Shown here piece after piece: positions 1 through 64,000 of a stretch of DNA of 64,000 bases; positions within the stretch are counted from its first letter, which is position 1, and each line of letters begins with the position of its first letter. The notes below the pieces were generated by a model. That model made no database searches and had not been told where the DNA came from. It saw nothing but the letters and a program-made list of their open reading frames with translations. The DNA is from Streptomyces sp. S465 (GTDB taxonomy: Bacteria > Actinomycetota > Actinomycetes > Streptomycetales > Streptomycetaceae). The position numbers and the translations under genes were made by a program. The stretch spans positions 4,272,001 to 4,336,000 of the forward strand of contig NZ_CP114036.1 in the NCBI RefSeq assembly GCF_026898115.1, written 5' to 3'.

Positions 1-34
1 CTCGTCCTCCCCAGCGGATTCCGCTCGCTCCCGC

Positions 35-1288
35 ATGCCCCTGGCCGTCTATGTCCTCGGGCTGTCCGTCTTCGCTCTCGGTACCTCCGAGTTCATGCTG
101 TCCGGGCTGCTGCAACCCGTCGCCCGGGACATGGGGGTGTCGATCCCCACGGCCGGGCTGCTGATCTCGGCCTTCGCCATCGGCATGGTGGTCGGGGCGC
201 CGGTGCTGGCGGCGGCCACCTTGCGGCTGCCGAGGCGCACGACGTTGATCGCCCTGCTCGCCGTCTTCGGGCTGGGGCAGATCGCCGGGGCGCTGGCCCC
301 GTCGTACGGGGTGCTGTTCGCCTCCCGGGTGGTGAGCGCGCTCGCGTGCGCCGGGTTCTGGGCCGTCGGCGCCGCGGTGGCCGTATCGCTGGTGCCGGTC
401 GGCGCGCGGGCGAAGGCGATGGCGGTGATGGTCGGCGGCCTGAGCATCGCGAACATCGCCGGGGTGCCGGCCGGGGCGTTCCTCGGGCAGCACGCCGGGT
501 GGCGGGCCGCCTTCTGGGCGGTGGCCGGGCTGTCGGCGCTCGGACTGGTCGGGGTCGTCGCGCTCGTACCGCGTACCGAGGTGCCGACCGGGGACGACCA
601 GCCGCGGCTCCGCGCCGAGCTGCGCATCTACCGCGATCCGCAGGTCTGGCTGGCGCTGGCCGCCACCGCGCTGAGCGGTGGCGCGGTCTTCTGCCTCTTC
701 TCCTACCTCGGACCGCTGCTGACGGATGTGTCGGGACTGGACGAGGGCTGGGTCCCGACCGTCCTCGCGCTGTTCGGGGTCGGCGCGCTGCTGGGTACGG
801 TGATCGGCGGACGGATCGCGGACGCGCATCTGTTCGGCACGATGTTCGGCGGCATCGTCGCCTCGACGGTCGTGCTGAGCGCGCTGGCGCTGACCGCGCA
901 CAGCCCGGTCGCGGCCGTCGCCCTGGCGCTGATGCTCGGCTTCACCGCCTTCTTCACCGCGCCCGCGCTCAACGCCCGGATGTTCAACCTCGCGAACGCC
1001 GCGCCCACGCTCGCGGGTGCGACGAACACCTCCGCCTTCAACATCGGCAACACGGTCGGCCCGTGGCTCGGCGGACTGGTCATCGACGCGGGCTGGGGCT
1101 ACCCGGCGGTCGCCTGGACGGGCGCCGCGCTCGCCGGTACGGGCGTGGTGGCGACGGCGGTCGCCGCACGGGTGCACCGGGCAACCGGCTCCTCGCGCAT
1201 CATCGCCACCTCGGCCGACTCGCTGGAGGAGGCTGCGCACGGCTCCGCCCACCACGCCGCCCACGACTCCGCCCGCGTCTCGCGCTGA
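35..1288 (+). CDS. MFS transporter, Cmx/chloramphenicol-efflux-like
   Basis: A 417-residue inner-membrane protein of alternating hydrophobic helices, fitting the 12-helix major facilitator fold and acting as a proton-coupled drug or metabolite exporter. The start MPLAVYVLGLSVFALGTSEF is typical of the Cmx/CmrA and AraJ-like branch (first helix with GTSEF). The frame is open to the window edge but no better start is seen. The last 30 residues are a His/Ala/Ser-rich tail without membrane character. No neighbouring regulator is visible. The substrate cannot be read from sequence; chloramphenicol export is only a family association. Confidence 0.85.
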   Translation: MPLAVYVLGLSVFALGTSEFMLSGLLQPVARDMGVSIPTAGLLISAFAIGMVVGAPVLAAATLRLPRRTTLIALLAVFGLGQIAGALAPSYGVLFASRVVSALACAGFWAVGAAVAVSLVPVGARAKAMAVMVGGLSIANIAGVPAGAFLGQHAGWRAAFWAVAGLSALGLVGVVALVPRTEVPTGDDQPRLRAELRIYRDPQVWLALAATALSGGAVFCLFSYLGPLLTDVSGLDEGWVPTVLALFGVGALLGTVIGGRIADAHLFGTMFGGIVASTVVLSALALTAHSPVAAVALALMLGFTAFFTAPALNARMFNLANAAPTLAGATNTSAFNIGNTVGPWLGGLVIDAGWGYPAVAWTGAALAGTGVVATAVAARVHRATGSSRIIATSADSLEEAAHGSAHHAAHDSARVSR

Positions 1289-1480
1289 GGCCGGGAAGCG
1301 CCCCGCCCCGGTCCCTCCGCGCCGATCCCGGCGGCAGGTTCCGCCCGCGCGGCCGGGCGACGGGCACCCCGGAAGTCACGGGTGCCCGACGGCGCGGCGC
1401 CCCGCGCTGCCGCGCTGCCCCGCCCCACGGCCCAACGGGCGCGCACGCGGGGCGCGTCGGCGCCATCGGGCGGTGCGGTC

Positions 1481-1514
1481 GCCGCACGGCCTGTCCCCGG
1501 ACAGGCCGTGCGGC
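1481..1514. terminator. Perfect 16-bp hairpin, convergent terminator
   Basis: Arms 1481-1496 and 1499-1514 are exact inverted repeats with a 2-nt loop. It lies in the 334-nt gap between the convergent MFS gene and the DUF4031 pair. No U-tract follows, as is common in Streptomyces. Nothing else gene-like is seen in 1289-1622 apart from the next hairpin. Confidence 0.7.
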
Positions 1515-1549
1515 GTGGGTCCCGGGACACGCCGTGCGGTGTGAGATTC

Positions 1550-1597
1550 CCTCGGGCCGGCCGCTCCGGTCGGCCGGCCGGAGCGGCGGGCCCGAGG
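1550..1597. terminator. Second long hairpin in the same gap
   Basis: Arms 1550-1569 and 1578-1597 pair over 20 bp with one mismatch and an 8-nt loop. It is 25 nt before the stop of the DUF4031 gene on the minus strand, so it can serve that transcript while 1481-1514 serves the plus strand. Confidence 0.65.
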
Positions 1598-1622
1598 AGC
1601 GGGCCGCAGGGCCGACCCCTGG

Positions 1623-1895
1623 TCAGTCCGCGTTCGCGGCGCGCTTGGGGCGGCGGAGGCCCGCGGCCTTCAGACGGCGGAGGAGTTCCTTGCTGCCGAC
1701 CTCCTCCGCCCCCGCCCGTACCGCCTCCTCGTACAGCTCGCCCGGTACGTCGTAGTGGTCGCGGTCGAAACCCCGGCGCGGAGCGCCGATGCGGGCGGCG
1801 AAGGCGTGGAGTTCGGCGTAGGAGACATCGCTGACGAGGTGGGACCACATGCGGCCGTGGCCCGGCCACGAGGGCGGGTCGATCAGTACGGCCAT
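1623..1895 (-). CDS. DUF4031 domain-containing protein
   Basis: A 90-residue protein starting MAVLIDPPSWPGHGRMWSHL, which I recognise as the small DUF4031 family of actinobacteria (start with IDPP and W..HGR, middle H.FA...G, later DRDHYD and LY..A...GA). Function unknown. Its ATG at 1893-1895 overlaps the TGA of the upstream gene, so the two are translationally coupled. A longer frame exists but the conserved start and the overlap decide for this ATG. Confidence 0.8.
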   Translation of the reverse strand: MAVLIDPPSWPGHGRMWSHLVSDVSYAELHAFAARIGAPRRGFDRDHYDVPGELYEEAVRAGAEEVGSKELLRRLKAAGLRRPKRAANAD

Positions 1896-2260
1896 CAGAG
1901 GGTGGTGCCCAACGACCCCACGGGCGCCACCGCGACCGCCGTCTTGCCGCAGACCCAGTGCGGGTCGGGGCCCAACTCGGGCTCCACGTCCAGGGCGTGG
2001 AGGTCGCCGCCCCGGGTGCAGACGGGACACAGCGGCCATCGGCCGTACCGCTCCAGCAGGGCGTCCTGGACGTCCTGGGCGACCAGACCGGCCACGTACG
2101 CCGCGCCCTCCGGCCACTGCTCGACCCACCACCGCCGGTGCGCGATCGCGTCCTCGACCAGCGAGACGATATCGGCCCGTGCGACCTCTCCCGCCGCGAG
2201 GTCGGCCAGGACGAGGGCGCGGGCCGCGTGCAGTGCGTGTTCGAGCTTCATGGGTCCCAT
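1895..2260 (-). CDS. Hypothetical protein with CxxC pairs, coupled to DUF4031
   Basis: A 121-residue protein beginning MGPMKLEHAL. The N-terminal two thirds are helical (LADLAAGEVARADIVSLVED, then WWVEQWPEG). The C-terminal part has CPVC and a later WVCGK, suggesting a small metal-binding site. An AAAGG box 5 nt upstream supports the ATG at 2258-2260; an internal ATG at 2249-2251 has poorer spacing. It overlaps the DUF4031 gene by one base. No function known to me. Confidence 0.7.
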   Translation of the reverse strand: MGPMKLEHALHAARALVLADLAAGEVARADIVSLVEDAIAHRRWWVEQWPEGAAYVAGLVAQDVQDALLERYGRWPLCPVCTRGGDLHALDVEPELGPDPHWVCGKTAVAVAPVGSLGTTL

Positions 2261-2358
2261 TGTCACCTTTGCTGCGTTCCGGCGCCTGTTCGCTCCCCTG
2301 GCGCCTGCGCGCCTACCGGCCACGCAGCCTCGCCGAGGGTTGACGGGCCCCACCCCCG

Positions 2359-2413
2359 GAAATAGTTTTCACCGATGAGTAGCGAACTGAAGGAAACTTT
2401 CAAGGAAGCTTTC
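2359..2413 (+). promoter_or_regulatory. Candidate MurR operators (GAAA-TTTC dyads)
   Basis: Three short dyads of the form GAA(A/G)..TTTC lie just before murR: 2359-2370, 2393-2401 (GAAACTTTC, exact palindrome) and 2405-2413 (GAAGCTTTC), the last two 12 bp apart. RpiR/MurR regulators often bind GAAA-N-TTTC sites, so autoregulation is inferred. The AAGGAAG inside the last dyad also serves as the ribosome site. Confidence 0.45.
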
Positions 2414-3325
2414 ATGTCACCACCGAACCCCGGCGCCCCGCCCCCCGCCCCGGCGGCCCTCGCCGCGAAGGTCCGCACGTTAGCTCCCTCCATGACCCGC
2501 TCCATGCAGCGCGTCGCGGAGGCGGTGGCGGGTGATCCGGCCGGATGCGCGGCGCTCACCGTCACCGGGCTCGCCGAGCGGACCGGCACCAGCGAGGCCA
2601 CCGTCGTCCGCACCTCCCGGCTGCTCGGCTACCCCGGATACCGCGATCTGCGCCTCGCGCTCGCCGCGCTCGCCGCGCAGCAGGCGGCCGGCCGGGCCCC
2701 GGCCGTCACGGCGGACATCGCGGTCGACGATCCGATAGCCGACGTGGTCACCAAGCTGGCGCAGGAGGAGCAGCAGTGCCTGGCCGACACCGCCGCCGGT
2801 CTGGACACCAGCCAGGTCGAGGCCGCCGTCTCGGCGCTGGCCACGGCCCGCCGGATCGATGTGTACGGGGTGGGGGCGTCCAGTCTGGTCGGACAGGACC
2901 TGGTCCAGAAGCTGCTGCGCATCGGGCTGATAGCCCACGCGCACGCCGATCCGCACCTCGCGGTCACCAACGCGGTGCAGCTGCACTCCGGTGACGTCGC
3001 CATCGCGATCACCCACTCCGGGCGTACGACGGATGTCATCGAGCCGCTGCGGGTGGCGTTCGAGCACGGGGCGACCACCGTCGCGATCACCGGACGGCCG
3101 GACGGCGAGGTCGCGCAGTACGCCGACCTGGTGCTCACCACCTCGACCGCGCGCGAGAGCGAGCTGCGACCGGCGGCCATGTCCAGCCGCACCAGCCAGC
3201 TGCTAGTGGTGGACTGCCTGTTCATAGGGGTCGCCCAGCGGACGTACGAAGCGGCCGCGCCCGCCCTCTCCGCGTCGTACGAGGCCCTCGCGCACCGGCA
3301 CGACCCGCGTCCCCGGCATCGCTGA
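2414..3325 (+). CDS. murR: MurR/RpiR family transcriptional regulator
   Basis: A 303-residue regulator with an N-terminal RpiR helix-turn-helix (LTVTGLAERTGTSEATVVR, about residues 45-65) and a C-terminal SIS sugar-phosphate domain (DVYGVGASSLVGQDL; then AITHSGRTTDVIEP, about residues 145-240). It probably senses N-acetylmuramate-6-phosphate and represses itself and murQ, which starts 165 nt downstream. I chose ATG 2414 because AAGGAAG lies 5 nt upstream; an in-frame ATG at 2375 would put the operator-like repeats inside the gene. Codon 2480-2482 is TTA, a rare Streptomyces codon read by the bldA tRNA, so translation may be developmentally limited. Confidence 0.85.
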   Translation: MSPPNPGAPPPAPAALAAKVRTLAPSMTRSMQRVAEAVAGDPAGCAALTVTGLAERTGTSEATVVRTSRLLGYPGYRDLRLALAALAAQQAAGRAPAVTADIAVDDPIADVVTKLAQEEQQCLADTAAGLDTSQVEAAVSALATARRIDVYGVGASSLVGQDLVQKLLRIGLIAHAHADPHLAVTNAVQLHSGDVAIAITHSGRTTDVIEPLRVAFEHGATTVAITGRPDGEVAQYADLVLTTSTARESELRPAAMSSRTSQLLVVDCLFIGVAQRTYEAAAPALSASYEALAHRHDPRPRHR

Positions 3326-3490
3326 GCCCGACGCGCCACCAGGCCGTTCGCCACCAGACCGTTCGGTCTCACCCCCGATCCCCCGACCCCGAACCCCGAA
3401 CCTCCCGGTCACCGCATCGCCCGGTGGCTGCCCTTCCAGTCACCGTCACCCCCACCTTTACGCTGACGTACCGGAAAGAGCCGCTTCACC

Positions 3491-4441
3491 ATGACTTCCG
3501 CCGACTCCACAGCCGATCAGGACGCCGCACGGCTCCGCGACCAGCTCGACACCCTGACCACCGAGGCGTTCCGCCCCGAACTCGCCGGGATCGACCGGCT
3601 CGAAACCCTCGAGATCGCCCGGATCATGAACGCGGAGGACGCCGCCGTCCCCGCCGCCGTCGCCGGCCGGCTGCCTCAGATCGCCGCCGCCATCGACGCC
3701 ATCGCCGCGCGGATGTCCCGTGGCGGCCGTCTGATCTATACGGGCGCGGGCACCGCGGGACGGCTCGGGGTGCTCGACGCGAGTGAATGCCCACCCACCT
3801 TCAACACCCGGCCCGAGCAGGTCGTCGGCCTGATCGCGGGCGGCCCGGAGGCCGTGGTGACCTCGGTCGAGGGAGCGGAGGACAGCGCGGAGCTGGCCGC
3901 CCGGGACCTCGAGCGGCTCGGGATCGGACCCGACGACACGGTGATCGGCGTCTCGGCCTCCGGGCGCACCCCGTACGCCGTGGGCGCGGTCGAGTACGCC
4001 CGGCACCGTGGCGCGCTGACCGTCGGCCTGTCCTGCAACGCCGGCTCGGCGCTCGCCGCCGCGGCCGACCACGGCATCGAGGTCGTGGTGGGGCCGGAGC
4101 TGCTCACCGGCTCGACCCGGCTGAAGGCGGGCACGGCCCAGAAGCTCGTGCTCAACATGATCTCGACCATCACCATGATCCGGCTGGGCAAGACCTTCGG
4201 GAATCTGATGGTCGATGTGCGGGCCTCCAACGACAAGCTGCGCGCCCGCTCGCGGAGGATCGTCTTCCTGGCGACCGGCGCCTCCGACCAGCGGATCGAA
4301 AGCGCGCTGGCGGCCACGGACGGCGAGGTGAAGAACGCGATCCTCACCATCCTGGGCGGGGTGGACGCCCCGACCGCAAAGAAGCTGCTCGGCGCGGCCA
4401 ACGGCCATCTGCGCGCCGCCCTCGAGGCCGCCACGGGGTGA
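3491..4441 (+). CDS. murQ: N-acetylmuramic acid 6-phosphate etherase
   Basis: A 316-residue SIS-fold enzyme that removes the lactyl ether from MurNAc-6-phosphate to give GlcNAc-6-phosphate and D-lactate, a cytoplasmic step of cell-wall recycling. Family marks: TEAFRPEL near the start, RLIYTGAGTAGRLGVLDASE (about residues 78-97) as the sugar-phosphate loop, VEGAEDS, then GVSASGRTPY and GSTRLKAGTAQK. Length matches the family (about 300). GGAAAGAG precedes the ATG. The product is a substrate for the NagA enzyme encoded near 16 kb. It follows murR in the same direction. Confidence 0.95.
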   Translation: MTSADSTADQDAARLRDQLDTLTTEAFRPELAGIDRLETLEIARIMNAEDAAVPAAVAGRLPQIAAAIDAIAARMSRGGRLIYTGAGTAGRLGVLDASECPPTFNTRPEQVVGLIAGGPEAVVTSVEGAEDSAELAARDLERLGIGPDDTVIGVSASGRTPYAVGAVEYARHRGALTVGLSCNAGSALAAAADHGIEVVVGPELLTGSTRLKAGTAQKLVLNMISTITMIRLGKTFGNLMVDVRASNDKLRARSRRIVFLATGASDQRIESALAATDGEVKNAILTILGGVDAPTAKKLLGAANGHLRAALEAATG

Positions 4442-4464
4442 CCTCCGCACCGCCTTGGAACGCC

Positions 4465-4502
4465 GTCGGGGCGGCACCCCTGGGAGAGGGTGCCGCCCCG
4501 AC
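4465..4502. terminator. Perfect 15-bp hairpin between murQ and groEL2
   Basis: Arms 4465-4479 and 4488-4502 are exact complements with an 8-nt loop. The position between convergent murQ and groL makes it a two-way terminator. Confidence 0.8.
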
Positions 4503-4547
4503 GTATCGGACGGTTCGACCGATCGGCGTGTGAACGCGCCGAGTCGA

Positions 4548-6194
<1,647 letters not shown>

Positions 6195-6330
6195 TTAGGG
6201 GGTACCTCCCAGGCCGTTAGGCCGTGGGGGCGGATTGCTCCGGACCGCGCTGGCGCCCGCGACGGACGGCCTGTCTGCCGTGCGGTTCCTTGCCCCGCAT
6301 GGCCCGACGGGCCTCACCGACCCGGTCCTT

Positions 6331-6393
6331 CTGTCACTCTCAACGTCAGAGTGCTAACGCCAATGATTAGCACTCGGACCATGCGAGTGCAAG
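6331..6393 (-). promoter_or_regulatory. groEL2 promoter with two tandem CIRCE (HrcA) elements
   Basis: CIRCE is TTAGCACTC-N9-GAGTGCTAA. Element 1 spans 6331-6357 (left arm 6/9, right arm 9/9, spacer 9). Element 2 spans 6367-6393 (left arm 9/9, right arm 7/9, spacer 9). The gap between them is also 9 nt, so the two perfect inner arms form a further reversed palindrome. On the minus strand TTGCAC (6392-6387) and TAATCA (6369-6364) are 17 nt apart, a vegetative promoter that overlaps element 2. HrcA repression under normal temperature is inferred. Confidence 0.9.
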
Positions 6394-6575
6394 CGCCCGA
6401 AGGGCTCCATGGGGGGTGGCGGCCGGGTGACGGGTGGGCGCAAGCGCCCGAAGGGCTCCATGGGGGGTGGCGGCCGGGTGACGGGTGGGCGCAAGCGCCC
6501 GAAGGGCTCCATGGGGGGTGGCGGCCGGGTGACGGGTGGGCGCAAGCGCCCGAAGGGCTCCATGGGGGGTGGCGG
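6390..6575. repeat. 51-bp tandem repeat, about 3.65 copies
   Basis: Copies start at 6390, 6441, 6492 and 6543. The first three are identical and the fourth matches for 33 bp, then diverges. The unit is 17 codons long in every frame, so all frames read as periodic peptides. The array begins inside the right arm of CIRCE element 2 and inside the -35 box of groEL2. It lies between the groEL2 promoter and the csp terminator. No protein-coding signal supports the periodic frames. Confidence 0.95.
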
Positions 6576-6618
6576 GCGTGGGCGAGGCGCGCGGGCCGGG
6601 GGGGAGCCCCCGGGCATG

Positions 6619-6658
6619 CCGAAGGGTCCGTACCCTGGTCGAGGTACGAACCCTTCGG
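6619..6658 (-). terminator. Terminator of the cold-shock gene
   Basis: Arms 6619-6627 and 6650-6658 (CCGAAGGGT / ACCCTTCGG) pair exactly, and an inner GTACC/GGTAC extends the stem after a 2-nt bulge on each side. It is 34 nt past the stop of the cold-shock gene. Confidence 0.8.
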
Positions 6659-6691
6659 ACTTGTTCTGTTCAGCTGCGTCGCGTCGGCGCG

Positions 6692-6898
6692 TCAGCCTAC
6701 GGCCACGCGGACCATGTCGGCCTGCGGGCCCTTCTGGCCCTGCGAGATCTCGAACTCGACCCGCTGGCCTTCCTCGAGGGTGCGGTACCCGTCCATCTGG
6801 ATCGCGCTGTAGTGGACGAACACGTCCGCACCACCGTCGACCGCGATGAAGCCGTACCCCTTCTCCGCGTTGAACCACTTGACGGTGCCCTGAGCCAT
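6692..6898 (-). CDS. Cold-shock protein, CspA/ScoF family
   Basis: A 68-residue single cold-shock domain that binds single-stranded RNA and DNA and melts RNA structure. RNP1 (KGYGFI, residues 13-18) and RNP2 (VFVHYSAI, about 26-33) are intact, and the start [10 protein letters not shown] is typical. The C-terminal part follows the Streptomyces form ([17 protein letters not shown]). The gap upstream (6899-7247) is long, which fits a regulated leader. Confidence 0.95.
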
Positions 6899-7247
6899 TC
6901 CTAACTCCCCTATTGCTGGCCCTTGCGCAGGACCGCACTCCGCGGACCCGGGTCAGACCTCACCCCCCGGATGTGGGGGGTGTGCGCCGGAACGCGTCGA
7001 CCGCCGCTGAATGTATCCGTCCCAACGCCCTCTGCAACAGGTCAATCGGACGAGAATTCTGGGCACGGCCGAACGGTTAAAAGCGAGAATTCATATGAAG
7101 TTCGGGCAAGCCGGGCGGGACATAAGGGACCAACCCGACAATTCATGCACACACTTTACGCACAAGTTGACGAGTTCTCATATGTGGCTCCGGCCCCGGG
7201 TGCACTGGGGAATCCGGGCAACTGTATCGCGTTTCCACACACGGAAT
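6899..7247 (-). other. Non-coding gap upstream of the cold-shock gene
   Basis: About 350 nt without a credible gene. Local composition is lower in GC around 7020-7200 (for example 7071-7100 and 7140-7190). A long 5' leader or a promoter region for the cold-shock gene is the simplest reading. I see no riboswitch that I can name. Confidence 0.4.
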
Positions 7248-7277
7248 CGCCCCGTCCGGTTGTCCCCGGACGGGGCG
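7248..7277 (-). terminator. Terminator of the thrC-moaD operon
   Basis: Arms 7248-7259 and 7266-7277 are exact 12-bp complements with a 6-nt loop, 30 nt past the stop of the sulfur-carrier gene. Confidence 0.85.
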
Positions 7278-7306
7278 ACGTCAAAGGTGAGGAGGGGGAC
7301 GCGGGG

Positions 7307-7585
7307 TCAGCAGCCGCCTGCGACCGCCGGGATGATCGAGACGCCGGCGCCGTCCGGGGTCGCCGTGGCCAGGCCGTCGGCGAAGCGGACGTCATCGTCG
7401 TTGACGTAGACGTTGACGAAGCGGCGGAGCTTGCCGGTGTCGTCCAGAACGCGCGCCGCGATCCCCTGGTGGTTCTTCTCCAGGTCCGCCAGGACCTCGG
7501 CGAGGGTCGCGCCCTCGGCGGTGACCTCGGCCTGACCGCCGGTGTAGGTGCGCAGGATGGTCGGGATGCGAACGTTGACGCTCAT
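7307..7585 (-). CDS. MoaD/ThiS-family sulfur carrier, CysO-like
   Basis: A 92-residue beta-grasp protein (NVRIPTILRTYTGGQAEV; NVYVNDDDVRF) that would carry sulfur as a C-terminal thiocarboxylate. The tail is ...AVAGGC: the usual terminal Gly-Gly is followed by one extra Cys, which would have to be trimmed before activation. The ATG overlaps the TGA of thrC by 4 nt (ATGA), so the two are coupled. In Mycobacterium CysO serves cysteine synthesis with CysM and the Mec+ peptidase; that role here is an inference from family resemblance. Confidence 0.85.
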   Translation of the reverse strand: MSVNVRIPTILRTYTGGQAEVTAEGATLAEVLADLEKNHQGIAARVLDDTGKLRRFVNVYVNDDDVRFADGLATATPDGAGVSIIPAVAGGC

Positions 7586-8892
7586 ACGAGGCCAGCCTCT
7601 CGGAACGAGTCAAGGGTGGGGCGGATGATGGCGGAGGGGCCCGTGGTGGGAGCCACCGCGTCGAGGGTCTTGAGGCCGTCGCCGGTGTTCAGCACGACGG
7701 TCGTCAGGGACGGGTCGAGCAGGCCGTCCTCGATCAGCTTCTTGGTCACGCCGACGGTCACGCCGCCCGCGGTCTCCGCGAAGATCCCCTCGGTGCGGGC
7801 CAGCAGCTTGATCGCGTCGACGATCTGCTCGTCGTTCACGTCCTCCACCGCGCCGCCCGTACGGCGGGCGATGTCCAGGACGTACGGGCCGTCCGCGGGG
7901 TTGCCGATGGCCAGCGACTTGGCGATGGTCCGCGGCTTCTGCGGCCGTACGACGTCATGGCCGGCCTTGAAGGCGGCGGAGACCGGGGAGCAGCCCTCGG
8001 CCTGGGCGCCGAAGATCTTGTAGGGCTTGTCCTCGACCAGCCCGAGCGCGATCAGCTCCTTCAGCCCCTTGTCGATCTTGGTGAGCTGGGAGCCGGAGGC
8101 GATCGGGATGACGATCTGGTCCGGCAGCCGCCAGCCGAGCTGCTCGCAGATCTCGTACGCCAGGGTCTTGGAGCCCTCGCCGTAGTAGGGCCGCAGATTG
8201 ACGTTGACGAAGCCCCAGCCCTCGCCCGCGGGGTCGCCGATCAGCTCGCTGCAGAAGCGGTTGACGTCGTCGTAGGTGCCCTCGATGCCGACCAGGTCAC
8301 CGCCGTAGACCGCGGCCATGACGACCTTGCCCGCCTCCAGGTCGTGCGGGATGAAGACGCAGGAGCGGAAACCCGCGCGGGCGGCCGCGGCGCCGACCGC
8401 GCCGGCCAGGTTCCCGGTGGAGGAGCAGGAGAGGGTGGTGAAGCCGAAGGTGCGGGCGGCCTGGACGGCGATGGCGACGACCCGGTCCTTGAAGGAGTGG
8501 GTGGGGTTGCCGGAGTCGTCCTTGATGTGCAGCTCACCGGTGACGCCGAGCTCACGGGCGAGGTGGTCGGCCTTGACCAGCTTGGTGAAACCGGGGTTCA
8601 GACTGGGCAGGTCCGCCACGTCCGCCGGGACGGGCAGCAGCGGGGCGTAGCGCCAGATGCTGTTCGGGCCGGCCTCGATCCGGCGGCGCAGCCCCTCCGG
8701 GTCGCCGGCCGGCAGCTCGTACGCGACCTCGAGCGGCCCGAAACAGACCTCACACGCGAAAATCGGGCCCAGATCGAACCGCTCACCGCACTCCCGGCAG
8801 GACAATGCGACGGCAGGGCCGAAAGCCTTGGAGGCGGCGGAGGTGGAGGTGGTGGAGGAAGTGGTTGAGCTTTCTACTGACTGCACAGCCAT
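7582..8892 (-). CDS. thrC: Threonine synthase
   Basis: A 436-residue PLP enzyme converting O-phosphohomoserine to threonine. The PLP lysine is in NPTHSFKDR (about residues 127-135); the phosphate-binding loop is SCSSTGNLAGA. Ahead of the catalytic fold is a zinc-ribbon-like segment with two CxxC motifs (CRECG and CEVCFG, about residues 32-52). The first 25 residues are Ser/Thr-rich, low complexity. The gene leads a two-gene operon with the sulfur carrier and ends in a 4-nt overlap. Confidence 0.95.
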   Translation of the reverse strand: MAVQSVESSTTSSTTSTSAASKAFGPAVALSCRECGERFDLGPIFACEVCFGPLEVAYELPAGDPEGLRRRIEAGPNSIWRYAPLLPVPADVADLPSLNPGFTKLVKADHLARELGVTGELHIKDDSGNPTHSFKDRVVAIAVQAARTFGFTTLSCSSTGNLAGAVGAAAARAGFRSCVFIPHDLEAGKVVMAAVYGGDLVGIEGTYDDVNRFCSELIGDPAGEGWGFVNVNLRPYYGEGSKTLAYEICEQLGWRLPDQIVIPIASGSQLTKIDKGLKELIALGLVEDKPYKIFGAQAEGCSPVSAAFKAGHDVVRPQKPRTIAKSLAIGNPADGPYVLDIARRTGGAVEDVNDEQIVDAIKLLARTEGIFAETAGGVTVGVTKKLIEDGLLDPSLTTVVLNTGDGLKTLDAVAPTTGPSAIIRPTLDSFREAGLV

Positions 8893-9259
8893 GGATGGCG
8901 AGGCCCTTTCTCCTCATCTTCCTCGGGACGCGTTTCGCCACGAGCCGGAATTGGCACCTTCCCTAGCTGGGAGCCTCACTGCGGAAGCTCGGAGCCTCGC
9001 TGCGGAGCGCGAGACCAGCTGGAGGGTTGCCGGGGCTTCAACGGGCCGTTCCCTCTGCCCCTCTGGATGAGCGGTATGGCACCGGGCGGGCCCGGAGCGT
9101 TTGTCAGCACGGCCGTGCCGGTCGGCCATCTTCGGTAAACACCGAGGTCGACCCCGACATACGACGGTCATGCGCGTTGTTCAAGACTGTAACCGAAGGC
9201 CCGGATGGTTGAGGTAGCCGTCCGAAGCGCGAGATGGATCACAGCAGGGAGAGACACAG
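8893..9259. promoter_or_regulatory. Divergent gap between thrC and gpgS
   Basis: This 367-nt gap holds no credible gene. It contains a direct repeat, GGAGCCTC(A/G)CTGCGGA, at about 8970 and 8991, 21 bp apart, on the thrC side. Promoters for both genes must lie here, but I cannot assign boxes with confidence. Confidence 0.4.
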
Positions 9260-10207
9260 GTGCTGGATGAGGTGGAGCGCTGGCTGAAGCACCGCTCCTG
9301 GTCTGCCGACGACCGTCCGCTGGATCGCCTGCTGGCCGCGAAGCGGGCCACGACGACGACGGTGAGCGTGGTCCTGCCCGCCCTGAACGAGGAGGCCACG
9401 GTCGGCGAGATCGCCGGGGCGATCCGCCGTGAGCTGATGGGCGAGGCGGTGCCGCTGGTGGACGAGCTGGTGGTGCTGGACTCCGGTTCGACGGACCGCA
9501 CCGCCGAGGTCGCCGCGGCGGCGGGCGCGACCGTCGTCGCCCGCGACTCGCTGCTGCCCCGGCTGCCCGCGCTGCCCGGCAAGGGCGAGGTGCTGTGGCG
9601 GTCGCTGCTGGCCACCAGCGGCGACATCGTCTGCTTCATCGACGCCGACCTGCGGGAATTCGACCCGCGCTTCGTCTCGGGGATCGTCGGCCCGCTGCTC
9701 ACCGACCCCGCGCTCCAGCTGGTGAAGGGCATGTACGACCGTCCGCTCGGCGAGGCGGCGGGCCAGGGCGGCCGGGTCACCGAACTGGTCGCGCGGCCCC
9801 TGCTGAACCTGCACTGGCCCCAGCTGGCCGGATTCGTCCAGCCGCTGGGCGGTGAGTACGCGGCCCGCCGCTCGCTGCTGGAGCGGCTGCCCTTCCCGGT
9901 GGGCTACGGGGTCGAGCTGGGACTGCTGGTCGACGCGCTGCACACGGTGGGCCTCGACGCGCTCGGCCAGGTGGACGTCGGGGTCCGCAAACACCGCCAC
10001 CAGGACGGGCTGGCGCTCGGCCGGATGGCGGCCGCGATCTACCGCACCGCGCAGCTGCGGCTGGCCCGCGGCCACCTGGTGCGGCCGCGGCTGACCCAGT
10101 TCGACCGGGGCGAGAACGGCTTCGAGCCGCGTACCACCTCCGTGGACACCGAGGAGCGGCCGCCGATGATCGAGATCCCGGAGTACGCGGCGCGCCGCGC
10201 GGCGTGA
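9260..10207 (+). CDS. gpgS: Glucosyl-3-phosphoglycerate synthase
   Basis: A 315-residue GT-A glycosyltransferase (GT81) that joins glucose from UDP- or GDP-glucose to 3-phosphoglycerate, the first step toward glucosylglycerate and methylglucose polysaccharide. Seen: VSVVLPALNEEATVGEI (about 36-52), LDSGSTDRTAEVAAAAGA, and the metal-binding IDADL followed by REFDP (about 132-140), then KGMYDRP and the GGEYAAR loop. GTG start with AGGGAGAG upstream. otsA follows in the same direction, so the neighbourhood is one of compatible-solute and storage-sugar synthesis. Confidence 0.93.
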   Translation: MLDEVERWLKHRSWSADDRPLDRLLAAKRATTTTVSVVLPALNEEATVGEIAGAIRRELMGEAVPLVDELVVLDSGSTDRTAEVAAAAGATVVARDSLLPRLPALPGKGEVLWRSLLATSGDIVCFIDADLREFDPRFVSGIVGPLLTDPALQLVKGMYDRPLGEAAGQGGRVTELVARPLLNLHWPQLAGFVQPLGGEYAARRSLLERLPFPVGYGVELGLLVDALHTVGLDALGQVDVGVRKHRHQDGLALGRMAAAIYRTAQLRLARGHLVRPRLTQFDRGENGFEPRTTSVDTEERPPMIEIPEYAARRAA

Positions 10208-10317
10208 GCCCGCGGCGTGAGCCCGCGCACGGCGCCTGCGCGCCTGCGCGCCGGGGTGACGCGTGGCGCGCGTGGCGGCCGGCGACACACCTACGGGGCA
10301 AGAAACCGTACGTACGT

Positions 10318-10350
10318 TTGCGCGGGGCCGCGCGTGGCTAGGCTCGCGAC
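10318..10350 (+). promoter_or_regulatory. Leaderless-type promoter of otsA
   Basis: TAGGCT at 10339-10344 lies 6 nt before the ATG, with TTGCGC at 10318-10323 as a possible -35 box (15-nt spacing, rather short). The arrangement predicts transcription starting at or near the ATG. Confidence 0.5.
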
Positions 10351-11805
10351 ATGGCAGCCCCGCGTACCGCCCCGATCCTGGTCGCCTCCAACCGCGGTCC
10401 GGTCTCGTACACCCTGGGCGAGGACGGCTCGCTGACCGCCCGGCGCGGCGGCGGCGGGCTGGTCTCCGGCCTCAGCGCGATCGGTCCCGAGGCCGGCGCG
10501 GTGTGGGTGTGCGCGGCGCTCAGTGAGGCCGACCGCGAGGCGGCCCGGCGCGCCGGGACCAACCATCTGAACCCCGGTGACACCGGCGGTCAGCAGGTGC
10601 GGATGCTCGACATCGCGCCGGACGTCTTCGCCGCCGCCTACAACGGCATCGCCAACTCGGTGCTGTGGTTCGTCCACCACCTGCTCTACCAGACCCCGGT
10701 CGAGCCGGTCTTCGACGCCGAGTTCGCCGCCCAGTGGGCGGCCTATGAGAGCTACAACGCGGCCTTCGCGGACGCGCTCGCCCGGGAGGCGGTGGACGAG
10801 GCCGTCGTCCTGGTGCAGGACTACCACCTGGCGCTGGTGCCCGGGATGCTCCGCGAGCTCCGCCCCGACCTGCGGATCGGCCACTTCTCCCATACGCCCT
10901 GGGCGCCGCCGGACTACTACCGGCTGCTGCCGGACGAGGCGGCGGCGGGGGTGCTGCGCGGCATCCTCGGCGGCGACCGCGCCGGGTTCCTCACCGAGCG
11001 CTGGGCCGGCGCCTTCGCCGACTGCTGCGCGGCCGTGCTGGGCGCGGAGGTCGTGCGGGACGGCGACGGCGCGGCGACGGCCGTGCGCTTCGAGGGGCGC
11101 GAGACCCGGCTGGGCGTGCACGGACTGGGCGCGGACGCGGACTTCCTGCGGGAGCGGTCGCGGCAGGCGGATGTCGACGAGCGGCTGACCAGCCTGCGGG
11201 CACAGATCGGAGCGGGCCGGAAGTCGATCGTCCGGGTGGACCGCACCGAGCTGTCCAAGAACATCGTGCGCGGACTGCTGGCGTACCGGCGGCTGCTGGA
11301 GACCCGTCCCGAGTGGCGGGAGCGCGTGGTGCACGTGGCCTTCGCCTACCCCTCACGCCAGGACCTCGCCGTCTACCGCGACTACACCGAGCGGGTGCGA
11401 CGGCTCGCGGACGAGATCAACGCCGAGTACGGCACGGAGGGCTGGACCCCGGTCGCACTGCACGTGAAGGACGACTTCGCCCGCTCCCTCGCGGCCTACC
11501 GGCTGGCGGACGTGGCGCTGGTCAACCCCATCCGGGACGGAATGAACCTGGTGGCCAAGGAAGTGCCGGTGGTCTCCGAGCGGGGATGTGCGCTGGTGCT
11601 GTCGCGGGAGGCGGGGGCCTACGCCGAGCTGGGCGAGGACGCGCTGGTGGTGAACCCGTACGACGTGGAGGCCACGGCTCAGGCGCTGCACGAGGGCTTG
11701 CGCATGGGCGACGGCGAGCGCGCGGAGCGTACGAAGCGGCTCGCCGCCGCCGCGACCGCGCTGCCGCCGCAGGCGTGGTTCCTGGCGCAGTTGCGGGCGC
11801 TGTAG
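10351..11805 (+). CDS. otsA: Alpha,alpha-trehalose-phosphate synthase
   Basis: A 484-residue GT20 enzyme making trehalose-6-phosphate from a nucleotide-glucose and glucose-6-phosphate in the cytosol. Seen: ASNRGPVSY near the start, VWVCAAL, VLVQDYHLALVPGMLRE (about 152-168), GHFSHTPWAPPDYYRLLP, VDRTELSKNIVRGLLAY, and the nucleotide-sugar site NPIRDGMNLVAKE (about 390-402). Length is normal. The next gene, otsB, converges on it from the other strand rather than sharing an operon. Confidence 0.97.
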   Translation: MAAPRTAPILVASNRGPVSYTLGEDGSLTARRGGGGLVSGLSAIGPEAGAVWVCAALSEADREAARRAGTNHLNPGDTGGQQVRMLDIAPDVFAAAYNGIANSVLWFVHHLLYQTPVEPVFDAEFAAQWAAYESYNAAFADALAREAVDEAVVLVQDYHLALVPGMLRELRPDLRIGHFSHTPWAPPDYYRLLPDEAAAGVLRGILGGDRAGFLTERWAGAFADCCAAVLGAEVVRDGDGAATAVRFEGRETRLGVHGLGADADFLRERSRQADVDERLTSLRAQIGAGRKSIVRVDRTELSKNIVRGLLAYRRLLETRPEWRERVVHVAFAYPSRQDLAVYRDYTERVRRLADEINAEYGTEGWTPVALHVKDDFARSLAAYRLADVALVNPIRDGMNLVAKEVPVVSERGCALVLSREAGAYAELGEDALVVNPYDVEATAQALHEGLRMGDGERAERTKRLAAAATALPPQAWFLAQLRAL

Positions 11806-11892
11806 AGGTGACCGCCCGCGATGCGCCGCTCGGGGAGTGTTGACGGGTAACCGGCGTAACCGGCCCCGGACCGGGAGCTGTCCGAGCGGGCC

Positions 11893-12756
11893 CTAGGCGG
11901 CGTCGCCGCCGACCGCGTCGGCCAGGGCCGAGAGCAGCCCCACCACGCCCGCCGGGCCGTCGACCACCAGGTCCGCCCGTTCGGCCAGCTCGGTCACCTC
12001 CGCGCTGCCACTGCACACCAGCAGCCCCGGCACGCCCTCCTCGCGCAGCCGCTCCACCGCCGCGAACGCGGCCAGGTCACCGAGGTCGTCGCCCGCGTAG
12101 AGCACGGCCGCCGCGCCCGTCCGCCGCACGTACTCGGTGAGCGCCACGCCCTTGTCCATGCCCGGCGGCCGCAGCTCCAGCACCAGCCGGCCGGGCTCGA
12201 CGATCAGCCCATGGCGCTCGGCCAGTGCGTGGAGGGGTGCGCGCAGCCGCTCGAACGTGGCCTGGGGGTCCTCGGCGCGGCGGGTGTGGACGGCGACGGC
12301 GCGGCCCTTGTCCTCGATCCACGTGCCCTGCGAGGCACCGTGCGCGGTGAGGGTGGCCGGGAGTTCGGTCTTGACGTCGGCGACGCCGGGGTGCGGTTCG
12401 GGCGCCTGGACGGCGCCGCTCGCCGCGTCCCAGCGCTCGGCCCCGTAGAGGCCGAGGACCACGAGCCCATCCAGCCCCTCGGCCCCGGCGAAGCCGCCGT
12501 ACCGGACGGCGACCTCGGCCGGACGGCCCGTGATCACCGCGACGGAGCGCATCCGCGGGGCCAGCCGGGAGAGCGCGGGGACGGCGCCGGAGTGGGCGCG
12601 GGCCCGGTCGGGGTCGGGGACGATCTCGGCGAGGGTGCCGTCGAAGTCGAGTCCGACGACGGCGTGGCCGGGCCGTTCGAGAAGAGCGGCAAGGCCCTCA
12701 CGGCCGACGGAGGTGGTGGGTACGGGGAGGGGATGACTGCCCATAGCGCTGCCCAT
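11893..12756 (-). CDS. otsB: Trehalose-6-phosphate phosphatase
   Basis: A HAD-superfamily phosphatase of about 287 residues that releases free trehalose. Motif I is GLDFDGTLAEIVPDPD, with both Asp; motif II is VITGRP; the cap has GLYGAE and KGRAVAVHTRR; motif IV is AGDDLGDLAAF. I chose ATG 12756 because TAGGGT sits 7 nt upstream (12769-12764), a leaderless promoter; ATG 12744 is possible. The long upstream open frame runs through a degenerate repeat and is not conserved-looking. Confidence 0.92.
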   Translation of the reverse strand: MGSAMGSHPLPVPTTSVGREGLAALLERPGHAVVGLDFDGTLAEIVPDPDRARAHSGAVPALSRLAPRMRSVAVITGRPAEVAVRYGGFAGAEGLDGLVVLGLYGAERWDAASGAVQAPEPHPGVADVKTELPATLTAHGASQGTWIEDKGRAVAVHTRRAEDPQATFERLRAPLHALAERHGLIVEPGRLVLELRPPGMDKGVALTEYVRRTGAAAVLYAGDDLGDLAAFAAVERLREEGVPGLLVCSGSAEVTELAERADLVVDGPAGVVGLLSALADAVGGDAA

Positions 12757-12763
12757 GGCGGTG

Positions 12764-12769
12764 ACCCTA
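12764..12769 (-). promoter_or_regulatory. -10 box of a leaderless otsB promoter
   Basis: TAGGGT on the minus strand, followed by 7 nt (CACCGCC) and then the ATG. This supports the chosen start of otsB. Confidence 0.5.
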
Positions 12770-12788
12770 CCGGCCCCGACGCCACGAC

Positions 12789-13065
12789 GGGCTTCCGGTG
12801 GCCACCCCATGGACGTCCCCCCGGTGAATGGCGCGATGGCGTCCCGCCGGTGAACACACCACGGGCGCCGGGCCGGTGAACCGCACCTGGACGTCGGGCC
12901 GGTGAACCGCATCGTGGGCGCCTCGCCGAGGAGCAGCGCGACGGCTCCCGCCAGTGACCACACCACGGGCGCCGCACCGGAGAACGGCTCAACGGGCGTC
13001 GGGCCGGTTGCCCCGCCCACGGCGTCGCGTCGGTTGCCCCCGTAGACGTCGCGCCGGTGGGGGAG
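12789..13065. repeat. Degenerate 26-bp tandem repeat upstream of otsB
   Basis: Roughly nine imperfect units built on CGTCGGGCCGGTGAACCGCA plus a variable GGG end, one unit interrupted by an insertion. It fills the gap of about 310 nt between otsB and the DUF3263 gene, which holds no credible gene. The open frame across it on the minus strand is an effect of the repeat. Confidence 0.7.
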
Positions 13066-13068
13066 GCT

Positions 13069-13425
13069 TCAGCGCCGTTCGCGGCGCTCGTCCCTGATCC
13101 GGCGCAGCCGGTTGATGGTCACCGGGTCGTGTGCCAGGGCTCTGGGGTCGTCCAGCAGCGCGTTCAGCAGCTGGTAGTAGCGGGTCGGGGAGATGCCGAG
13201 CCGCTCCCGTATCGCGCGCTCCTTGGCGCCGGGGCCCGGCCAGCCACGCCGCTCCACCGCGAGCACGGACCGGTCACGGTCGGACAGCCCGGCTCCCGAG
13301 CCCCGCTCCTGAGCCTGGTCCTGCCCCTGCCCCTGGTCCTGCCCCTGCCCCTGGTCCTGCTCGGCGGGGTCTTCCGAAGGGTCCGGGCCGGGCGGGCCGG
13401 GCGTGGTGGGCCTGTCCACTGTCAT
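13069..13425 (-). CDS. DUF3263 domain-containing protein
   Basis: A 118-residue protein. Residues 1-45 are Pro/Asp/Gln-rich with an 18-nt tandem repeat coding QGQD units. The C-terminal DUF3263 domain (LSDRDRSVLAVERRGWPGPG; ERLGISPTRYYQLLNALLDD) looks like a small helix-turn-helix with the tyrosine pair YYQ. It is widespread in Streptomyces, often near otsB; probably DNA-binding but of unknown role. It lies 25 nt after the binding-protein gene and may share its transcript. Confidence 0.85.
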   Translation of the reverse strand: MTVDRPTTPGPPGPDPSEDPAEQDQGQGQDQGQGQDQAQERGSGAGLSDRDRSVLAVERRGWPGPGAKERAIRERLGISPTRYYQLLNALLDDPRALAHDPVTINRLRRIRDERRERR

Positions 13426-13450
13426 GCCCCCGCATTCTCCACGGTGTCCG

Positions 13451-14758
13451 TCATGCCCCCGCGTTCTCCAGGGCGTCGGCCTCGCGCTGGATCTGGCCCA
13501 GCACGCTCGCCGGGTCGCCGCCCTTGGCCACGGTCGAGCCGATCTTCTCCTTGATCAGCTTGCTGACCTCCGCCCAGGAGGTCTTGTCGGCCGGGTAGAA
13601 CTCGGCGCTCTCCAACTCGTCGAGGAACTGCCACAGCCGCTTGTGCTCACGGTCGTCGCGCATCGTCTGCTCGACGGAGGTGGTCACCGGCAGCAGGTCG
13701 TACTCGTCGGCGAAGGCGAGCACGTTCTTGTCGCTGTAGACGAAGTCGAGGAAGGTCCCGATCTCCTCGCGGTGGCCGTTCTGTTTGAAGGCCATCGCCC
13801 AGTCGGCGACGCCCATCGTCGACTCGGCCTTGCCCTTGCGGCCGGGCAGGGGGGCGGTGCCGTAGCTGATGCCGTGGCCGGCTGCCTGCTGCATCAGGGT
13901 CGGGTGGCCGTTGAGCATGCCGACCTCGCCGCGGGTGAAGGCGTCGAAGGTGTCCTGCCGGTTGGTGCGGGCCGGGGAGCCGGGGCCGGTGAGGCCGGCG
14001 CCGACCAGTTCGTCCCGCAGCCATTCGAAGGTCTTGATGTTCTGGGTGGAGTCGATGGTGTAGCTGCCGTTGGTGTCGGTGTAGCCGCCACCGCCGCTGA
14101 GCATCCACATCATGGTCTCGGCCTGGCACTCCTCGGGGCCGAGCGGCAGCCCGTACGGGATCTTCACCCCGCTGGACCTGAGCAGCTCCGCGGTCTCCTT
14201 GAGCTCGTCCCAGCTGGTGGGGGCGGAGGATATGCCGGCCTGGTCGAAGAGCTTCTTGTTGTAGAAGAGCAGCCGGGCGCTGGCCACGAACGGCACCCCG
14301 TACTGCACCCGTCTCACCTCACCCGCATGGGCGATGGAGGCGATGAAACCGGCCTGGGTGGGGATGGAGAGCATCTCGTCGGCGCGGTAGAGCATGCCCT
14401 GCGCGGCGTAGTCGGCGTACGCGCCGATCTGCGCGATGTCCGGGGCCTGCCCCTTCTTGACCATGTCGGCGACGCGCCGGTCGACATCGGTCCAGCTGTA
14501 GACCTTCACGTCGACCTTGATGCCGCGGTGCTTCGCCTCGAACGCCCGGACCAGCCTGTCCCAGTACTTCTGGGAGCTGTTGGCCGTGCTGTCGCCGTAG
14601 TCGGCCGCGACCATCTTCAAGGTGACGTCGCCGTCCGAACCGGAGCCGCCGCAGGCCGTGAGCCCCGGGGTGGCCGCCACCGCGGCGACACCCGCCGTCG
14701 TCAGACCCAAGAACCGTCGCCGCTGCACCGCTGTTTCCCACCCTCTGGCTTGATTCAT
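13451..14758 (-). CDS. Extracellular sugar-binding lipoprotein (orphan ABC component)
   Basis: A 435-residue solute-binding protein of ABC family 1. The N-terminus has a twin-arginine-like QRRRFLGLTT, a hydrophobic stretch and a lipobox ending LTAC, so it is an exported lipoprotein. Later segments (GKAESTMGVADWAMAFKQNG; PYGLPLGPEE) fit carbohydrate binders. The ATG at 14756-14758 has GGAGG abutting it; a GTG at 14726-14728 (VQRRRFLG) is an equally good start. There are no permease or ATPase genes beside it, so it must work with components elsewhere. A DasR-like box lies 50 nt upstream, and the GlcNAc genes diverge from it, suggesting an aminosugar ligand (inference). Confidence 0.85.
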   Translation of the reverse strand: MNQARGWETAVQRRRFLGLTTAGVAAVAATPGLTACGGSGSDGDVTLKMVAADYGDSTANSSQKYWDRLVRAFEAKHRGIKVDVKVYSWTDVDRRVADMVKKGQAPDIAQIGAYADYAAQGMLYRADEMLSIPTQAGFIASIAHAGEVRRVQYGVPFVASARLLFYNKKLFDQAGISSAPTSWDELKETAELLRSSGVKIPYGLPLGPEECQAETMMWMLSGGGGYTDTNGSYTIDSTQNIKTFEWLRDELVGAGLTGPGSPARTNRQDTFDAFTRGEVGMLNGHPTLMQQAAGHGISYGTAPLPGRKGKAESTMGVADWAMAFKQNGHREEIGTFLDFVYSDKNVLAFADEYDLLPVTTSVEQTMRDDREHKRLWQFLDELESAEFYPADKTSWAEVSKLIKEKIGSTVAKGGDPASVLGQIQREADALENAGA

Positions 14759-14808
14759 CCTCCAGGGGCCTCCCCCGAGGTCGAGCGAGTCTGCCTCACA
14801 AACCTCCA

Positions 14809-14824
14809 CAGGGTCTACACCATG
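14809..14824 (-). promoter_or_regulatory. Weak DasR-like box before the binding-protein gene
   Basis: The core GGTCTACACCA (14812-14822) matches 10 of 11 bases of the dre core GGTCTAGACCA, but the outer bases fit poorly (10/16 overall). Suggestive only. Confidence 0.3.
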
Positions 14825-15039
14825 GGCATCCCGCTTCTCTGTCGACGTGGCGCCTTCCCAGGTCAGCGGGGTTCTACACACCCAAGTGCGATGCGTCACG
14901 CAGGCACAAGCGGAATGGTTGGTTCATACCAATCCCCTGGTGCGCAAGGGTGCGATCTCCGCACGAGAAGCGGTGCGAGGCGGCCGGAAGTCACGGCGTT
15001 GAAGCGCCGAGAAGCGCTGAGAAGCGGCGAGAAGCGGCG

Positions 15040-15055
15040 AGTGGACTAGACCTCT
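15040..15055 (+). promoter_or_regulatory. DasR responsive element (dre) of nagKA
   Basis: AGTGGACTAGACCTCT matches 14 of 16 positions of the dre consensus A(C/G)TGGTCTAGACCA(G/C)T. It ends 29 nt before the GTG start of the kinase. DasR is the GntR-type repressor of GlcNAc use in Streptomyces, relieved by GlcN-6-phosphate. Upstream, 14998-15041 is a run of short direct repeats of GAGAAGCG(G/C). Confidence 0.85.
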
Positions 15056-15083
15056 CATGGTGGATCGCGGGAGACTGTTCCCT

Positions 15084-16016
15084 GTGAAACACGTCATCGC
15101 CCTGGATGTGGGCGGCACCGGCATGAAGGCCGCCCTGATCGGGGCGGACACCACACTCCTCCACGAGGCCCGGAGGCCCACCGGGCGGGAGCGCGGACCC
15201 GACGCGGTCGTGGCCGCGATCCTCGACTTCGCCGCCGAGCTGCGCGAGATCGGCGAGCGGCGGTTCGGCGGGCCCCCGGTGGCGGCCGGGGTCGGCGTGC
15301 CCGGGGTCCTGGACGAGGACCGCGGAGTGGCCGTCTTCGCCGCCAACCTCGGCTGGAGCAACGTCCCGCTGCGGGCGCTGCTGACCGAGCGGCTGGACGG
15401 CATCCCGGTCGCGCTCGCGCACGACGTCCGGATGGGCGGGCTGGCCGAGGGGCGGATAGGAGCGGGTGAGGGCGCCCCGCGCTTCCTGTTCGTGGCCGTC
15501 GGCACCGGGATCGCGGGCGCCATCGGCGTCGAGGGGCGCGTCGACCCCGGAGCGCACGGTTCCTCCGGCGAGATCGGCCATATCGTCGTCCGGCCGGGCG
15601 GCCCCGCCTGCGGCTGCGGCCAGTCCGGCTGTCTGGAGACGCTCGCCTCGGCGTCGGCGGTGGGCCGTGCCTGGGCCGACGCGAGCGGCGATCCGGCGGC
15701 GACCGCCGCCGACTGCGCCAAGGCCGTCCGGGCCGGGGACCCGAAGGCCGTGGCGGTGTGGCGGGAGATGGTGGACGCGCTCGCCGACGGTCTGGTGACC
15801 GCCCTCACCCTGCTGGACCCCGGTGTGCTGATCGTCGGCGGCGGGCTGGCCGAGGCCGGCGAGACGCTGTTCGCACCGCTGCGTACCGCGGTCGAGGAGC
15901 GGCTCACCTTCCAGCAGCTTCCCCGTATCGTCCCGGCGGCCCTCGGGGACACCGCCGGTTGCCTGGGCGCGGGTCTGCTCGCCTGGGATCGTCTCTCTAC
16001 GGAGGTAACCACCTGA
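15084..16016 (+). CDS. nagK: ROK-family sugar kinase, probable N-acetylglucosamine kinase
   Basis: A 310-residue ROK protein. The ATP loop is IALDVGGTGMKAALIG (residues 4-19); the ROK zinc site is the CGCGQSGCLE motif (about 180-190) preceded by EIGHIVV; HGSSGEIGH supplies the catalytic region. I prefer GTG 15084 because GGGAG lies 9-10 nt upstream and the fold starts there; ATG 15057 is an alternative. It overlaps nagA by one base (TGATG). With a dre site in front, GlcNAc phosphorylation is the likely role; glucokinase activity cannot be ruled out from sequence. Confidence 0.85.
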   Translation: MKHVIALDVGGTGMKAALIGADTTLLHEARRPTGRERGPDAVVAAILDFAAELREIGERRFGGPPVAAGVGVPGVLDEDRGVAVFAANLGWSNVPLRALLTERLDGIPVALAHDVRMGGLAEGRIGAGEGAPRFLFVAVGTGIAGAIGVEGRVDPGAHGSSGEIGHIVVRPGGPACGCGQSGCLETLASASAVGRAWADASGDPAATAADCAKAVRAGDPKAVAVWREMVDALADGLVTALTLLDPGVLIVGGGLAEAGETLFAPLRTAVEERLTFQQLPRIVPAALGDTAGCLGAGLLAWDRLSTEVTT

Positions 16017-17233
16017 TGGTCCAGCGAACGGTTCTCACGGGCGCCCGGGTGGTCCGGCCGGAAGGCGTGGTCGACGACGGGCGGGTCACGATCGAGGGCA
16101 CGCGCATCGCCGCGACCGGCACGCGCATCGCCGCGACGGACGCGCACACCGCCGCGACGGGACCGGCGGCGGACCCGGCGTCCGCCCCCGGCGGGGAGGT
16201 GCTCGACCTGCCGGGCTGCTGGATCGTCCCCGGCTTCGTGGACCTGCATGTGCACGGCGGCGGCGGGGCCTCGTTCTCGGCGGGCACCCCCGAGGAGGCC
16301 CTGACCGCCATCCGTACGCACCGGCGGCACGGCACCACCACCATGCTCGCCTCCACCGTCACCGGCGATCTGGACGACCTCGCCCAGCAGGCCGCCGCCC
16401 TCTCGGAACTGGTGGAGCAGGGCGAGTTGGCGGGCATCCACTTCGAGGGGCCGTTCATCTCCCCCCACCGCTGCGGTGCCCACCAGCCGTCGCTGCTGCG
16501 CGCACCCGATCCGGCGGATGTGCGCAAGCTCGTGGACGCGGCGCGCGGCACCGCGCGGATGATGACCCTCGCGCCCGAACTGCCGGGCGGGCTGGAGTCC
16601 GTACGGCTGCTGGCCGACAGCGGAGTCCGCGCGGCCGTCGGCCACACCGACTCGACGTACGAGGCGACGCTGGAGGCCGTCGAGGCGGGCGCGACCGTGG
16701 CGACCCACCTGTTCAACGCGATGCCGTCACTGCTGCACCGCGCCCCCGGACCGATCGCGGCGCTGCTGGAGGACGAGCGGGTCACCGTCGAGCTGATCAA
16801 CGACGGCACGCATCTGCACCCCGCCGCGCTCCAGCTGGCGTTCCACCGGGCCGGCGCGGACCGGGTCGCCTTCATCACCGACGCGATGGGCGCGGCGGGC
16901 ATGAGCGACGGGCGCTATCCGCTCGGCCCGATGGAGGTCGAGGTCAAGGACGGTGTCGCACGGATCAGCGACGGGCCGACGGCCGGCTCCATCGCGGGCT
17001 CCACCCTCACCCTGGACCGGGCCTTCCGGCGGGCCGTCACGGTCGACGGGCTCAGCGTCGAGGAGGCCGTAAGGGCGCTGTCCGCCACCCCCGCCCGGGT
17101 GCTGGGCATCGCCGACCGGGTGGGCTCGCTGGAGCCGGGCAAGGACGCCGATCTCGTCGTGCTCGACGACGGCTTCCGGCTGCGGGGCGTGATGCGCCGG
17201 GGCGACTGGGTGGTCCGTCCCGAACTGGGCTGA
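16016..17233 (+). CDS. nagA: N-acetylglucosamine-6-phosphate deacetylase
   Basis: A 405-residue amidohydrolase that makes GlcN-6-phosphate and acetate. Metal and substrate motifs: VPGFVDLHVHGGGG (about 70-83), HFEGPFISPHRCGAHQ, GHTDSTYEATLEAVEAGATV, HLFNAM, and the catalytic FITDAMGAAG. GGAGG lies 10 nt before the ATG, which overlaps the nagK stop. Near residue 30 is an internal duplication, TRIAATGTRIAATDAHTAAT, not needed for the fold. It also receives the MurQ product, linking wall recycling to the hexosamine pool. Confidence 0.95.
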   Translation: MVQRTVLTGARVVRPEGVVDDGRVTIEGTRIAATGTRIAATDAHTAATGPAADPASAPGGEVLDLPGCWIVPGFVDLHVHGGGGASFSAGTPEEALTAIRTHRRHGTTTMLASTVTGDLDDLAQQAAALSELVEQGELAGIHFEGPFISPHRCGAHQPSLLRAPDPADVRKLVDAARGTARMMTLAPELPGGLESVRLLADSGVRAAVGHTDSTYEATLEAVEAGATVATHLFNAMPSLLHRAPGPIAALLEDERVTVELINDGTHLHPAALQLAFHRAGADRVAFITDAMGAAGMSDGRYPLGPMEVEVKDGVARISDGPTAGSIAGSTLTLDRAFRRAVTVDGLSVEEAVRALSATPARVLGIADRVGSLEPGKDADLVVLDDGFRLRGVMRRGDWVVRPELG

Positions 17234-17413
17234 AGTGCCCTGATTCCAGGCGGCGGTGAGGTGTCCGGACGGTGTCCGGAACGACACGGAGGTCTGGGCC
17301 GACGCCACTCGTTTTGGCATGATCGCTCGGGCACGGGCACCGCTCGGCGCACAGTCGCACGCTTCAGCACAGGAATCTCCGTCCGGCGGGGGGACGGGAG
17401 AGGGGATGCCAGG

Positions 17414-18409
17414 GTGATCCTTACGGTCACGCTCAACACCGCCCTCGACATCACCTACCGGGTGCCAGAACTGCGCCCACACGCCACCCATCGCGTCACC
17501 GAGGCCCTCGAACGGCCCGGCGGCAAGGGCCTCAACGTGGCCCGGGTGCTGGCCGCGCTCGGCCATGACACCGTCGTCACCGGCTTCGCCGGCGGGGTCA
17601 CCGGAACGGTGCTGCGGCAACTGCTCGCCCAGCTCCCCACGGCTGGTGACGGCCTCGGGGGCGGGTCGCGTCCGGGGGCGGTCCCCGGCGGCGCACGGCC
17701 GGGGAGGATCACCGACGCGCTGGTCCCGATCGCCGGCACCACCCGGCGCACCATCGGTGTCGTGGACGCCACCACGGGCGACACCACCCAGTTCAACGAG
17801 CCCGGCCCGGTCGTCACCACCCCCGAGTGGTCCGCCTTCATGGAGCGTTACGGCCGGCTGCTGCGCGAGGCGTCGGCGGTCGCCCTGTGCGGCAGTCTGC
17901 CGCCCGGGGTCCCCGTCGGGACGTACGCCCTGCTGATCCGGGAGGCGCATGCGGCGGGCGTACCCACCCTGCTGGACACCAGCGGCGAACCGCTGCGCCG
18001 GGGCATCGCCGCCCGCCCGCATGTCGTCAAGCCCAACGCCGAGGAGCTCGCCGGACTCACCGGCGCCACCGACCCGCTGCGCGCCGCGCGTGACGCCCGG
18101 CGGCGCGGGGCGCACGCGGTGGCCGCCTCACTGGGCTCCGAGGGCATGCTCGCGGCCACCGCCCACGGCACCTGGCGCGCCGCCCCGCCCCGCCGGCTGA
18201 CGGGCAATCCGACGGGGGCCGGGGACGCGGCGGTCGCGGGGCTGCTGTCCGGGCTGGTGGAGGAGTTGCCGTGGCCGGACCGGCTGGCCCGCGCGGTGGC
18301 CCTGTCGGCGGCGGCCGTACGGGCCCCGGTGGCGGGCGAGTTCGACCGACCGGTCTACGACGAGGTGCTGAGCCAGGTCGAGGTGACGGAGCACCCCACG
18401 GCGGCGTGA
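17414..18409 (+). CDS. PfkB-family kinase, 1-phosphofructokinase/tagatose-6-P kinase type
   Basis: A 331-residue ribokinase-like enzyme. The start VILTVTLNTALDITYRV and GGKGLNVARVLAALG (about 36-50) are typical of FruK/LacC; the ATP and catalytic motif is GNPTGAGDAAVAG (about 268-280). A Gly/Pro-rich insertion (about 78-96) is unusual. I took GTG 17414 because the family starts there and GAGAGGGG precedes it; the longer frame to 17261 is not family-like. No PTS gene is beside it. Hexose-1-phosphate or hexose-6-phosphate specificity cannot be decided; nearness to nagA suggests sugar or aminosugar use. Confidence 0.82.
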   Translation: MILTVTLNTALDITYRVPELRPHATHRVTEALERPGGKGLNVARVLAALGHDTVVTGFAGGVTGTVLRQLLAQLPTAGDGLGGGSRPGAVPGGARPGRITDALVPIAGTTRRTIGVVDATTGDTTQFNEPGPVVTTPEWSAFMERYGRLLREASAVALCGSLPPGVPVGTYALLIREAHAAGVPTLLDTSGEPLRRGIAARPHVVKPNAEELAGLTGATDPLRAARDARRRGAHAVAASLGSEGMLAATAHGTWRAAPPRRLTGNPTGAGDAAVAGLLSGLVEELPWPDRLARAVALSAAAVRAPVAGEFDRPVYDEVLSQVEVTEHPTAA

Positions 18410-18448
18410 GGCAGCGCACTCAGCGCCCTTCGAGCACACCCAGCGCAC

Positions 18449-20395
18449 CTATCTCTCTTCCCGGGAGATGACGAACAGCACGCGCAGCACCAGCAGCGCC
18501 GTGATCACCAGCAGGTGGTAACCCAGCAGTTGGAAGAGCCCCGTGCCGGGGACGACCTCCGGGCCGCGCTGGATGGTCAGCAGGATCGCCGACATCAGGC
18601 CGCTGGTCGCCGCGATGAAGGTGAGCAGCACCTGATGGACCAGGGTGCGGACGTAACGCCGGTCGCGGGCGTCGGCGAACAGCCGCACCCCGACCCCCAG
18701 TCGGCCCTGCTCCAACGCGCTGGTGACGCGGTCCAGACGGCGCGGCAGCCGGCGCAGCAGCTCCCATGCGGCCAGCAGCTCCCCCGGCAGAACCTGTTCC
18801 GGGGTTACGGGCCCGCCCTGGCCGGGAGATGTGCCGCGGCGTGCCGTCCCCAGGGTGGCGCCGCGTGCCTCGTCCACCATGTTGAACCCCGGGGAGATCT
18901 TGGTGAGCGTCCCTTCCAGCGTGGCCAGCGCCCGGAAGACCGCGGCCGCCTCCGGCGGCACCGTCAGCCCGTACCTGGCGACGAGCTGGAGGAGGTCGGC
19001 GAACACCTGCACCGAGGGGGTGGAGCCGGGCACGAAGTGGCGGGACAGGAAGCGGCCCAGCGCCCGTTCGAGTCCACGTTCGTCGATCTCGTCGGGGCGG
19101 GGCACGATCTGGAGCAGGGCGTCGTACAGGGCGGCCGGATCACCGGTGTTGACGGCCAGCAGGAACAGCTTGAGCCCGGACCGCAGCTGGGCGTCGACCC
19201 GGCCGACGGAGCCGAAGTCGATGAGTCCGATCCGCCCGTCGTCCAGCAGCAGGATGTTTCCCGGGTGCGGGTCGGCGTGGAACACGCCGTCGACCAGGAT
19301 CTGATCGAACATGCTGGTGAGCAGGGCCCGCGCCCAGTCCAGCCGCTCCGCGTCGGTCGCGGTGGCAAGCCGTTTGGCCGCACCGATGGACTCCCCCGGC
19401 AGCCACTCCAGGACCAGCACGCGCTCACCGGACAGCTCTTCGCGGACCGACGGCAGCCGTATGGGCCCGTCCTGCGGCCGCCGCGCCCACGCGGCCGCCA
19501 CCGTGGCGATGTTCGCCGCCTCGACCCGGAAGTCCAGCTCCTCGTGGACGGAGGCGGCGAACCCCTCCGCCAGCCCCACCATGCCGAGGGTGCGCGCCCA
19601 GCGGGTGCGCCGCTCCAGCATGGCGGCCAGCCGGCAGATGATGTCCAGGTCGCGCTCGACGACCGTACGGACGCCCGGACGCAACACCTTGATGACGGCC
19701 TTCTCGCCACCTCGCAACCACACCGCGTGCACCTGGGCGACGGAGGCGGAGGCCAGCGGGACCGGGTCGACGTCCTTGAAGATCTCCTCCCAGGGCACCC
19801 CGTACGCCTCGGCCAAGGACTTCTCCACCGCGGGCCAGGGCTCGGGAGGGACCTGGGACTGGAGTCTGCTGAGCTCGCTGATGAACTCCGGCGGCAGCAT
19901 GTCATGCCGGGTCGACAGCATCTGGCCGAGTTTGACGAAGGTGGGGCCGCCCTCCTCCAGGGCCAGCCGCAGCGGCCGGGCCAGCCGGACGGACCCGGTG
20001 GAGCGACCGCGCAGATACGGGCGCAGCCCGTGCCGTACCGCGATCGAGACGATGTGGGAGTAGCGGCGGCCCCGGGCGATCCGCGACCGCAGTGCCCTCG
20101 GCCAGCTGGCCGGCGAACCCATCGATCCGCTGGGGAACACCACCTCCCAGGCGGCCAGGAATCCCATCGTGACCAGGAGCGTGGAGCCGAACTGCACCCC
20201 GGTGAGGGCGCCCTGCTGCTCGGGGCGCTGCATCACCAGGTTGAAGACCCCGAGCCCCGCCAGGCTGACCAGCCCGGCGAAGAGCGCCCGGATGAAGCCG
20301 ATGTGCAGCCCGAGCAGCCGCCGCGCGCTCACCACGAAGGCGGTCATGAACCCGCTCATCACCAGCAGGACCAGGGAGAACTGAGCCACCTTCAC
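18449..20395 (-). CDS. ABC1/UbiB-family atypical kinase (AarF-like)
   Basis: A protein of about 648 residues. Two N-terminal hydrophobic helices (FSLVLLVMSGFMTAFVV; LFAGLVSLAGLGVFNLV) and two or three C-terminal ones (LLTFIAATSGLMSAILL; LLGYHLLVITALLVLRVLFV) flank a UbiB kinase core. Core motifs: GPTFVKLGQMLSTR (the KxGQ motif), ASASVAQVHAVWL (Ala-rich loop), VIKVLRPGV, DGVFHADPHPGNILL and GLIDFGSVG. Homologues support quinone or membrane-lipid homeostasis. The GTG at 20393-20395 is my choice; an ATG at 20497 would add a Pro-rich segment. Confidence 0.85.
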   Translation of the reverse strand: MKVAQFSLVLLVMSGFMTAFVVSARRLLGLHIGFIRALFAGLVSLAGLGVFNLVMQRPEQQGALTGVQFGSTLLVTMGFLAAWEVVFPSGSMGSPASWPRALRSRIARGRRYSHIVSIAVRHGLRPYLRGRSTGSVRLARPLRLALEEGGPTFVKLGQMLSTRHDMLPPEFISELSRLQSQVPPEPWPAVEKSLAEAYGVPWEEIFKDVDPVPLASASVAQVHAVWLRGGEKAVIKVLRPGVRTVVERDLDIICRLAAMLERRTRWARTLGMVGLAEGFAASVHEELDFRVEAANIATVAAAWARRPQDGPIRLPSVREELSGERVLVLEWLPGESIGAAKRLATATDAERLDWARALLTSMFDQILVDGVFHADPHPGNILLLDDGRIGLIDFGSVGRVDAQLRSGLKLFLLAVNTGDPAALYDALLQIVPRPDEIDERGLERALGRFLSRHFVPGSTPSVQVFADLLQLVARYGLTVPPEAAAVFRALATLEGTLTKISPGFNMVDEARGATLGTARRGTSPGQGGPVTPEQVLPGELLAAWELLRRLPRRLDRVTSALEQGRLGVGVRLFADARDRRYVRTLVHQVLLTFIAATSGLMSAILLTIQRGPEVVPGTGLFQLLGYHLLVITALLVLRVLFVISREER

Positions 20396-20525
20396 CCGCT
20401 GCCCCCATGCCCCCGCCGTCGGACGACCCGTCCGCCCACTCTGCGCCGTCCGCCCATTCTGCGCGGGGCGGGGGACAGAGGGAGCGGGGAGGATCATTCG
20501 TGGCCGGAACCTGCCACGGGGGTGG

Positions 20526-21509
20526 TCAGCCCTTGTCCAGCCACATCTGGTCGATGTTGGCGTCGCACTTGTCGCCGTTCTCACACGACACGGTGATCGT
20601 GTTGGTGCCCTTGTTGAGCTGGACGATGGACCAGGTCTCCGTCCAGCCCTTCTCGTAGTCGCCCTTCGGCGCGCCCGCGAAGTTCTTCATGTTGAGCGGC
20701 CGCGACTCCTTCTTGCCGTTGATCGTCAGCGACATGCTCTGGTCCTCGCCGGGCACGCCGTAGGTGACGTACAGCCGGTACGACTTCGCCTTGGCCACGT
20801 CCACGGTCCAGGTCGCCGACGCGCCCGGGGTGTTGAGCCCGCCGACGTAGGTGCCGCCCTCGGCCTTGGCGCCCTGGATGTCGCTCGCGGCGGCCGCGCC
20901 GCCGGCCAGCCGCATCTTCGCGGCGTCCTCGGTGGGCAGGTCCGCATCCGGGTCCTTGGAGGCCCCGGCGGACCCACTGGGCTGGGCGCTGGCGCTCGCC
21001 GTGGGCTGGTTGGTCGGGTCGGCCTGGTCGTCCTTCTTGTCGTCACCGTTGGTGATCATGGCGACGCCGATGCCCACGATGACCACCGCGACCACGGCGA
21101 TCGCGCCGATGAGCAGCCCCTTGTTGTTGGGGCCGCGGCCGCCGCCCCCGTGGCCGCCGCGCGGGGCGGCCGCACCGGGCTGCCGGGGAGCGCCGCCGGG
21201 CAGGGTCTCGGGGGCGGCGTAGTAGGCGTTCTGCCGGCCGGGGCCGCCCTGCTGGCCGTACCCCTGCGGCTGCTGGTTCGGGATCTGCTGGCCGTAGGTG
21301 CGCTCACCCACCGCGCGCACATGGTTGTAGGAGGTGCGGGGGACCCCCGGCTGGGCCGGACCGGGGTAGCCGTAACCACCGGTGCGGGGGGCGGCACCCG
21401 GCTGACCCGACTGACCGCCCTGCTGTCCCTGGTCGCCCTCCGAGCGATACAGGTAGGCGAACGGGTCGTCGTTCTCCGGCGTGTCCGAGCCGTTGTTGCC
21501 GGCCGTCAT
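20526..21509 (-). CDS. Membrane-anchored protein with C-terminal carbohydrate-binding-like domain
   Basis: A 327-residue protein. Residues 1-130 are a cytoplasmic Gly/Gln/Pro/Tyr-rich tail (GQQGGQSGQPG, QQPQGYGQQGG). One membrane helix follows (GLLIGAIAVVAVVIVGIGVAMI, about 131-152). An Asp/Ser/Pro linker then leads to a beta-rich extracellular domain of about 130 residues (TYVGGLNTPGASATWTVDV; YRLYVTYGVPGEDQSMSLTI; ANIDQMWLDKG) of CBM35/CBM6-like pattern. It probably binds wall polysaccharide outside the cell. It lies between ubiB and cdgB on the same strand. Confidence 0.75.
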   Translation of the reverse strand: MTAGNNGSDTPENDDPFAYLYRSEGDQGQQGGQSGQPGAAPRTGGYGYPGPAQPGVPRTSYNHVRAVGERTYGQQIPNQQPQGYGQQGGPGRQNAYYAAPETLPGGAPRQPGAAAPRGGHGGGGRGPNNKGLLIGAIAVVAVVIVGIGVAMITNGDDKKDDQADPTNQPTASASAQPSGSAGASKDPDADLPTEDAAKMRLAGGAAAASDIQGAKAEGGTYVGGLNTPGASATWTVDVAKAKSYRLYVTYGVPGEDQSMSLTINGKKESRPLNMKNFAGAPKGDYEKGWTETWSIVQLNKGTNTITVSCENGDKCDANIDQMWLDKG

Positions 21510-21719
21510 CCCTGGTCACTCCCCTATGCATATGGCCATCGGCGCAACTGTGAGAACGCGCCACGACAGCTCATATCAGGGGCGAGAGGGCCTCAACAGA
21601 GCGTGTGCCGTCCGGATGGCCAATATTCATGATCGGTTCACTGTCGGCGGCAAGGCCGCATCGGCGCAGCCTACCGCGCACGGACACCCCAACGCCTCTT
21701 CCGGCCCGGCGGCAGCGCA

Positions 21720-23411
21720 TCATCCGGCCCGCCGGCGCTCCTTGGAGCGGGACCGCTTCTCGATGTACATCCGCTGGTCAGCGGATTGCAGCACCTCTTC
21801 GGCGGACATTCCGCAGCCCGCCCAGCCGATGCCGAAGCTGGCCCCCACCCGGACGGCCCGGCCGTCCACCCGGATGGGCGGGGTGATCGCGTTGCGCAGC
21901 CGCACCGCCAGGTCCTGGGCGTCGGCCCGGCCGAGGCCGTCGGCGAGGACGACGAACTCGTCGCCGCCGAGGCGGGCGACCGTGTCCCCGTCCCGTACGC
22001 CGTTGCTCAGCCGGCGGGCGACCTCGATGAGCACGGCGTCGCCCGCGTGGTGGCCGAACCGGTCGTTGATGGACTTGAAGCCGTCGAGGTCGCAGAAGAG
22101 CACCGCGAGTCCCTTGTGACCGTCGTCGGCGGCGGAGTCCTCGTTGGGCGGGATGACGTGCACATGACCGTCGAACGGGACGCTGTCGGCGGGGGGCGGG
22201 GTGCCGAAGCACTCGAAGTCGTCGAAGCCGTGGAGACGCCCCGCCGCGTCCACGTAGACCCCGCCGCCCATGACGCCGCCGTCGGGCGAGGCGGCCTCGT
22301 CCTCGTACCCCCCGCCCGGCTGCGGCGGCGTGGCGCACAGCCGGGCGGCGAGGCGGGCGCGCAGCTCGGCGCTGTTGGGCAGTCCGGTCAGGGAGTCATG
22401 GCTGGCGCGGTGGGCGAGCTGGAGCTCATGGCGCTTGCGCTCCTCGATGTCCTCGACATGGGTGAGCAGGAAGCGCGGGCCGTCGGCGGCGTCGGCCACC
22501 ACCGAGTTGCGCAGCGAGACCCAGACGTACGAACCGTCGCGGCGGGCCAGCCGCAGCTCGGCGCGGCCGCCCTCGGCGGAGGTGCGCAGCAGGGTGCCGA
22601 TGTCCTCGGGGTGGACGAGGTCGGAGAACGAGCAGCGGCGCATCGCGGAGGCGGGGCGGCCCAGCAGCCGGCACAGGGCGTCGTTGGTGCGCAGCAGCCG
22701 GCCGTCCTGATCGCCGCCCATCTCGGCGATGGCCATACCGCTGGGCGCGTACTCGAACGCCTGCCGGAAGGACTCCTCGCTGGCGCGCAGCGCCTGCTGC
22801 TCGCGCTCCAGGCGCAGCAGGGCGCGCTGCATGTTGCCGCGCAGCCGGGCGTTGCCGATCGCGACGGCGGCGTGGAAGGCGTACACCTGGAGGGCTTCGC
22901 GGCCCCAGGCGCCGGGGCGGCGGCCGTTGCGGGGCTTGTCGACGGACAGCACGCCTATCAGCTCCCCGCCGGAGGCGCCCGCCGCGTAGAGCGGGGCGAA
23001 CAGGCGGTCCATGGGGTGCCATTCGTCGGGGAAGCGGGGCGCGGGGCCGGGCGTGTGCCACTGCGGGACGTCGTCGTCGTCCAGGACCCAGCCCTCGCTG
23101 TACGGAATGAAGCGCAGATCGCCCCAGCGGTCGCCCATGGCCAGCCGGCGCTCCCAGGAGGAACGGGAGCCGACCCGCCCGGCCATCAGCGCCTCGGCGC
23201 CCGGACTGCCGCCGACGGCGGCGACGACGAGGTCTCCGTCGGGGCGGACGAGGTTGACGGCCGACAGCTCGAAGCCGAGTCCGGCGATGACGCCGTCGGC
23301 GACGGCCTGGAGCGTGTCGGCGAAGTTGCGGGCGGTGTTCAGATCGGCGACCACCTGGTGCAGCTGCCGCAGTGTCGCAAGGCGGATGTACGGCTCCGAC
23401 TCGGTCTCCAT
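21720..23411 (-). CDS. cdgB: Diguanylate cyclase CdgB (GAF-PAS-GGDEF)
   Basis: A 563-residue protein that makes cyclic di-GMP. Order: GAF domain (about 5-170, TLRQLHQVVADLNTARNFAD), PAS/PAC (about 200-310, SEESFRQAFEYAPSGMAIAE), a linker rich in Gly/Asp, then GGDEF (about 410-563) with the catalytic RLGGDEFVVLADG near 478-490. There is no EAL domain. The arrangement and the position match Streptomyces CdgB, which controls aerial growth through BldD and c-di-GMP. The ATG at 23409-23411 gives METESEPYIRLATL; a longer frame lacks conservation marks. A CRP-type palindrome lies 121 nt upstream. Confidence 0.9.
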   Translation of the reverse strand: METESEPYIRLATLRQLHQVVADLNTARNFADTLQAVADGVIAGLGFELSAVNLVRPDGDLVVAAVGGSPGAEALMAGRVGSRSSWERRLAMGDRWGDLRFIPYSEGWVLDDDDVPQWHTPGPAPRFPDEWHPMDRLFAPLYAAGASGGELIGVLSVDKPRNGRRPGAWGREALQVYAFHAAVAIGNARLRGNMQRALLRLEREQQALRASEESFRQAFEYAPSGMAIAEMGGDQDGRLLRTNDALCRLLGRPASAMRRCSFSDLVHPEDIGTLLRTSAEGGRAELRLARRDGSYVWVSLRNSVVADAADGPRFLLTHVEDIEERKRHELQLAHRASHDSLTGLPNSAELRARLAARLCATPPQPGGGYEDEAASPDGGVMGGGVYVDAAGRLHGFDDFECFGTPPPADSVPFDGHVHVIPPNEDSAADDGHKGLAVLFCDLDGFKSINDRFGHHAGDAVLIEVARRLSNGVRDGDTVARLGGDEFVVLADGLGRADAQDLAVRLRNAITPPIRVDGRAVRVGASFGIGWAGCGMSAEEVLQSADQRMYIEKRSRSKERRRAG

Positions 23412-23531
23412 AGCTCGCACTCCCCCGAGACCTCGACAGCAAACTCCTGGCTTCTTGTCGTCCGATTGCCACGGCCACTGAATCACAGCGAGCTGCTCAC
23501 TCGGTACACAGGGTCAACAATTACTGCCTGC

Positions 23532-23547
23532 TGTGACTTATGTCACA
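23532..23547. promoter_or_regulatory. CRP-type palindrome between cdgB and a flavin reductase gene
   Basis: TGTGACTTATGTCACA is a perfect TGTGA-N6-TCACA palindrome and also fits the Streptomyces Crp motif GTG-N6-GNCAC. It lies 121 nt upstream of cdgB and 219 nt upstream of the divergent reductase gene. A second palindrome, GGGAGCGCTCC, is at 23578-23588. The rest of 23412-23765 holds no gene. Confidence 0.75.
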
Positions 23548-23753
23548 GACCGTATTCGCTCCTTCGACAGAGCGTATGGGAGCGCTCCTAGTTTTTGTGA
23601 TCGCAAATCCCGGAACGATCACGCCTGGTCATACAAGGTGGTCGCGCGAAGGACCGAACCCCGCCGGGGGCCGCCCGGCCGCACCCGGCCTACGGCCGAC
23701 GGCTGAGCCGGGCATGGTTCCGGCGCCCGATGCGGGGAGCGGGCGGGGGCGTC

Positions 23754-23759
23754 TAGCGT
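23754..23759 (+). promoter_or_regulatory. -10 box, leaderless promoter of the flavin reductase gene
   Basis: TAGCGT lies 6 nt before the GTG at 23766, the usual leaderless spacing. It supports that start rather than the overlapping GTG codons nearby. Confidence 0.45.
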
Positions 23760-23765
23760 CGAGGT

Positions 23766-24323
23766 GTGTGCTCTACGACGCCTTCCACCCCAGCCGAGTC
23801 CGCCGTCCCCCATGCTGGTGGGGTGAGTGAGGACGAGTTCCGCGCCGCGCTGTCACGGTTCACCGCCGGTGTGGTGCTGGTCACCGCGCACGACCCGGAG
23901 GAGGGGCCGCGCGGTGAGGACGTCGGCATGACGGCCACCGCGTTCATGTCGGTGTCACTTGACCCGCCGCTGGTGATGGTGAGCGTTCGCAACGGTTCCC
24001 GGATGGACGAGCTGCTGGAGCGACAGCCGCACTGGGCGGTATCGGTCCTGTCGGACGCTCAACGGCACATCGCGGGACGATTCGCCATGAAGGGGCGCAT
24101 CAGCGACAGGCTGCTGTTCCAGGACATGACCGTGGCGCGCGGAGCGCATACGGACGCCCCGCTCGCGGTGGGCGCGCTGGCGACACTGGAGTGCCGCACC
24201 GAGCAGCGGGTGACCGCCGGGGACCACACGCTGGTGGTGGGACGGGTACTCGAGGCGTCGGCACCGGCCGGGGAGGGCGGACCGCTGACGTACTACCGGG
24301 GGCGCTACCGCACCCTGGGCTGA
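23766..24323 (+). CDS. Flavin reductase domain protein (FMN-binding split barrel)
   Basis: A 185-residue protein of the flavin-reductase-like family (HpaC/DIM6 type). Seen: FRAALSRFTAGVVLVTA (about 24-40), GMTATAFMSVSLDPPLVMVSV (about 53-73), the usual flavin-cradle segment, then HTLVVGRVLEA and YYRGRYRTLG. It would use NAD(P)H to supply reduced flavin to a monooxygenase, but no partner is adjacent. GTG start from a leaderless promoter. Confidence 0.85.
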   Translation: MCSTTPSTPAESAVPHAGGVSEDEFRAALSRFTAGVVLVTAHDPEEGPRGEDVGMTATAFMSVSLDPPLVMVSVRNGSRMDELLERQPHWAVSVLSDAQRHIAGRFAMKGRISDRLLFQDMTVARGAHTDAPLAVGALATLECRTEQRVTAGDHTLVVGRVLEASAPAGEGGPLTYYRGRYRTLG

Positions 24324-24426
24324 GGGCCTCACCAAACACGGGGCCGGGGTGCCCGGGGAGCGGCTGAGACGCAACCGGATACCGCCGGCCGATAAGGCTG
24401 ACGGAAGACCCGACCGAAGCCGGCGC

Positions 24427-24900
24427 TCAGCGTTCTTCGAGTTCCCGACGCACGGTCGTGGCTATGCGGGCGAGCGCGGTCCCGAGGTGGCGGCGCTGGG
24501 CGGCGGTGAGCGGATCGAAGACGAGCCGCTTGACCTGTGCGACGTGCTCCGGTGCGCTCTCGACGAGCTTCTGCCGACCCGTGTCGGTCAGAGTCGCGAG
24601 GGTGTACCGGCCGTCTCCGGGATCGGGCCGGCGGGCGACCCAGTCACGGGCCTCGAAGCGGTCCATCGTCTTCGACAGGCGGGGCTGGGTGCTGTCGCAG
24701 TCCCGGGCCAGATCGCTGAGCCGCATCGTGGCCCCGTCGGCCATGGACAGCCGGGCCAGCACCCCGTACTCGAAGTTGGAGATTCCCGACGTTCGCTGGA
24801 GCTGACGGTCGAGGGCCGCCGGCAGGGCGATGACGACGGTGAGGAGCGCCTGCCACAGGTCCTGCTGGTCGTCGTCGAGCCAGGGTGACTGGGTGTTCAT
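24427..24900 (-). CDS. MarR-family transcriptional regulator
   Basis: A winged-helix repressor of about 157 residues. LQRTSGISNFEYGVLARLSMAD, then MRLSDLARDCDSTQPRLSKTMDRFE (recognition helix) and the wing WVARRPDPGDGRYTLATLTDTG are clear. ATG at 24898-24900 (MNTQSPWLDDDQQ); ATGs at 24909 and 24912 are possible, but frames further up run through the operators and are not translated. It diverges from an extradiol dioxygenase over four matching palindromes, so it very probably represses both genes and responds to an aromatic or phenolic ligand (inference). Confidence 0.88.
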   Translation of the reverse strand: MNTQSPWLDDDQQDLWQALLTVVIALPAALDRQLQRTSGISNFEYGVLARLSMADGATMRLSDLARDCDSTQPRLSKTMDRFEARDWVARRPDPGDGRYTLATLTDTGRQKLVESAPEHVAQVKRLVFDPLTAAQRRHLGTALARIATTVRRELEER

Positions 24901-24912
24901 AAGCCTCATCAT

Positions 24913-25007
24913 ACTTGCCCAGGCAAGTGGCATCACTTGCCTGGGCAAGTGCGAACGGGTTACGGTTTCGCTTGCCCAGGCAAGTCAAGAAACTTGCCTG
25001 GGCAAGC
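24913..25007. promoter_or_regulatory. Four 16-bp MarR operator palindromes
   Basis: The pattern is ACTTGCC(C/T)(A/G)GGCAAGT. Copies: 24913-24928, 24935-24950, 24970-24985 (first base G) and 24992-25007 (last base C). The first two and last two are each spaced 22 bp, about two helical turns; the pairs are 35 bp apart. Inner bases alternate CCAGG / CTGGG. They fill the divergent promoter region of marR and the dioxygenase. Confidence 0.92.
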
Positions 25008-25023
25008 GAAGGAGTCGATTTCG

Positions 25024-25920
25024 ATGACCCCCATGAGCAGCCTGACCTCCCCGGACAGCCCGGGTTCCCCCGTTCCATCACCCCTTCCGGCCGCGGCGTA
25101 CGACGACCTTCTGGCCCGGGTTCTGCCACAGGCGCGCCAGCAGCGGGCGTGGCACCCGTCGGACGGTCCTCTGCCCAGCCTTTTCGTCAGTCACGGGGCC
25201 CCGTTCACCCTCGATGACCCGCTCTGGCTCGGTGACCTCTTCGACTGGGCGCAGTCGATGCCCAAACCCCGGGCGATCGTCGTCGTCTCGGCTCACTGGG
25301 AACAAGCCCCGGCCGCGATATCCGGAGCCGCCGCCGGTACCCCGCTCTATTACGACTTCAGCGGCTTCCATCCCCGCTACAAAACCCTTCCCTACGCGAC
25401 CCCGGACGCCACCGACCTGGCGCGCAGGCTCACGGGCCTGCTGAGCCCGACGCCGGTGCACAAGTTCGCGGACCGCGGTCTCGACCACGGCGCCTTCATC
25501 CCGCTCATGGCCATGTATCCCGCGGCGGACATCCCGGTCGTACAGCTGTCGATGCCCAGCCTCGCCCCCGGCGCCCTGCTCGAGCTCGGTGCGCGCCTGC
25601 GGCCCCTGCGCGAGGAAGGCATCCTCGTGCTCGGCTCGGGCTTCATGACGCACAGCTTCGCTGTCTTCCGGCACCCAGAACTCGCCGCGGCCACCACGGC
25701 CTTCGACACGTGGGCCGTTGACGCCCTCGCCCGAGGTGATGCCGACGCCCTTGTCGACTACCGCTTCAAGGCACCCGGTGCCGCCATCGCCCATCCGTCG
25801 GCCGAGCACTTCGTCCCGTTGCTGGTTGCCGTCGGTGCCGCCGATGACCCCGCCAGCGCCGTGAGCGCCATCGACCGCATGGTGATGGGCAACTCCACCC
25901 GGTCGGTGCAGCTGACCTGA
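25024..25920 (+). CDS. Class III extradiol ring-cleavage dioxygenase, LigB/DODA family
   Basis: A 298-residue protein. Likely Fe/Zn ligands lie in LFVSHGAPF (about 54-62) and VVSAHWEQ (about 94-101); DHGAFIPLM (about 160-168) carries the catalytic His; the HP and EHF.P pairs follow near the C-terminus. The form is that of YgiD / 4,5-DOPA dioxygenase proteins, opening catechol rings. GAAGGAG lies 9 nt before the ATG; the longer frame runs through the MarR operators. Divergent from marR and followed by an oxidoreductase. Confidence 0.88.
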   Translation: MTPMSSLTSPDSPGSPVPSPLPAAAYDDLLARVLPQARQQRAWHPSDGPLPSLFVSHGAPFTLDDPLWLGDLFDWAQSMPKPRAIVVVSAHWEQAPAAISGAAAGTPLYYDFSGFHPRYKTLPYATPDATDLARRLTGLLSPTPVHKFADRGLDHGAFIPLMAMYPAADIPVVQLSMPSLAPGALLELGARLRPLREEGILVLGSGFMTHSFAVFRHPELAAATTAFDTWAVDALARGDADALVDYRFKAPGAAIAHPSAEHFVPLLVAVGAADDPASAVSAIDRMVMGNSTRSVQLT

Positions 25921-26001
25921 GCACCTTGGCGTGCTTCCCGTTCCCGCCCGATCGCCTCACTCCCTTGGCGACGGCATCAGCAGATCCAGGAGGAAAGTGT
26001 C

Positions 26002-26937
26002 ATGAAGGCAATGCGTTTCCACGAGTTCGGCGGCAGTGAGGTCCTGCGCTACGAGGACGTCGACCGTCCGGTTCCCGGGGCCGGGCAGGTGCTGGTGCGG
26101 GTGGCGGCCACCTCGTTCAACCCGGTCGACGACCACATCCGCGCCGGTGTCCTGGCCGAGATGATCCCGATCGCTCTCCCGTACGTGCCGGGGATCGATC
26201 TGGCGGGCACCGTCGATGAACTCGGCGCGGGCGTGTCGGACGTCCAGGTGGGTGACCGGGTGGTGGCGATGCTGCCCCTCGACTCCGCCGGGGGCGCCGC
26301 CGAGTACGTCGCCGTCCCGGCCGAGTCCCTGGCCCCGGCGCCCCGGACGATCGAGCTGGCCGACGCCGCCGCCCTGCCGCTGACCGGCCTGTCGGCCTGG
26401 CAGACGGCATTCGAGCTGGCCGAGCTGAAAGCCGGTCAGTCCGTCCTGGTCAACGGGGCAGGGGGCGCGGTGGGCAGCCTCGTGGTGCAGCTCGCCGTCG
26501 ACGCGGGAGCCCAGGTGACCGCGGCGAGCACGCCACGGCACGCCGACCGCCTCCGCGGCTACGGCGCGCACCGGGTCGTCGGACCTCTCGACCTCGCCGC
26601 GGGTCCGGCCGCCGTGGGCGGCCCGTTCCAGGCCGTGGTGAACCACGTGCGGGTCTCCCCGGAGGAGCTCGCACAGCTGACGGCCTACGTCGCCGACGGC
26701 GGAGTCGCCGCGAGCACGGCCGGCCCGATTCCCGAGGACCCCGCCCGGGGAGTGCGCAGCGCCAACCTGTGGGTCCGCAGCGACGGAGCGCAGCTGGCCG
26801 AGCTGGTCGGCAAGGTGGACGCCGGCAAGCTCGCACTCCACGTCGCCGCCCAGCGCTCGGTGGCCGATCTGGCCGCCGTTCACGAAGACGCCGCCGCCGG
26901 GCGGCTGCCCGGCAAGACGGTCGTACTCGCTCCCTGA
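26002..26937 (+). CDS. NADP-dependent medium-chain oxidoreductase (quinone reductase-like)
   Basis: A 311-residue zinc-free MDR. GroES-like half with FHEFGGSEVLRYEDV and ATSFNPVDDHIRAG; Rossmann half with SVLVNGAGGAVGSLVVQLA (about 147-165). No catalytic Cys/His zinc set is seen, as in quinone reductases and alkenal reductases. A strong AGGAGG lies 8 nt before the ATG. It is 81 nt after the dioxygenase and probably in the MarR regulon, acting on a ring-cleavage product or a quinone. Confidence 0.85.
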   Translation: MKAMRFHEFGGSEVLRYEDVDRPVPGAGQVLVRVAATSFNPVDDHIRAGVLAEMIPIALPYVPGIDLAGTVDELGAGVSDVQVGDRVVAMLPLDSAGGAAEYVAVPAESLAPAPRTIELADAAALPLTGLSAWQTAFELAELKAGQSVLVNGAGGAVGSLVVQLAVDAGAQVTAASTPRHADRLRGYGAHRVVGPLDLAAGPAAVGGPFQAVVNHVRVSPEELAQLTAYVADGGVAASTAGPIPEDPARGVRSANLWVRSDGAQLAELVGKVDAGKLALHVAAQRSVADLAAVHEDAAAGRLPGKTVVLAP

Positions 26938-27087
26938 CCGAACCCGGCCCGGCCGCCCGGCCGTGCTCGGCACCAGGCCGGTGGGCCGTGCCCCGGTCCT
27001 ATACGGCGGGTACGGCTGGTTCGGCCCTGCCGTGGGCCGTCCCCGACGCAGCTGCCGAGGCTGTCGCCATGTCCGAGGGAGGACGGT

Positions 27088-28449
27088 GTGACCGAGACCG
27101 GCCGGAAACGGCTGCGGCGGGCCTGGCTCGCACGACTGGCCCCGCGGGGCGAGGTCGATCTCGACCGAGCGGCATGCCCGCGCACGGTGATCGAGGACGC
27201 TGTCGCGCGCCTCGGTCCAGGCCCCGTGCGCTGGGCGATCGAGCTGAATAACCTGGTCGTGCGACAGATCGTCGCCGAGGTGCCGCATCTCGGCGGGAGC
27301 CCGGCCGCGGTCGAGCTGCTCCGTCGTGGCAATGAAGCGACCACCTTGCGGGCGCTGTCCACTTTGCTGGACAGCGCCGCCGCCCCGCCCGTCGGTGAGG
27401 CGACGCTGGAGGGCATCCGCGAGTTCGTCCACCGGGCCATCCCACTGGAACGCGTGTTGCAGGGGGTCCGGGTCGGGCACGCGGCAACCACCGAGGCGTT
27501 CTTGCGGGCCTGCGCCGAGCTGGTCGATCCGGACGTGGCGGTCGACGAGGTCACGTCGGTCTCCCGCGAGCTGTTCAGCTACGTCGACGACCTCTCTGAC
27601 GCCATGATCCGCGCCTACCTCGCAGAGTATGAGGCATGGCGCACCAGCGCGGCCGCGGCACGGGCCGACCTCGTGCGTTCCCTGCTGAGCGATGCCGCGT
27701 CGGCGGACGCCGACGAGGCGTCCCGTGCCCTCGGCTACGACCTGCGGCGCACGCATGAGGCGGTGGTGGTGTGGTCGGATTCGCCGGACGACGGCTCCGC
27801 GCTTCAGGCGGCGGCTGTGGAGGTGCTCCGGGTCCGGGGGGCCACGGCGACGCTGGCCGTGCCCGTGGCCGCGGGGCGGCTGTGGGCATGGGGCACCGTA
27901 TCCGCGGACCGCACGCGATCTCCGGACGGCACACACCAGGCCGGTTCGTGGGAGACCATCGCGGAGATGCTGTCCCGGCGGCAGGTCCAGGCGGCCTTCG
28001 GCACCCCGGGCGTCGGCGTCGCGGGCTTTGCCCGCTCGCACCGCGAGGCCCGGCGCGCGGAGCGGGTCGAGCGGCTGCGGCGCGAGGCGGGGCGGGATGC
28101 GCGGCACGCCACCGCCTACGCCGACGTCGCCGCCATCGCGCTCCTGGCCACCGATCTCGAGGCGGCCGGTGACTTCGTACGACGAGAGCTCGGCGCCCTC
28201 GCTGAGCGCGGCGAGGCGATGGCGGCACTGCGGACCACGCTGTACTCCTACCTCGGCGCCGAGCGCAGCCTCATGGATGTCGCCCGACGCCTGCACGTGG
28301 CGAGGGGCACCGTGACCTACCGCGTGAAGCGGGCCCAGGAGGTGCTGGGACGCGACCTCGACGACCGCCGCTTCGCCCTCCACACCGCCCTGGCACTCGC
28401 CGAGGAACTGGGCGACGCGGTCCTCCTGCCCCGCGACATCCAGCGGTGA
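27088..28449 (+). CDS. PucR/CdaR-type transcriptional regulator
   Basis: A 453-residue regulator. The middle has a GGDEF-like CdaR sensor fold (about 200-350), and the end carries the PucR HTH: LRTTLYSYLGAERSLMDVARRLHVARGTVTYRVKRAQEVLGRDLDD (about 385-430), with its conserved TV.YR. GTG start after GAGGGAGG. It probably activates the downstream reductase and oxygenase genes in the same direction in response to an aromatic substrate (inference from context). Confidence 0.85.
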   Translation: MTETGRKRLRRAWLARLAPRGEVDLDRAACPRTVIEDAVARLGPGPVRWAIELNNLVVRQIVAEVPHLGGSPAAVELLRRGNEATTLRALSTLLDSAAAPPVGEATLEGIREFVHRAIPLERVLQGVRVGHAATTEAFLRACAELVDPDVAVDEVTSVSRELFSYVDDLSDAMIRAYLAEYEAWRTSAAAARADLVRSLLSDAASADADEASRALGYDLRRTHEAVVVWSDSPDDGSALQAAAVEVLRVRGATATLAVPVAAGRLWAWGTVSADRTRSPDGTHQAGSWETIAEMLSRRQVQAAFGTPGVGVAGFARSHREARRAERVERLRREAGRDARHATAYADVAAIALLATDLEAAGDFVRRELGALAERGEAMAALRTTLYSYLGAERSLMDVARRLHVARGTVTYRVKRAQEVLGRDLDDRRFALHTALALAEELGDAVLLPRDIQR

Positions 28450-28640
28450 GCCCGGTGTGGGGGCGCGGACCGGACCGACACGGCAGGCCGGTAAGCCCGC
28501 AGACCAACGGAAGAGCGGCATTCTCCGCCGGCAGACCAAGCGGCCGCCTGACAAGCGGAGTTGACTCGGTGCTGCCGGACGCGGCGAGGACGGGACCACG
28601 CGTTACGGCACACCGATTCCAGCACACCGGGAGGCAGGCA

Positions 28641-29135
28641 ATGATCGACCAGGAAACCTTCGTCGAGCTGATGAGCGGGGTGTGTGCCCCGGTCACCGTG
28701 GTGACGGCGATGTCCGCGGACGGACGGCCGCACGGCAGCACCGTGTCGAGCTTCGCCTCGCTCTCACTCCACCCCCCGCTCGCGAGCTTCGCGCTGGACC
28801 GCTCCTCGGGGCTGCTGCCCCACCTGCGGCCGGGGGCCCGGGTGGGGGTGCACATCCTCGGCGCCCACCAGCAGGAACTGGCGTCGGCATTCGCCCGCCG
28901 GCACCAGGGGCCGGGCTCGAAGTTCGACGGCCTCACCTGGACCGTCCGCGCCGGACTGCCCTACCTGCCCGAGTCCGCCGGCTGGACCGCGGGGCGCGTC
29001 GGACGCCACGTGGACGGCGGCGACCACGTCCTGCTCATCATCAGCCTTCAGGAAGCCGAGTCGACCGCCGCGGCCCCGCTGGTCTACGCCCGCCGGACCT
29101 ACGGCACCCACTCCGGCCTCGCCATGGCCGGCTGA
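28641..29135 (+). CDS. Flavin reductase component (HpaC/HsaB-like)
   Basis: A 164-residue FMN/FAD reductase. FVELMSGVCAPVTVVTA, STVSSFASLSLHPPLASFAL, then VGVHILGAHQQELASAFA and GGDHVLLI are typical of small flavin reductases that feed FADH2 to a separate oxygenase. GGGAGG lies 6 nt before the ATG. The oxygenase follows 40 nt later, so they form a two-component monooxygenase. The longer open frame up to 28446 overlaps the end of the regulator and is not family-like. Confidence 0.88.
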   Translation: MIDQETFVELMSGVCAPVTVVTAMSADGRPHGSTVSSFASLSLHPPLASFALDRSSGLLPHLRPGARVGVHILGAHQQELASAFARRHQGPGSKFDGLTWTVRAGLPYLPESAGWTAGRVGRHVDGGDHVLLIISLQEAESTAAAPLVYARRTYGTHSGLAMAG

Positions 29136-29175
29136 CCCGCTGTCCCATCCCTGACCCGACACGGAAGTGACGACG

Positions 29176-30390
29176 ATGAGCACCATCACCGACCTACCCC
29201 GCACCACCGACGCCGCGCGCACCCTGCGGGCCGACCTCGTCGAACGCGCCGCCGCCCTGCGACCACTGATCGCCGCCAACGCCGATGCGACCGACCGCGA
29301 ACGGGCGGTGCCCGCCGGGAATATCGACGCCCTGGCCCAGGCCGACCTGCTCTCTCTGATGCGGCCCGCCCGCTACGGCGGCCTTCAGACCGACTTCCGC
29401 ACCCTGCTGGAGGTCAGCCGCGAGATCGGACGCGCCTGCGGCTCCACCGCCTGGCTGACCTCCCTGCTCAACGCCAACGCCTGGTTCGTCGGGCTCTTCC
29501 CCGCGCAGGCCCAGGACGACGTCTGGGCCCACAGCCCCGGCGCCCGGGTGGCCGGTGTCGTGACCCCCTCGGGTACCGCGCGCGTGGTCGAGGGCGGATA
29601 CCGGGTGAGCGGGCGCTGGGCGCCGGCCTCCGGGTGCACCCACGCCGACTGGGCCGTCCTGGGGGTCACCCGGCCCGACGCCGAGGGCACGGCGGACGCC
29701 GTCGGCATCGTGCTCGCGCCGATGTCGGAGCTGACGATCGAGGACACCTGGTACGTGGCGGGAATGCGCGGGACCGCCTCGCACACCCTCGTCGGCGAGG
29801 ACCTTTTCGTGCCCGCTCACCGCTTCCACTCCGTACCCGACGCCATCGATGGCCGCTACGCCACACCCTTCACCGACGAGGCCCTCTACCGCTCACCCTT
29901 CGTGCCCACCACCGCGCTGGTGCTGACCGGGCCCCAGCTCGGGCTGGCCGCCGCCGCCGTCGATCTCCTGATCACCAAGGCCCCGCAGAGGGGGCTGACC
30001 CTGACGCACTACACCGTCCAGGCCGAGGCACCCACGATCCAGCTCGCCGCCGCGCACGCGGCCTCGCACGCCGACTCCGCCCAGCTGCACGCCTACCGCG
30101 CCGCCGACGACATCGACCAGGCGGCGCGAACCGGGGAGTACCCCGCCTACGACACCCGGGCGCGGATGCGCATGGACGCGGGCAGGGCCGCGGTCCACGC
30201 ACGCGAGGCGGTCCGCACCGTGTGCTCGGCCCAAGGCGCCTCGAGCTTCGGCGAAGCCAACCCGCTCCAGCGCATCTGGCGCGACATCGAGACCGCAAGC
30301 CGGCACGCCGTCCTCAACCCCGAGGTCGCCGCCGAAATCTACGGCAAGTCACTGCTCGGCATCCGGGGCACGGTGTCCGCGCTGGTGTGA
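29176..30390 (+). CDS. Flavin-dependent monooxygenase, acyl-CoA dehydrogenase fold (HsaA/HpaB-like)
   Basis: A 404-residue group D oxygenase. N-terminal helices contain VPAGNIDALAQADLLSLMRPARYGG, then RACGSTAWLTSLLNANAWFVGLFP, the beta-domain (SGRWAPASGCTHADWAVL), and a C-terminal helical part with VCSAQGASSFGEANPLQRIWRDIETASRH. The latter is the oxygenase version of the ACAD fold, without the catalytic Glu of true dehydrogenases. It would hydroxylate a phenol, steroid ring or polyketide using FADH2. GGAAG supports ATG 29176; GTG 29167 is an alternative. Confidence 0.85.
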   Translation: MSTITDLPRTTDAARTLRADLVERAAALRPLIAANADATDRERAVPAGNIDALAQADLLSLMRPARYGGLQTDFRTLLEVSREIGRACGSTAWLTSLLNANAWFVGLFPAQAQDDVWAHSPGARVAGVVTPSGTARVVEGGYRVSGRWAPASGCTHADWAVLGVTRPDAEGTADAVGIVLAPMSELTIEDTWYVAGMRGTASHTLVGEDLFVPAHRFHSVPDAIDGRYATPFTDEALYRSPFVPTTALVLTGPQLGLAAAAVDLLITKAPQRGLTLTHYTVQAEAPTIQLAAAHAASHADSAQLHAYRAADDIDQAARTGEYPAYDTRARMRMDAGRAAVHAREAVRTVCSAQGASSFGEANPLQRIWRDIETASRHAVLNPEVAAEIYGKSLLGIRGTVSALV

Positions 30391-30423
30391 GCGCGGTCGG
30401 CCGCCGCACCGCCGTACCAGGGC

Positions 30424-30852
30424 CTAGACCCACCCGCGCCCCGAACGTCCCCGCTTGGTCTCACCGCGCTGCTTCTTCTCACGCAGCCGCCGCTCGTTGA
30501 TGCCCCGGGGAATCCGGGTGGGGCGGCGCGGCTTGGGCGGTGGCGCGGTCGCCTCCGCGAGCAGTGATGCGAGCCTTACGGCGGCCGTCTCCCGGTTGCG
30601 CCACTGCGAACGGTGCTCGGCGGCCCGTACGGTCACCACCCCGTCCACCAGGCGGCCCGCCAGCCGCTCCAGCGCGCGCTCCTTCCACACGGGCGGCAGC
30701 GCCTCGGTGCGGGCGAGGTCGAAGCGCAGCTCGACCTGGCTGTCGCTGGTGTTGACGTGCTGTCCACCGGGCCCGGAGGAGCGCGAGAAACGCCACATCA
30801 ACTCGGCCTCGGGCAAGCAGACCGAACCTCGGATGACATAGGGCGCGGACAT
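30424..30852 (-). CDS. arfB: Alternative ribosome-rescue factor ArfB (peptidyl-tRNA hydrolase)
   Basis: A 142-residue class I release-factor-like protein that frees stalled ribosomes without a stop codon. The catalytic GGQ loop is in [14 protein letters not shown] (about 25-38). The basic tail that threads into the mRNA channel is present ([32 protein letters not shown]). The ATG at 30850-30852 gives [10 protein letters not shown] much longer open frame on this strand is antisense to terD and rejected. It diverges from terD. Confidence 0.93.
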
Positions 30853-31047
30853 GCCACCATGGTCGCGCGCCGACCCCGATGGCGTCATCTTCTTATCCGG
30901 TCCGGTCATCTCGTCGCACCAGGCCATCAGGGTTTGGCAAAGAAAGTAAAGGGAGCTGGAACCTGTCGGTGTGTTCGTGGCGTTGTGGAGGGTGACGACG
31001 GCTTCGCCCGTCGCCTCGGACCATCGAGACCACGAAAGGGACTCCCC

Positions 31048-31623
31048 ATGGCTGTAAGCCTGTCCAAGGGCGGCAACGTCTCGCTCACCAAGGAGGCACC
31101 GGGCCTGACCGCCGTCACGGTCGGCCTCGGCTGGGACGTCCGCACCACCACGGGCACCGACTTCGACCTCGACGCGAGCGCCATCGCCGTGAACGCCAAC
31201 GGCAAGGTCTACTCCGACCAGCACTTCGTGTTCTTCAACAACAAGTCCACGCCGGACCAGACCATCGTCCACACCGGTGACAACCTCACCGGCCAGGGCG
31301 AGGGCGACGACGAGCAGATCAACGTCAACCTGGCCGGTCTGCCGGCCGACGTGGAGAAGATCGTCTTCCCGGTCTCGATCTACGACGCCGAGTCCCGCAG
31401 CCAGAACTTCGGTCAGGTGCGGAACGCGTTCATCCGCATCGTCAACCAGGCCGGCGGTACCGAGATCGCCCGCTACGACCTGAGCGAGGACGCCGCCACC
31501 GAGACCGCCATGGTCTTCGGCGAGCTGTACCGCAACGGCGCCGAGTGGAAGTTCCGCGCCGTCGGCCAGGGCTACGCCTCCGGCCTGGTCGGCATCGCCC
31601 AGGACTTCGGCGTCAACGTCTAG
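31048..31623 (+). CDS. terD: TerD-family stress protein
   Basis: A 191-residue TerD protein of the tellurite/stress-response family, a calcium-binding beta-sandwich. Seen: [37 protein letters not shown] (acidic calcium site), [58 protein letters not shown] and a DFGVNV end. GAAAGGG precedes the ATG. Its last 22 bp (31602-31623) are repeated exactly at 35929-35950, so the 3' end is the integration site of the adjoining element; the coding sequence stays intact. Confidence 0.95.
31602..31623. repeat. attL-like 22-bp direct repeat (terD 3' end)
   Basis: GGACTTCGGCGTCAACGTCT plus AG; identical to 35929-35950. It codes the last six residues and stop of TerD. Confidence 0.9.
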
Positions 31624-31705
31624 AGTTGCCCTACTGACCTGCGAAAACCCGGGTTTAGGCAGTACTGAGTCAGCACAGAGCCAGCACGGTCCAACCTGGT
31701 CAGCA

Positions 31706-31740
31706 CGAAGACCCCCCAACTTTCCCTTGGGGGGTCTTCG
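31706..31740. terminator. Hairpin shared by terD and the integrase remnant
   Basis: Perfect 12-bp stem, 31706-31717 with 31729-31740, loop of 11 nt. It lies between convergent terD and the int remnant. A similar, less perfect hairpin follows the right att copy. Confidence 0.85.
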
Positions 31741-31762
31741 GCATGTGTGGGTCAGGGAGCGG

Positions 31763-31940
31763 CTAGGCGGCCTGTGCGACCTCTTCCCGACCGCTCGGGG
31801 CGCCTCCCTTGATGACCGTCATCTGTGGCCGCATGGCCGCTTCCATGGCCTTCCGGCCGCGCTCCCAGGACTCCGGGACCAGATGCCCGTAGGTGTCGGC
31901 GGTCACCTGGATGGACTTGTTCTCCATCAACCCGTTCCGC
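31763..31940 (-). pseudogene. Tyrosine recombinase (integrase), C-terminal remnant
   Basis: The minus strand reads about 58 residues: LMENKSIQVTADTYGHLVPE, then SWERGRKAMEAAM and an Ala/Glu tail to a TAG at 31765-31763. This is the end of an actinobacterial phage or plasmid integrase with the nucleophile Tyr in DTYGHL. The upstream catalytic Arg-His-Arg region is missing; the frame decays into AT-richer sequence before 31990. The gene is therefore cut to its last quarter and cannot be active. Confidence 0.85.
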
Positions 31941-31993
31941 GATCTTCTCTAATAAACAGCTTAGCTAGATGCCCAGAACAAGCAACCACGCTC

Positions 31994-33334
31994 TTATGCG
32001 ATGAGAGACGCAGGCGTGACTACTCGTGCGCGTTCGTAAAGCTCCCGTGCCGCATGGTTCTTAAGGTAAGGTCGAATACGAGAATGCATATTTGCGATAC
32101 TTCGGTCACACTGACCTGATTGCACTTGGGGGTAGATATCCACGACCTTTTCCCAAGTGGCGCATGCGGCTTCGAGGTGGCCAATCTCTAGTTGGCGCTC
32201 GGCGAGCATGGATAGGTAGCGCACCCGGTTTCGACGGAATGAGTGGTGGCGCAGCTTATCGGATTCCTCCAGTGCCACAATGGAGCCGCGAACGTCGCCC
32301 AGTTCGTATCGCACCTGACCAATATGGTACGTAAGCGATGAGGGATTATACGAACCGAACGTTTTCGACCGAGATTCAGCCTTTTCCATGGCAACCTCGG
32401 CCTCTTTAAGGTAACTAAGGGAATTCTTGCGTTCGCCAAGTTGCGCAGCGGCGTGCGCCTGTTGACCCGCGAGGAATGCGCGCATCCTCGGTCCCGCGTT
32501 GGGGGATGCAGCAGCAGCGGAATTCGCTAGCTTCATGGCTTCCCGGCCGTGGCCTAGGTCAACAGCTTGAACGCTCATTCCCCGCAGCGTGGTGCAATAG
32601 GTTAGGTGATCCTCTGAGGACCCGGCCAATTCCAAAGCCTTCAAATAGTACTGCTGCGCCAATCCGTGAACCCCCTCATCCACAGCCATGTATCCGGTGA
32701 GGTAACACAGATCTGACGCTGCCGACATCATCTCTTTACGGACCGCTTCCGTAGCATCGGCGCGGAGGTATGGAGTAACCGTATTGACTAGGAATGCAGC
32801 GGCCATGGGGCGTGCGTGTCGGCCACCGAACTGATCATCAAGCTCTGAGATCCGTTCGGTCATGGCCACGACCGTATGGACGTCAGGCATCCCGATGCGC
32901 TGCACTTTCCCTGTCTGAATGGCTTCCATCCGGCCTACAACGTCCGGCCAATTGGGCACAGTCAACGCGACAGAGAAGAGGCTCACGCCAAGGACACTGC
33001 GGCGCGAAGGGTCCATGTCCTGCCTCCCCAAGTCGATCAACGCCTCAACGGTACTCAGGCGTGCGTTCGACTCGTCGGCAGGCAGGGGGAACCCTGCCTC
33101 AGTGTGCGTGATCGGTCGGCCCAGCTTCCGGGCGAACGCCTCCAAGATCAGCGGTCGGGCAGCCTCTTTCGGCATGTGCCCCTTAAGCCACTGATGGGCG
33201 GACGGCTCCCGGTACTTCTGTGGCGTTCCGCGTTCGGTGCCAATGCGGTTGACCTCCTGGACGAGCTGCCGCAGTGTCCACCCGGTCTCTCGAAACAGCC
33301 GTTCCAGACCCTCGTTCCGCTCCCGCTCACTCAC
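31994..33334 (-). CDS. TPR-type transcriptional regulator
   Basis: A 446-residue protein. The N-terminus is a helix-turn-helix-like region (TGWTLRQLVQEVNRIGTERG; SAHQWLKGHMPKEAARPLIL, about 12-75). A hydrophobic stretch, RRSVLGVSLFSVALTVPNW, lies at about 112-130. The rest is TPR-like helical repeats (YYLKALELAGSSED; GREAMKLANSAAAASPNAG; LGERKNSLSYLKEAEVAME). This form is common in Streptomyces beside small genes of unknown role. GTG at 33332-33334 with GGGGAG upstream; frames further up lack conservation. Codon use is clearly less GC-biased than in neighbours. It diverges from the micro-gene operon and probably controls it. Confidence 0.75.
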   Translation of the reverse strand: MSERERNEGLERLFRETGWTLRQLVQEVNRIGTERGTPQKYREPSAHQWLKGHMPKEAARPLILEAFARKLGRPITHTEAGFPLPADESNARLSTVEALIDLGRQDMDPSRRSVLGVSLFSVALTVPNWPDVVGRMEAIQTGKVQRIGMPDVHTVVAMTERISELDDQFGGRHARPMAAAFLVNTVTPYLRADATEAVRKEMMSAASDLCYLTGYMAVDEGVHGLAQQYYLKALELAGSSEDHLTYCTTLRGMSVQAVDLGHGREAMKLANSAAAASPNAGPRMRAFLAGQQAHAAAQLGERKNSLSYLKEAEVAMEKAESRSKTFGSYNPSSLTYHIGQVRYELGDVRGSIVALEESDKLRHHSFRRNRVRYLSMLAERQLEIGHLEAACATWEKVVDIYPQVQSGQCDRSIANMHSRIRPYLKNHAARELYERARVVTPASLIA

Positions 33335-33499
33335 GACACGCTCAACTCCCCAGTAAAGCAGGCGCTTAAAGCTCTTAAAAACTGCCGCTCTTGCCACGGT
33401 ACCGCGATGCGTAGTGGAGCGGTTGCCTAGAGCGAGAAGGACCCCCGCAACCGTGCGACCGGTCCGGGGGAATGGCCAACGCTGCGAAGGAGCGTCAAC

Positions 33500-33781
33500 A
33501 TGAGAGAGCGTATCGCCCGATCCATGAGGCCGTGGCCGCGGAGGTTATTCCCCGCCACCGGTCGCCATCGGACAGTCGATACCTCAAGGTCCGCACCGGG
33601 TGCCGGTGCCGTGCCCGTACCCGCCCCGGCCTGCGTGCCTGTCTGTAACGCAGACACGCCCACGCTTCAGCTCCCGCGCATCGCGGCCGGAGAACGCTTC
33701 CCGATCGCTTGGGACACCGACCCCGTGCCGTTGTACGTCATCCGGCACGAGCGGCAGCAAGCCTTGGGGGTCTCGCGGTGA
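33500..33781 (+). CDS. Small hypothetical protein, first of a micro-gene operon
   Basis: A 93-residue protein beginning MRERIARSMRPWPRRLFP, basic at the start, with a Pro/Ala-rich middle (PAPACVPVCNADTP) and an end FPIAWDTDPVPLYVIRHERQ. A strong GAAGGAG lies 7 nt before the ATG, so it is expressed. Its TGA overlaps the GTG of the next gene (GTGA). No known domain. Confidence 0.65.
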   Translation: MRERIARSMRPWPRRLFPATGRHRTVDTSRSAPGAGAVPVPAPACVPVCNADTPTLQLPRIAAGERFPIAWDTDPVPLYVIRHERQQALGVSR

Positions 33782-33924
33782 GCGCGATCGAGCCTCCGGC
33801 CCAACCGCAGGAGGCACAGCAAGACGCGCCCAAGTCCCCGACTCAGCAGGAGTTGGACGAGCGTGCGGACGCCCTGCATCAGAGGATTGACAAGCACCTT
33901 GGGCGCGGAGGGCTGACCCGATGA
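33778..33924 (+). CDS. 48-residue hypothetical protein
   Basis: GTG start overlapping the previous stop by 4 nt. It reads as a Gln/Pro/Ala-rich head (EPPAQPQEAQQDAPKSPTQQ) and an amphipathic helix (ELDERADALHQRIDKHLGRGG). Its TGA overlaps the ATG of the next gene (ATGA). Coupling on both sides is the main evidence that it is real. Function unknown. Confidence 0.6.
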   Translation: MSAIEPPAQPQEAQQDAPKSPTQQELDERADALHQRIDKHLGRGGLTR

Positions 33925-34082
33925 CCTCATGTGCCACGTGCACCCGGCTGAAGCAGGAGAAGGCCAAGGCCATGGAAGCCGGTGACTACCGGCTTGCCGC
34001 TGATTGCGAACTGAAGATCCGGCACCATCCGGACGGTCACACGATGCCTCCGTTCGGACCTCGATGGGGGTGGATCGGATGA
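33921..34082 (+). CDS. 53-residue hypothetical protein with CxxC
   Basis: Starts MTSCATCTRLKQEKAKAMEA; the CATC motif and a later Cys could bind a metal. The end is RHHPDGHTMPPFGPRWGWIG. ATGA overlaps link it to both the gene before and the gene after. Function unknown. Confidence 0.6.
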   Translation: MTSCATCTRLKQEKAKAMEAGDYRLAADCELKIRHHPDGHTMPPFGPRWGWIG

Positions 34083-34324
34083 AAGAGCCGAGCCCGTACA
34101 AGGGGCCCCAGCCGGGCGAGGAGGCTTACGACACCGCCACGGGGCGCCTGGGCGTTCTTCAAGCCGTCTGTGACGTCGATGAACTCATCTTCGATCACCA
34201 GATGCCGGGCCCACTCGTCGCGTTCCTCCGCCCCCAGAGGGGCGGACAGGAGTGGATGACTGACTCCAGGAACGTCCAGTTCCCCAATGAGGCACGGGCG
34301 CATCCCGATTCCGGCGGCGAGTAG
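34079..34324 (+). CDS. 81-residue hypothetical protein
   Basis: Starts MKEPSPYKGPQPGEEAYDTATGR-like (first 20 residues shown in part) and contains GVLQAVCDVDELIFDHQMPG and LVAFLRPQRGGQEWMTDSRN. It looks like a compact beta-rich protein. The ATG overlaps the preceding stop by 4 nt. Fourth gene of the coupled series. Function unknown. Confidence 0.6.
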   Translation: MKEPSPYKGPQPGEEAYDTATGRLGVLQAVCDVDELIFDHQMPGPLVAFLRPQRGGQEWMTDSRNVQFPNEARAHPDSGGE

Positions 34325-34481
34325 CCCTGACGCATCCCATGACTCCACCCGCCGGACGGTGTTGATTCCCGCCTGGTGGGTGGGTGAACCCCCGCCCCGA
34401 TCGTTCGCAACAGGAAGGGCTGGCGGTCGGGGCGGGTCAGCAAGTGCCGTGCACCACTCCAACCAGGGAGGGATTACACCA

Positions 34482-34927
34482 ATGACAGCAGTAGTGAACG
34501 ACCAGCGGACCGGCCGCTCACTGGTCAGCGAAGAGTTATTCGGCAGCCTCGCCCACTTCGTGGCCACCCACAACGCGCAGACCCCGGAGCGGGCCGAGCG
34601 CATCGCCGACCAGGCGGTCGCGTTCCTCGCGACCGTGGCCACCGCCACCGTGCCCATGGTCCCGTCGGACGACGTGGACATGGGTCTGCACGCCTTCATC
34701 CTGCACACCAAGGCGTACGGGGAGTTCTGCGACCAGCACGCCGGGCGCTTCCTGCACCACAACCCGGCCCCCGGTGGTGCGGGCGCACCCTGGAAGCCAT
34801 CACAGCCGGCGCGCACGCCATGAAGGCAGCGGGCTTCATGGTCTTCGATGACCTGTGGACCGTGAACGGCGAGAACGCCGCGCAGTGCGATTCCGACTGC
34901 GGACGACCGTACGGACAGGCGGAGTAA
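34482..34927 (+). pseudogene. Glycine-rich-domain (COG4278-like) protein, frameshifted
   Basis: GGGAGGG precedes ATG 34482. The frame runs RSLVSEELFGSLAHFVATHN, then MGLHAFILHTKAYGEFCDQH and GRFLHHNPAP, then ends early at 34823. The missing family-like end (EAITAGAHAMKAAGFMVFDD, LWTVNGENAAQCDSDCG) is present in another frame up to a TAA at 34925-34927. One lost C near 34780-34786 (GCGGGCGC for GCGGGCCGC) would explain it. Programmed -1 slippage or a sequencing error are alternatives. Codon 34536-34538 is TTA. Confidence 0.7.
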
Positions 34928-35009
34928 TCTCCGGCCGGTGATGTGAGACAGGGCCGCCCCTCGGCACATGCTGAGGGGCGGTTCGCTCCTCTGGAGAGGA
35001 TCAGAATTC

Positions 35010-35864
35010 GTGGCCGAAGCAGCGTCGTACGAGATCCCCACCCACGTCTTAGAGACGCTGGTGGCTTCAGGAAGGCGGCTCGTACTCGACCGGCGCGGGT
35101 CAACTGTTTGGGAGGTCGAGACGCAGCAGGGCCGGTATGCCGTGAAGCTCGGCTACCCAATCAAAGCAACAAGCGAATGGGAGGCTCAGGAATGGACGGC
35201 CCTGGCCCCCGCCCGCGAGGGCGCGATCTTGCAGCAGCTCAACAGGGGCAACGTCAGCTACGGCGAATGGGAACACGGAACCTGGAACATCCAGCCCTGG
35301 CACCAGGGCGCCAGCCTGTACGACCTGTGGCAGCCACACCGCGCCGAAGGGGCCTCATCAGAGCCCGACCTAGGCGAAGCACTGTCGTGCGCGGAAGCCG
35401 TAGCCGCATTGCACGCCACGGGGTGGGCACACGGGGACGTCCAACCCGCACACCTGATCATCAGCGATGAGGGAACAGCGCTCATTGATCTCGCGCTGGC
35501 CCATGGCGGAGACATCCCCATCGCGTATGACTTCAACTATCGGGGCTGTCTCGTCCACTACGAGAGCCCGGAGATCTCCCGGAGCGTGCTGGAGACCGGC
35601 ACGGCCACCCCGACCATGACAGCGGACGTCTACGCCCTTGGCGCCTCACTCTTCATCAGCGCGACCGGACTGCGCCACGTCGCGTACCCGGACGACGCCA
35701 GCCGCAAGGATCAGCGGCAAGCCATCGTGGACGGACCGCACCGCCCGGTGAACGTGGCCGGAGTGCTCGGCAAGCTCATCGAAGCCATGCTCAGCCCCGA
35801 TCCGGCCGACCGGCCAACGAGTGCCGAAGTCTGTAAGGAACTGAGCAGCGGGTGGAGCATGTAG
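35010..35864 (+). CDS. Atypical protein kinase-like protein
   Basis: A 284-residue kinase-fold protein. Ala-Val-Lys lysine in GRYAVKLGYP (about 41-50); catalytic loop WAHGDVQPAHLIISDEGTAL, where HGD replaces HRD and no Asn follows at the usual place; the DFG site reads IDLALAHGG, so the metal-binding motif is altered; then the APE-like YESPEISRS and the late helix ADVYALGASLF and PADRPTSAEV. GTG 35010 has GGAGAGG 10 nt upstream. TTA codon at 35049-35051. It may be a weak kinase or a pseudokinase. Related proteins sit in small Streptomyces islands; no target is known to me. Confidence 0.7.
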   Translation: MAEAASYEIPTHVLETLVASGRRLVLDRRGSTVWEVETQQGRYAVKLGYPIKATSEWEAQEWTALAPAREGAILQQLNRGNVSYGEWEHGTWNIQPWHQGASLYDLWQPHRAEGASSEPDLGEALSCAEAVAALHATGWAHGDVQPAHLIISDEGTALIDLALAHGGDIPIAYDFNYRGCLVHYESPEISRSVLETGTATPTMTADVYALGASLFISATGLRHVAYPDDASRKDQRQAIVDGPHRPVNVAGVLGKLIEAMLSPDPADRPTSAEVCKELSSGWSM

Positions 35865-35928
35865 GCTCTGACCTGCCAGTTTGGCAAGGACTAGCAGGGG
35901 TGCTACGGAGCCCGCGCATGTACGGTAT

Positions 35929-35950
35929 GGACTTCGGCGTCAACGTCTAG
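35929..35950. repeat. attR-like 22-bp direct repeat
   Basis: Identical to 31602-31623. Sequence to the right (35951-36012) resembles the original downstream region of terD. Confidence 0.9.
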
Positions 35951-37143
<1,193 letters not shown>

Positions 37144-37207
37144 TCAGGCAGCCTTCCGGGACGCCGGCGAGACCCCAGTAATACAGGCATGCCCTCAACG
37201 CTATGGC

Positions 37208-37225
37208 CTTGGAGTGCACTCCAAG
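37208..37225. promoter_or_regulatory. Perfect 18-bp palindrome, MerR-type operator candidate
   Basis: CTTGGAGTGCACTCCAAG, 137 nt upstream of the aldo/keto reductase start. MerR-family regulators of reductase genes bind CTTGGAGT-centred dyads of this form. No merR gene is in the window. Confidence 0.5.
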
Positions 37226-37370
37226 CAAGCGGAACAGGTAAGAGGCGTTTTCTCCCGTCGTCTCATCCCGAATGAGCTTGTCATTCAACGGCGGCCGTAG
37301 AGGGCGCCGTGCCCGCGGCGGTGTTCCGGCCAAGGCCGGGGCGTTCTCGGAGGACTCGGTGTGGCCGCCG

Positions 37371-37583
37371 GCAGCCGGGCTGGTCGAGGCGTTGCAGGCC
37401 ATCCACGCCAAGGGCCTGCTCCACCGTGATCTCAAGCCGTCGAACGTGTTGCCGGCCGCGGACGGCCCGCGCGTGATCGACTTCGGGATCGCCCGCGCGA
37501 TGGACGCCACCGTGCTGACCGGAACCGGCGCGGCCATCGGCACGCCCCGGCTTCATGCCCCCGGAACGAAGCGCCGGGGTGAG
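37371..37583 (+). pseudogene. Serine/threonine protein kinase fragment
   Basis: About 65 residues of a PknB-type kinase core: [40 protein letters not shown] and [19 protein letters not shown]. The catalytic loop and DFG are intact, but the N-lobe is absent. After GTP the frame shifts; the expected GFMPPE (APE-like motif) is in another frame, then the similarity ends. A decayed remnant beside the accessory segment. It overlaps the upstream edge of no functional gene. Confidence 0.75.
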
Positions 37584-37608
37584 CCGCCTCGGGCGGTTGG
37601 GCCCGTTG

Positions 37609-38205
37609 TCACTCCTGCGGGGGGTGGGTGGCGGCCGGGTGGAAGGCGGCGGACACCGCTGTGGCGAGGGCCTGCTTGCGGCGGTCGTGGTCCGCGGTGG
37701 GGTCGTCCGGGCGGGCGGTGGCGTGGAGGCCGGACGGGGACCAGGTCAGGGCCATGGCGGTGACCAGGGCGAGGACGTCCGGCGGTGCGATCGCGGCGAT
37801 GACGCGGCCGGTGCGCTGGGCTTCGGCGATCGCGCTCAGTTTGGCGGCGCCCACCGATGACTCGGTCACCGAGTCGTCGGTGGCGACGCCCTCCATCTTG
37901 GCCCAGGTGGCCAGGCGGACCAGTTCCGGTCGTGCGACGGCGGCGTCGTACAGCCGCACGGCGTACCGGGGGAGGTCGTCGGCCGTGAACGGCACGGCGT
38001 CGACCACGGCGTCGGCGTGCAGGCGGAAGACGGCGCGGAAGAGGCCGAGTTTGTCTCCGAAGTAGGCGTACAGCTGGGCCTTGTTGACGCCCGCGGCGGC
38101 CGCGATGCGGTCGACCCGGGCACCGGCGATGCCATGGGCGGCGAAGTCGGTGGTGGCCGCGTCGAGGAGGCGGCGGCGGGTGGCATCGCTTTTCCGGGGG
38201 GACAC
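37609..38205 (-). CDS. TetR/AcrR-family repressor
   Basis: A 198-residue regulator. DNA-binding head: [20 protein letters not shown] and [26 protein letters not shown] (about 10-55). The rest is the helical ligand domain. It diverges from an alcohol dehydrogenase gene, with two copies of the same operator between them, so it should repress both. The ligand is unknown. Confidence 0.92.
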
Positions 38206-38216
38206 GGGAGTCAGGT

Positions 38217-38288
38217 TACCAACTGGTTAGTTGCTATCGCCGGACGGTGGTGCGTAGGCTCGGCATTTCCGAAACCAACTAGTTAGTT
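38217..38288. promoter_or_regulatory. Two TetR operators between tetR and the dehydrogenase
   Basis: TACCAACTGGTTAGTT at 38217-38232 and AACCAACTAGTTAGTT at 38273-38288, 56 bp apart. Each is a near-palindrome on AACT(A/G)GTT. One sits 12 nt from the tetR start, the other 20 nt from the dehydrogenase start. Confidence 0.82.
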
Positions 38289-38307
38289 AGAAACGAGGTG
38301 GCGGCGC

Positions 38308-39354
38308 ATGACGGTGCGCGCTTACGCGGTGGAGCGGGCCGGCGGCCCCGTTCGGCGGTACGAGTACGAGCCGGAACCCCTGGGCCCCCTGGAGGTCGAC
38401 GTCGCCGTGACGCACTGCGGCGTCTGCCAGACCGACGTCGGCGCGGTCGACGACGCGTATGGCATCTCCCGGTTCCCGGTGGTCGCGGGGCACGAGGCGG
38501 TCGGCGTCATCGAGGCCGTGGGCAGCGCTGTGGACGGCACCCGGCTGGCGGTCGGTCAGCGGGTGGGGGTGGGGGCGACGGCCGGGGCGTGTTTCGCCTG
38601 CGCGTGGTGCCTCAGCGGCCGGCAGCACCTGTGCGCGGAGAAGGACGACCTGGTCCTGCGTGGCGTCGGGGGCGCGTTCGCCACCCGCGTGCGCGCGGGC
38701 GACTGGCGGTATGTCCACCCCCTGCCCGACGCCCTCGCCTCCGAGCACGCGGCACCGCTCCTGTGCGCCGGGATCACGGTGTTCTCGGCGGTCGTACGGT
38801 ACGGGGTCCGGCCCACGGACCGGGTCGCCGTGGTGGGGGTGGGCGGACTGGGCCATCTGGCGCTCCAGTTCCTCGCCAAGTGGGGCTGCCATGTGACGGC
38901 CATCTCCACGACGGCCGCGAAGGAGGACGACGCCCGCCGGTTCGGCGCCCATGAGTTCGTCGTCGCGGATGACCTCCTCCAGGGGGACGGCGGCCCCCAC
39001 GCGGACGGCGGACTCCAGCGGGGCTCGGGCTCGTTCGACTTCATCCTCTCCACCGTCTCGGCCGATCTGCCGTGGGACGCGTATCTCGCGGCGCTGCGCC
39101 CCCACGGAACGCTGTGCGTGGTCGGCGTCCCCCACGGAGCGCTCACCATCAACCCGTTGAGCCTTCTGCTGGGCGAGAAGCGGCTCGTCGGCGGTCTCGT
39201 GGGAACACCGAAGGAGACCCGGCAGATGCTGGACTTCGCGGCCCGGCACGACATCCGCCCCACCGTCGAGGCCTTCCCCGCCGCGCGCCTGGACGACGCG
39301 CTCGACCACGTCCGCCACGGCCGCGCCCGCTACCGCGCGGTGGTGGAATTCTGA
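38308..39354 (+). CDS. Zinc-dependent alcohol dehydrogenase (cinnamyl-alcohol/YahK-like)
   Basis: A 348-residue MDR enzyme for reversible aldehyde reduction. Catalytic zinc: THCGVCQTDVG and GHEAVGVIEAVG. Structural zinc region: CFACAWCLSGRQHLC, with four Cys. Cofactor loop: VAVVGVGGLGHLALQFLAKWG (about 173-193). A 10-residue Gly/Asp insert (GDGGPHADGG) lies near 230. GAGGTGG precedes the ATG. Controlled by the divergent TetR. Confidence 0.92.
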   Translation: MTVRAYAVERAGGPVRRYEYEPEPLGPLEVDVAVTHCGVCQTDVGAVDDAYGISRFPVVAGHEAVGVIEAVGSAVDGTRLAVGQRVGVGATAGACFACAWCLSGRQHLCAEKDDLVLRGVGGAFATRVRAGDWRYVHPLPDALASEHAAPLLCAGITVFSAVVRYGVRPTDRVAVVGVGGLGHLALQFLAKWGCHVTAISTTAAKEDDARRFGAHEFVVADDLLQGDGGPHADGGLQRGSGSFDFILSTVSADLPWDAYLAALRPHGTLCVVGVPHGALTINPLSLLLGEKRLVGGLVGTPKETRQMLDFAARHDIRPTVEAFPAARLDDALDHVRHGRARYRAVVEF

Positions 39355-39892
39355 CCGGGCGGCCCAGGGGCGCGGTCCGCCGAAACGGCCCCGTCCGGCC
39401 CGCCGGAGGGACGCGGCGGCGCACAGGCACCGCATAGATCGACTTCTCGTCGCGTACACGGCAAAACCGCGCCCGCCTCGCCCTGCGCGGCCGCCGCGCG
39501 GCCCGCCACGCTCCCCACCTGCGCGATCAGCGCGGTTCGACCCCGGGTGGCCGGAGGGCCGCCGCGGTGGCGCGGGCATGACCTAGAGGGATAAGTCGGC
39601 ATCAACTACCTGTTGTTGCCTCATGCCTCGCTGACCGAATTCGCCCCTACTTGAACAACGGCGAGTCAAATTCTTGTTACGCACCTATCCGAATCGATCG
39701 GTGGGATGCCAATCTCTGCTCGGCTCGCTGCGCGTCAGCTGACTCCGCGGTAAGGGCTCAGGCACCACGACGCGCACCACCGCACCACGCGCACCACTCG
39801 CACCACTCCTGCTCGACCGGGCGGCCCACCCATGGCCGTCCGCACCCCCTACCCAGGGCCGCGACCCGGCGGCCCCAAGGCAAGGAGACCGA
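39355..39892 (+). promoter_or_regulatory. Long upstream region of the M4 protease
   Basis: This 538-nt gap has no credible gene. It includes an AT-richer stretch (39590-39720) likely to hold promoter and control sites, and a CACCAC-rich stretch at 39770-39810. I can name no site. Confidence 0.4.
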
Positions 39893-41512
39893 GTGAGACC
39901 CATCGCTTCCTCCCCCCGCAAGAAGACCGTCCGCGCGGCCGCGTTCATCGCCTCCGCCGCCATGGTCGTCATCGGTGTGCAGACCGGCCAGGCCAGCGCC
40001 CAGCCGGAGCGCTCCCGCGAGGCGGGCGCCACGGCGCTTTCGCTGACCCCCGCCGAGCGCACCACCGCGATCGAGGCGGCCCAGGCCGACGCCTCCGCGC
40101 AGGCCGAGTCCCTCGGGCTCGGGGCCAAGGAGAAGCTCCTCGTCCGCGACGTCATCAAGGACGCGGACGGAACCGTTCACACCCGCTATGAGCGCACCTA
40201 CGCGGGGCTGCCCGTCCTCGGCGGCGACCTGGTCGTCCACCAGAAGACCAACGGCACCCAGTCCGTGGACAAGGCCACCAGCGCGCGCATAGCGGTCAAG
40301 AGCACCGACGCCGCCGTGACCCCCTCGGCCGCCTCCGGCACCGCGCTGAAGGCCGCGCCGAAGGCGACCACCGGCGAGAAGGCCAAGTCGCCGCGGAAGG
40401 TGGTCTGGGCGGCCACCGGCACGCCCCTCCTGGCCTGGGAGACCGTCGTCACCGGGACGCAGGCCGACGGCACCCCGAGCGAGTTGCACGTCGTCACCGA
40501 CGCGAGCACGGGCGAGCAGCTCTCCCAGTGGGAAGCCGTCAAGAACGGCACGGGCACCAGCAAGTACAGCGGCACGGTGACCCTGGGCACCACCAAGAGC
40601 GGCTCCACCTACAGCCTCACCGACGGTGCGCGCGGCAACCACAAGACCTATGACCTGAACCAGGGCAGCTCGGGCACCGGCACCCTGTTCACCGACGCGG
40701 ACGACGTATGGGGCGGCGGCCGGCAGACCGCCGGCGTCGACGCGCACTACGGCGCGGCCGAGACCTGGGACTTCTACAAGGAGTTCCTGGGCCGCAACGG
40801 CATCAAGAACAACGGCGTGGGCTCGTACTCCCGCGTCCACTACGGCAACAACTACGTCAACGCGTTCTGGCAGGACTCCTGCTTCTGCATGACCTACGGC
40901 GACGGCTCGGGCAACGCCAACCCGCTGACCTCGCTCGACGTGGCCGCCCACGAGATGAGCCACGGCGTGACCGCCGCCACCGCCAACCTCAACTACAGCG
41001 GTGAGTCCGGCGGTCTCAACGAGGCCACCTCCGACATCTTCGCCTCCGCGGTGGAGTTCTACGCGGGCAACTCCTCGGACGTCGGTGACTACCTCATCGG
41101 CGAGAAGATCAACATCAATGGCGACGGCACCCCGCTGCGCTACCAGGACAAGCCCAGCAAGGACGGGGCGTCCCGGGACTACTGGTCCTCGTCGCTCGGC
41201 AGCATCGACGTCCACTACTCCTCCGGGCCCGCCAACCACTTCTTCTACCTGCTGTCCGAGGGCAGCGGCGCGAAGACCATCAACGGCGTGAGCTACAACA
41301 GCCCGACCTACGACGGCTCGACCGTCACCGGGATCGGCCGGGACAAGGCCATCAAGATCTGGTACCGGGCCCTGACCACGTACTGGACCTCGACCACCAA
41401 GTACGCGGGCGCCCGCACCGGCACCCTCAGCGCCGCGGCCGACCTCTACGGCTCCGGCTCCACCGAGTACAAGGCGGTCGCCGCCGCCTGGACCGCGATC
41501 AACGTGAAGTAG
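39893..41512 (+). CDS. Secreted M4 (thermolysin-type) neutral metalloprotease
   Basis: A 539-residue preproenzyme. Signal peptide of about 37 residues (RKK, then AAAFIASAAMVVIGVQTGQASA). Propeptide with FTP/PepSY-like parts (VRDVIKDADGTVHTRYERTY; GLPVLGGDLVVHQ). Mature domain from about 215: zinc site VAAHEMSHGVTAAT (His353, Glu354, His357) with the third ligand in GGLNEATSDIFAS; substrate His near DVHYSSGPANHFFYLL. A C-terminal helical half ends the protein. GTG start with GGAG 5 nt upstream. Extracellular protein degradation for nutrition. Confidence 0.95.
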   Translation: MRPIASSPRKKTVRAAAFIASAAMVVIGVQTGQASAQPERSREAGATALSLTPAERTTAIEAAQADASAQAESLGLGAKEKLLVRDVIKDADGTVHTRYERTYAGLPVLGGDLVVHQKTNGTQSVDKATSARIAVKSTDAAVTPSAASGTALKAAPKATTGEKAKSPRKVVWAATGTPLLAWETVVTGTQADGTPSELHVVTDASTGEQLSQWEAVKNGTGTSKYSGTVTLGTTKSGSTYSLTDGARGNHKTYDLNQGSSGTGTLFTDADDVWGGGRQTAGVDAHYGAAETWDFYKEFLGRNGIKNNGVGSYSRVHYGNNYVNAFWQDSCFCMTYGDGSGNANPLTSLDVAAHEMSHGVTAATANLNYSGESGGLNEATSDIFASAVEFYAGNSSDVGDYLIGEKININGDGTPLRYQDKPSKDGASRDYWSSSLGSIDVHYSSGPANHFFYLLSEGSGAKTINGVSYNSPTYDGSTVTGIGRDKAIKIWYRALTTYWTSTTKYAGARTGTLSAAADLYGSGSTEYKAVAAAWTAINVK

Positions 41513-41540
41513 GACCGTAAGCCTTCGATCAGAAGCGGTC

Positions 41541-41572
41541 ATGGGCCGCACCGGGGAACCGGTGCGGCCCAT
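41541..41572 (+). terminator. Terminator of the M4 protease gene
   Basis: Perfect 14-bp stem, 41541-41554 with 41559-41572, GGAA loop, 28 nt past the stop. Confidence 0.88.
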
Positions 41573-41617
41573 TCCCGCCATGCCCGGTCATCCCTGTCGT
41601 AGCCGCTGATCAGCGCT

Positions 41618-41623
41618 TACGCT
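41618..41623 (+). promoter_or_regulatory. -10 box of a leaderless promoter for mscR
   Basis: TACGCT, 6 nt before the ATG at 41630; no ribosome site is present. Confidence 0.45.
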
Positions 41624-41629
41624 GCTGCC

Positions 41630-42715
41630 ATGACTCAACAGGTACGCGGCGTGGTGGCCCCCGGCAAGGGCGAGAAGGTCAGGATCGAGACGATCGTGGT
41701 GCCGGACCCCGGCCCCGGCGAGGCGGTGGTGAAGGTCCAGGCGTGTGGCGTCTGCCACACCGATCTGCACTACCGGGAGGGCGGGATCAACGACGAGTTC
41801 CCCTTCCTGCTCGGCCACGAGGCGGCGGGCGTCGTGGAGTCCGTGGGCGACGGCGTCACGGAGGTGGCCCCGGGCGATTTCGTGATCCTCAACTGGCGGG
41901 CGGTGTGCCATGAGTGCCGGGCCTGCCGTCGCGGCCGCCCCTGGTACTGCTTCAACACCCACAACGCCGGCCAGCCCATGACGCTGACCGACGGCACCGC
42001 GCTGACCCCCGCGCTGGGCATCGGCGCGTTCGCCGAGAAGACGCTGGTGGCCGCCGGTCAGTGCACCAAGGTCGACCCCTCGGCCTCGCCCGCCGCGGCC
42101 GGGCTGCTCGGCTGCGGGGTGATGGCCGGGATCGGCGCGGCGATCAACACCGGCAACGTCCAGCGCGGCGACTCGGTCGCCGTCATCGGCTGCGGCGGGG
42201 TCGGCGCCGCCTCGGTCGCCGGGGCGCGGCTGGCCGGCGCCGCGAAGATCATCGCGGTGGATCTGGACGAGCGGAAGCTGGACTGGGCCCGTTCGCTGGG
42301 CGCCACCCACACCATCAACGCCAAGAGCGCCGACGTCGTCGAGGCCGTCCAGGGGCTGACCGACGGCAACGGCGCCGATGTCGTCATCGAGGCGGTGGGC
42401 CGCCCCGAGACCTACCGGCAGGCGTTCTACGCCCGTGACCTGGCCGGCACGGTCGTCCTGGTCGGCGTCCCCACCCCCGAGATGAAGCTGGAGCTGCCGC
42501 TGCTGGACGTCTTCGGGCGCGGCGGGGCGCTCAAGTCCTCCTGGTACGGGGACTGTCTGCCGTCCCGCGACTTCCCCATGCTGATCGACCTCTACCAGCA
42601 GGGCCGCCTCGGCCTGGACGCGTTCGTCAGCGAGACGATCGGACTCGAGGACATCGAGGAGGCGTTCGCCAAGATGCACCGCGGTGAGGTGCTCCGTTCG
42701 GTGGTGAACCTCTGA
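41630..42715 (+). CDS. mscR: S-(hydroxymethyl)mycothiol dehydrogenase
   Basis: A 361-residue class III-type zinc alcohol dehydrogenase that oxidises the formaldehyde-mycothiol adduct with NAD. Catalytic zinc: [14 protein letters not shown] and [11 protein letters not shown]. The [20 protein letters not shown] segment supplies the structural-zinc Cys and is typical of the mycothiol enzyme. Cofactor loop: [17 protein letters not shown] (about 184-200). One-base overlap (TGATG) with the hydrolase gene. Mycothiol replaces glutathione in actinobacteria, which fits the organism. Confidence 0.95.
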
Positions 42716-43353
42716 TGACCCCTCCGCCCGTACGCGTCGACCACCTCGTCACCTCCGGCACCTTCTCGCTGGACGGCGGCACCTGGGAGGTCGACAACAA
42801 CGTCTGGCTGATCGGCGACGACCACGAGGTGTACGTGATCGACGCCGCGCATGACGCCGACGCCATCGCGGACGCGGTCGGCGGCCGCCGGCTGCTCGGC
42901 ATCATCTGCACCCACGGCCATGACGACCACATCGACGCGGCCCCGGCGCTCGCCGACCGCACCGGCGCGCCGATCCTGCTGCACCCGCGGGACGAGGTGC
43001 TGTGGCGGATGCGCCACCCCGACCGCGCCCCGGACAAGCCGCTGGCCGACGGCGACGTGCTCACCGTCGCCGGCGCCCAGCTGCGGGTGGTGCACACCCC
43101 CGGCCACTCCCCCGGCGCGGTCTGCCTGCACGCCCCGGCGCTGACCACGGTCTTCTCCGGGGACACCCTCTTCCAGGGCGGACCGGGCGCGACCGGGCGC
43201 TCGTACTCGTCCTTCCCCACGATCATCGAGTCGATCCGGGAGCGGCTGCTGACGCTGCCCCCCGAGACGGTGGTCCGCACCGGCCACGGCGACTCCACGA
43301 CGATCGGGGACGAGGCCCCGCACCTGGACGAGTGGATCGCGCGGGGACACTGA
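42715..43353 (+). CDS. MBL-fold hydrolase, probable S-formylmycothiol hydrolase
   Basis: A 212-residue metallo-beta-lactamase-fold protein of glyoxalase II type. Metal motif THGHDDHIDAAP (about 63-74), then HTPGHSPGAVCLH, FSGDTLFQGGPG and the last ligand RTGHGDSTT. It is coupled to mscR, and the same pairing is common in mycothiol producers; hydrolysis of S-formylmycothiol to formate is the inferred role. Confidence 0.88.
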   Translation: MTPPPVRVDHLVTSGTFSLDGGTWEVDNNVWLIGDDHEVYVIDAAHDADAIADAVGGRRLLGIICTHGHDDHIDAAPALADRTGAPILLHPRDEVLWRMRHPDRAPDKPLADGDVLTVAGAQLRVVHTPGHSPGAVCLHAPALTTVFSGDTLFQGGPGATGRSYSSFPTIIESIRERLLTLPPETVVRTGHGDSTTIGDEAPHLDEWIARGH

Positions 43354-43444
43354 ACGGCACGCGTCGTGTGCGCGGGACCGGCGGGCGCGAGGGCGGGGCC
43401 GCCCTCCGGCCGGCGGCCCCGCGCCGCATGACACCATCGGCCCT

Positions 43445-43942
43445 GTGATCGACCTGGGCTACTCCCTCTCGCGCCGCTTCCCGGACCCCCCGCAGACGGA
43501 CTACCGGACCGCTGATGTGCGCGCCCTGCGGCACGACCTGTTCTGCGGGGACGTCTACATCGCCGATACGGACACGGACCGCGAGCTGTCCACAGCCTGG
43601 GGATGGGTGCCGGTGCTCGACTTCGCCTGGGCGCTGTGCGACATCGTGGAGCGGCTGGACCGGGACCCGCGCGGCAGCCGTTCCGCCACCGCGATCCACG
43701 CGGATCTGGACTTCACCGAGTCGACGGACCGGATGCTCTTCGAGCGCCGCTTCGGCTGGGTGGACATCACCGCCGACTGGGTGCCGCTGGAGGAGGCTCC
43801 GCTGACGTTCCAGCACGCGGCGCTGCGCCGGGAGGCACGCGACTTCCTGCACGATCTGATCGCCGATCTCGTCGATATGCACGAGGGGCTCGGCGACAAC
43901 CCCGTGGTGTGGGGCCTCCAGTCCCGCTTCCCCCGGGTCTGA
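43445..43942 (+). CDS. Conserved-looking hypothetical protein
   Basis: A 165-residue acidic, soluble protein: MIDLGYSLSRRFPDPPQTDY, DLFCGDVYIADTDTDRELST, AWGWVPVLDFAWALCDIVER, ERRFGWVDITADWVPLEE. No motif I recognise. GTG start. The compositional bias in third positions is that of a real Streptomyces gene. Function unknown. Confidence 0.65.
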   Translation: MIDLGYSLSRRFPDPPQTDYRTADVRALRHDLFCGDVYIADTDTDRELSTAWGWVPVLDFAWALCDIVERLDRDPRGSRSATAIHADLDFTESTDRMLFERRFGWVDITADWVPLEEAPLTFQHAALRREARDFLHDLIADLVDMHEGLGDNPVVWGLQSRFPRV

Positions 43943-44122
43943 CCCGGCGCACTGTCAAGAATTCTATTTCGATGCCACGTCGCCCGCTCCCGACCGCACA
44001 ATACGACCAGCATTACCGTCTGCGGCGTCCCCCACCCGTTGAACAAGGGCGATGACGGGCGGTATTCCATGCTGGTTCCGCGGCCGCAGGCGTGCGTCCG
44101 CATGAAAACCGGGGAGGAAGCA

Positions 44123-44467
44123 TTGGAAACGAATACGACGGAGATTCTGGCCAGAATGGAACGTGACTACACGACCTGGCTGGAGCAGGGGGGCCTGAGC
44201 CGGATGGTCAGTCTGGAGGGCCGTGATCTGACCGATCCGGCCGTGTTCGCCGAGGTGATCAGCGAACTGGCCCTGGAGCCGCACCGCGCGGAATACGCCG
44301 GGTCCCTGGCGGGCCACTCGCTGATGAGCGACGCCAGCGCCCGCTGGGCGAGTCTGGTGGGCACCTTCATCAACGCCGTGCACAGCGACACCTTGGACGC
44401 CCTGCGCGCCGAGACCTCGGTGATGGCGGCGAGCCTGGACGGCGGCCACGCGGGTGGCTGCGGCTGA
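44123..44467 (+). CDS. Small hypothetical protein at the cluster border
   Basis: A 114-residue helical protein: ETNTTEILARMERDYTTWLE, then LSRMVSLEGRDLTDPAVFAE and AGSLAGHSLMSDASARWASL, ending SLDGGHAGGCG. A very strong GGGGAGG lies 5 nt before TTG 44123, which I prefer; ATG 44102 or 44039 are alternatives. Upstream sequence is AT-richer (43955-44010), consistent with a promoter. The GG...GGCG tail resembles a modified-peptide precursor only loosely. No function known. Confidence 0.55.
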   Translation: METNTTEILARMERDYTTWLEQGGLSRMVSLEGRDLTDPAVFAEVISELALEPHRAEYAGSLAGHSLMSDASARWASLVGTFINAVHSDTLDALRAETSVMAASLDGGHAGGCG

Positions 44468-44569
44468 GCGGTCGCATGGCAGCGGCATCCGTTCGGCGGC
44501 CGTCACACGGTGGCCGCCGAACGGTCCGCCGGCCACGCCATCCCGCGGACCGCGGACCGTCATCCCACA

Positions 44570-44602
44570 CGCCCCGCCGGGCGATCCCTGCCCGGCGGGG
44601 CG
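44570..44602. terminator. Two-way terminator at the left border of the cluster
   Basis: Perfect 13-bp GC stem, 44570-44582 with 44590-44602, 7-nt loop, followed by CTTTT on the plus strand. It separates the plus-strand genes from the minus-strand biosynthetic cluster. Confidence 0.88.
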
Positions 44603-44626
44603 CTTTTGGTGGTGCGGGGCGGGCCG

Positions 44627-45361
44627 TCAGCCGCCCGAGAGTTCGGCGAGCCGGACGGCCGCGTCGATCGTCTTGGCCCCGTACTGCCGCCCGGGGTGCC
44701 GGGTCACCCGGCTGACCGGCCCGGACAGCGACACGGCGGCGATCACCTGCCCACCGGGGCCACGGACCGGAGCCGCGACGGTGGCCATGGCGGGCTCCCA
44801 GCCGCCGAAGCTCTGGGCCCAGCCGCGGCGGCGGACCCCGGAGAGCACCGACGCGCTGAACCGGGCCCCGCGCAGGCCCTCGCAGAGCAGCTCGGGCTCG
44901 TCCCAGGCGAGCAGCGCCTGGGCGACCGCCCCGGACTTCATGGGGAAGGCGCTGCCCACGGGCACGCTGTCGCCCCCGGCGGGCGTCTCGGCGGAGGCCA
45001 CGCAGACCCGCAGCTGCCCCCGGCGCCGGTAGAGCCGGGCGCTGGCGCCGGTGCGGTCGCGCAGCTCGGGGAGCACCGTCTCGGCGGCGAGCAGCAGCCG
45101 GTCATGGCGGGCTTCGACGGCCATGTCGCCGAGGCGCGGGCCGAGCGCGAACCGCCCGTCGGGGTCCCGGGCCACCAGCCGCAGCCGCTCGAGGGCGAGG
45201 GCGAGCCGGTGCACGGTGGGGCGCTTGAGACCGGTGACGGAGACGAGGGTGGCCAAGGTGGCCGGGCCCGCCTCCAACACCCCCAGCAGCATCGATGCCT
45301 TGTCGAGTACGCCGACTCCGCTTTCCGGCCGGAGGGGCGTGGTTACCGTCGCGGTGGCCAT
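44627..45361 (-). CDS. IclR-family transcriptional regulator
   Basis: A 244-residue regulator. Winged helix: LATLVSVTGLKRPTVHRLALALERLRLV (about 37-64), with RFALGPRLG as the wing. The effector domain follows (SVPVGSAFPMKSGAVAQALLAW; QSFGGWEPAMATVAAPVRGPGGQVIAAVSLSGPVSR). It is the last gene of the minus-strand series and 13 nt from the thioesterase, so it may be co-transcribed and act as a local regulator. Confidence 0.9.
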   Translation of the reverse strand: MATATVTTPLRPESGVGVLDKASMLLGVLEAGPATLATLVSVTGLKRPTVHRLALALERLRLVARDPDGRFALGPRLGDMAVEARHDRLLLAAETVLPELRDRTGASARLYRRRGQLRVCVASAETPAGGDSVPVGSAFPMKSGAVAQALLAWDEPELLCEGLRGARFSASVLSGVRRRGWAQSFGGWEPAMATVAAPVRGPGGQVIAAVSLSGPVSRVTRHPGRQYGAKTIDAAVRLAELSGG

Positions 45362-45374
45362 GGCAGTCAGTTCC

Positions 45375-46133
45375 TCAGCCGAGGTGTGCGGCCAGCGTGC
45401 GGACCAGGACGTCCTGCTGCTGGACCAGGTAGAAGTGGTCGCCGGGCAGCACCGTGAGGTCGAAGCCGGCCGGGGCCACGGCGGCCCAGGCCCGCATGTC
45501 GGCCACGGTGATCCCGGGGTCGCGGTCGCCCACGTGGGCGCGGACGGGGCAGCTCACCGGAGTGGCGGCGCGGGGGCCGTAGGTGCCCACGGCCTTGAAG
45601 TCGGCGCGGATCGCGGGCAGGACGAGTTCGCGCAGGTCCACATCGTCCAGCAGCGCGGTGTCGGTGCCGCCCAGCCCCCGGACCTCGTCCAGCAGGGCCT
45701 GGTCACCACGGAGATAGGTGTCCTTGGGGGTGAGCGCGTGGGGTGCCTTGCGGCTCGACACGAAGAGCGCGTCGGGCCGGATGCCGTGCCGGGTCTCCAG
45801 CCGCAGCGCCACCTCGTAGCCGACCGAGGCCCCCATGCTGTGGCCGAAGAGGGTGAGGGGCGTGTCGGCGAACGGCAGCAGGGCCGCGGTGATCTCGTCG
45901 GCCAGGGCCTCGACGCTGTCCAGGGCCGGTTCCTCCAGCCGCTCCTGGCGGCCGGGGTAGCGGGTGGCCAGCACCTCCACCCCGTCGGCGGTCCCCGGTC
46001 CGGCCAGGGCGGTCCCCCAGCCGTGGAAGAAGCTCGCGGAACCCCCCGCGTGGGGCAGGCAGACCAGCCGCCTGTGTGGTGTCCCCCCGGTTCCGTACCT
46101 GCGGAACCATCTGCTGTCGATGCCGACGGTCAT
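45375..46133 (-). CDS. Type II thioesterase
   Basis: A 252-residue alpha/beta hydrolase that clears wrong acyl groups from carrier proteins. RLVCLPHAGGSASFFHGW near the start, nucleophile Ser in LFGHSMGASVGYEVA (about 93-107), Asp in AHVGDRDPGI, and His in VLPGDHFYLVQQ. These mark the editing TEII class of PKS/NRPS clusters rather than a fatty-acid enzyme. Confidence 0.93.
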   Translation of the reverse strand: MTVGIDSRWFRRYGTGGTPHRRLVCLPHAGGSASFFHGWGTALAGPGTADGVEVLATRYPGRQERLEEPALDSVEALADEITAALLPFADTPLTLFGHSMGASVGYEVALRLETRHGIRPDALFVSSRKAPHALTPKDTYLRGDQALLDEVRGLGGTDTALLDDVDLRELVLPAIRADFKAVGTYGPRAATPVSCPVRAHVGDRDPGITVADMRAWAAVAPAGFDLTVLPGDHFYLVQQQDVLVRTLAAHLG

Positions 46134-46295
46134 GACTGTTGTGCCTCCCCGTTGAGAGGAATCCGTGATTCACCATACGGACCGGACAGCCCCCGAATTC
46201 CCCTGTTCCTGTCTAGCGGCGGCCCTCGGTATCCCGCAACGCCTCTTCATGAAGCTGCCATCGACCTGGATAGCCCGGTGCCGCGCGCAATTCCC

Positions 46296-47105
46296 TCATC
46301 GTCGCGGACTGGGTGACCGGGCCAGCAGAAGGCCCAGTTCAGCGGCGCGCACACCGGCCTGGAATCGCGAGGTGGCGCCCAGCAGGGACATTATCTCGGC
46401 CACATATCTTCGATAGGTCCGCACGGAGATGGCGAGTTCCCGTGCGGCGACCTCGTCGGTGACCCCGGCGCGCAGCCGCTCCAGAATCTGCTGGGCGATT
46501 TCCGTACGGGTCCGGTCCCCGAAATCGATACGGTCGGCCACCACCACCGCGTTCCGCCACACGCCGTCGAAGAGCGCGCGCAGCGGCCGGATCACCCCGA
46601 CCGAGCCGGTGGCCGAGGCGCGGCGGCCGGCCGCCGAGTCGGCGCAGACCAGGGCCTGTTCGTCGTCGGCGATGACGGCGGCGAGCGCCGGTATCCGGGC
46701 CACCCGGGTCTCGACCCGGGGCTCGGCGGCGTACGCCGTGACGAACCGCCAGTCCAGGGTGCTCGGGGTGCACAGCAGCCGCACCGCGAGGCGGTCGCCG
46801 CCGTCGGCCGACAACCGCTCGGTCAGGGCCTGGTACACGGCCCGGGAGTAGCCGTGCTCGGCCGCGAGCACCACATCAACGCGCGTCACCGCGTCCGTCA
46901 CCAGCCGTGCCGCCGCTTCCACGGCGATATGCGGAACGTCGATGACACAGACCCGCGCGTCCCGGTGCAGCCGGTCCCGTCGGCGCACCACGGTGGACGC
47001 CAGAAGGGCGCTCACTTCCAGGAGTTCCTGCTCGAATTCGTCGCCGACGCGGACCGGTGCCAGGCTGACGTCGCACTGGCCGGTACCGGACGTCCGTTCG
47101 GACAT
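46296..47105 (-). CDS. LuxR-type regulator, copy 1
   Basis: A protein of about 269 residues. The N-terminal 190 residues form an alpha/beta sensor-like domain with no His-kinase or receiver marks; it holds VVLAAEHGYSRAVYQALTER and LAVRLLCTPSTLDWRFV. The C-terminus is a LuxR/GerE-like HTH: EIAQQILERLRAGVTDEVAARELAISVRTYRRYVAEIM, shown in part, then LGATSRFQAGVRAAELGLL. ATG at 47103-47105. It is a paralogue of the gene just upstream (47225-48016). Confidence 0.82.
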   Translation of the reverse strand: MSERTSGTGQCDVSLAPVRVGDEFEQELLEVSALLASTVVRRRDRLHRDARVCVIDVPHIAVEAAARLVTDAVTRVDVVLAAEHGYSRAVYQALTERLSADGGDRLAVRLLCTPSTLDWRFVTAYAAEPRVETRVARIPALAAVIADDEQALVCADSAAGRRASATGSVGVIRPLRALFDGVWRNAVVVADRIDFGDRTRTEIAQQILERLRAGVTDEVAARELAISVRTYRRYVAEIMSLLGATSRFQAGVRAAELGLLLARSPSPRR

Positions 47106-47224
47106 GACGGATGACACACCACTCACCCCCGTGTGAGTTCGTCCGGCGGAATCGGCCACCGGACGTGTTGTTCAGTCGGACTGTCCCGTTGTTCGGTCAG
47201 ACCGTCCTGCGGACCGGCGGCGGA

Positions 47225-48016
47225 TCAGTCGCCCGCCGGCAGTAAGCCCAGCTCGACCGCGCGCACCCCGGCTTGGAACCGGGAACTGGCCCCCAGGCCG
47301 CGCATGATCTCGGCGACATGGCGTCGGTAGGTGCGCAGTGACACCTCGACCTCCCGGGCCGCCACGTCGTCGGTGTACCCCTGACAGAGCCTCTCGAGGA
47401 TGCGCCGGACCGACTCGGTCCGCAACCACTTGTCGATCCACTCATGCTCGGCCAGCGGTACGGCGCTCCCCCACGCGCCCGCGAACAGCAGGTCCAGCGT
47501 CCGGACCAGGGCCGGGTCCTCGATGACGGAGACGACCTCCTCGCCGCGGCTCTCCACGCGGGAGCGGACCATGGCGATCCTGCCGTCCACGATCAGGGTG
47601 TCCGCGAGCGCCTCCGCCACCCGCACCTGCACCTGCGCCTCACCGCGCTCGACGGCGGCGCGCACGGCGGACTCGCGTAAGGACTCGGGCGTGCACAGGA
47701 GACGGGCCGGTATGCGCTTACGGCCGCCCACGGCAAGCCGCTCCATGGCCGCGCCGACCACCTTCGCGCGCTCTCCCCCGTCCGGCAGGGCCACGCTGAC
47801 GCTGTGTTTGGCCTGACCGATCAGGACGTCCACGGCATTGGCGACGGCGGCCTCGTCGCGGTCCAGTGTGATGACGGAGTTCCGGGCGGTGCGGCGGTGC
47901 AGATTCACCGTGGACACGATCAGCTCGCGGGCCTTGAGCAGTGCCGCTTCCACGCTGTCGGCCGATCTGACGTCGGCCGGTCTGACGGAATCGGAAGCCT
48001 TCGATGGACCTGTCAT
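47225..48016 (-). CDS. LuxR-type regulator, copy 2 (TTA codon)
   Basis: A protein of about 263 residues with the same plan as copy 1: sensor-like head (ARNSVITLDRDEAAVANAVD; RIPARLLCTPESLRESAVRA) and a LuxR-type HTH (GYTDDVAAREVEVSLRTYRR, then LGASSRFQAGVRAVELGLLP). The Leu in CTPESLRE is a TTA codon (47680-47678), so translation should need the bldA tRNA; this ties cluster expression to development. ATG at 48014-48016. It lies 119 nt upstream of copy 1, same strand. Confidence 0.83.
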   Translation of the reverse strand: MTGPSKASDSVRPADVRSADSVEAALLKARELIVSTVNLHRRTARNSVITLDRDEAAVANAVDVLIGQAKHSVSVALPDGGERAKVVGAAMERLAVGGRKRIPARLLCTPESLRESAVRAAVERGEAQVQVRVAEALADTLIVDGRIAMVRSRVESRGEEVVSVIEDPALVRTLDLLFAGAWGSAVPLAEHEWIDKWLRTESVRRILERLCQGYTDDVAAREVEVSLRTYRRHVAEIMRGLGASSRFQAGVRAVELGLLPAGD

Positions 48017-48561
48017 GCCTACCCCCCGAACGGAACGCACAGCGTGATCCACGGGATGCCGAGAGACTGCCCCAGCATTGGTTGACCCTTAAATTTATTA
48101 CCGACGTACAGGGCCGAACCAGGAGGGAATCGCCTGAACATCCGAGCAGAACTCCGTGAAGCGGAAAAGCTGCGGAGCGCTAAACACATTAACAAGCGGC
48201 TCGCGGCCGAGGTTAGTTTGGGCGGCGCATCACCGTCAACGCGCCCAAGAGCGTAAAGAGTTGGCAAAGATACCCGCTTATCCGGAATGCCGCCTCCCGC
48301 CGCCCCGTCCGGCGTCCGCCTTGTCAGGAACTTCCCCGCCCGACCGGAAACTGTTCCCCGACCCCCTGCCCCTCGGCCACCCTGCGCACCGGCCACACTA
48401 CGCTCAGCCATCATCGGCACTCTCTCTGTCCTCTTGCTGCCACCTCCGCGCGATATCGGAGCCGCCCCGGACGAAAGGCCATCGGCGGCCCGAATTCCAC
48501 AGCGTCCGCCGGATGCGGAATACGCGATACGGAATCTGTACAACCGTTCTTCCACGGCCTT
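48017..48561 (-). promoter_or_regulatory. Regulatory gap between luxR copy 2 and the SerA-like gene
   Basis: About 545 nt without a credible gene. The part nearest luxR has an AT-rich stretch (48085-48100, with AAATTTATTA) that could be a promoter. The open frames across it overlap luxR or lack codon bias. The gap divides the regulators from the biosynthetic genes. Confidence 0.5.
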
Positions 48562-50223
48562 TTATCCGCGGCCACTCAGCGTCCACCAGTGCGTCGCCTC
48601 GACCGCGCCGGCGGCCTCGGTCAGCAGGTCGGGGCGCACCGGCCGGTCCACGCCCAGCACGACCACCGCGTCGCCGCCCGGCGCGGTGCGGGCCACCCGC
48701 ATCGCGGTGATGTGCACCCCGCCCCGGCCGAGCGCGGCACCGAGCCCGCCGAGCACGCCCGCCGCGTCCCGACAGCGGAGGAAGAGCGTCTCCCCGGCGA
48801 GCGGGAAGTCCAGCGGCCGGCCGCAGATCTCCACCAGCCTGACGGTGCCGTCGGGCGCCGGCAGGGCACCGGTCACCGAGACGCCGTCGCCGCCGGGGAG
48901 GGTCGCGCGGACCGTCACCGAGCGGTCGCCCCCGGCTTCGGGGGCGGCGGTGGTGGCGGTGGCCGTCATGCCGCGCTCCTCGGCCAGCGCGGGCGCGTTC
49001 ACGTACGAGACGCGGGTGAGGCCCGCACCGGTCAGCGCGCCCTTCAGGGCCGCGAGTTCCAGCGCGGCCGGTTCCAGCGCCGCGGGCTCCCGTGTCGTGG
49101 GCTCCGGCGCGGCCGCCTCGGGTTCGGTGGGTCCGCCCGTCGCCACGATCTCCAGCCGGGGCGGCGGCCCTCCGGTGGCGGCGGTGACCAGGGCGGCCAG
49201 CCGTTCCGTCAGCGCCAGCCAGGGCGCCGGCGCGCGAGGGACCGTCCCGGCCCCCACGTTGACCGCCTCCGGCACCACCTCACCGCCGAGCACACGCCGT
49301 ACGGACCGTGCCGCCGACACCCCGGCCCGCTCCTCGGCCTCCGGCGTGTGCGCCGCCGGCTGCGGGGTGACCACCACGGTGTCCAGTTCGGCCAGCGGGG
49401 ACTCGGCGCGGGCGACGATCCCCGCCGCCGCGACCCGGCCCTCCTTCAGCGCCGCGTACAGCTCCAGCTGGTCCACGGCGCCGCCGCCGGTGACGTCGAC
49501 CAGGCGCGCCCCCGGTCCGATCCGGTGCAGCGCCTCGAACCCCAGCAGCCCGCGGTGCTCGGGCGTTTCGGGCAGGTGCACGGAGATCAGATCGGCACGG
49601 GCCAGGAGTTCGTCCAGCGTGACCAGCCGGACGCCCTCCGCCGCGAGGTGGCCGGTGCCCGCCGATGGGTCGTAGGCGATCACCTCCATGGCGAACGCGC
49701 GCATCCGCCGGGCCACCTCCCACCCGACCGGTCCCAGGCCGACCAGCCCCAGCACCTTGTCCGCCAGCTCCATCCCCGGCGGCCGGGAGCGCGGCCGGCG
49801 CCCGCCCGTGGGCAACGCGTCGGCCCGCGGGATGCCGCGTGCCACGGCCAGCAGCAGCCCGACGGCGAGCTCGGCGGCGCTCACGGCGTGCGCGGTGGGC
49901 GCGTTGACCACCATGACCCCGGCGGCGGTGGCGGCGGGTACGTCCACCGCGCCCACCCCCGCCCCGGCCGTGGCGATCACCTTCAGCCGGGGCGCGGCGG
50001 CCAGGGCCTCGGCGTCGATCCGCGTGGTGTCGCGGACGAGCACCGCGTCGGCCTCGGCCAGCTCCCTCAGCAGGGCCTCCCGCCCGGCGCCGGAGCGCTC
50101 GCGGATCTCCACCTCCGGTCCGAGGGCGGCCACGGCGGTGGGCGACAGCTCCTCGGCGATCAGTACGACCGGCCGGCGGTCCGCGGTGGCCTCGCCCCCG
50201 GCCACCGTTCCGCCGCCGCGCAC
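48562..50223 (-). CDS. SerA-like D-3-phosphoglycerate dehydrogenase with altered active site
   Basis: About 553 residues in full type I SerA layout: catalytic and NAD domains, an intervening (ASB) domain (PEAVNVGAGTVPRAPAPWLA; VSYVNAPALAEERG) and a C-terminal ACT-like domain (LFLRCRDAAGVLGGLGAALG). The NAD loop GLVGLGPVGWEVARR is intact (159 onward). But the ARGG catalytic Arg site reads DVTGGG (Gly at about 246), and the TPH catalytic His is Gln (TPQPAAHTPEA, about 288); only the Glu (about 274) remains. An Ala/Glu/Pro-rich insert (EPEAAAPEPTTREPAALEPA) is also unusual. Expected role: supply of O-phosphoserine precursor for Dap. The start is uncertain: GTG 50223, TTG 50235 or GTG 50205. Confidence 0.8.
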   Translation of the reverse strand: MRGGGTVAGGEATADRRPVVLIAEELSPTAVAALGPEVEIRERSGAGREALLRELAEADAVLVRDTTRIDAEALAAAPRLKVIATAGAGVGAVDVPAATAAGVMVVNAPTAHAVSAAELAVGLLLAVARGIPRADALPTGGRRPRSRPPGMELADKVLGLVGLGPVGWEVARRMRAFAMEVIAYDPSAGTGHLAAEGVRLVTLDELLARADLISVHLPETPEHRGLLGFEALHRIGPGARLVDVTGGGAVDQLELYAALKEGRVAAAGIVARAESPLAELDTVVVTPQPAAHTPEAEERAGVSAARSVRRVLGGEVVPEAVNVGAGTVPRAPAPWLALTERLAALVTAATGGPPPRLEIVATGGPTEPEAAAPEPTTREPAALEPAALELAALKGALTGAGLTRVSYVNAPALAEERGMTATATTAAPEAGGDRSVTVRATLPGGDGVSVTGALPAPDGTVRLVEICGRPLDFPLAGETLFLRCRDAAGVLGGLGAALGRGGVHITAMRVARTAPGGDAVVVLGVDRPVRPDLLTEAAGAVEATHWWTLSGRG

Positions 50224-50231
50224 GGGGCCGG

Positions 50232-51239
50232 TCAACCGGCACCGACCAGTTGGGAGGAGGGATCGGTGCGGGGGGCCGGGAGCTGCGCACCAGCGGGCTC
50301 CTCGTAGTGCTCGGCCACCCACTCCGGGTCGTACACCGAGTCGAGATAGCGGTCACCCTGGTCGGGTGCGATGGCCACCGAGACGAGCGGACCGCCGCCC
50401 GGCCGCCCGGCCAGCCAGCGCCGGGCGCCGCTGACCACGGTGCCCGTCGAACCGCCGAAGAGGAAACCGCGCCGCGCCATGGCCCGGCAGGTCGCGATGG
50501 TCTCCGGCTCCTCCACCATCACCACCTCGTCGACCAGTCCGGGGTCCAGCAGCGCCGGCCGGACCCCGGCCCCGAGGCCCGGGATCAGCCGGCGCGCCGG
50601 CGGTCCGCCGAAGGTGACCGACCCGACCGAGTCCACGGCCACCACGGTCACCGAAGGCTCGTGCTCCCGGAACCAGCGGGCGCAGCCCATCAGGGTGCCG
50701 GTCGTGCCGGCGCCGATGAACACCACGTCCAGTCCGGGGAACTGCTCGGCGATGGCCGGGGCGGTGGTGCGGTAGTGGGCCAGCCAGTTGTGGCGGTTGT
50801 CGTACTGGTTGAGCCAGACATACCGCGGGTCGTAGGCGCACAGCCGCTGTACGTAGTCCAGGCGGGCGCCGAGCAGGCCCCGGGTCTTGTCCGGGCGGCT
50901 GATGGTGAGCACCTGGGCGCCGAGGGCCTGCATCTGGCGGCGGCTGGCCGGGTTGCAGCGCGAGTCCGTGACGCACAGGAAGCCGTAACCGCGGCTGGCG
51001 GCGATCATGCTCAGCGCGATTCCGAGGTTGCCGGAGGAGGACTCCACCAGGACCGACCCCGGGGCCAGCAGCCCGTCGCGTTCGGCGGCGAGCACCATCT
51101 CACGAGCCGCCTTCAGCTTCACGGATCCCGCGAAGTTGAAGCTCTCGCATTTGAGATACAGAGGAACGTCGACCACCGCGCCGAGATCCACATAGAGGTC
51201 TTCCATGTTGATCTCGTGCGGGGCTGAGATTACGGGCAC
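50232..51239 (-). CDS. sbnA: 2,3-diaminopropionate synthase SbnA-like (PLP)
   Basis: A 335-residue cysteine-synthase-fold PLP enzyme. The PLP lysine is in NFAGSVKLKAA (about 34-44); ESSSGNLGIALSMIAASRGY binds substrate and cofactor phosphate; GAGTTGTLMGCARWF and the GGSTGTV loop complete the site. SbnA joins O-phospho-L-serine and L-glutamate into ACEGA, which SbnB splits to L-2,3-diaminopropionate. The GTG at 51237-51239 starts MPVISAPHEINMEDLYVDLG. Next to an SbnB gene 41 nt upstream. Confidence 0.9.
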   Translation of the reverse strand: MPVISAPHEINMEDLYVDLGAVVDVPLYLKCESFNFAGSVKLKAAREMVLAAERDGLLAPGSVLVESSSGNLGIALSMIAASRGYGFLCVTDSRCNPASRRQMQALGAQVLTISRPDKTRGLLGARLDYVQRLCAYDPRYVWLNQYDNRHNWLAHYRTTAPAIAEQFPGLDVVFIGAGTTGTLMGCARWFREHEPSVTVVAVDSVGSVTFGGPPARRLIPGLGAGVRPALLDPGLVDEVVMVEEPETIATCRAMARRGFLFGGSTGTVVSGARRWLAGRPGGGPLVSVAIAPDQGDRYLDSVYDPEWVAEHYEEPAGAQLPAPRTDPSSQLVGAG

Positions 51240-51280
51240 GTCATCACCGTTATTCGTCTGGGGCGCAGCCGCCCGGCCGG

Positions 51281-52342
51281 TTACGAGCCCGATCGTCCGT
51301 AGCGGCTGAGCTCGTGGAAGAAACCGTCCACCACCGACAACGCCCCTTCGGCGCGCAGCTGATCGTGGATGTAGCGGCCGAGCGCGATGTCGAGTACGCC
51401 CAGGCCGAACGGGGAGAACACCAGCGGGCGGTCGGCGGGCAGCTCGACCCGGCCCTCCAGCACGTCGTAGAGCGTCCCGGCGATGAAGTCCCGGTTGCCG
51501 GTGAGCTGTTCGGCCAGGTGCGGGGAGGTGTCCGCCTTCAGGCAGTGCTCCACGTCGTCCACCACGTTGGTGGCGGCCAGCAGGATCTCGGGGGCCAGAT
51601 CGCGCAGCGAGACGTTGAGCACCAGCGGGTTGTGGGCGAACCAGGCCGGGTCGTGGATATGCGGGGTGCCCGCGACGGTGGCGAGGATCACCAGGTCGCT
51701 GGCCTCGATCAGCTCGCGGGCGCCGGCGTGCACCACGGCCGGGGCGGCGTCCGCGCGCGAACCGAGGTAGCCGGCGAAGCCCTGGGCGTGCTGCGCGGAC
51801 AGGTCGAAGATGCCGACCTCGTCGAAGTCCCAGCCGCTCGCCACCAGATAGGTGTGGATGTAGCGGGCGATCAGTCCGGTGCCGATGAAGCCGACCCGGC
51901 GCGGCCGCTCCCCCCGGCTGAGCTTGTCGGCGGCGAGCGCCGCCGAGGCCGCGGTGCGCGAGGCGGAGATGATGGACGACTCCAGGCAGGCGAACGGGTA
52001 GCCGGTGTCGTGGTCGTTGAGGATCAGCACGGCCGAGGCGCGCGGGATGCCCGCGGCCACGTTGTCCGGGAAGCTGGAGATCCACTTCAGGCCGTCGGTG
52101 GCCCGCTCACCGCCGACCGACGCGGGCAGTGCGATGATCCGCGAGCTGGGGCGGTCGGGGAAGCGCAGGAAGTACGACGGCGGGTTGACGGTCTGCTGGG
52201 CGCCGTGCAGCCGGTAGACCTCCTCCACCAGTTTCAGGACCTGCTTCTCGTTGCCCGAGAGCACGTGGTCCACCTGCGCGCCGGAGATGACGGCGAAGGG
52301 CGGCACGCCGGATTGCCGGGACATGTAGGGCACTCCATTCAT
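51281..52342 (-). CDS. sbnB: 2,3-diaminopropionate biosynthesis protein SbnB-like
   Basis: A 353-residue ornithine-cyclodeaminase-fold NAD enzyme that oxidatively hydrolyses ACEGA to L-Dap and 2-oxoglutarate. Seen: PPSYFLRFPDRPSSRIIALPA, GLKWISSFPDN, ASRTAASAALAADKLS, the NAD loop RRVGFIGTGLIARYIHTYL (about 150-168), and SLRDLAPEILLAATNVVDD. ATG 52342 (MNGVPYMSRQ) or 52324 (MSRQSG). With sbnA it gives a complete Dap supply. Confidence 0.92.
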   Translation of the reverse strand: MNGVPYMSRQSGVPPFAVISGAQVDHVLSGNEKQVLKLVEEVYRLHGAQQTVNPPSYFLRFPDRPSSRIIALPASVGGERATDGLKWISSFPDNVAAGIPRASAVLILNDHDTGYPFACLESSIISASRTAASAALAADKLSRGERPRRVGFIGTGLIARYIHTYLVASGWDFDEVGIFDLSAQHAQGFAGYLGSRADAAPAVVHAGARELIEASDLVILATVAGTPHIHDPAWFAHNPLVLNVSLRDLAPEILLAATNVVDDVEHCLKADTSPHLAEQLTGNRDFIAGTLYDVLEGRVELPADRPLVFSPFGLGVLDIALGRYIHDQLRAEGALSVVDGFFHELSRYGRSGS

Positions 52343-52384
52343 CCGTGGGATCGGGGCGACGTCGGGGGCGACGTCGGGGGTCGG

Positions 52385-53413
52385 TCAGGCCGTGTCCGGC
52401 ACCCGCACCGGGTCGCCGAGGACGACGACGACCTCACGCTCCCCCTCGTAGGGCTCGCGGCTGTGCGCCATCCGCAGGTTGTCCACCACCATCAGGTCCC
52501 CGGCCTGCCAGGGCTCCCGGAGCGTGTGCTTCTCGTACACCGCGTTGATGGCGAGCACCGTGGCCTCGTCGATGGTGCCGCCGTCTCCGTAAGCGCTGTT
52601 GAACGGCAGTCCGTCCGGGCCGAATTCGAAGGTCAGGTACTCGCGGATCACCGGGTCGAGGGTCCACTCGTTGAGGAAGGCGATCTGGTTGAACCAGCCG
52701 AGGCGGCCGTTCACCGGATGGCGCAGCACCGCGGCCGAGCGCTGCCGGGTGCGCAGATCGCCGCCCGGCCGCCACTCGGTCTCGATGCCCCACCGGCGGC
52801 AGTAGGCGTCGACGGCCTCGCGGTCCTCGGCGCCGAAGGACTCCGCGCGCCCGATCCCCACGGTGTCGGTGTAGTTCCGGTCCAGCCGCCAGCCGACCTG
52901 CTGGAACCGGGCCACCAGCGCCGGGTCCAGCGCCTCCAGCACCGTCTGGGAGTCGGCCACGCCGGTGACCCCGCCGGAGGCCGGCGGTGTGAGGCACGCG
53001 AAGAGCAGGGTCGCGGGCACTTCGCGGCGGTAGCTCAGCTCGTGGTGCATGCACATCGGCTGGTCGGGCGGCCACTCCGAGGAGGAGTAGACGCCGTCGG
53101 CGCGGAGGTGGCGGGTGGCGAAGCCCTCCCGTTCGGCCATCACCTCGTCCAGGAGTTCCTGGGCCACCCGGCCCACCGTCCGGGCGTCGGCGAGGCCGAG
53201 GCCGCGCACCAGCACCGCGCCGTGTTCGGCGACGGCGGCGCGCAGTGGGGCGCGGTGGGCGGCGGCCCAGGCGGCCGGGTCGGCGGGCGGGGGCCCGTCG
53301 AGGCGGAGCACCGCGGGTCGGTCGGCGAGGACCTCCACCGGCATCGCGCTCGACGTCGCGCTCGATGTCGTGTCCGATGCCGCGCTCGTTGTCATGTCCG
53401 GCGTCACAGCCAT
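52385..53413 (-). CDS. TauD/TfdA-family Fe(II)/2-oxoglutarate dioxygenase
   Basis: A 342-residue oxygenase. Iron ligands: HHELSYR (an HxE form, about 144-147) and the distal His in NLRMAHSREPYEG, whose Arg binds 2-oxoglutarate. GWFNQIAFLNEW and QAGDLMVVDN are family marks. A Thr/Ser/Ala-rich head (first 25 residues) looks dispensable. In such clusters these enzymes hydroxylate or epoxidise an amino acid or acyl-Dap held on a carrier protein (DdaC of dapdiamide synthesis is a precedent). ATG 53411-53413 lies 14 nt past the NRPS stop. Confidence 0.9.
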   Translation of the reverse strand: MAVTPDMTTSAASDTTSSATSSAMPVEVLADRPAVLRLDGPPPADPAAWAAAHRAPLRAAVAEHGAVLVRGLGLADARTVGRVAQELLDEVMAEREGFATRHLRADGVYSSSEWPPDQPMCMHHELSYRREVPATLLFACLTPPASGGVTGVADSQTVLEALDPALVARFQQVGWRLDRNYTDTVGIGRAESFGAEDREAVDAYCRRWGIETEWRPGGDLRTRQRSAAVLRHPVNGRLGWFNQIAFLNEWTLDPVIREYLTFEFGPDGLPFNSAYGDGGTIDEATVLAINAVYEKHTLREPWQAGDLMVVDNLRMAHSREPYEGEREVVVVLGDPVRVPDTA

Positions 53414-53427
53414 GGTCGAAGGTGTCC

Positions 53428-55830
53428 TCACGTGTCGTTGCGGGCGTCGATCAGTTCGGCCAGCTCGGCGAGCACGGGGCGCTGGTGGATGTCGCGCAGG
53501 GTGAAGCCGCGCTCCATCCGGACCACCAGCCGCACCGCCGAGAGCGAGGTGCCGCCCCGGTCGAAGAAGTTCTCGTTCCGCCCGATCTCCTCGTCGGGCA
53601 GCCGCAGCACCTCGGCCCACGCCCGCGCCAGCCGGCGCTCGGTGGCGGTGCGCGGGGCCTCCCGGACGGCGTCCCCGGCGGGGGCGTCGAGGTCGGCGGC
53701 CACGGCGCGCAGCGCCTTCTTGTCGATCTTCCCGTTGCCGGTCAAGGGCAGCGCCGCCAGGCGCTCGATCCGGTGCGGCACCATATAGGCGGGCAGCACC
53801 GCGCGGAGCTGTTCACGCAGGCCGTCGGAGGACTCGGCGGAGCCGGCCTGGAAGCCGACCAGGTGCTTTCCGGCGTCCGGGGTCTCCACGACCACCACCG
53901 CCGCGTCCCGGACCGCGTCCAGCTTCAGCAGCTGGTTCTCGATCTCGCCGATCTCGATCCGGAAGCCCCGGATCTTGACCTGCGCGTCCCGGCGGCCGAG
54001 GAACTCCAGCTTGCCCTCCGGGAGCCAGCGGCCGAAGTCGCCGGAGCGGTAGAGCCGGTTGCCGGGGCGGTGCGGATCGGTGCCGAACGCCTGGGCGGTG
54101 CGCTCGGGGTCGTTGACATAGCCGCGCCCCACGCAGACCCCGGAGAAGACGATCTCGCCGGGGGCGCCCAGCGGCACCGGCTGGAGGTTCTCGTCCACCA
54201 CGTACACGGTGACATTGCCGACCGGTGGGCCCAGCGGGACCGAGTCCCGCTCGGGCACGCCCGTCATCACCTCGTGGTTGGTGTCGTCGCTGGTCTCGGT
54301 GAGCCCGTAGGCGTTCATCAGCGCGATGCCCGGGAAGCGGGCGAACCAGCGGACGGTCAGCTCCTTCTTGAGCGCCTCGCCGGTGACCGACACACAGCGC
54401 AGCGCGGGCAGGTCACGCGGCCGGTTCTCCAGCCGGGACAGCACCACCTCGAGATAGGAGGGCACGGCCTGGAGCACCGCGACCTCGCCGCGCTCGATGG
54501 TGTCGAGATAGCGGTCGACGTCGAGCACCGCCTCCTGCTCCACGATGAGCGTGCGGCCACCCACCACCAGCGCCGCCACCAGCTGCCACAGCGAGATGTC
54601 GAAGGACTGCGGGGCGGTCTGCGCCACCACCTGCCCCGCACCGATCGACTGGTCGTCGATCTTGGCGTAGAGGTGGTTGACGAACCCGGCGTGCTCGCAC
54701 ATCGCGCCCTTGGGCTCCCCCGTGGAACCCGAGGTGAAGTAGAGGTACGCCAGCCGGTCGGGGCCGATGACGAGGCCCGGGTCGGTGTCCGGCCGTCCCT
54801 CCGCCCAGGCGTCCTGGACCGTCAGCAGCTCCAGGCCCTCGGGCGCGGCCTGCTGGAGGTGGCCGGGGCCACCGGGCTCGGTGAGCACCAGCCGGCAGTC
54901 GGCCCGGACCAGGGTGCGGGCCATCCGGTCGGCGGGGGCCTGCGGTTCGATGGGCAGATACGCGGCGCCCGCCTTGAACACGCCGATGACCGCGGCCATC
55001 CAGTGCAGATTGCGCTCGGTGACGACGGCGACGACGGCCTCGGGGGCCAGCTCGCGGGCGAGCAGCGCATGGGCGATCCGGTTGGCGCGGGCGTTGAGTT
55101 CCGCGTAGGTCCAGCTCGTACCGGCGTGGACGGCGGCGCTCTCCTCGGGGCGGGCGGCCACCTGCGCCTCGAACAGCTCGTGGAACCGCCGGTCCGGCAG
55201 GGCGCGTTCGGGCCCCGACAGGCCGGTGATCTGGTGGCGCAGCTCCTCGTCGGAGAGCAGGGTGCGGGCCCGGCAGGGCGCGTCCGGCTCGGCCACCAGC
55301 CGGGCCAGCGCCGTCAGGTGGTAGCCGGCGATCCGGTCGGCCGCCTCGGCGTTCAGCACATCGACGCGGTGGCGCAGCCGGAGGGTGCGGGTGGCGGGGT
55401 CGAAGGACACGGTCAGCACGACGGGGGACCCCTCGGGCGGGGTGTGGCCGCCGCCGAGGTCCAGGACCGTCTCGTAGGCCGTGTCGTACGCCGGGTCGTG
55501 GGCGGACGGGGACGCGTCGACGGCGCGCAGCAGCTCGCGCCAGGTCAGGGTGGTGACCTCGACCCGGCGGCCGGCCGGGGCGGTGGCGGTGTCCGCCACG
55601 TACCCGGCGATCAGTTCGGGTTCGCCGCTGAGCGCCGAGAGCACCACGGCGTGCGCGGCGAGCGCGACGGCCTGCCAGCTGGTACCGGTACGGCGGGACA
55701 CCAGCCGGGCGGCGGCCACCAGGCGGGCGGGCAGGGGGCGGGACAGCTCGGCGGTGCGCGGCTCGGTCGCGAAGGACCAGCGGGGCACGATGCGCTGGGG
55801 TTCGGCGGTCACCCGGGGCTCGTCGGTCAT
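53428..55830 (-). CDS. NRPS: truncated condensation-like head, adenylation, carrier (A-PCP)
   Basis: An 800-residue protein. Residues 1-200 look like the C-terminal half of a condensation domain without the HHxxxDG motif. Adenylation spans about 205-690: LYFTSGSTGEPKGA (A3), NAYGLTETS (A5), YRSGDFGRWLPEG (A7), RRDAQVKIRGFRIEIGE (A8), LPLTGNGKIDK (A10). The PCP has NFFDRGGTSL with Ser762. Reading the pocket by hand against GrsA gives D-I-W-Q-S-T-A-D-D-K. The two Asp near the end suit a basic residue such as L-Dap, but this is inference. Its ATG overlaps the stop of the isomerase-like gene. Confidence 0.9.
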   Translation of the reverse strand: MTDEPRVTAEPQRIVPRWSFATEPRTAELSRPLPARLVAAARLVSRRTGTSWQAVALAAHAVVLSALSGEPELIAGYVADTATAPAGRRVEVTTLTWRELLRAVDASPSAHDPAYDTAYETVLDLGGGHTPPEGSPVVLTVSFDPATRTLRLRHRVDVLNAEAADRIAGYHLTALARLVAEPDAPCRARTLLSDEELRHQITGLSGPERALPDRRFHELFEAQVAARPEESAAVHAGTSWTYAELNARANRIAHALLARELAPEAVVAVVTERNLHWMAAVIGVFKAGAAYLPIEPQAPADRMARTLVRADCRLVLTEPGGPGHLQQAAPEGLELLTVQDAWAEGRPDTDPGLVIGPDRLAYLYFTSGSTGEPKGAMCEHAGFVNHLYAKIDDQSIGAGQVVAQTAPQSFDISLWQLVAALVVGGRTLIVEQEAVLDVDRYLDTIERGEVAVLQAVPSYLEVVLSRLENRPRDLPALRCVSVTGEALKKELTVRWFARFPGIALMNAYGLTETSDDTNHEVMTGVPERDSVPLGPPVGNVTVYVVDENLQPVPLGAPGEIVFSGVCVGRGYVNDPERTAQAFGTDPHRPGNRLYRSGDFGRWLPEGKLEFLGRRDAQVKIRGFRIEIGEIENQLLKLDAVRDAAVVVVETPDAGKHLVGFQAGSAESSDGLREQLRAVLPAYMVPHRIERLAALPLTGNGKIDKKALRAVAADLDAPAGDAVREAPRTATERRLARAWAEVLRLPDEEIGRNENFFDRGGTSLSAVRLVVRMERGFTLRDIHQRPVLAELAELIDARNDT

Positions 55831-56585
55831 CGGGACGCCCCTTCCGGCCGGGTCCCGGCGACGGCCGGTGCCGAGGAGGGGTCTTCCGACGGACGGCCTG
55901 CCGAGGAGAGGTCTGGGGCGAGGTCTCCCGAAGAGCGGTCGAACGGGGCGTCCGAACGGCCGTCCCAGGTGGTGCCGCGCACCGAGGCGACGAAGGCGGA
56001 GACCCGCTCGGCGCCCCAGAAGCCCTCCCGGCCGTTGACGAAGTACGGCACCCCGAAGGCGTCGTCGTGGTACGCGGCGGCCAGGCACTCCACGCCCTTG
56101 GCGCGCAGCCGGTCGTCGTCCACCGAGTCCGCGATCCCCGGGTCGAGGCCCAGCTCGTCGGCGATCAGGGTGATGGTGCCGCGCTCGGCGAGGTCCAGGC
56201 CCCGGTGCCAGCGGGCCCGGTAGGCGGCGGCGACGAACTCCCGGCCCCGGCCCGCCTCCTCGGCGGCGAGGTACGCCAGGTGGGAGACCTCCCAGTGCGG
56301 CGCCCGGTCCACCGGCCAGGTGACCCGCCAGCCGCGGGCGTGCGCCCAGCGGCGGGCGTCGCGCAGGATGTAGAAGTTCTTGGCCCGCGACATCGGCACC
56401 ACGGGCAGGGTGACGCCCTGGTCGGCCAGCAGCTTCTCGGACACCGCGTCCGGCTCCCAGTACGGGATCCACTCGATCGCGTCGAGGACGTCGGGATAGC
56501 GCTCGCTCAGGTCGCGGTACGCGAACCACGAATACGGGCTGCGCAGCGAGAAATACCATCGAGGATGTTTCTTCTTACGGCTCAC
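55827..56585 (-). CDS. DsbA-fold protein, 2-hydroxychromene-2-carboxylate isomerase-like
   Basis: A 252-residue thioredoxin-superfamily protein: WYFSLRSPYSWFAYRDLSER (the HCCA isomerase start with SPYS), IEWIPYWEPD, VVPMSRAKNFYILRDARRWA and DDAFGVPYFVNGREGFWGAERV. The SPYS Ser replaces the redox CxxC, as in isomerases that use a thiol cofactor to turn C=C bonds. The last 45 residues are a disordered Ser/Pro/Asp tail. In a polyene pathway a cis-trans isomerase role is attractive (inference). ATGA overlap with the NRPS. Confidence 0.85.
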   Translation of the reverse strand: MSRKKKHPRWYFSLRSPYSWFAYRDLSERYPDVLDAIEWIPYWEPDAVSEKLLADQGVTLPVVPMSRAKNFYILRDARRWAHARGWRVTWPVDRAPHWEVSHLAYLAAEEAGRGREFVAAAYRARWHRGLDLAERGTITLIADELGLDPGIADSVDDDRLRAKGVECLAAAYHDDAFGVPYFVNGREGFWGAERVSAFVASVRGTTWDGRSDAPFDRSSGDLAPDLSSAGRPSEDPSSAPAVAGTRPEGASR

Positions 56586-57343
56586 AGCACGATTCCCCCG
56601 TCGATCTGGAAAACGGATCCGGTGATGTAGCCGGCGCGGTTCCCGGCCAGGAAGCCCACCAGTTCGGCGACTTCCTCCGGGGTGCCCATGCGGCCCAGGG
56701 CCACGGTGGCGAGCGCCGCGCCGCGCGCCTTCTCGCTCACGGCCGCGACCATGTCGGTGTCGATGAAACCGGGCGCGACGACGTTGACCCGCACGCCGTA
56801 GCGGCCGATCTCCTTGGCCAGGGACCGGGAGAACCCGATGATCCCGGCCTTGGAGGCGGCGTAGTTGGTCTGGGTGGCGTTGCCGTGCACCCCGGCCACC
56901 GAGGAGATGTTGACGATGCTGCCGGAGCGGCGCTTCATCATGGAGAAGCCGACCGAGCGGCAGACGTGGAAGACCCCGTCGAGATTGGTGGCGACCACCG
57001 AGCCCCAGTCCTCGTCGCTCATCATCACCATCGCCTTGTCGCGGGTGATGCCGGCCGAGGTGACGGCGACCTCCACGGGGCCCAGCTCCTGCTCGGTGCG
57101 GGCCACCCAGGCGCGTACGGGCGCGGCCTCCGAGACGTCCACGCGCTCGGCGAGCACCCTGGCGCCCAGTGCCTCCGCCTCCTTGGCGAGGAGTTCGGCG
57201 GCCTCGGGGCGGGAGTGGTAGCAGAAGCTCACGTCGTAGCCGTCCTCGGCGAGCCGCAGCACCGTGGCCCGGCCGATGCCGCGTGAGCCGCCGCTGATCA
57301 GCGCGACGGGACGGCCTTCGGGCCGATGCGGATCCTGTGTCAT
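56582..57343 (-). CDS. 3-oxoacyl-ACP reductase, FabG-like
   Basis: A 253-residue SDR. NADPH loop ALISGGSRGIGRATVLRLA (about 14-32), Asp in RVDVSE, NLDGVFHVCRS, catalytic Ser in NISSVAGVHGN, then YAASKAGIIGFSRSLAKE with Tyr and Lys, and the end PEEVAELVGFLAGNRAGYITG. It reduces beta-keto groups on ACP in the type II polyketide system. Overlaps both neighbours by 4 nt. Confidence 0.95.
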   Translation of the reverse strand: MTQDPHRPEGRPVALISGGSRGIGRATVLRLAEDGYDVSFCYHSRPEAAELLAKEAEALGARVLAERVDVSEAAPVRAWVARTEQELGPVEVAVTSAGITRDKAMVMMSDEDWGSVVATNLDGVFHVCRSVGFSMMKRRSGSIVNISSVAGVHGNATQTNYAASKAGIIGFSRSLAKEIGRYGVRVNVVAPGFIDTDMVAAVSEKARGAALATVALGRMGTPEEVAELVGFLAGNRAGYITGSVFQIDGGIVL

Positions 57344-58344
57344 GAAGTCGCCTCCTTGAGCGCGCCGGCCGGGCGGAAGGCCATCACCATGCGCGCCACG
57401 GACATCACCGGACGGGAGCCGCAGCGGCTCTCGCCCTCGAAGATCACCGAGTCGCCGAGCGAACGCGCGATGCGGACCCGGTGCTCGATCAGCTCCCCGG
57501 GCCGGACCGGGCTGTGGAACGCGGCGTCGGCCACGGAGCCGAAGAGCATCACCTGGCCGCGGCTCTCCGGGGAGTCCGCCGAGGCCAGCAGCCCCGCCGC
57601 CTGCCCCCAGGACTCGATCACCAGGGACGGGGGGTAGGCGAGCCCGGCCCCCGGTGTGAGCCCGGCGTACCAGGGCTCGTTGAGCGTGACGGCCTTGACC
57701 GCGGTGACCCGCTCTCCGGGCACCAGCTCCACCACCCGGTCCACCAGCAGCATCGGATAGCGGTGCGGCAGCAGATCGGCGACGGCGGGTGCGGACGCCG
57801 GGGCCGCCGCCGCCATCGGTTCGGGCGCGGCCGCCGGTTCGGGTCCGGCCGCCGGCTCGGGCGGCTGCCCGGCGGGCCGGTAGCGCAGCCGTACGGAGGC
57901 GGCCTCACCGCGTGCGGTCGAGGCCGACGCCGAGCAGCGCCAGCCGTCGCCCCGGCGCCGCCAGGTGAGGCGGAGGTCGATGACGTCGCCCGGGTAGACC
58001 GCACCGCTGAACCGTGCCGAGTCCACGGCCGCGAGCGCGACCGGCTCCGGCGCGGTGGACAGCGCGGCGCGGTGGGCGCACTCCACGACGCAGACCCCGG
58101 GGAAGATCGGGAAGTCGGGGTAGTGTCCCGCGAAGACCGGCTCCGAGGCGTCGACCGCGACGCGGGCCGTGGCGCGCCCGTCCTCGAGCGCGCCGGTGAC
58201 CGTCATCCGCGCCGCCACGGGGCTCACCCCGGCAGCCCCGTCGGCGACCGCCGCCCCCGCCGGGCTCACCTCGCGGGGAGCGGCACCGCCGCCCTCCGGC
58301 ACGGCAGCGCTCACCGTGTTCACCACACCCACCGGCCCGTTCAC
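57340..58344 (-). CDS. Double-hotdog dehydratase (FabZ/FabA-like tandem)
   Basis: A 334-residue protein with two hotdog folds joined by an Ala/Pro/Glu linker (about 158-188). Domain 1 (about 47-157) has the FabZ-like active site VFAGHYPDFPIFPGVCVVEC with His74. Domain 2 (about 189-325) starts LLPHRYPMLLVDRVVELVPG like FabZ, but where FabZ has GHFPxxPIMPGV it reads GLTPGAGLAYPPSLVIESWG, so its catalytic His is gone. It would dehydrate beta-hydroxyacyl-ACP to enoyl chains. GTG start overlaps the stop upstream (GTGA). No enoyl reductase is nearby, so double bonds would be kept. Confidence 0.87.
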   Translation of the reverse strand: MNGPVGVVNTVSAAVPEGGGAAPREVSPAGAAVADGAAGVSPVAARMTVTGALEDGRATARVAVDASEPVFAGHYPDFPIFPGVCVVECAHRAALSTAPEPVALAAVDSARFSGAVYPGDVIDLRLTWRRRGDGWRCSASASTARGEAASVRLRYRPAGQPPEPAAGPEPAAAPEPMAAAAPASAPAVADLLPHRYPMLLVDRVVELVPGERVTAVKAVTLNEPWYAGLTPGAGLAYPPSLVIESWGQAAGLLASADSPESRGQVMLFGSVADAAFHSPVRPGELIEHRVRIARSLGDSVIFEGESRCGSRPVMSVARMVMAFRPAGALKEATS

Positions 58345-59471
58345 GGTGCCACCAGCCTCAGGACCGCGCAGGCCAGGGAGCCGTCGCGGTCGGCCGAGGT
58401 GATGACGGCCAGACGGCCCGCCGCCTCGTCGGACAGTGCGGCCGTCGCCAGCAGGAAGGCGATCTGGAAGGTGGCCGAGGCCGCCGAGACATCGCCGAGC
58501 CGGCCCACTCCGGGCACCCGCTCCACCGCCTCCGTGCCGAACAGCGCGGTCAGCGCCTGTCGTTCGCACGCGCCCAGGCGGCCGGGCGCGTCGCCGGGGC
58601 TGGCCGCCCACACGTCGTGCGGCCGGGCGCCCGCGGCCTCCAGGGCGGAGGCGACACACGCCTCCAGCACCGGCCGCACCCGGTCTCCGGTGGCGACGCG
58701 GGTGCGGACCGCGAGGACCTCGGCGAGCGCCGGGCGGGCGGGGCTGAGCGTGTCCGGCCGCTGGACCAGCAGCGCCGCCGCGCCCTCGCCCAGCGCCACC
58801 TCCGCGTCGTACCCGGCGTCGCCGGCCTCGGCGGCCCGGCTGTGGCGCTCGAGCCAGTAGCGGGCCCGGGAGAACTCCTCGGCGGCGGTGCACAGCACCG
58901 ACCCCGCCCGCCCCGAGGACAGCAGCCGGGTGGAGTAGTGGAGCGCCGCGAGTCCGGCGGTGCGGCCCTGGGCGAGCGTGGTGTTGGGGCCCCGGATGCC
59001 GTACCAGATGGAGCACTGTCCGGCCGCGCAGTTCATCACCGCGTTGGGCATCACGGCCGGGTCGACGTCGAACGGCGCCTCACCCAGGAGGGAGGTGCGG
59101 GTGAAGTCCATCATGGACTCGGCGCTGCCGGTCGTGGTGCCGAGCACCAGCGCGGCCCGCTCCCCGGTCTCCCGTTCCCGGTCGGCCTCCGGCTGGTCCA
59201 GCAGTCCGCCGACCACGCTGACCGCGAGACCGGTCACCCGGTCCATCGAGCGGGTGCCCTTCTTGCCCAGCACCTGGCGGGTCTCGAAGCCGGGTACCAG
59301 ATGGGCCGGGCCCTCGGGTACGCCCCAGCGGGCGGTGTCCACCGGGGCGGCGGTGGACCGGCCCGAGCGGAGCCCGTCCACGAGCGCCTGGGCGCCCAGG
59401 CCGTACGGGGAGACCGCCGACCACGCCGAGATCACCGGCCGGGTGGCGGCGGGGGCCGCCGCGGCGGTCAT
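58341..59471 (-). CDS. Ketosynthase homologue without active-site Cys (chain-length-factor-like)
   Basis: A 376-residue thiolase-fold protein related to KAS II. VISAWSAVSPYGLGAQALVD and MDRVTGLAVSVVGGLL are typical, as is EVALGEGAAALLVQR. The nucleophile region reads GPNTTLAQGRTAGLAAL; in gap-free register the Cys position is Arg170 and a Gln lies two residues before. The usual HGTGT and GHT.GA His motifs are absent (ASPGDAPGRLGACERQAL; VGRLGDVSAASATFQ). So it cannot condense; it probably pairs with an active KS as a length- or shape-setting partner. Confidence 0.8.
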   Translation of the reverse strand: MTAAAAPAATRPVISAWSAVSPYGLGAQALVDGLRSGRSTAAPVDTARWGVPEGPAHLVPGFETRQVLGKKGTRSMDRVTGLAVSVVGGLLDQPEADRERETGERAALVLGTTTGSAESMMDFTRTSLLGEAPFDVDPAVMPNAVMNCAAGQCSIWYGIRGPNTTLAQGRTAGLAALHYSTRLLSSGRAGSVLCTAAEEFSRARYWLERHSRAAEAGDAGYDAEVALGEGAAALLVQRPDTLSPARPALAEVLAVRTRVATGDRVRPVLEACVASALEAAGARPHDVWAASPGDAPGRLGACERQALTALFGTEAVERVPGVGRLGDVSAASATFQIAFLLATAALSDEAAGRLAVITSADRDGSLACAVLRLVAP

Positions 59472-60481
59472 GACCGGACCCCCTTCGGGCTGCTGAGGGC
59501 CTCGACGGTCGCCTCGTCGAGGGTGGCCATGGACCACTGGTTGGGGGCGTGCTCGGTGAGGTAGCCGTGGGTGATGGTGCCGGTGGCGGTGTGCACCAGC
59601 GCGCCGTCGCGGATCACGTAGCAGTCCATCCGCGCCGTGTAGAGCAGGCTCTTGAAGATGTCCTCGATGGTGTAGACGGTGTAGAGCTCCTCCTCCATCA
59701 CCGTCTCGTCGAGCAGCCGGATACGGGACTGGGTGACGACGGGGATCCAGCCGCGGCCGTCCAGCACCTCCTTGATGGCCAGGCCCCGGTCGGCGAGGAA
59801 GAGGTCCTCGGCCTCCTCCATCACGCGCAGGAAGCCGGACATCTGCACCCGCTCGTTGAAGTGGCAGTAGAAGTACGGCATCCGCCAGCGCCAGCCGAAC
59901 GCGTTGTCCTCGCCGATCAGCTGGGCCAGGACCGGGTCCGAGGTGCCGGTGGTGCCGCGGCCCTCGGCGAAGCCGCCGTACGGGCGCGGGGTCACGGCCA
60001 GTTCGCGGCGTTCGCCGGTGCCCAGCCGCTCGACGGCGAACCGGGCGAGCCCGGCGGGGTACGCCTCGGACGCCTCGATGTGGCCGTCGATCCGCAGCAC
60101 CACCCGCACCGTGGAGCCGGCGCATTTGACCCGCCGGCCGTCGCGCTGGACGAAGAGCGCCACCTTGAAGGTGAGTTCACCGGCGTCGGCCTTGGTGGCG
60201 GGGGTCACCTCCGCCTCGACCTCGTCGTCCACCGCGAGCAGCGCGCCGAGCCGCGAGCGCAGCTCGACGACCTCGAAGCCGAGGCCGTAGCGCTGGTAGA
60301 GCTCGCCGACGGGAAGCCCGGCCACCCGGAAGTGGTTCAGCACGGCCGCTTCGGCGACGTAGTTGATGTGCTTGAAGCCGATCGCGTAGCTGATGTTGTT
60401 GCCTTCGAACACCGGGCGCAGCCGCACGGTGGTCGCAGCGTCCAGCAGGGCCGACACGGCCGGGTCTGGCACCGGTCCCAT
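59468..60481 (-). CDS. Double-hotdog thioesterase-like protein
   Basis: A 337-residue protein with two 4HBT-like folds. N-half: ISYAIGFKHINYVAEAAVLN, FRVAGLPVGELYQRYGLGFEVVELR, with LGALLAVDDEVEAEV. C-half: FGWRWRMPYFYCHFNERVQM, VMEEAEDLFLADRGLAIKEV, RIRLLDETVMEEELYTVYTI. Such proteins act on acyl-ACP or acyl-CoA as thioesterases or dehydratases. In this operon it may release or process the polyene chain. Its ATG is 40 nt from the preceding hydrolase gene; it overlaps the CLF-like gene by 4 nt. Confidence 0.72.
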   Translation of the reverse strand: MGPVPDPAVSALLDAATTVRLRPVFEGNNISYAIGFKHINYVAEAAVLNHFRVAGLPVGELYQRYGLGFEVVELRSRLGALLAVDDEVEAEVTPATKADAGELTFKVALFVQRDGRRVKCAGSTVRVVLRIDGHIEASEAYPAGLARFAVERLGTGERRELAVTPRPYGGFAEGRGTTGTSDPVLAQLIGEDNAFGWRWRMPYFYCHFNERVQMSGFLRVMEEAEDLFLADRGLAIKEVLDGRGWIPVVTQSRIRLLDETVMEEELYTVYTIEDIFKSLLYTARMDCYVIRDGALVHTATGTITHGYLTEHAPNQWSMATLDEATVEALSSPKGVRS

Positions 60482-60521
60482 CGCAGTCTCCTTCGTTCAG
60501 GGGTCGTTTCCGTCGCCGGGT

Positions 60522-61274
60522 TCAGGTGCCGGCCACCGGGCTGAGGTCGCAGCGGTCGAGGAAGTCGTGCAGGACGCCGGTGAACCACGCGGGCCGCTCC
60601 AGCATCGGGAAGTGGCCGCCGCCGGGCAGGACGCGCACCCGGCCGCGGGGCAGTTCGGCGGCGAGCGTGCGGGCCTGGGCGACGTCGGCGGTGGCGTCCC
60701 GGTCTCCGCCGATCACCAGGCACGGGGTGTCGATCGCGGCCACGCGGATCAGCGGGGTGCCGAGGTAGGCGTCCAGGAAGCGCAGCCAGCCGTACGGGCC
60801 GACCCATTCGCACAGCCGCCGGGCGATGTCGGCCCGCAGCTCCGGCTGGATCGGGCGGTCGCCGGACTGGAGCCGGATGCCCTCCGACATGGTCTGCGGA
60901 AAGCTGTCCAGCAGGGGCGCCATCATGCCCCACTCGAAGTCGTCCGCGGCCCGCCGGTAGAAGGGGTTCACCAGCACCACACCGGGCACGTCGAGGGGGT
61001 TCCCGGCCAGCGCCCGGCGGGCGAGCAGCTCCAGCAGCAGCACCGAGCTGAAGGAGTGCGCGACCACCAGGTCCGCGCCGCCGCCCGGAGTGGCCGCCAG
61101 GACCTCCTCGACCAGCCGGGCCGAGTCCCGCTCATGGCGCCATGCCGCGATCCCCGTGCCGTTCCACGGCAGGTCGGGAGCGTGGATCCGCACATCGGGA
61201 CGCCAATGGGCGGCCAGCCCGGTCCAGATGCCGCTGCTGTTGCCGAGCCCGTGCAGCAGGACGATCCGCTTCAC
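60522..61274 (-). CDS. Alpha/beta hydrolase
   Basis: A 250-residue protein. Oxyanion segment RIVLLHGLGNSSGIW; nucleophile in LVVAHSFSSVLLLELL (AHSFS, a slight change from GxSxG); acid in VIGGDRDATADV; His in LPGGGHFPMLERP. It may hydrolyse an acyl thioester, ester or amide, or catalyse chain release. GTG start overlaps the stop of the ketosynthase-like gene (GTGA). Distinct from the TEII at 45.4 kb. Confidence 0.85.
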   Translation of the reverse strand: MKRIVLLHGLGNSSGIWTGLAAHWRPDVRIHAPDLPWNGTGIAAWRHERDSARLVEEVLAATPGGGADLVVAHSFSSVLLLELLARRALAGNPLDVPGVVLVNPFYRRAADDFEWGMMAPLLDSFPQTMSEGIRLQSGDRPIQPELRADIARRLCEWVGPYGWLRFLDAYLGTPLIRVAAIDTPCLVIGGDRDATADVAQARTLAAELPRGRVRVLPGGGHFPMLERPAWFTGVLHDFLDRCDLSPVAGT

Positions 61275-62251
61275 GCCGCACGCTCCACCGGGATCCAGAC
61301 CGTGCCGCTCGCTTCCCCGCCGGCGCCGCCGAGCAGCGCGTAGACCGGTTCGGTACGGCCGGAGTCGGCCCAGGCGACGGCGGTGGCGCAGTGCAGCAGC
61401 CCCAGCGCGCCCGAGCAGTCGCCCCAGCCGGAGAGGTCGGCCGTCTCGCCCCCGGGCGGGACGGCGGACGGGTCCGGGCCGAGCCACAGCCCGGCGGCCG
61501 CGTCCCGGGCCGGGCCCGGGACGGCGTCGGCCAGGGCGGCGACGCAGTCGGGCAGCTTCTCGGTACGGAACGAGGGGCCGAGCAGCACCCGGGGCGCGGC
61601 GGCGCCCGCCGCGTCCGACCGGCTGACCACCACGGCCGCCCCGCCGTCGACCATCCGCGCGCCGGTGAGCCGCCGGGTGACGTCGTTGTCCGGCTCCACG
61701 CCGGCCACCACCATGTGGTCGGCCCGGCCCGAACGCAGCGTCAGGCGGGCCCAGCGCAGCGCGTCGAGGCCCGAGGTGACGCCGTTGCACACGGTGAGGT
61801 TCGGTCCGCGCAGCCCGAAGCGGATCGCGATCTCGGAGGCGATGATGTTGCTGGACGCGTTGGGCGTGTCCATCGGGCTCAGCGCGCCGGTGTTCTCCTC
61901 GGCGATGGTCGCCACCGCCCGGCAGACCGTATCGGCGTTGCCCAGGTTGGAGCTGACCACCACCCCCACCCGGTCACCGGGGACGAGCAGCCCCCGCGGG
62001 CCGAGGAGTCCGGCGTCGGTCAGCGCGGCCGCGGCCATGCACAGCCCCAGCTGAGTGGCGCGGTCCTTGAACCGCAGCCCCTTCTTGCCGATGAGGGCGG
62101 CCGGATCCACCGGGTCCGCACCGGCCACCGGGCCGTGCCGCAGCCCGCCGGGCTCGTTCAGTCCGGGCAGGACGACCCCGACGCCCGTGACCGCCACGGC
62201 CGTCGCCGCCGCTGATGTTGTCGCTGTCGCCGTCGTCGCTGCCGCCGTCAT
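61271..62251 (-). CDS. Second ketosynthase homologue without active-site Cys
   Basis: A 326-residue, short KS-fold protein. Ala/Thr-rich head; VAVTGVGVVLPGLNEP; KGLRFKDRATQLGLCMAAAALTDAG; NASSNIIASEIAIRFGLRGPN. The nucleophile position in GPNLTVCNGVTSGLDAL is Val158; a Cys lies three residues before but out of register. The His motifs are lost (WLGPDPSAVPPGGE; SGWGDCSGALG). It overlaps the active KS gene by 4 nt (ATGA), so the pair is likely a KS-CLF heterodimer. About 50 residues shorter than usual. Confidence 0.82.
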   Translation of the reverse strand: MTAAATTATATTSAAATAVAVTGVGVVLPGLNEPGGLRHGPVAGADPVDPAALIGKKGLRFKDRATQLGLCMAAAALTDAGLLGPRGLLVPGDRVGVVVSSNLGNADTVCRAVATIAEENTGALSPMDTPNASSNIIASEIAIRFGLRGPNLTVCNGVTSGLDALRWARLTLRSGRADHMVVAGVEPDNDVTRRLTGARMVDGGAAVVVSRSDAAGAAAPRVLLGPSFRTEKLPDCVAALADAVPGPARDAAAGLWLGPDPSAVPPGGETADLSGWGDCSGALGLLHCATAVAWADSGRTEPVYALLGGAGGEASGTVWIPVERAA

Positions 62252-63375
62252 GCCGCACCCGCCACGATCGCGACGGCGTTGACGCCGCCGAAGCCGAAGC
62301 CGTTGACCTGGGCCACCCGGACCGGTGCGGTGAGCGGACGGTCACTGACCAGCCGCAGCCCCTCGCCCTCGGGCAGCGGCTCGGTGAGGTTGGCGATCGG
62401 CGGTATCCGGCCGCTCTCGACCGACCGGAGCGCCACGATCAGGCTCATCAGCCCGGCGGAGCCGGAGGTGTGCCCGGTCAGTGCCTTGATCCCGGTGAAG
62501 GCGGGGGAGGCGCCCTTGAACACCTCGGCCACCGCCTCCGCCTCGGTGCGGTCGTTGAGCGGCGTTCCGGTGGCGTGCAGCACCACCAGGTCGATGTCCT
62601 CGGGGCGGCTGCCCGCCGCCCGCTGGGCCTGTTCGATGGAGGCCCGCACCCCGTCCGCGTCGGGCGCGGTCTGGTGGTAGGCGTCGCAGTTGACCGCGAC
62701 CGAGCGCAGCCAGCCGCGGACCGGACGCCCGGCCGCCGGCTCGCGGCGCAGCACGATCGCCGCGGCGCCCTCGCCGAGGATGGTCCCCTGCCGGTCCCGG
62801 TCGAAGGGGCGCACCTGCGGCGGCGGGTCGAACTGCACCCGGTCGGCGAGGCCGAACATGGACTCGGTCACCGTGTCGCAGCCGGCCACGATCACCGTGT
62901 CGGTCTCGCCCTGTGCCAGCAGGTCCCAGCCGAGCGCCAGCGCGTAGAGCGAGGCGGAGCAGGCACCGGCGAAGGTGTGGGTGTCGTACGCGCCGAAGCG
63001 GCGGCGCAGCGCGGGCCCGAAGTCGAGGCCGTCCGCGGTGAAGGGGACGCCGTCGCGCCACCACAGCTCCAGCGAGCGCAGCTCCCGCAGCCCGGTGCCG
63101 ACCAGCACCGGGACCCCGCCGAGGTCGTCGGGGAGCCCGGCGTCCGCGGCGGCCTGGCGCACCGCCTCCATCAGGAAGCGGGTGGCGCGGCCGGGTTCGT
63201 CGCCGTCGCCGGTGCGGTCGTCGATCTCGAAGAGCTGCCGTGCGGTGAACCGCCGCTCGTCGAAGCCGCGCAGCGGCCCGATGCCGCTGCGGCCCTCGCA
63301 CAGGGACGCGAAGATCTCGTCGGGGTCGTCGCCGATGCTGGCGATGGCGCCGATACCGGTGATCGGGAAGCTCAT
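62248..63375 (-). CDS. Beta-ketoacyl-ACP synthase (KAS II type, active)
   Basis: A 375-residue ketosynthase with the full triad: Cys139 in THTFAGACSASLYAL, His267 in LHATGTPLND and His302 in LTGHTSGSAG. Also FDRDRQGTILGEGAAAIVLR and GFGFGGVNAVAIV. It elongates ACP-bound chains with malonyl-ACP. Overlaps the genes on both sides by 4 nt. Sequence is closer to KS of highly reducing type II systems (ishigamide-type) than to housekeeping FabF, as judged by eye. Confidence 0.9.
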   Translation of the reverse strand: MSFPITGIGAIASIGDDPDEIFASLCEGRSGIGPLRGFDERRFTARQLFEIDDRTGDGDEPGRATRFLMEAVRQAAADAGLPDDLGGVPVLVGTGLRELRSLELWWRDGVPFTADGLDFGPALRRRFGAYDTHTFAGACSASLYALALGWDLLAQGETDTVIVAGCDTVTESMFGLADRVQFDPPPQVRPFDRDRQGTILGEGAAAIVLRREPAAGRPVRGWLRSVAVNCDAYHQTAPDADGVRASIEQAQRAAGSRPEDIDLVVLHATGTPLNDRTEAEAVAEVFKGASPAFTGIKALTGHTSGSAGLMSLIVALRSVESGRIPPIANLTEPLPEGEGLRLVSDRPLTAPVRVAQVNGFGFGGVNAVAIVAGAA

Positions 63376-64000
63376 GAGCCGCTCCGCGATCCCGCCGGGG
63401 TCCCGCTGCCGGCCTCGGCCTGCTCGGCTCCCCTGGCTTCCTTGGCCTGCTCGGCCTCCTCGTCGCCCTCGTACTTGCCGAGGATGACGATGGCGTTGTT
63501 GCCGCCGAAGGCCAGGCCGTTGTTCTGGACGACCCGCAGATCGGCGTCGACGGCCTGGTTGGGCACGCAGTCGATCTCGCACTCGGGGTCGGTCACCGTG
63601 TGGTTGATGGTCGGCGGGATGAAGCCGTGGGTGATGGCGAGTCCGCAGGCGATCGCGCCCAGGGCGCTGGCGGCGCCCATGGTGTGTCCCAGCATGGACT
63701 TCAGGGAGATGGTGCGCGGTGTCGCGGCATCGAAGACCTGGCGGATCGCCCGGGACTCGGTGATGTCATTGGCCTTGGTGCCGGTGCCGTGGGCCGAGAT
63801 CAGGTCGACCTCTTCCGGTTTGACCCCGGCGTTGTTCAGGGCGAGCTCCATGCACGCGGCGACGCTGTCCCCGTTGGGCGCCACCTGGTGGTAGGCGTCG
63901 CAGTTGAGGCCGTAGCCGAGCACCTCGGCGTAGATACGGGCGCCGCGCGCCAGCGCCGACTCCAGGCTCTCCAGCACCAGCACCCCGGCGCCCTCGCCGG
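63372..64000 (-). CDS. Beta-ketoacyl-ACP synthase, 5' part beyond the window
   Basis: About 209 C-terminal residues of a KAS II-type enzyme; the frame is open to the window edge (PGEGAGVLVLESLESALARG). His motifs SAHGTGTKANDITESRAI and KSMLGHTMGAASALGAIACG are intact, then DCVPNQ and NNGLAFGGNNAIVILG. The active-site Cys lies outside the window. The last 28 residues are a charged, repetitive tail (DEEAEQAKEARGAEQAEAGS). ATGA overlap with the next KS. Confidence 0.9.
   Translation of the reverse strand, partial: GEGAGVLVLESLESALARGARIYAEVLGYGLNCDAYHQVAPNGDSVAACMELALNNAGVKPEEVDLISAHGTGTKANDITESRAIRQVFDAATPRTISLKSMLGHTMGAASALGAIACGLAITHGFIPPTINHTVTDPECEIDCVPNQAVDADLRVVQNNGLAFGGNNAIVILGKYEGDEEAEQAKEARGAEQAEAGSGTPAGSRSGS

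Follow-up and report, generated by a model that had tools for sequence, protein, structure and literature searches.

A Probable Immobile Derivative of a Small Satellite-Type Integrative Element at the 3′ End of terD in Streptomyces sp. S465

We propose that a 4.33-kb segment at the 3′ end of terD in Streptomyces sp. S465 is what internal deletion has left of a small satellite-type integrative element, now immobile, and we consider this reading probable. The segment lies in a stretch of 64,000 nucleotides, here called the window, and its features are listed in Table 1. Both attachment-site arms of the 11-kb elements found at terD in other species are found in the window, and this is the best evidence that the window copy is a deletion derivative. 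Insertions at the 3′ ends of protein-coding genes are already known; the surprise lies in the nature of the relatives.

Table 1. Features of the terD insertion in the window
Feature	Coordinates	Strand	Evidence
terD, target gene, intact, 191 aa	31048..31623	+	PF02342 E 6e-86; protein 100% identical at G360 empty site
attL core, 22 bp, terD last codons and stop	31602..31623	+	exact repeat; 20–22 bp cores in 4 other terD elements
Inner left att arm (putative), repeated TCAGCAC-type words	31624..31707	.	recognisable by eye in G303, S. albireticuli, G121, G330
Inverted repeat resembling a terminator, where terD and the int remnant converge	31708..31738	.	sequence; putative function
Tyrosine integrase C-terminal remnant, ~375 N-terminal residues missing	31763..31948	-	79% identical to G303 integrase
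NsdA-family TPR regulator	31994..33397	-	NCBIfam NF053720 E 5.4e-133; phrog_10886 E 4.9e-69; pN/pS 0.22 vs G372
Small ORF, 93 aa, also in G372	33500..33781	+	69% identity; no family match; pN/pS 0.58
Small ORF, 71 aa, doubtful, overlaps 93-aa ORF in other frame	33709..33924	+	72% to G372; no family match
Small ORF, 53 aa, also in G372	33921..34082	+	87% identity; no family match
Small ORF, 81 aa, also in G372	34079..34324	+	85% identity; no family match
Cargo ORF, 113 aa	34482..34823	+	resembles stretches in L039, L103, L047
Protein-kinase-like cargo ORF, 298 aa	34968..35864	+	PF00069 E 9.3e-9; pN/pS 0.22 vs G372
Inner right att arm (putative), words like CTCTGACC, GTTTGG, GGGGTGCTA	35866..35928	.	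by eye; putative function
attR core, 22 bp	35929..35950	+	exact repeat; single copy at G360 empty site

The Insertion and Its Empty Site

The first-pass annotation of the window had described exact 22-bp repeats around the segment, the left copy forming the last codons of terD, and the repeat and whole-genome searches bear this out. The repeat, GGACTTCGGCGTCAACGTCTAG, occupies the attL and attR cores of Table 1 with a repeat-to-repeat spacing of 4,327 bp, and one copy completes the target gene. It is the longest exact direct repeat of the 64-kb window among those with copies more than 1.3 kb apart, and a search of the whole 9.66-Mb genome finds it at just these two places. Near-copies with 2 and 3 mismatches occur at two more places in the genome; the one with 2 mismatches lies at the end of one gene in a pair of neighbouring terD-type genes. 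No tRNA or tmRNA is predicted in the window by ARAGORN, and Rfam at the gathering threshold has no match within 30400–37200; the idea that the end of terD conceals a tRNA site is thus rejected.

Another genome of this species, G360, has the empty site looked for on the strength of that annotation: its terD ends in the same 22 bp and runs straight on into the sequence that begins at 35951 in the window. The joined flanks of the window align with this site with 138/144 identities. The junction, together with the identical terD protein, indicates that the element is an insertion and that terD has been left whole by it.

An integrase C-terminus had been placed just inside the left repeat, and the minus-strand remnant is indeed there. 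Its identity to the S. eurocidicus (G303) integrase is 79% in the alignment and rises to 87% over 52 residues by tblastn. The remnant contains the stretch ADTYGHL, the Tyr of which we take to be the catalytic Tyr of the integrase family. Further inside, no gene for capsid, scaffold, terminase or replication is present in the element itself. It is tied to the capsid-encoding family described below by the integrase tail, both arms and a single cargo ORF, the 113-aa one, which is 44% and 33% identical to stretches in the capsid-encoding loci L039 and L103 and 35% identical to one in a relic in S. albireticuli (L047). The kinase-like ORF also gives weak PADLOC kinase matches.

Five terD elements have both ends: those of the window (4,327 bp), S. 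eurocidicus (11,205 bp), S. specialis (G121; 11,129 bp), S. albireticuli (3,674 bp) and G330 (7,191 bp). Their cores are 20–22 bp long. The inner left arm, which carries CTGACCTG and the repeated TCAGCAC words, and the inner right arm are each recognisable by eye, with substitutions, in all five. The left arm probably provides the arm sites of integrase and excisionase. In S. eurocidicus and S. albireticuli, the terD stop is TAA at the left junction versus TGA at the right one, which suggests that the crossover takes place before the stop and that the element gives terD its stop codon.

Two observations named in the first-pass annotation as fatal to an insertion were also sought. That the right copy of the repeat is a decayed terD paralogue is rejected, since its inner flank is the att arm common to the five two-ended elements. 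Nor do relatives carry the same DNA without repeats: the relatives do have them. One genome of another species, G372, has the same genes and lacks the right repeat, yet damage is plain to see in both its left arm and its integrase tail.

Relatives at terD

A query of 401 bases, made of the end of terD and the left arm, was searched against 392 Streptomyces genomes. Among the matches listed, those that extend past query position 200 are in five genomes, namely, the window's own (G000), S. eurocidicus ATCC 27428, S. specialis, G330 and G372, the match in the last covering only the part of the query inside the element. Matches in G247, G243, G360 and G351 extend just beyond the terD stop, and G247 retains an 18-residue trace of the integrase tail.

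Intact integrases beside terD 3′ ends, which the annotation had anticipated in other Streptomyces, are present in S. eurocidicus and S. specialis; the window has no intact integrase at its attachment site. These full-length tyrosine integrases, of 430 and 411 aa, respectively, match PF00589, are convergent with terD and are 73% identical to each other. The 411-aa frame of S. specialis is open, the single TGA lying in a search match that begins upstream of the frame. With the S. eurocidicus integrase as query and E up to 1e-70, 32 matches were obtained, spread over 29 of the 392 genomes, and terD is in the fetched flank at 2 of the 30 integrase loci inspected, those of S. eurocidicus and S. specialis only. 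The site had been called uncommon. This holds for terD, which is rare as a target (two full-length integrases in 392 genomes), but not for protein-coding sites in general: the portion of Choufa et al. 2022 drawn on here (PMC9513070) counts 36 tRNA, 14 protein-coding and one intergenic insertion sites in 11 Streptomyces strains. For AICEs with a tyrosine recombinase, the corresponding portion of Ghinet et al. 2011 (PMC3218068) puts the vast majority at the 3′ end of tRNA genes.

The 3,674-bp relic of S. albireticuli, in which integrase residues 363–430 abut residues 267–537 of a primase-like protein, shows an apparent internal deletion analogous to that of the window.

Gene Content of the Intact Elements

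The intact elements of S. eurocidicus and S. specialis, each about 11 kb in length, encode a major capsid protein (phrog_267, E 4.5e-42 and 1.2e-40, respectively). It is preceded by a scaffold-like protein, a called ORF in S. eurocidicus and recognised by similarity in S. specialis (54% over 106 residues). The S. eurocidicus capsid protein also matches PDB 8e16 (E 1.7e-20). It falls just under the cut-off of the Pfam capsid model (25.7 vs 27 bits), and that of S. specialis is just over it; NCBIfam has no match for the S. eurocidicus capsid or primase-like protein. An AlphaFold model of the capsid protein has a mean pLDDT of 32. Between the two species, the capsid pN/pS is 0.29, a value indicating that the capsid has been kept working. 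Both elements further encode an Lsr2-like DNA-binding protein, an XRE-type regulator and a DUF3987/primase-like protein (phrog_3022 in both; PF13148, E 1.1e-15, in S. eurocidicus). An excisionase-like stretch is present in S. eurocidicus (82% over 50 residues). By tblastn within 9 kb of the capsid gene, no excisionase is recognised in S. specialis and no small terminase in either element. Portal, large terminase, protease, tail and conjugation families have no match in PHROGs or Pfam among 12/14 called ORFs per element, the S. specialis integrase being scanned in Pfam only and ORFs shorter than 45 aa or with poor codon bias being left uncalled. Elsewhere, inspection of the clusters was the basis for calling portal, large terminase and tail genes absent.

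If a phage satellite is taken to be an element of ~10–15 kb with an integrase, a replication gene and a structural or packaging gene, without the full phage set, then the intact relatives belong to this class; the window copy does not, those genes having been lost. To judge from their gene content, a satellite way of life is most likely for the intact relatives.

A Capsid-Marked Family of Loci

A search with the capsid protein at E up to 1e-20 matched 27 of the 392 Streptomyces genomes. Fourteen loci in 13 genomes are 71–100% identical to the query, and all other matches drop to 28–33%. When 391 genomes of the order were searched with a profile (E up to 1e-60), six genomes matched and five loci were added; of the 10 genera represented, that of the window accounts for all six. 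Within 9 kb of the capsid gene at these 19 loci, tblastn recognises scaffold-like (18 loci), primase-like (17), Lsr2-like (17) and excisionase-like genes (14), a DUF5753-type regulator (12) and a small-terminase-like gene (7). Among family members, a scaffold protein matches phrog_4708 (E 1.5e-5), and matches for the excisionase are to phrog_66 (E 1.7e-5) and HTH_17 (E 3.2e-10). The small-terminase label is a shaky one: two of the five proteins tested pass the Pfam cut-off for PF25673/Terminase_7 (E 5.5e-8 and 3.6e-7), three fall below it, and one is labelled ‘minor tail protein’ by PHROGs.

The 19 loci are found at several kinds of site. Two are at terD, six lie beside an acyl-CoA dehydrogenase gene, six have a tRNA-Leu-type integrase and three a large serine recombinase; the remaining two are L098, truncated by the end of its contig, and L105, in which only scaffold and capsid are recognised. 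Of the dehydrogenase sites, four have a right-hand copy of the last 36 bp of the gene, with 3–6 mismatches, and two are assigned by position alone; the dehydrogenase family was confirmed in one of the six neighbours. The tRNA and both copies of the repeat are present in five of the tRNA-Leu-type loci, and the sixth, L176, is assigned by its right-hand core and integrase type only. The serine recombinase matches PF00239 (E 2e-19) in one locus and is recognised by similarity in the other two. Repeat spacings are 10.9–11.4 kb at tRNA-Leu and 10.6–11.6 kb at the dehydrogenase gene.

These loci bear on the proposal that the segment descends from a full temperate phage, the intact relatives being cut-down prophages whose capsid and integrase have outlasted the decay. 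In its favour, the capsid, the scaffold and the integrase are all phage proteins, and the capsids of 28–33% identity in other Streptomyces are presumably prophage genes. However, the capsid clade is tight, at 71–79% to the query, and the same backbone of 10.6–11.6 kb recurs at several kinds of site, an arrangement unexpected from independent decay. Moreover, the capsid has been kept working, to judge by its pN/pS, and all capsid and integrase matches in 50,697 phage records are below 60% identity. We therefore regard a prophage origin as unlikely. Two IMG/VR contigs, found with 13 capsid queries (one query alone gave none), hold capsid, scaffold-, Lsr2- and primase-like genes, so that such DNA has been flagged as viral before.

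We lean, if only slightly, towards the view that the 19 loci represent an undescribed family of Streptomyces satellites. Its members would encode scaffold, shell, their own primase and sometimes a small terminase, and would borrow portal, large terminase and tail. They would swap integration modules (for the terD 3′ end, the acyl-CoA dehydrogenase 3′ end, tRNA-Leu, or a serine recombinase), and their relics would leave behind regulator and kinase cargo selected by the host.

Proposed Origin of the Window Copy

In our proposal, the element would have entered by tyrosine-integrase recombination between its 20–22 bp core and the 3′ end of terD, supplying terD with an equivalent last stretch and stop codon. 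The satellite would lie dormant beside terD until induced by a helper phage. It would then be excised by integrase and excisionase and replicated by its own primase-like protein. The head would be built or remodelled with the satellite's own shell and scaffold proteins, with portal, large terminase and tail borrowed from the helper. The window copy would have lost most of the integrase through the replication genes and retained both att sites and the cargo. Since most of its integrase is gone, the copy cannot excise unaided, and it could be mobilised at most by an integrase supplied in trans that acts on its two surviving att sites.

Age, Fate and Selection

The same short gene set is present at terD in G372, in which the Tyr of ADTYGHL reads Cys. 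Window and G372 are 85.8% identical over 3,876 bp of the element and 85.0% over 3,416 bp of flank, and neighbour genes are common to both. The equal divergence of element and flank in a common neighbourhood fits an old insertion inherited by both; if so, G360 has lost the element cleanly. The integrase breakpoints in the window and G372 are near each other and not identical, so that a single deletion common to both is not proven.

It might be argued that the short form has always been an independent cargo element, which never had capsid genes and spreads in trans with satellites sharing its att sites. The presence of the same short gene set in G372 is in keeping with this, as is the preservation of both att arms in the window, but the matching divergence of element and flank in the same neighbourhood fits inheritance better than transfer. 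An independent cargo element accordingly seems to us improbable.

Returning to the deletion derivative, its cargo shows signs of constraint in comparison with G372. The kinase pN/pS of 0.22 (bootstrap 0.13–0.37) accompanies a synonymous difference of 0.20, similar to that of two flanking genes, which have 0.24 each and ratios of 0.49 and 0.39. The regulator (0.18–0.27) has a synonymous difference of 0.52, and it may therefore have been replaced by recombination. The small ORFs have ratios from 0.27 to 0.70, the highest being that of the doubtful 71-aa ORF, with an interval that includes 1. Regulator and kinase cargo appear to have been kept by selection after the mobile functions were lost, although the selection may predate immobilisation.

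Comparison with Known Elements

AICEs such as pSAM2 likewise insert by tyrosine integrases at the 3′ ends of Streptomyces genes, protein-coding ones included, as given in the parts of PMC3218068 and PMC9513070 drawn on here; in contrast, the terD elements have no transfer gene that was found, and the intact ones have a phage capsid. That the segment is the remnant of an AICE, a common small integrated element of Streptomyces, is very improbable: the tyrosine integrase and the excisionase-like gene would fit, as would relatives of the regulator gene carried by Streptomyces plasmids, which make up 14 of the 16 plasmid records with a match, but the scanned ORFs of the intact terD elements and the window have no match to FtsK/TraB- or RepSA-type families, and so show neither the FtsK/TraB-type translocase nor the Rep protein expected of an AICE, and the relatives have a phage capsid instead.

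According to the portion of PMC8569155 used here, Ccm of SaPIbov5 is a capsid-protein homologue that forms the pentamers of a smaller capsid, redirecting head assembly, and makes no capsids alone. This cos-type SaPI, likewise a small integrated satellite, sets a precedent for satellites that encode a homologue of a capsid protein. It differs from the terD elements in the phylum of its host, and the latter have, besides the capsid gene, a distinct gene for a scaffold-like protein. Capsid-forming PICIs are also integrated and have their own major capsid protein, the helper supplying the remainder; as described in the part of PMC10690885 at hand, they encode portal, head–tail connectors, protease and both terminase subunits. 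This full head and packaging set was not recognised among 12/14 called ORFs in each of the S. eurocidicus and S. specialis elements. Beyond the capsid, only the small-terminase-like gene of the set is recognised in our loci, at 7 of the 19. MulchRoom and MiniFlayer are likewise Streptomyces satellites with capsid and scaffold, and MulchRoom has a tyrosine integrase. They are described in the same part of that paper as having small and large terminase, portal and adapter, without a recognisable primase; the terD elements, in which a primase-like gene is present but neither a large terminase nor a portal is recognised, are set apart from them by description. The elements of PMC12324425, in the portion seen, are marine and not relevant to the terD element.

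Among the matches listed in a literature search of titles and the starts of abstracts, there was no description of terD as an integration site, nor of satellites composed of scaffold, capsid and primase. With these results, terD and the acyl-CoA dehydrogenase gene join the 3′-end integration sites seen in Streptomyces. The two full-length tyrosine integrases, with a terD site defined by repeats and arms, are potential integration tools. The loci also suggest that antibiotic producers harbour a satellite-type family whose recognised set of head genes is smaller than those of capsid-forming PICIs and of MulchRoom and MiniFlayer. Whether a satellite can live on scaffold and shell protein alone becomes testable in named type strains.

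Minor Observations on terD Ends

The sequence GGACTTCGGCGTSAACGTCTAR is found in 26 of the 392 genomes, at 29 places, and 12 of the 28 places inspected are a terD gene beside an upstream gene that is presumably arfB-like. A TAG or TAA stop in terD as a mark of past invasion is unsupported: 8 of these 12 arfB-adjacent terD genes have no element-like sequence behind the stop. A host terminator lies behind the element in the window and in G360; that of G360 scores up to 67 against the left arms of the elements, and the control flanks L034 and L027 score 66 and 55 (2 of 22 controls alike). A common form of Streptomyces terminator therefore explains the G360 terminator as well as the scar of an older element would.

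Relatives and cargo of the terD element

A further terD element, of 7.2 kb and with exact 22-bp repeats, lies in another Streptomyces genome (G330, locus L040), where it carries genes for a radical-SAM protein and a DDE transposase; a search of it for an integrase found none. The family of loci sharing the major capsid protein of the intact ~11-kb relatives occurs twice, in separate places, in each of two genomes, G090 (L105 and L108) and G455 (L175 and L176).

The region of the NsdA-family regulator gene shows 68.5% DNA identity, over 20% of the element, to a gene of Streptomyces phage Ponzi, its gene 1, for which the annotation gives a DNA binding protein. In PADLOC the kinase-like cargo gene matched phage-defence kinases, PD-T4-6 and MAD6 among them, but weakly; it is perhaps a defence or sensing gene.

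The host terminator past the element is similar to the element's own left terminator, as is the matching flank in G360 (L041), the same-species genome with an empty terD site. It may be the scar of an older insertion, but 2 of 22 control flanks showed such a resemblance too.

Two other repeats of the window are included in the table.

Positions of the features in the window
Feature	Position	Strand	Detail
Regulator gene	31994-33397	-	
Kinase-like cargo gene	34968-35864	+	
Host terminator	35984-36013		
Tandem array	6389-6575		51-bp period; exact self-overlap of 136 bp
Direct repeat	62671 and 63885		23 bp, exact; spacing 1,214 bp
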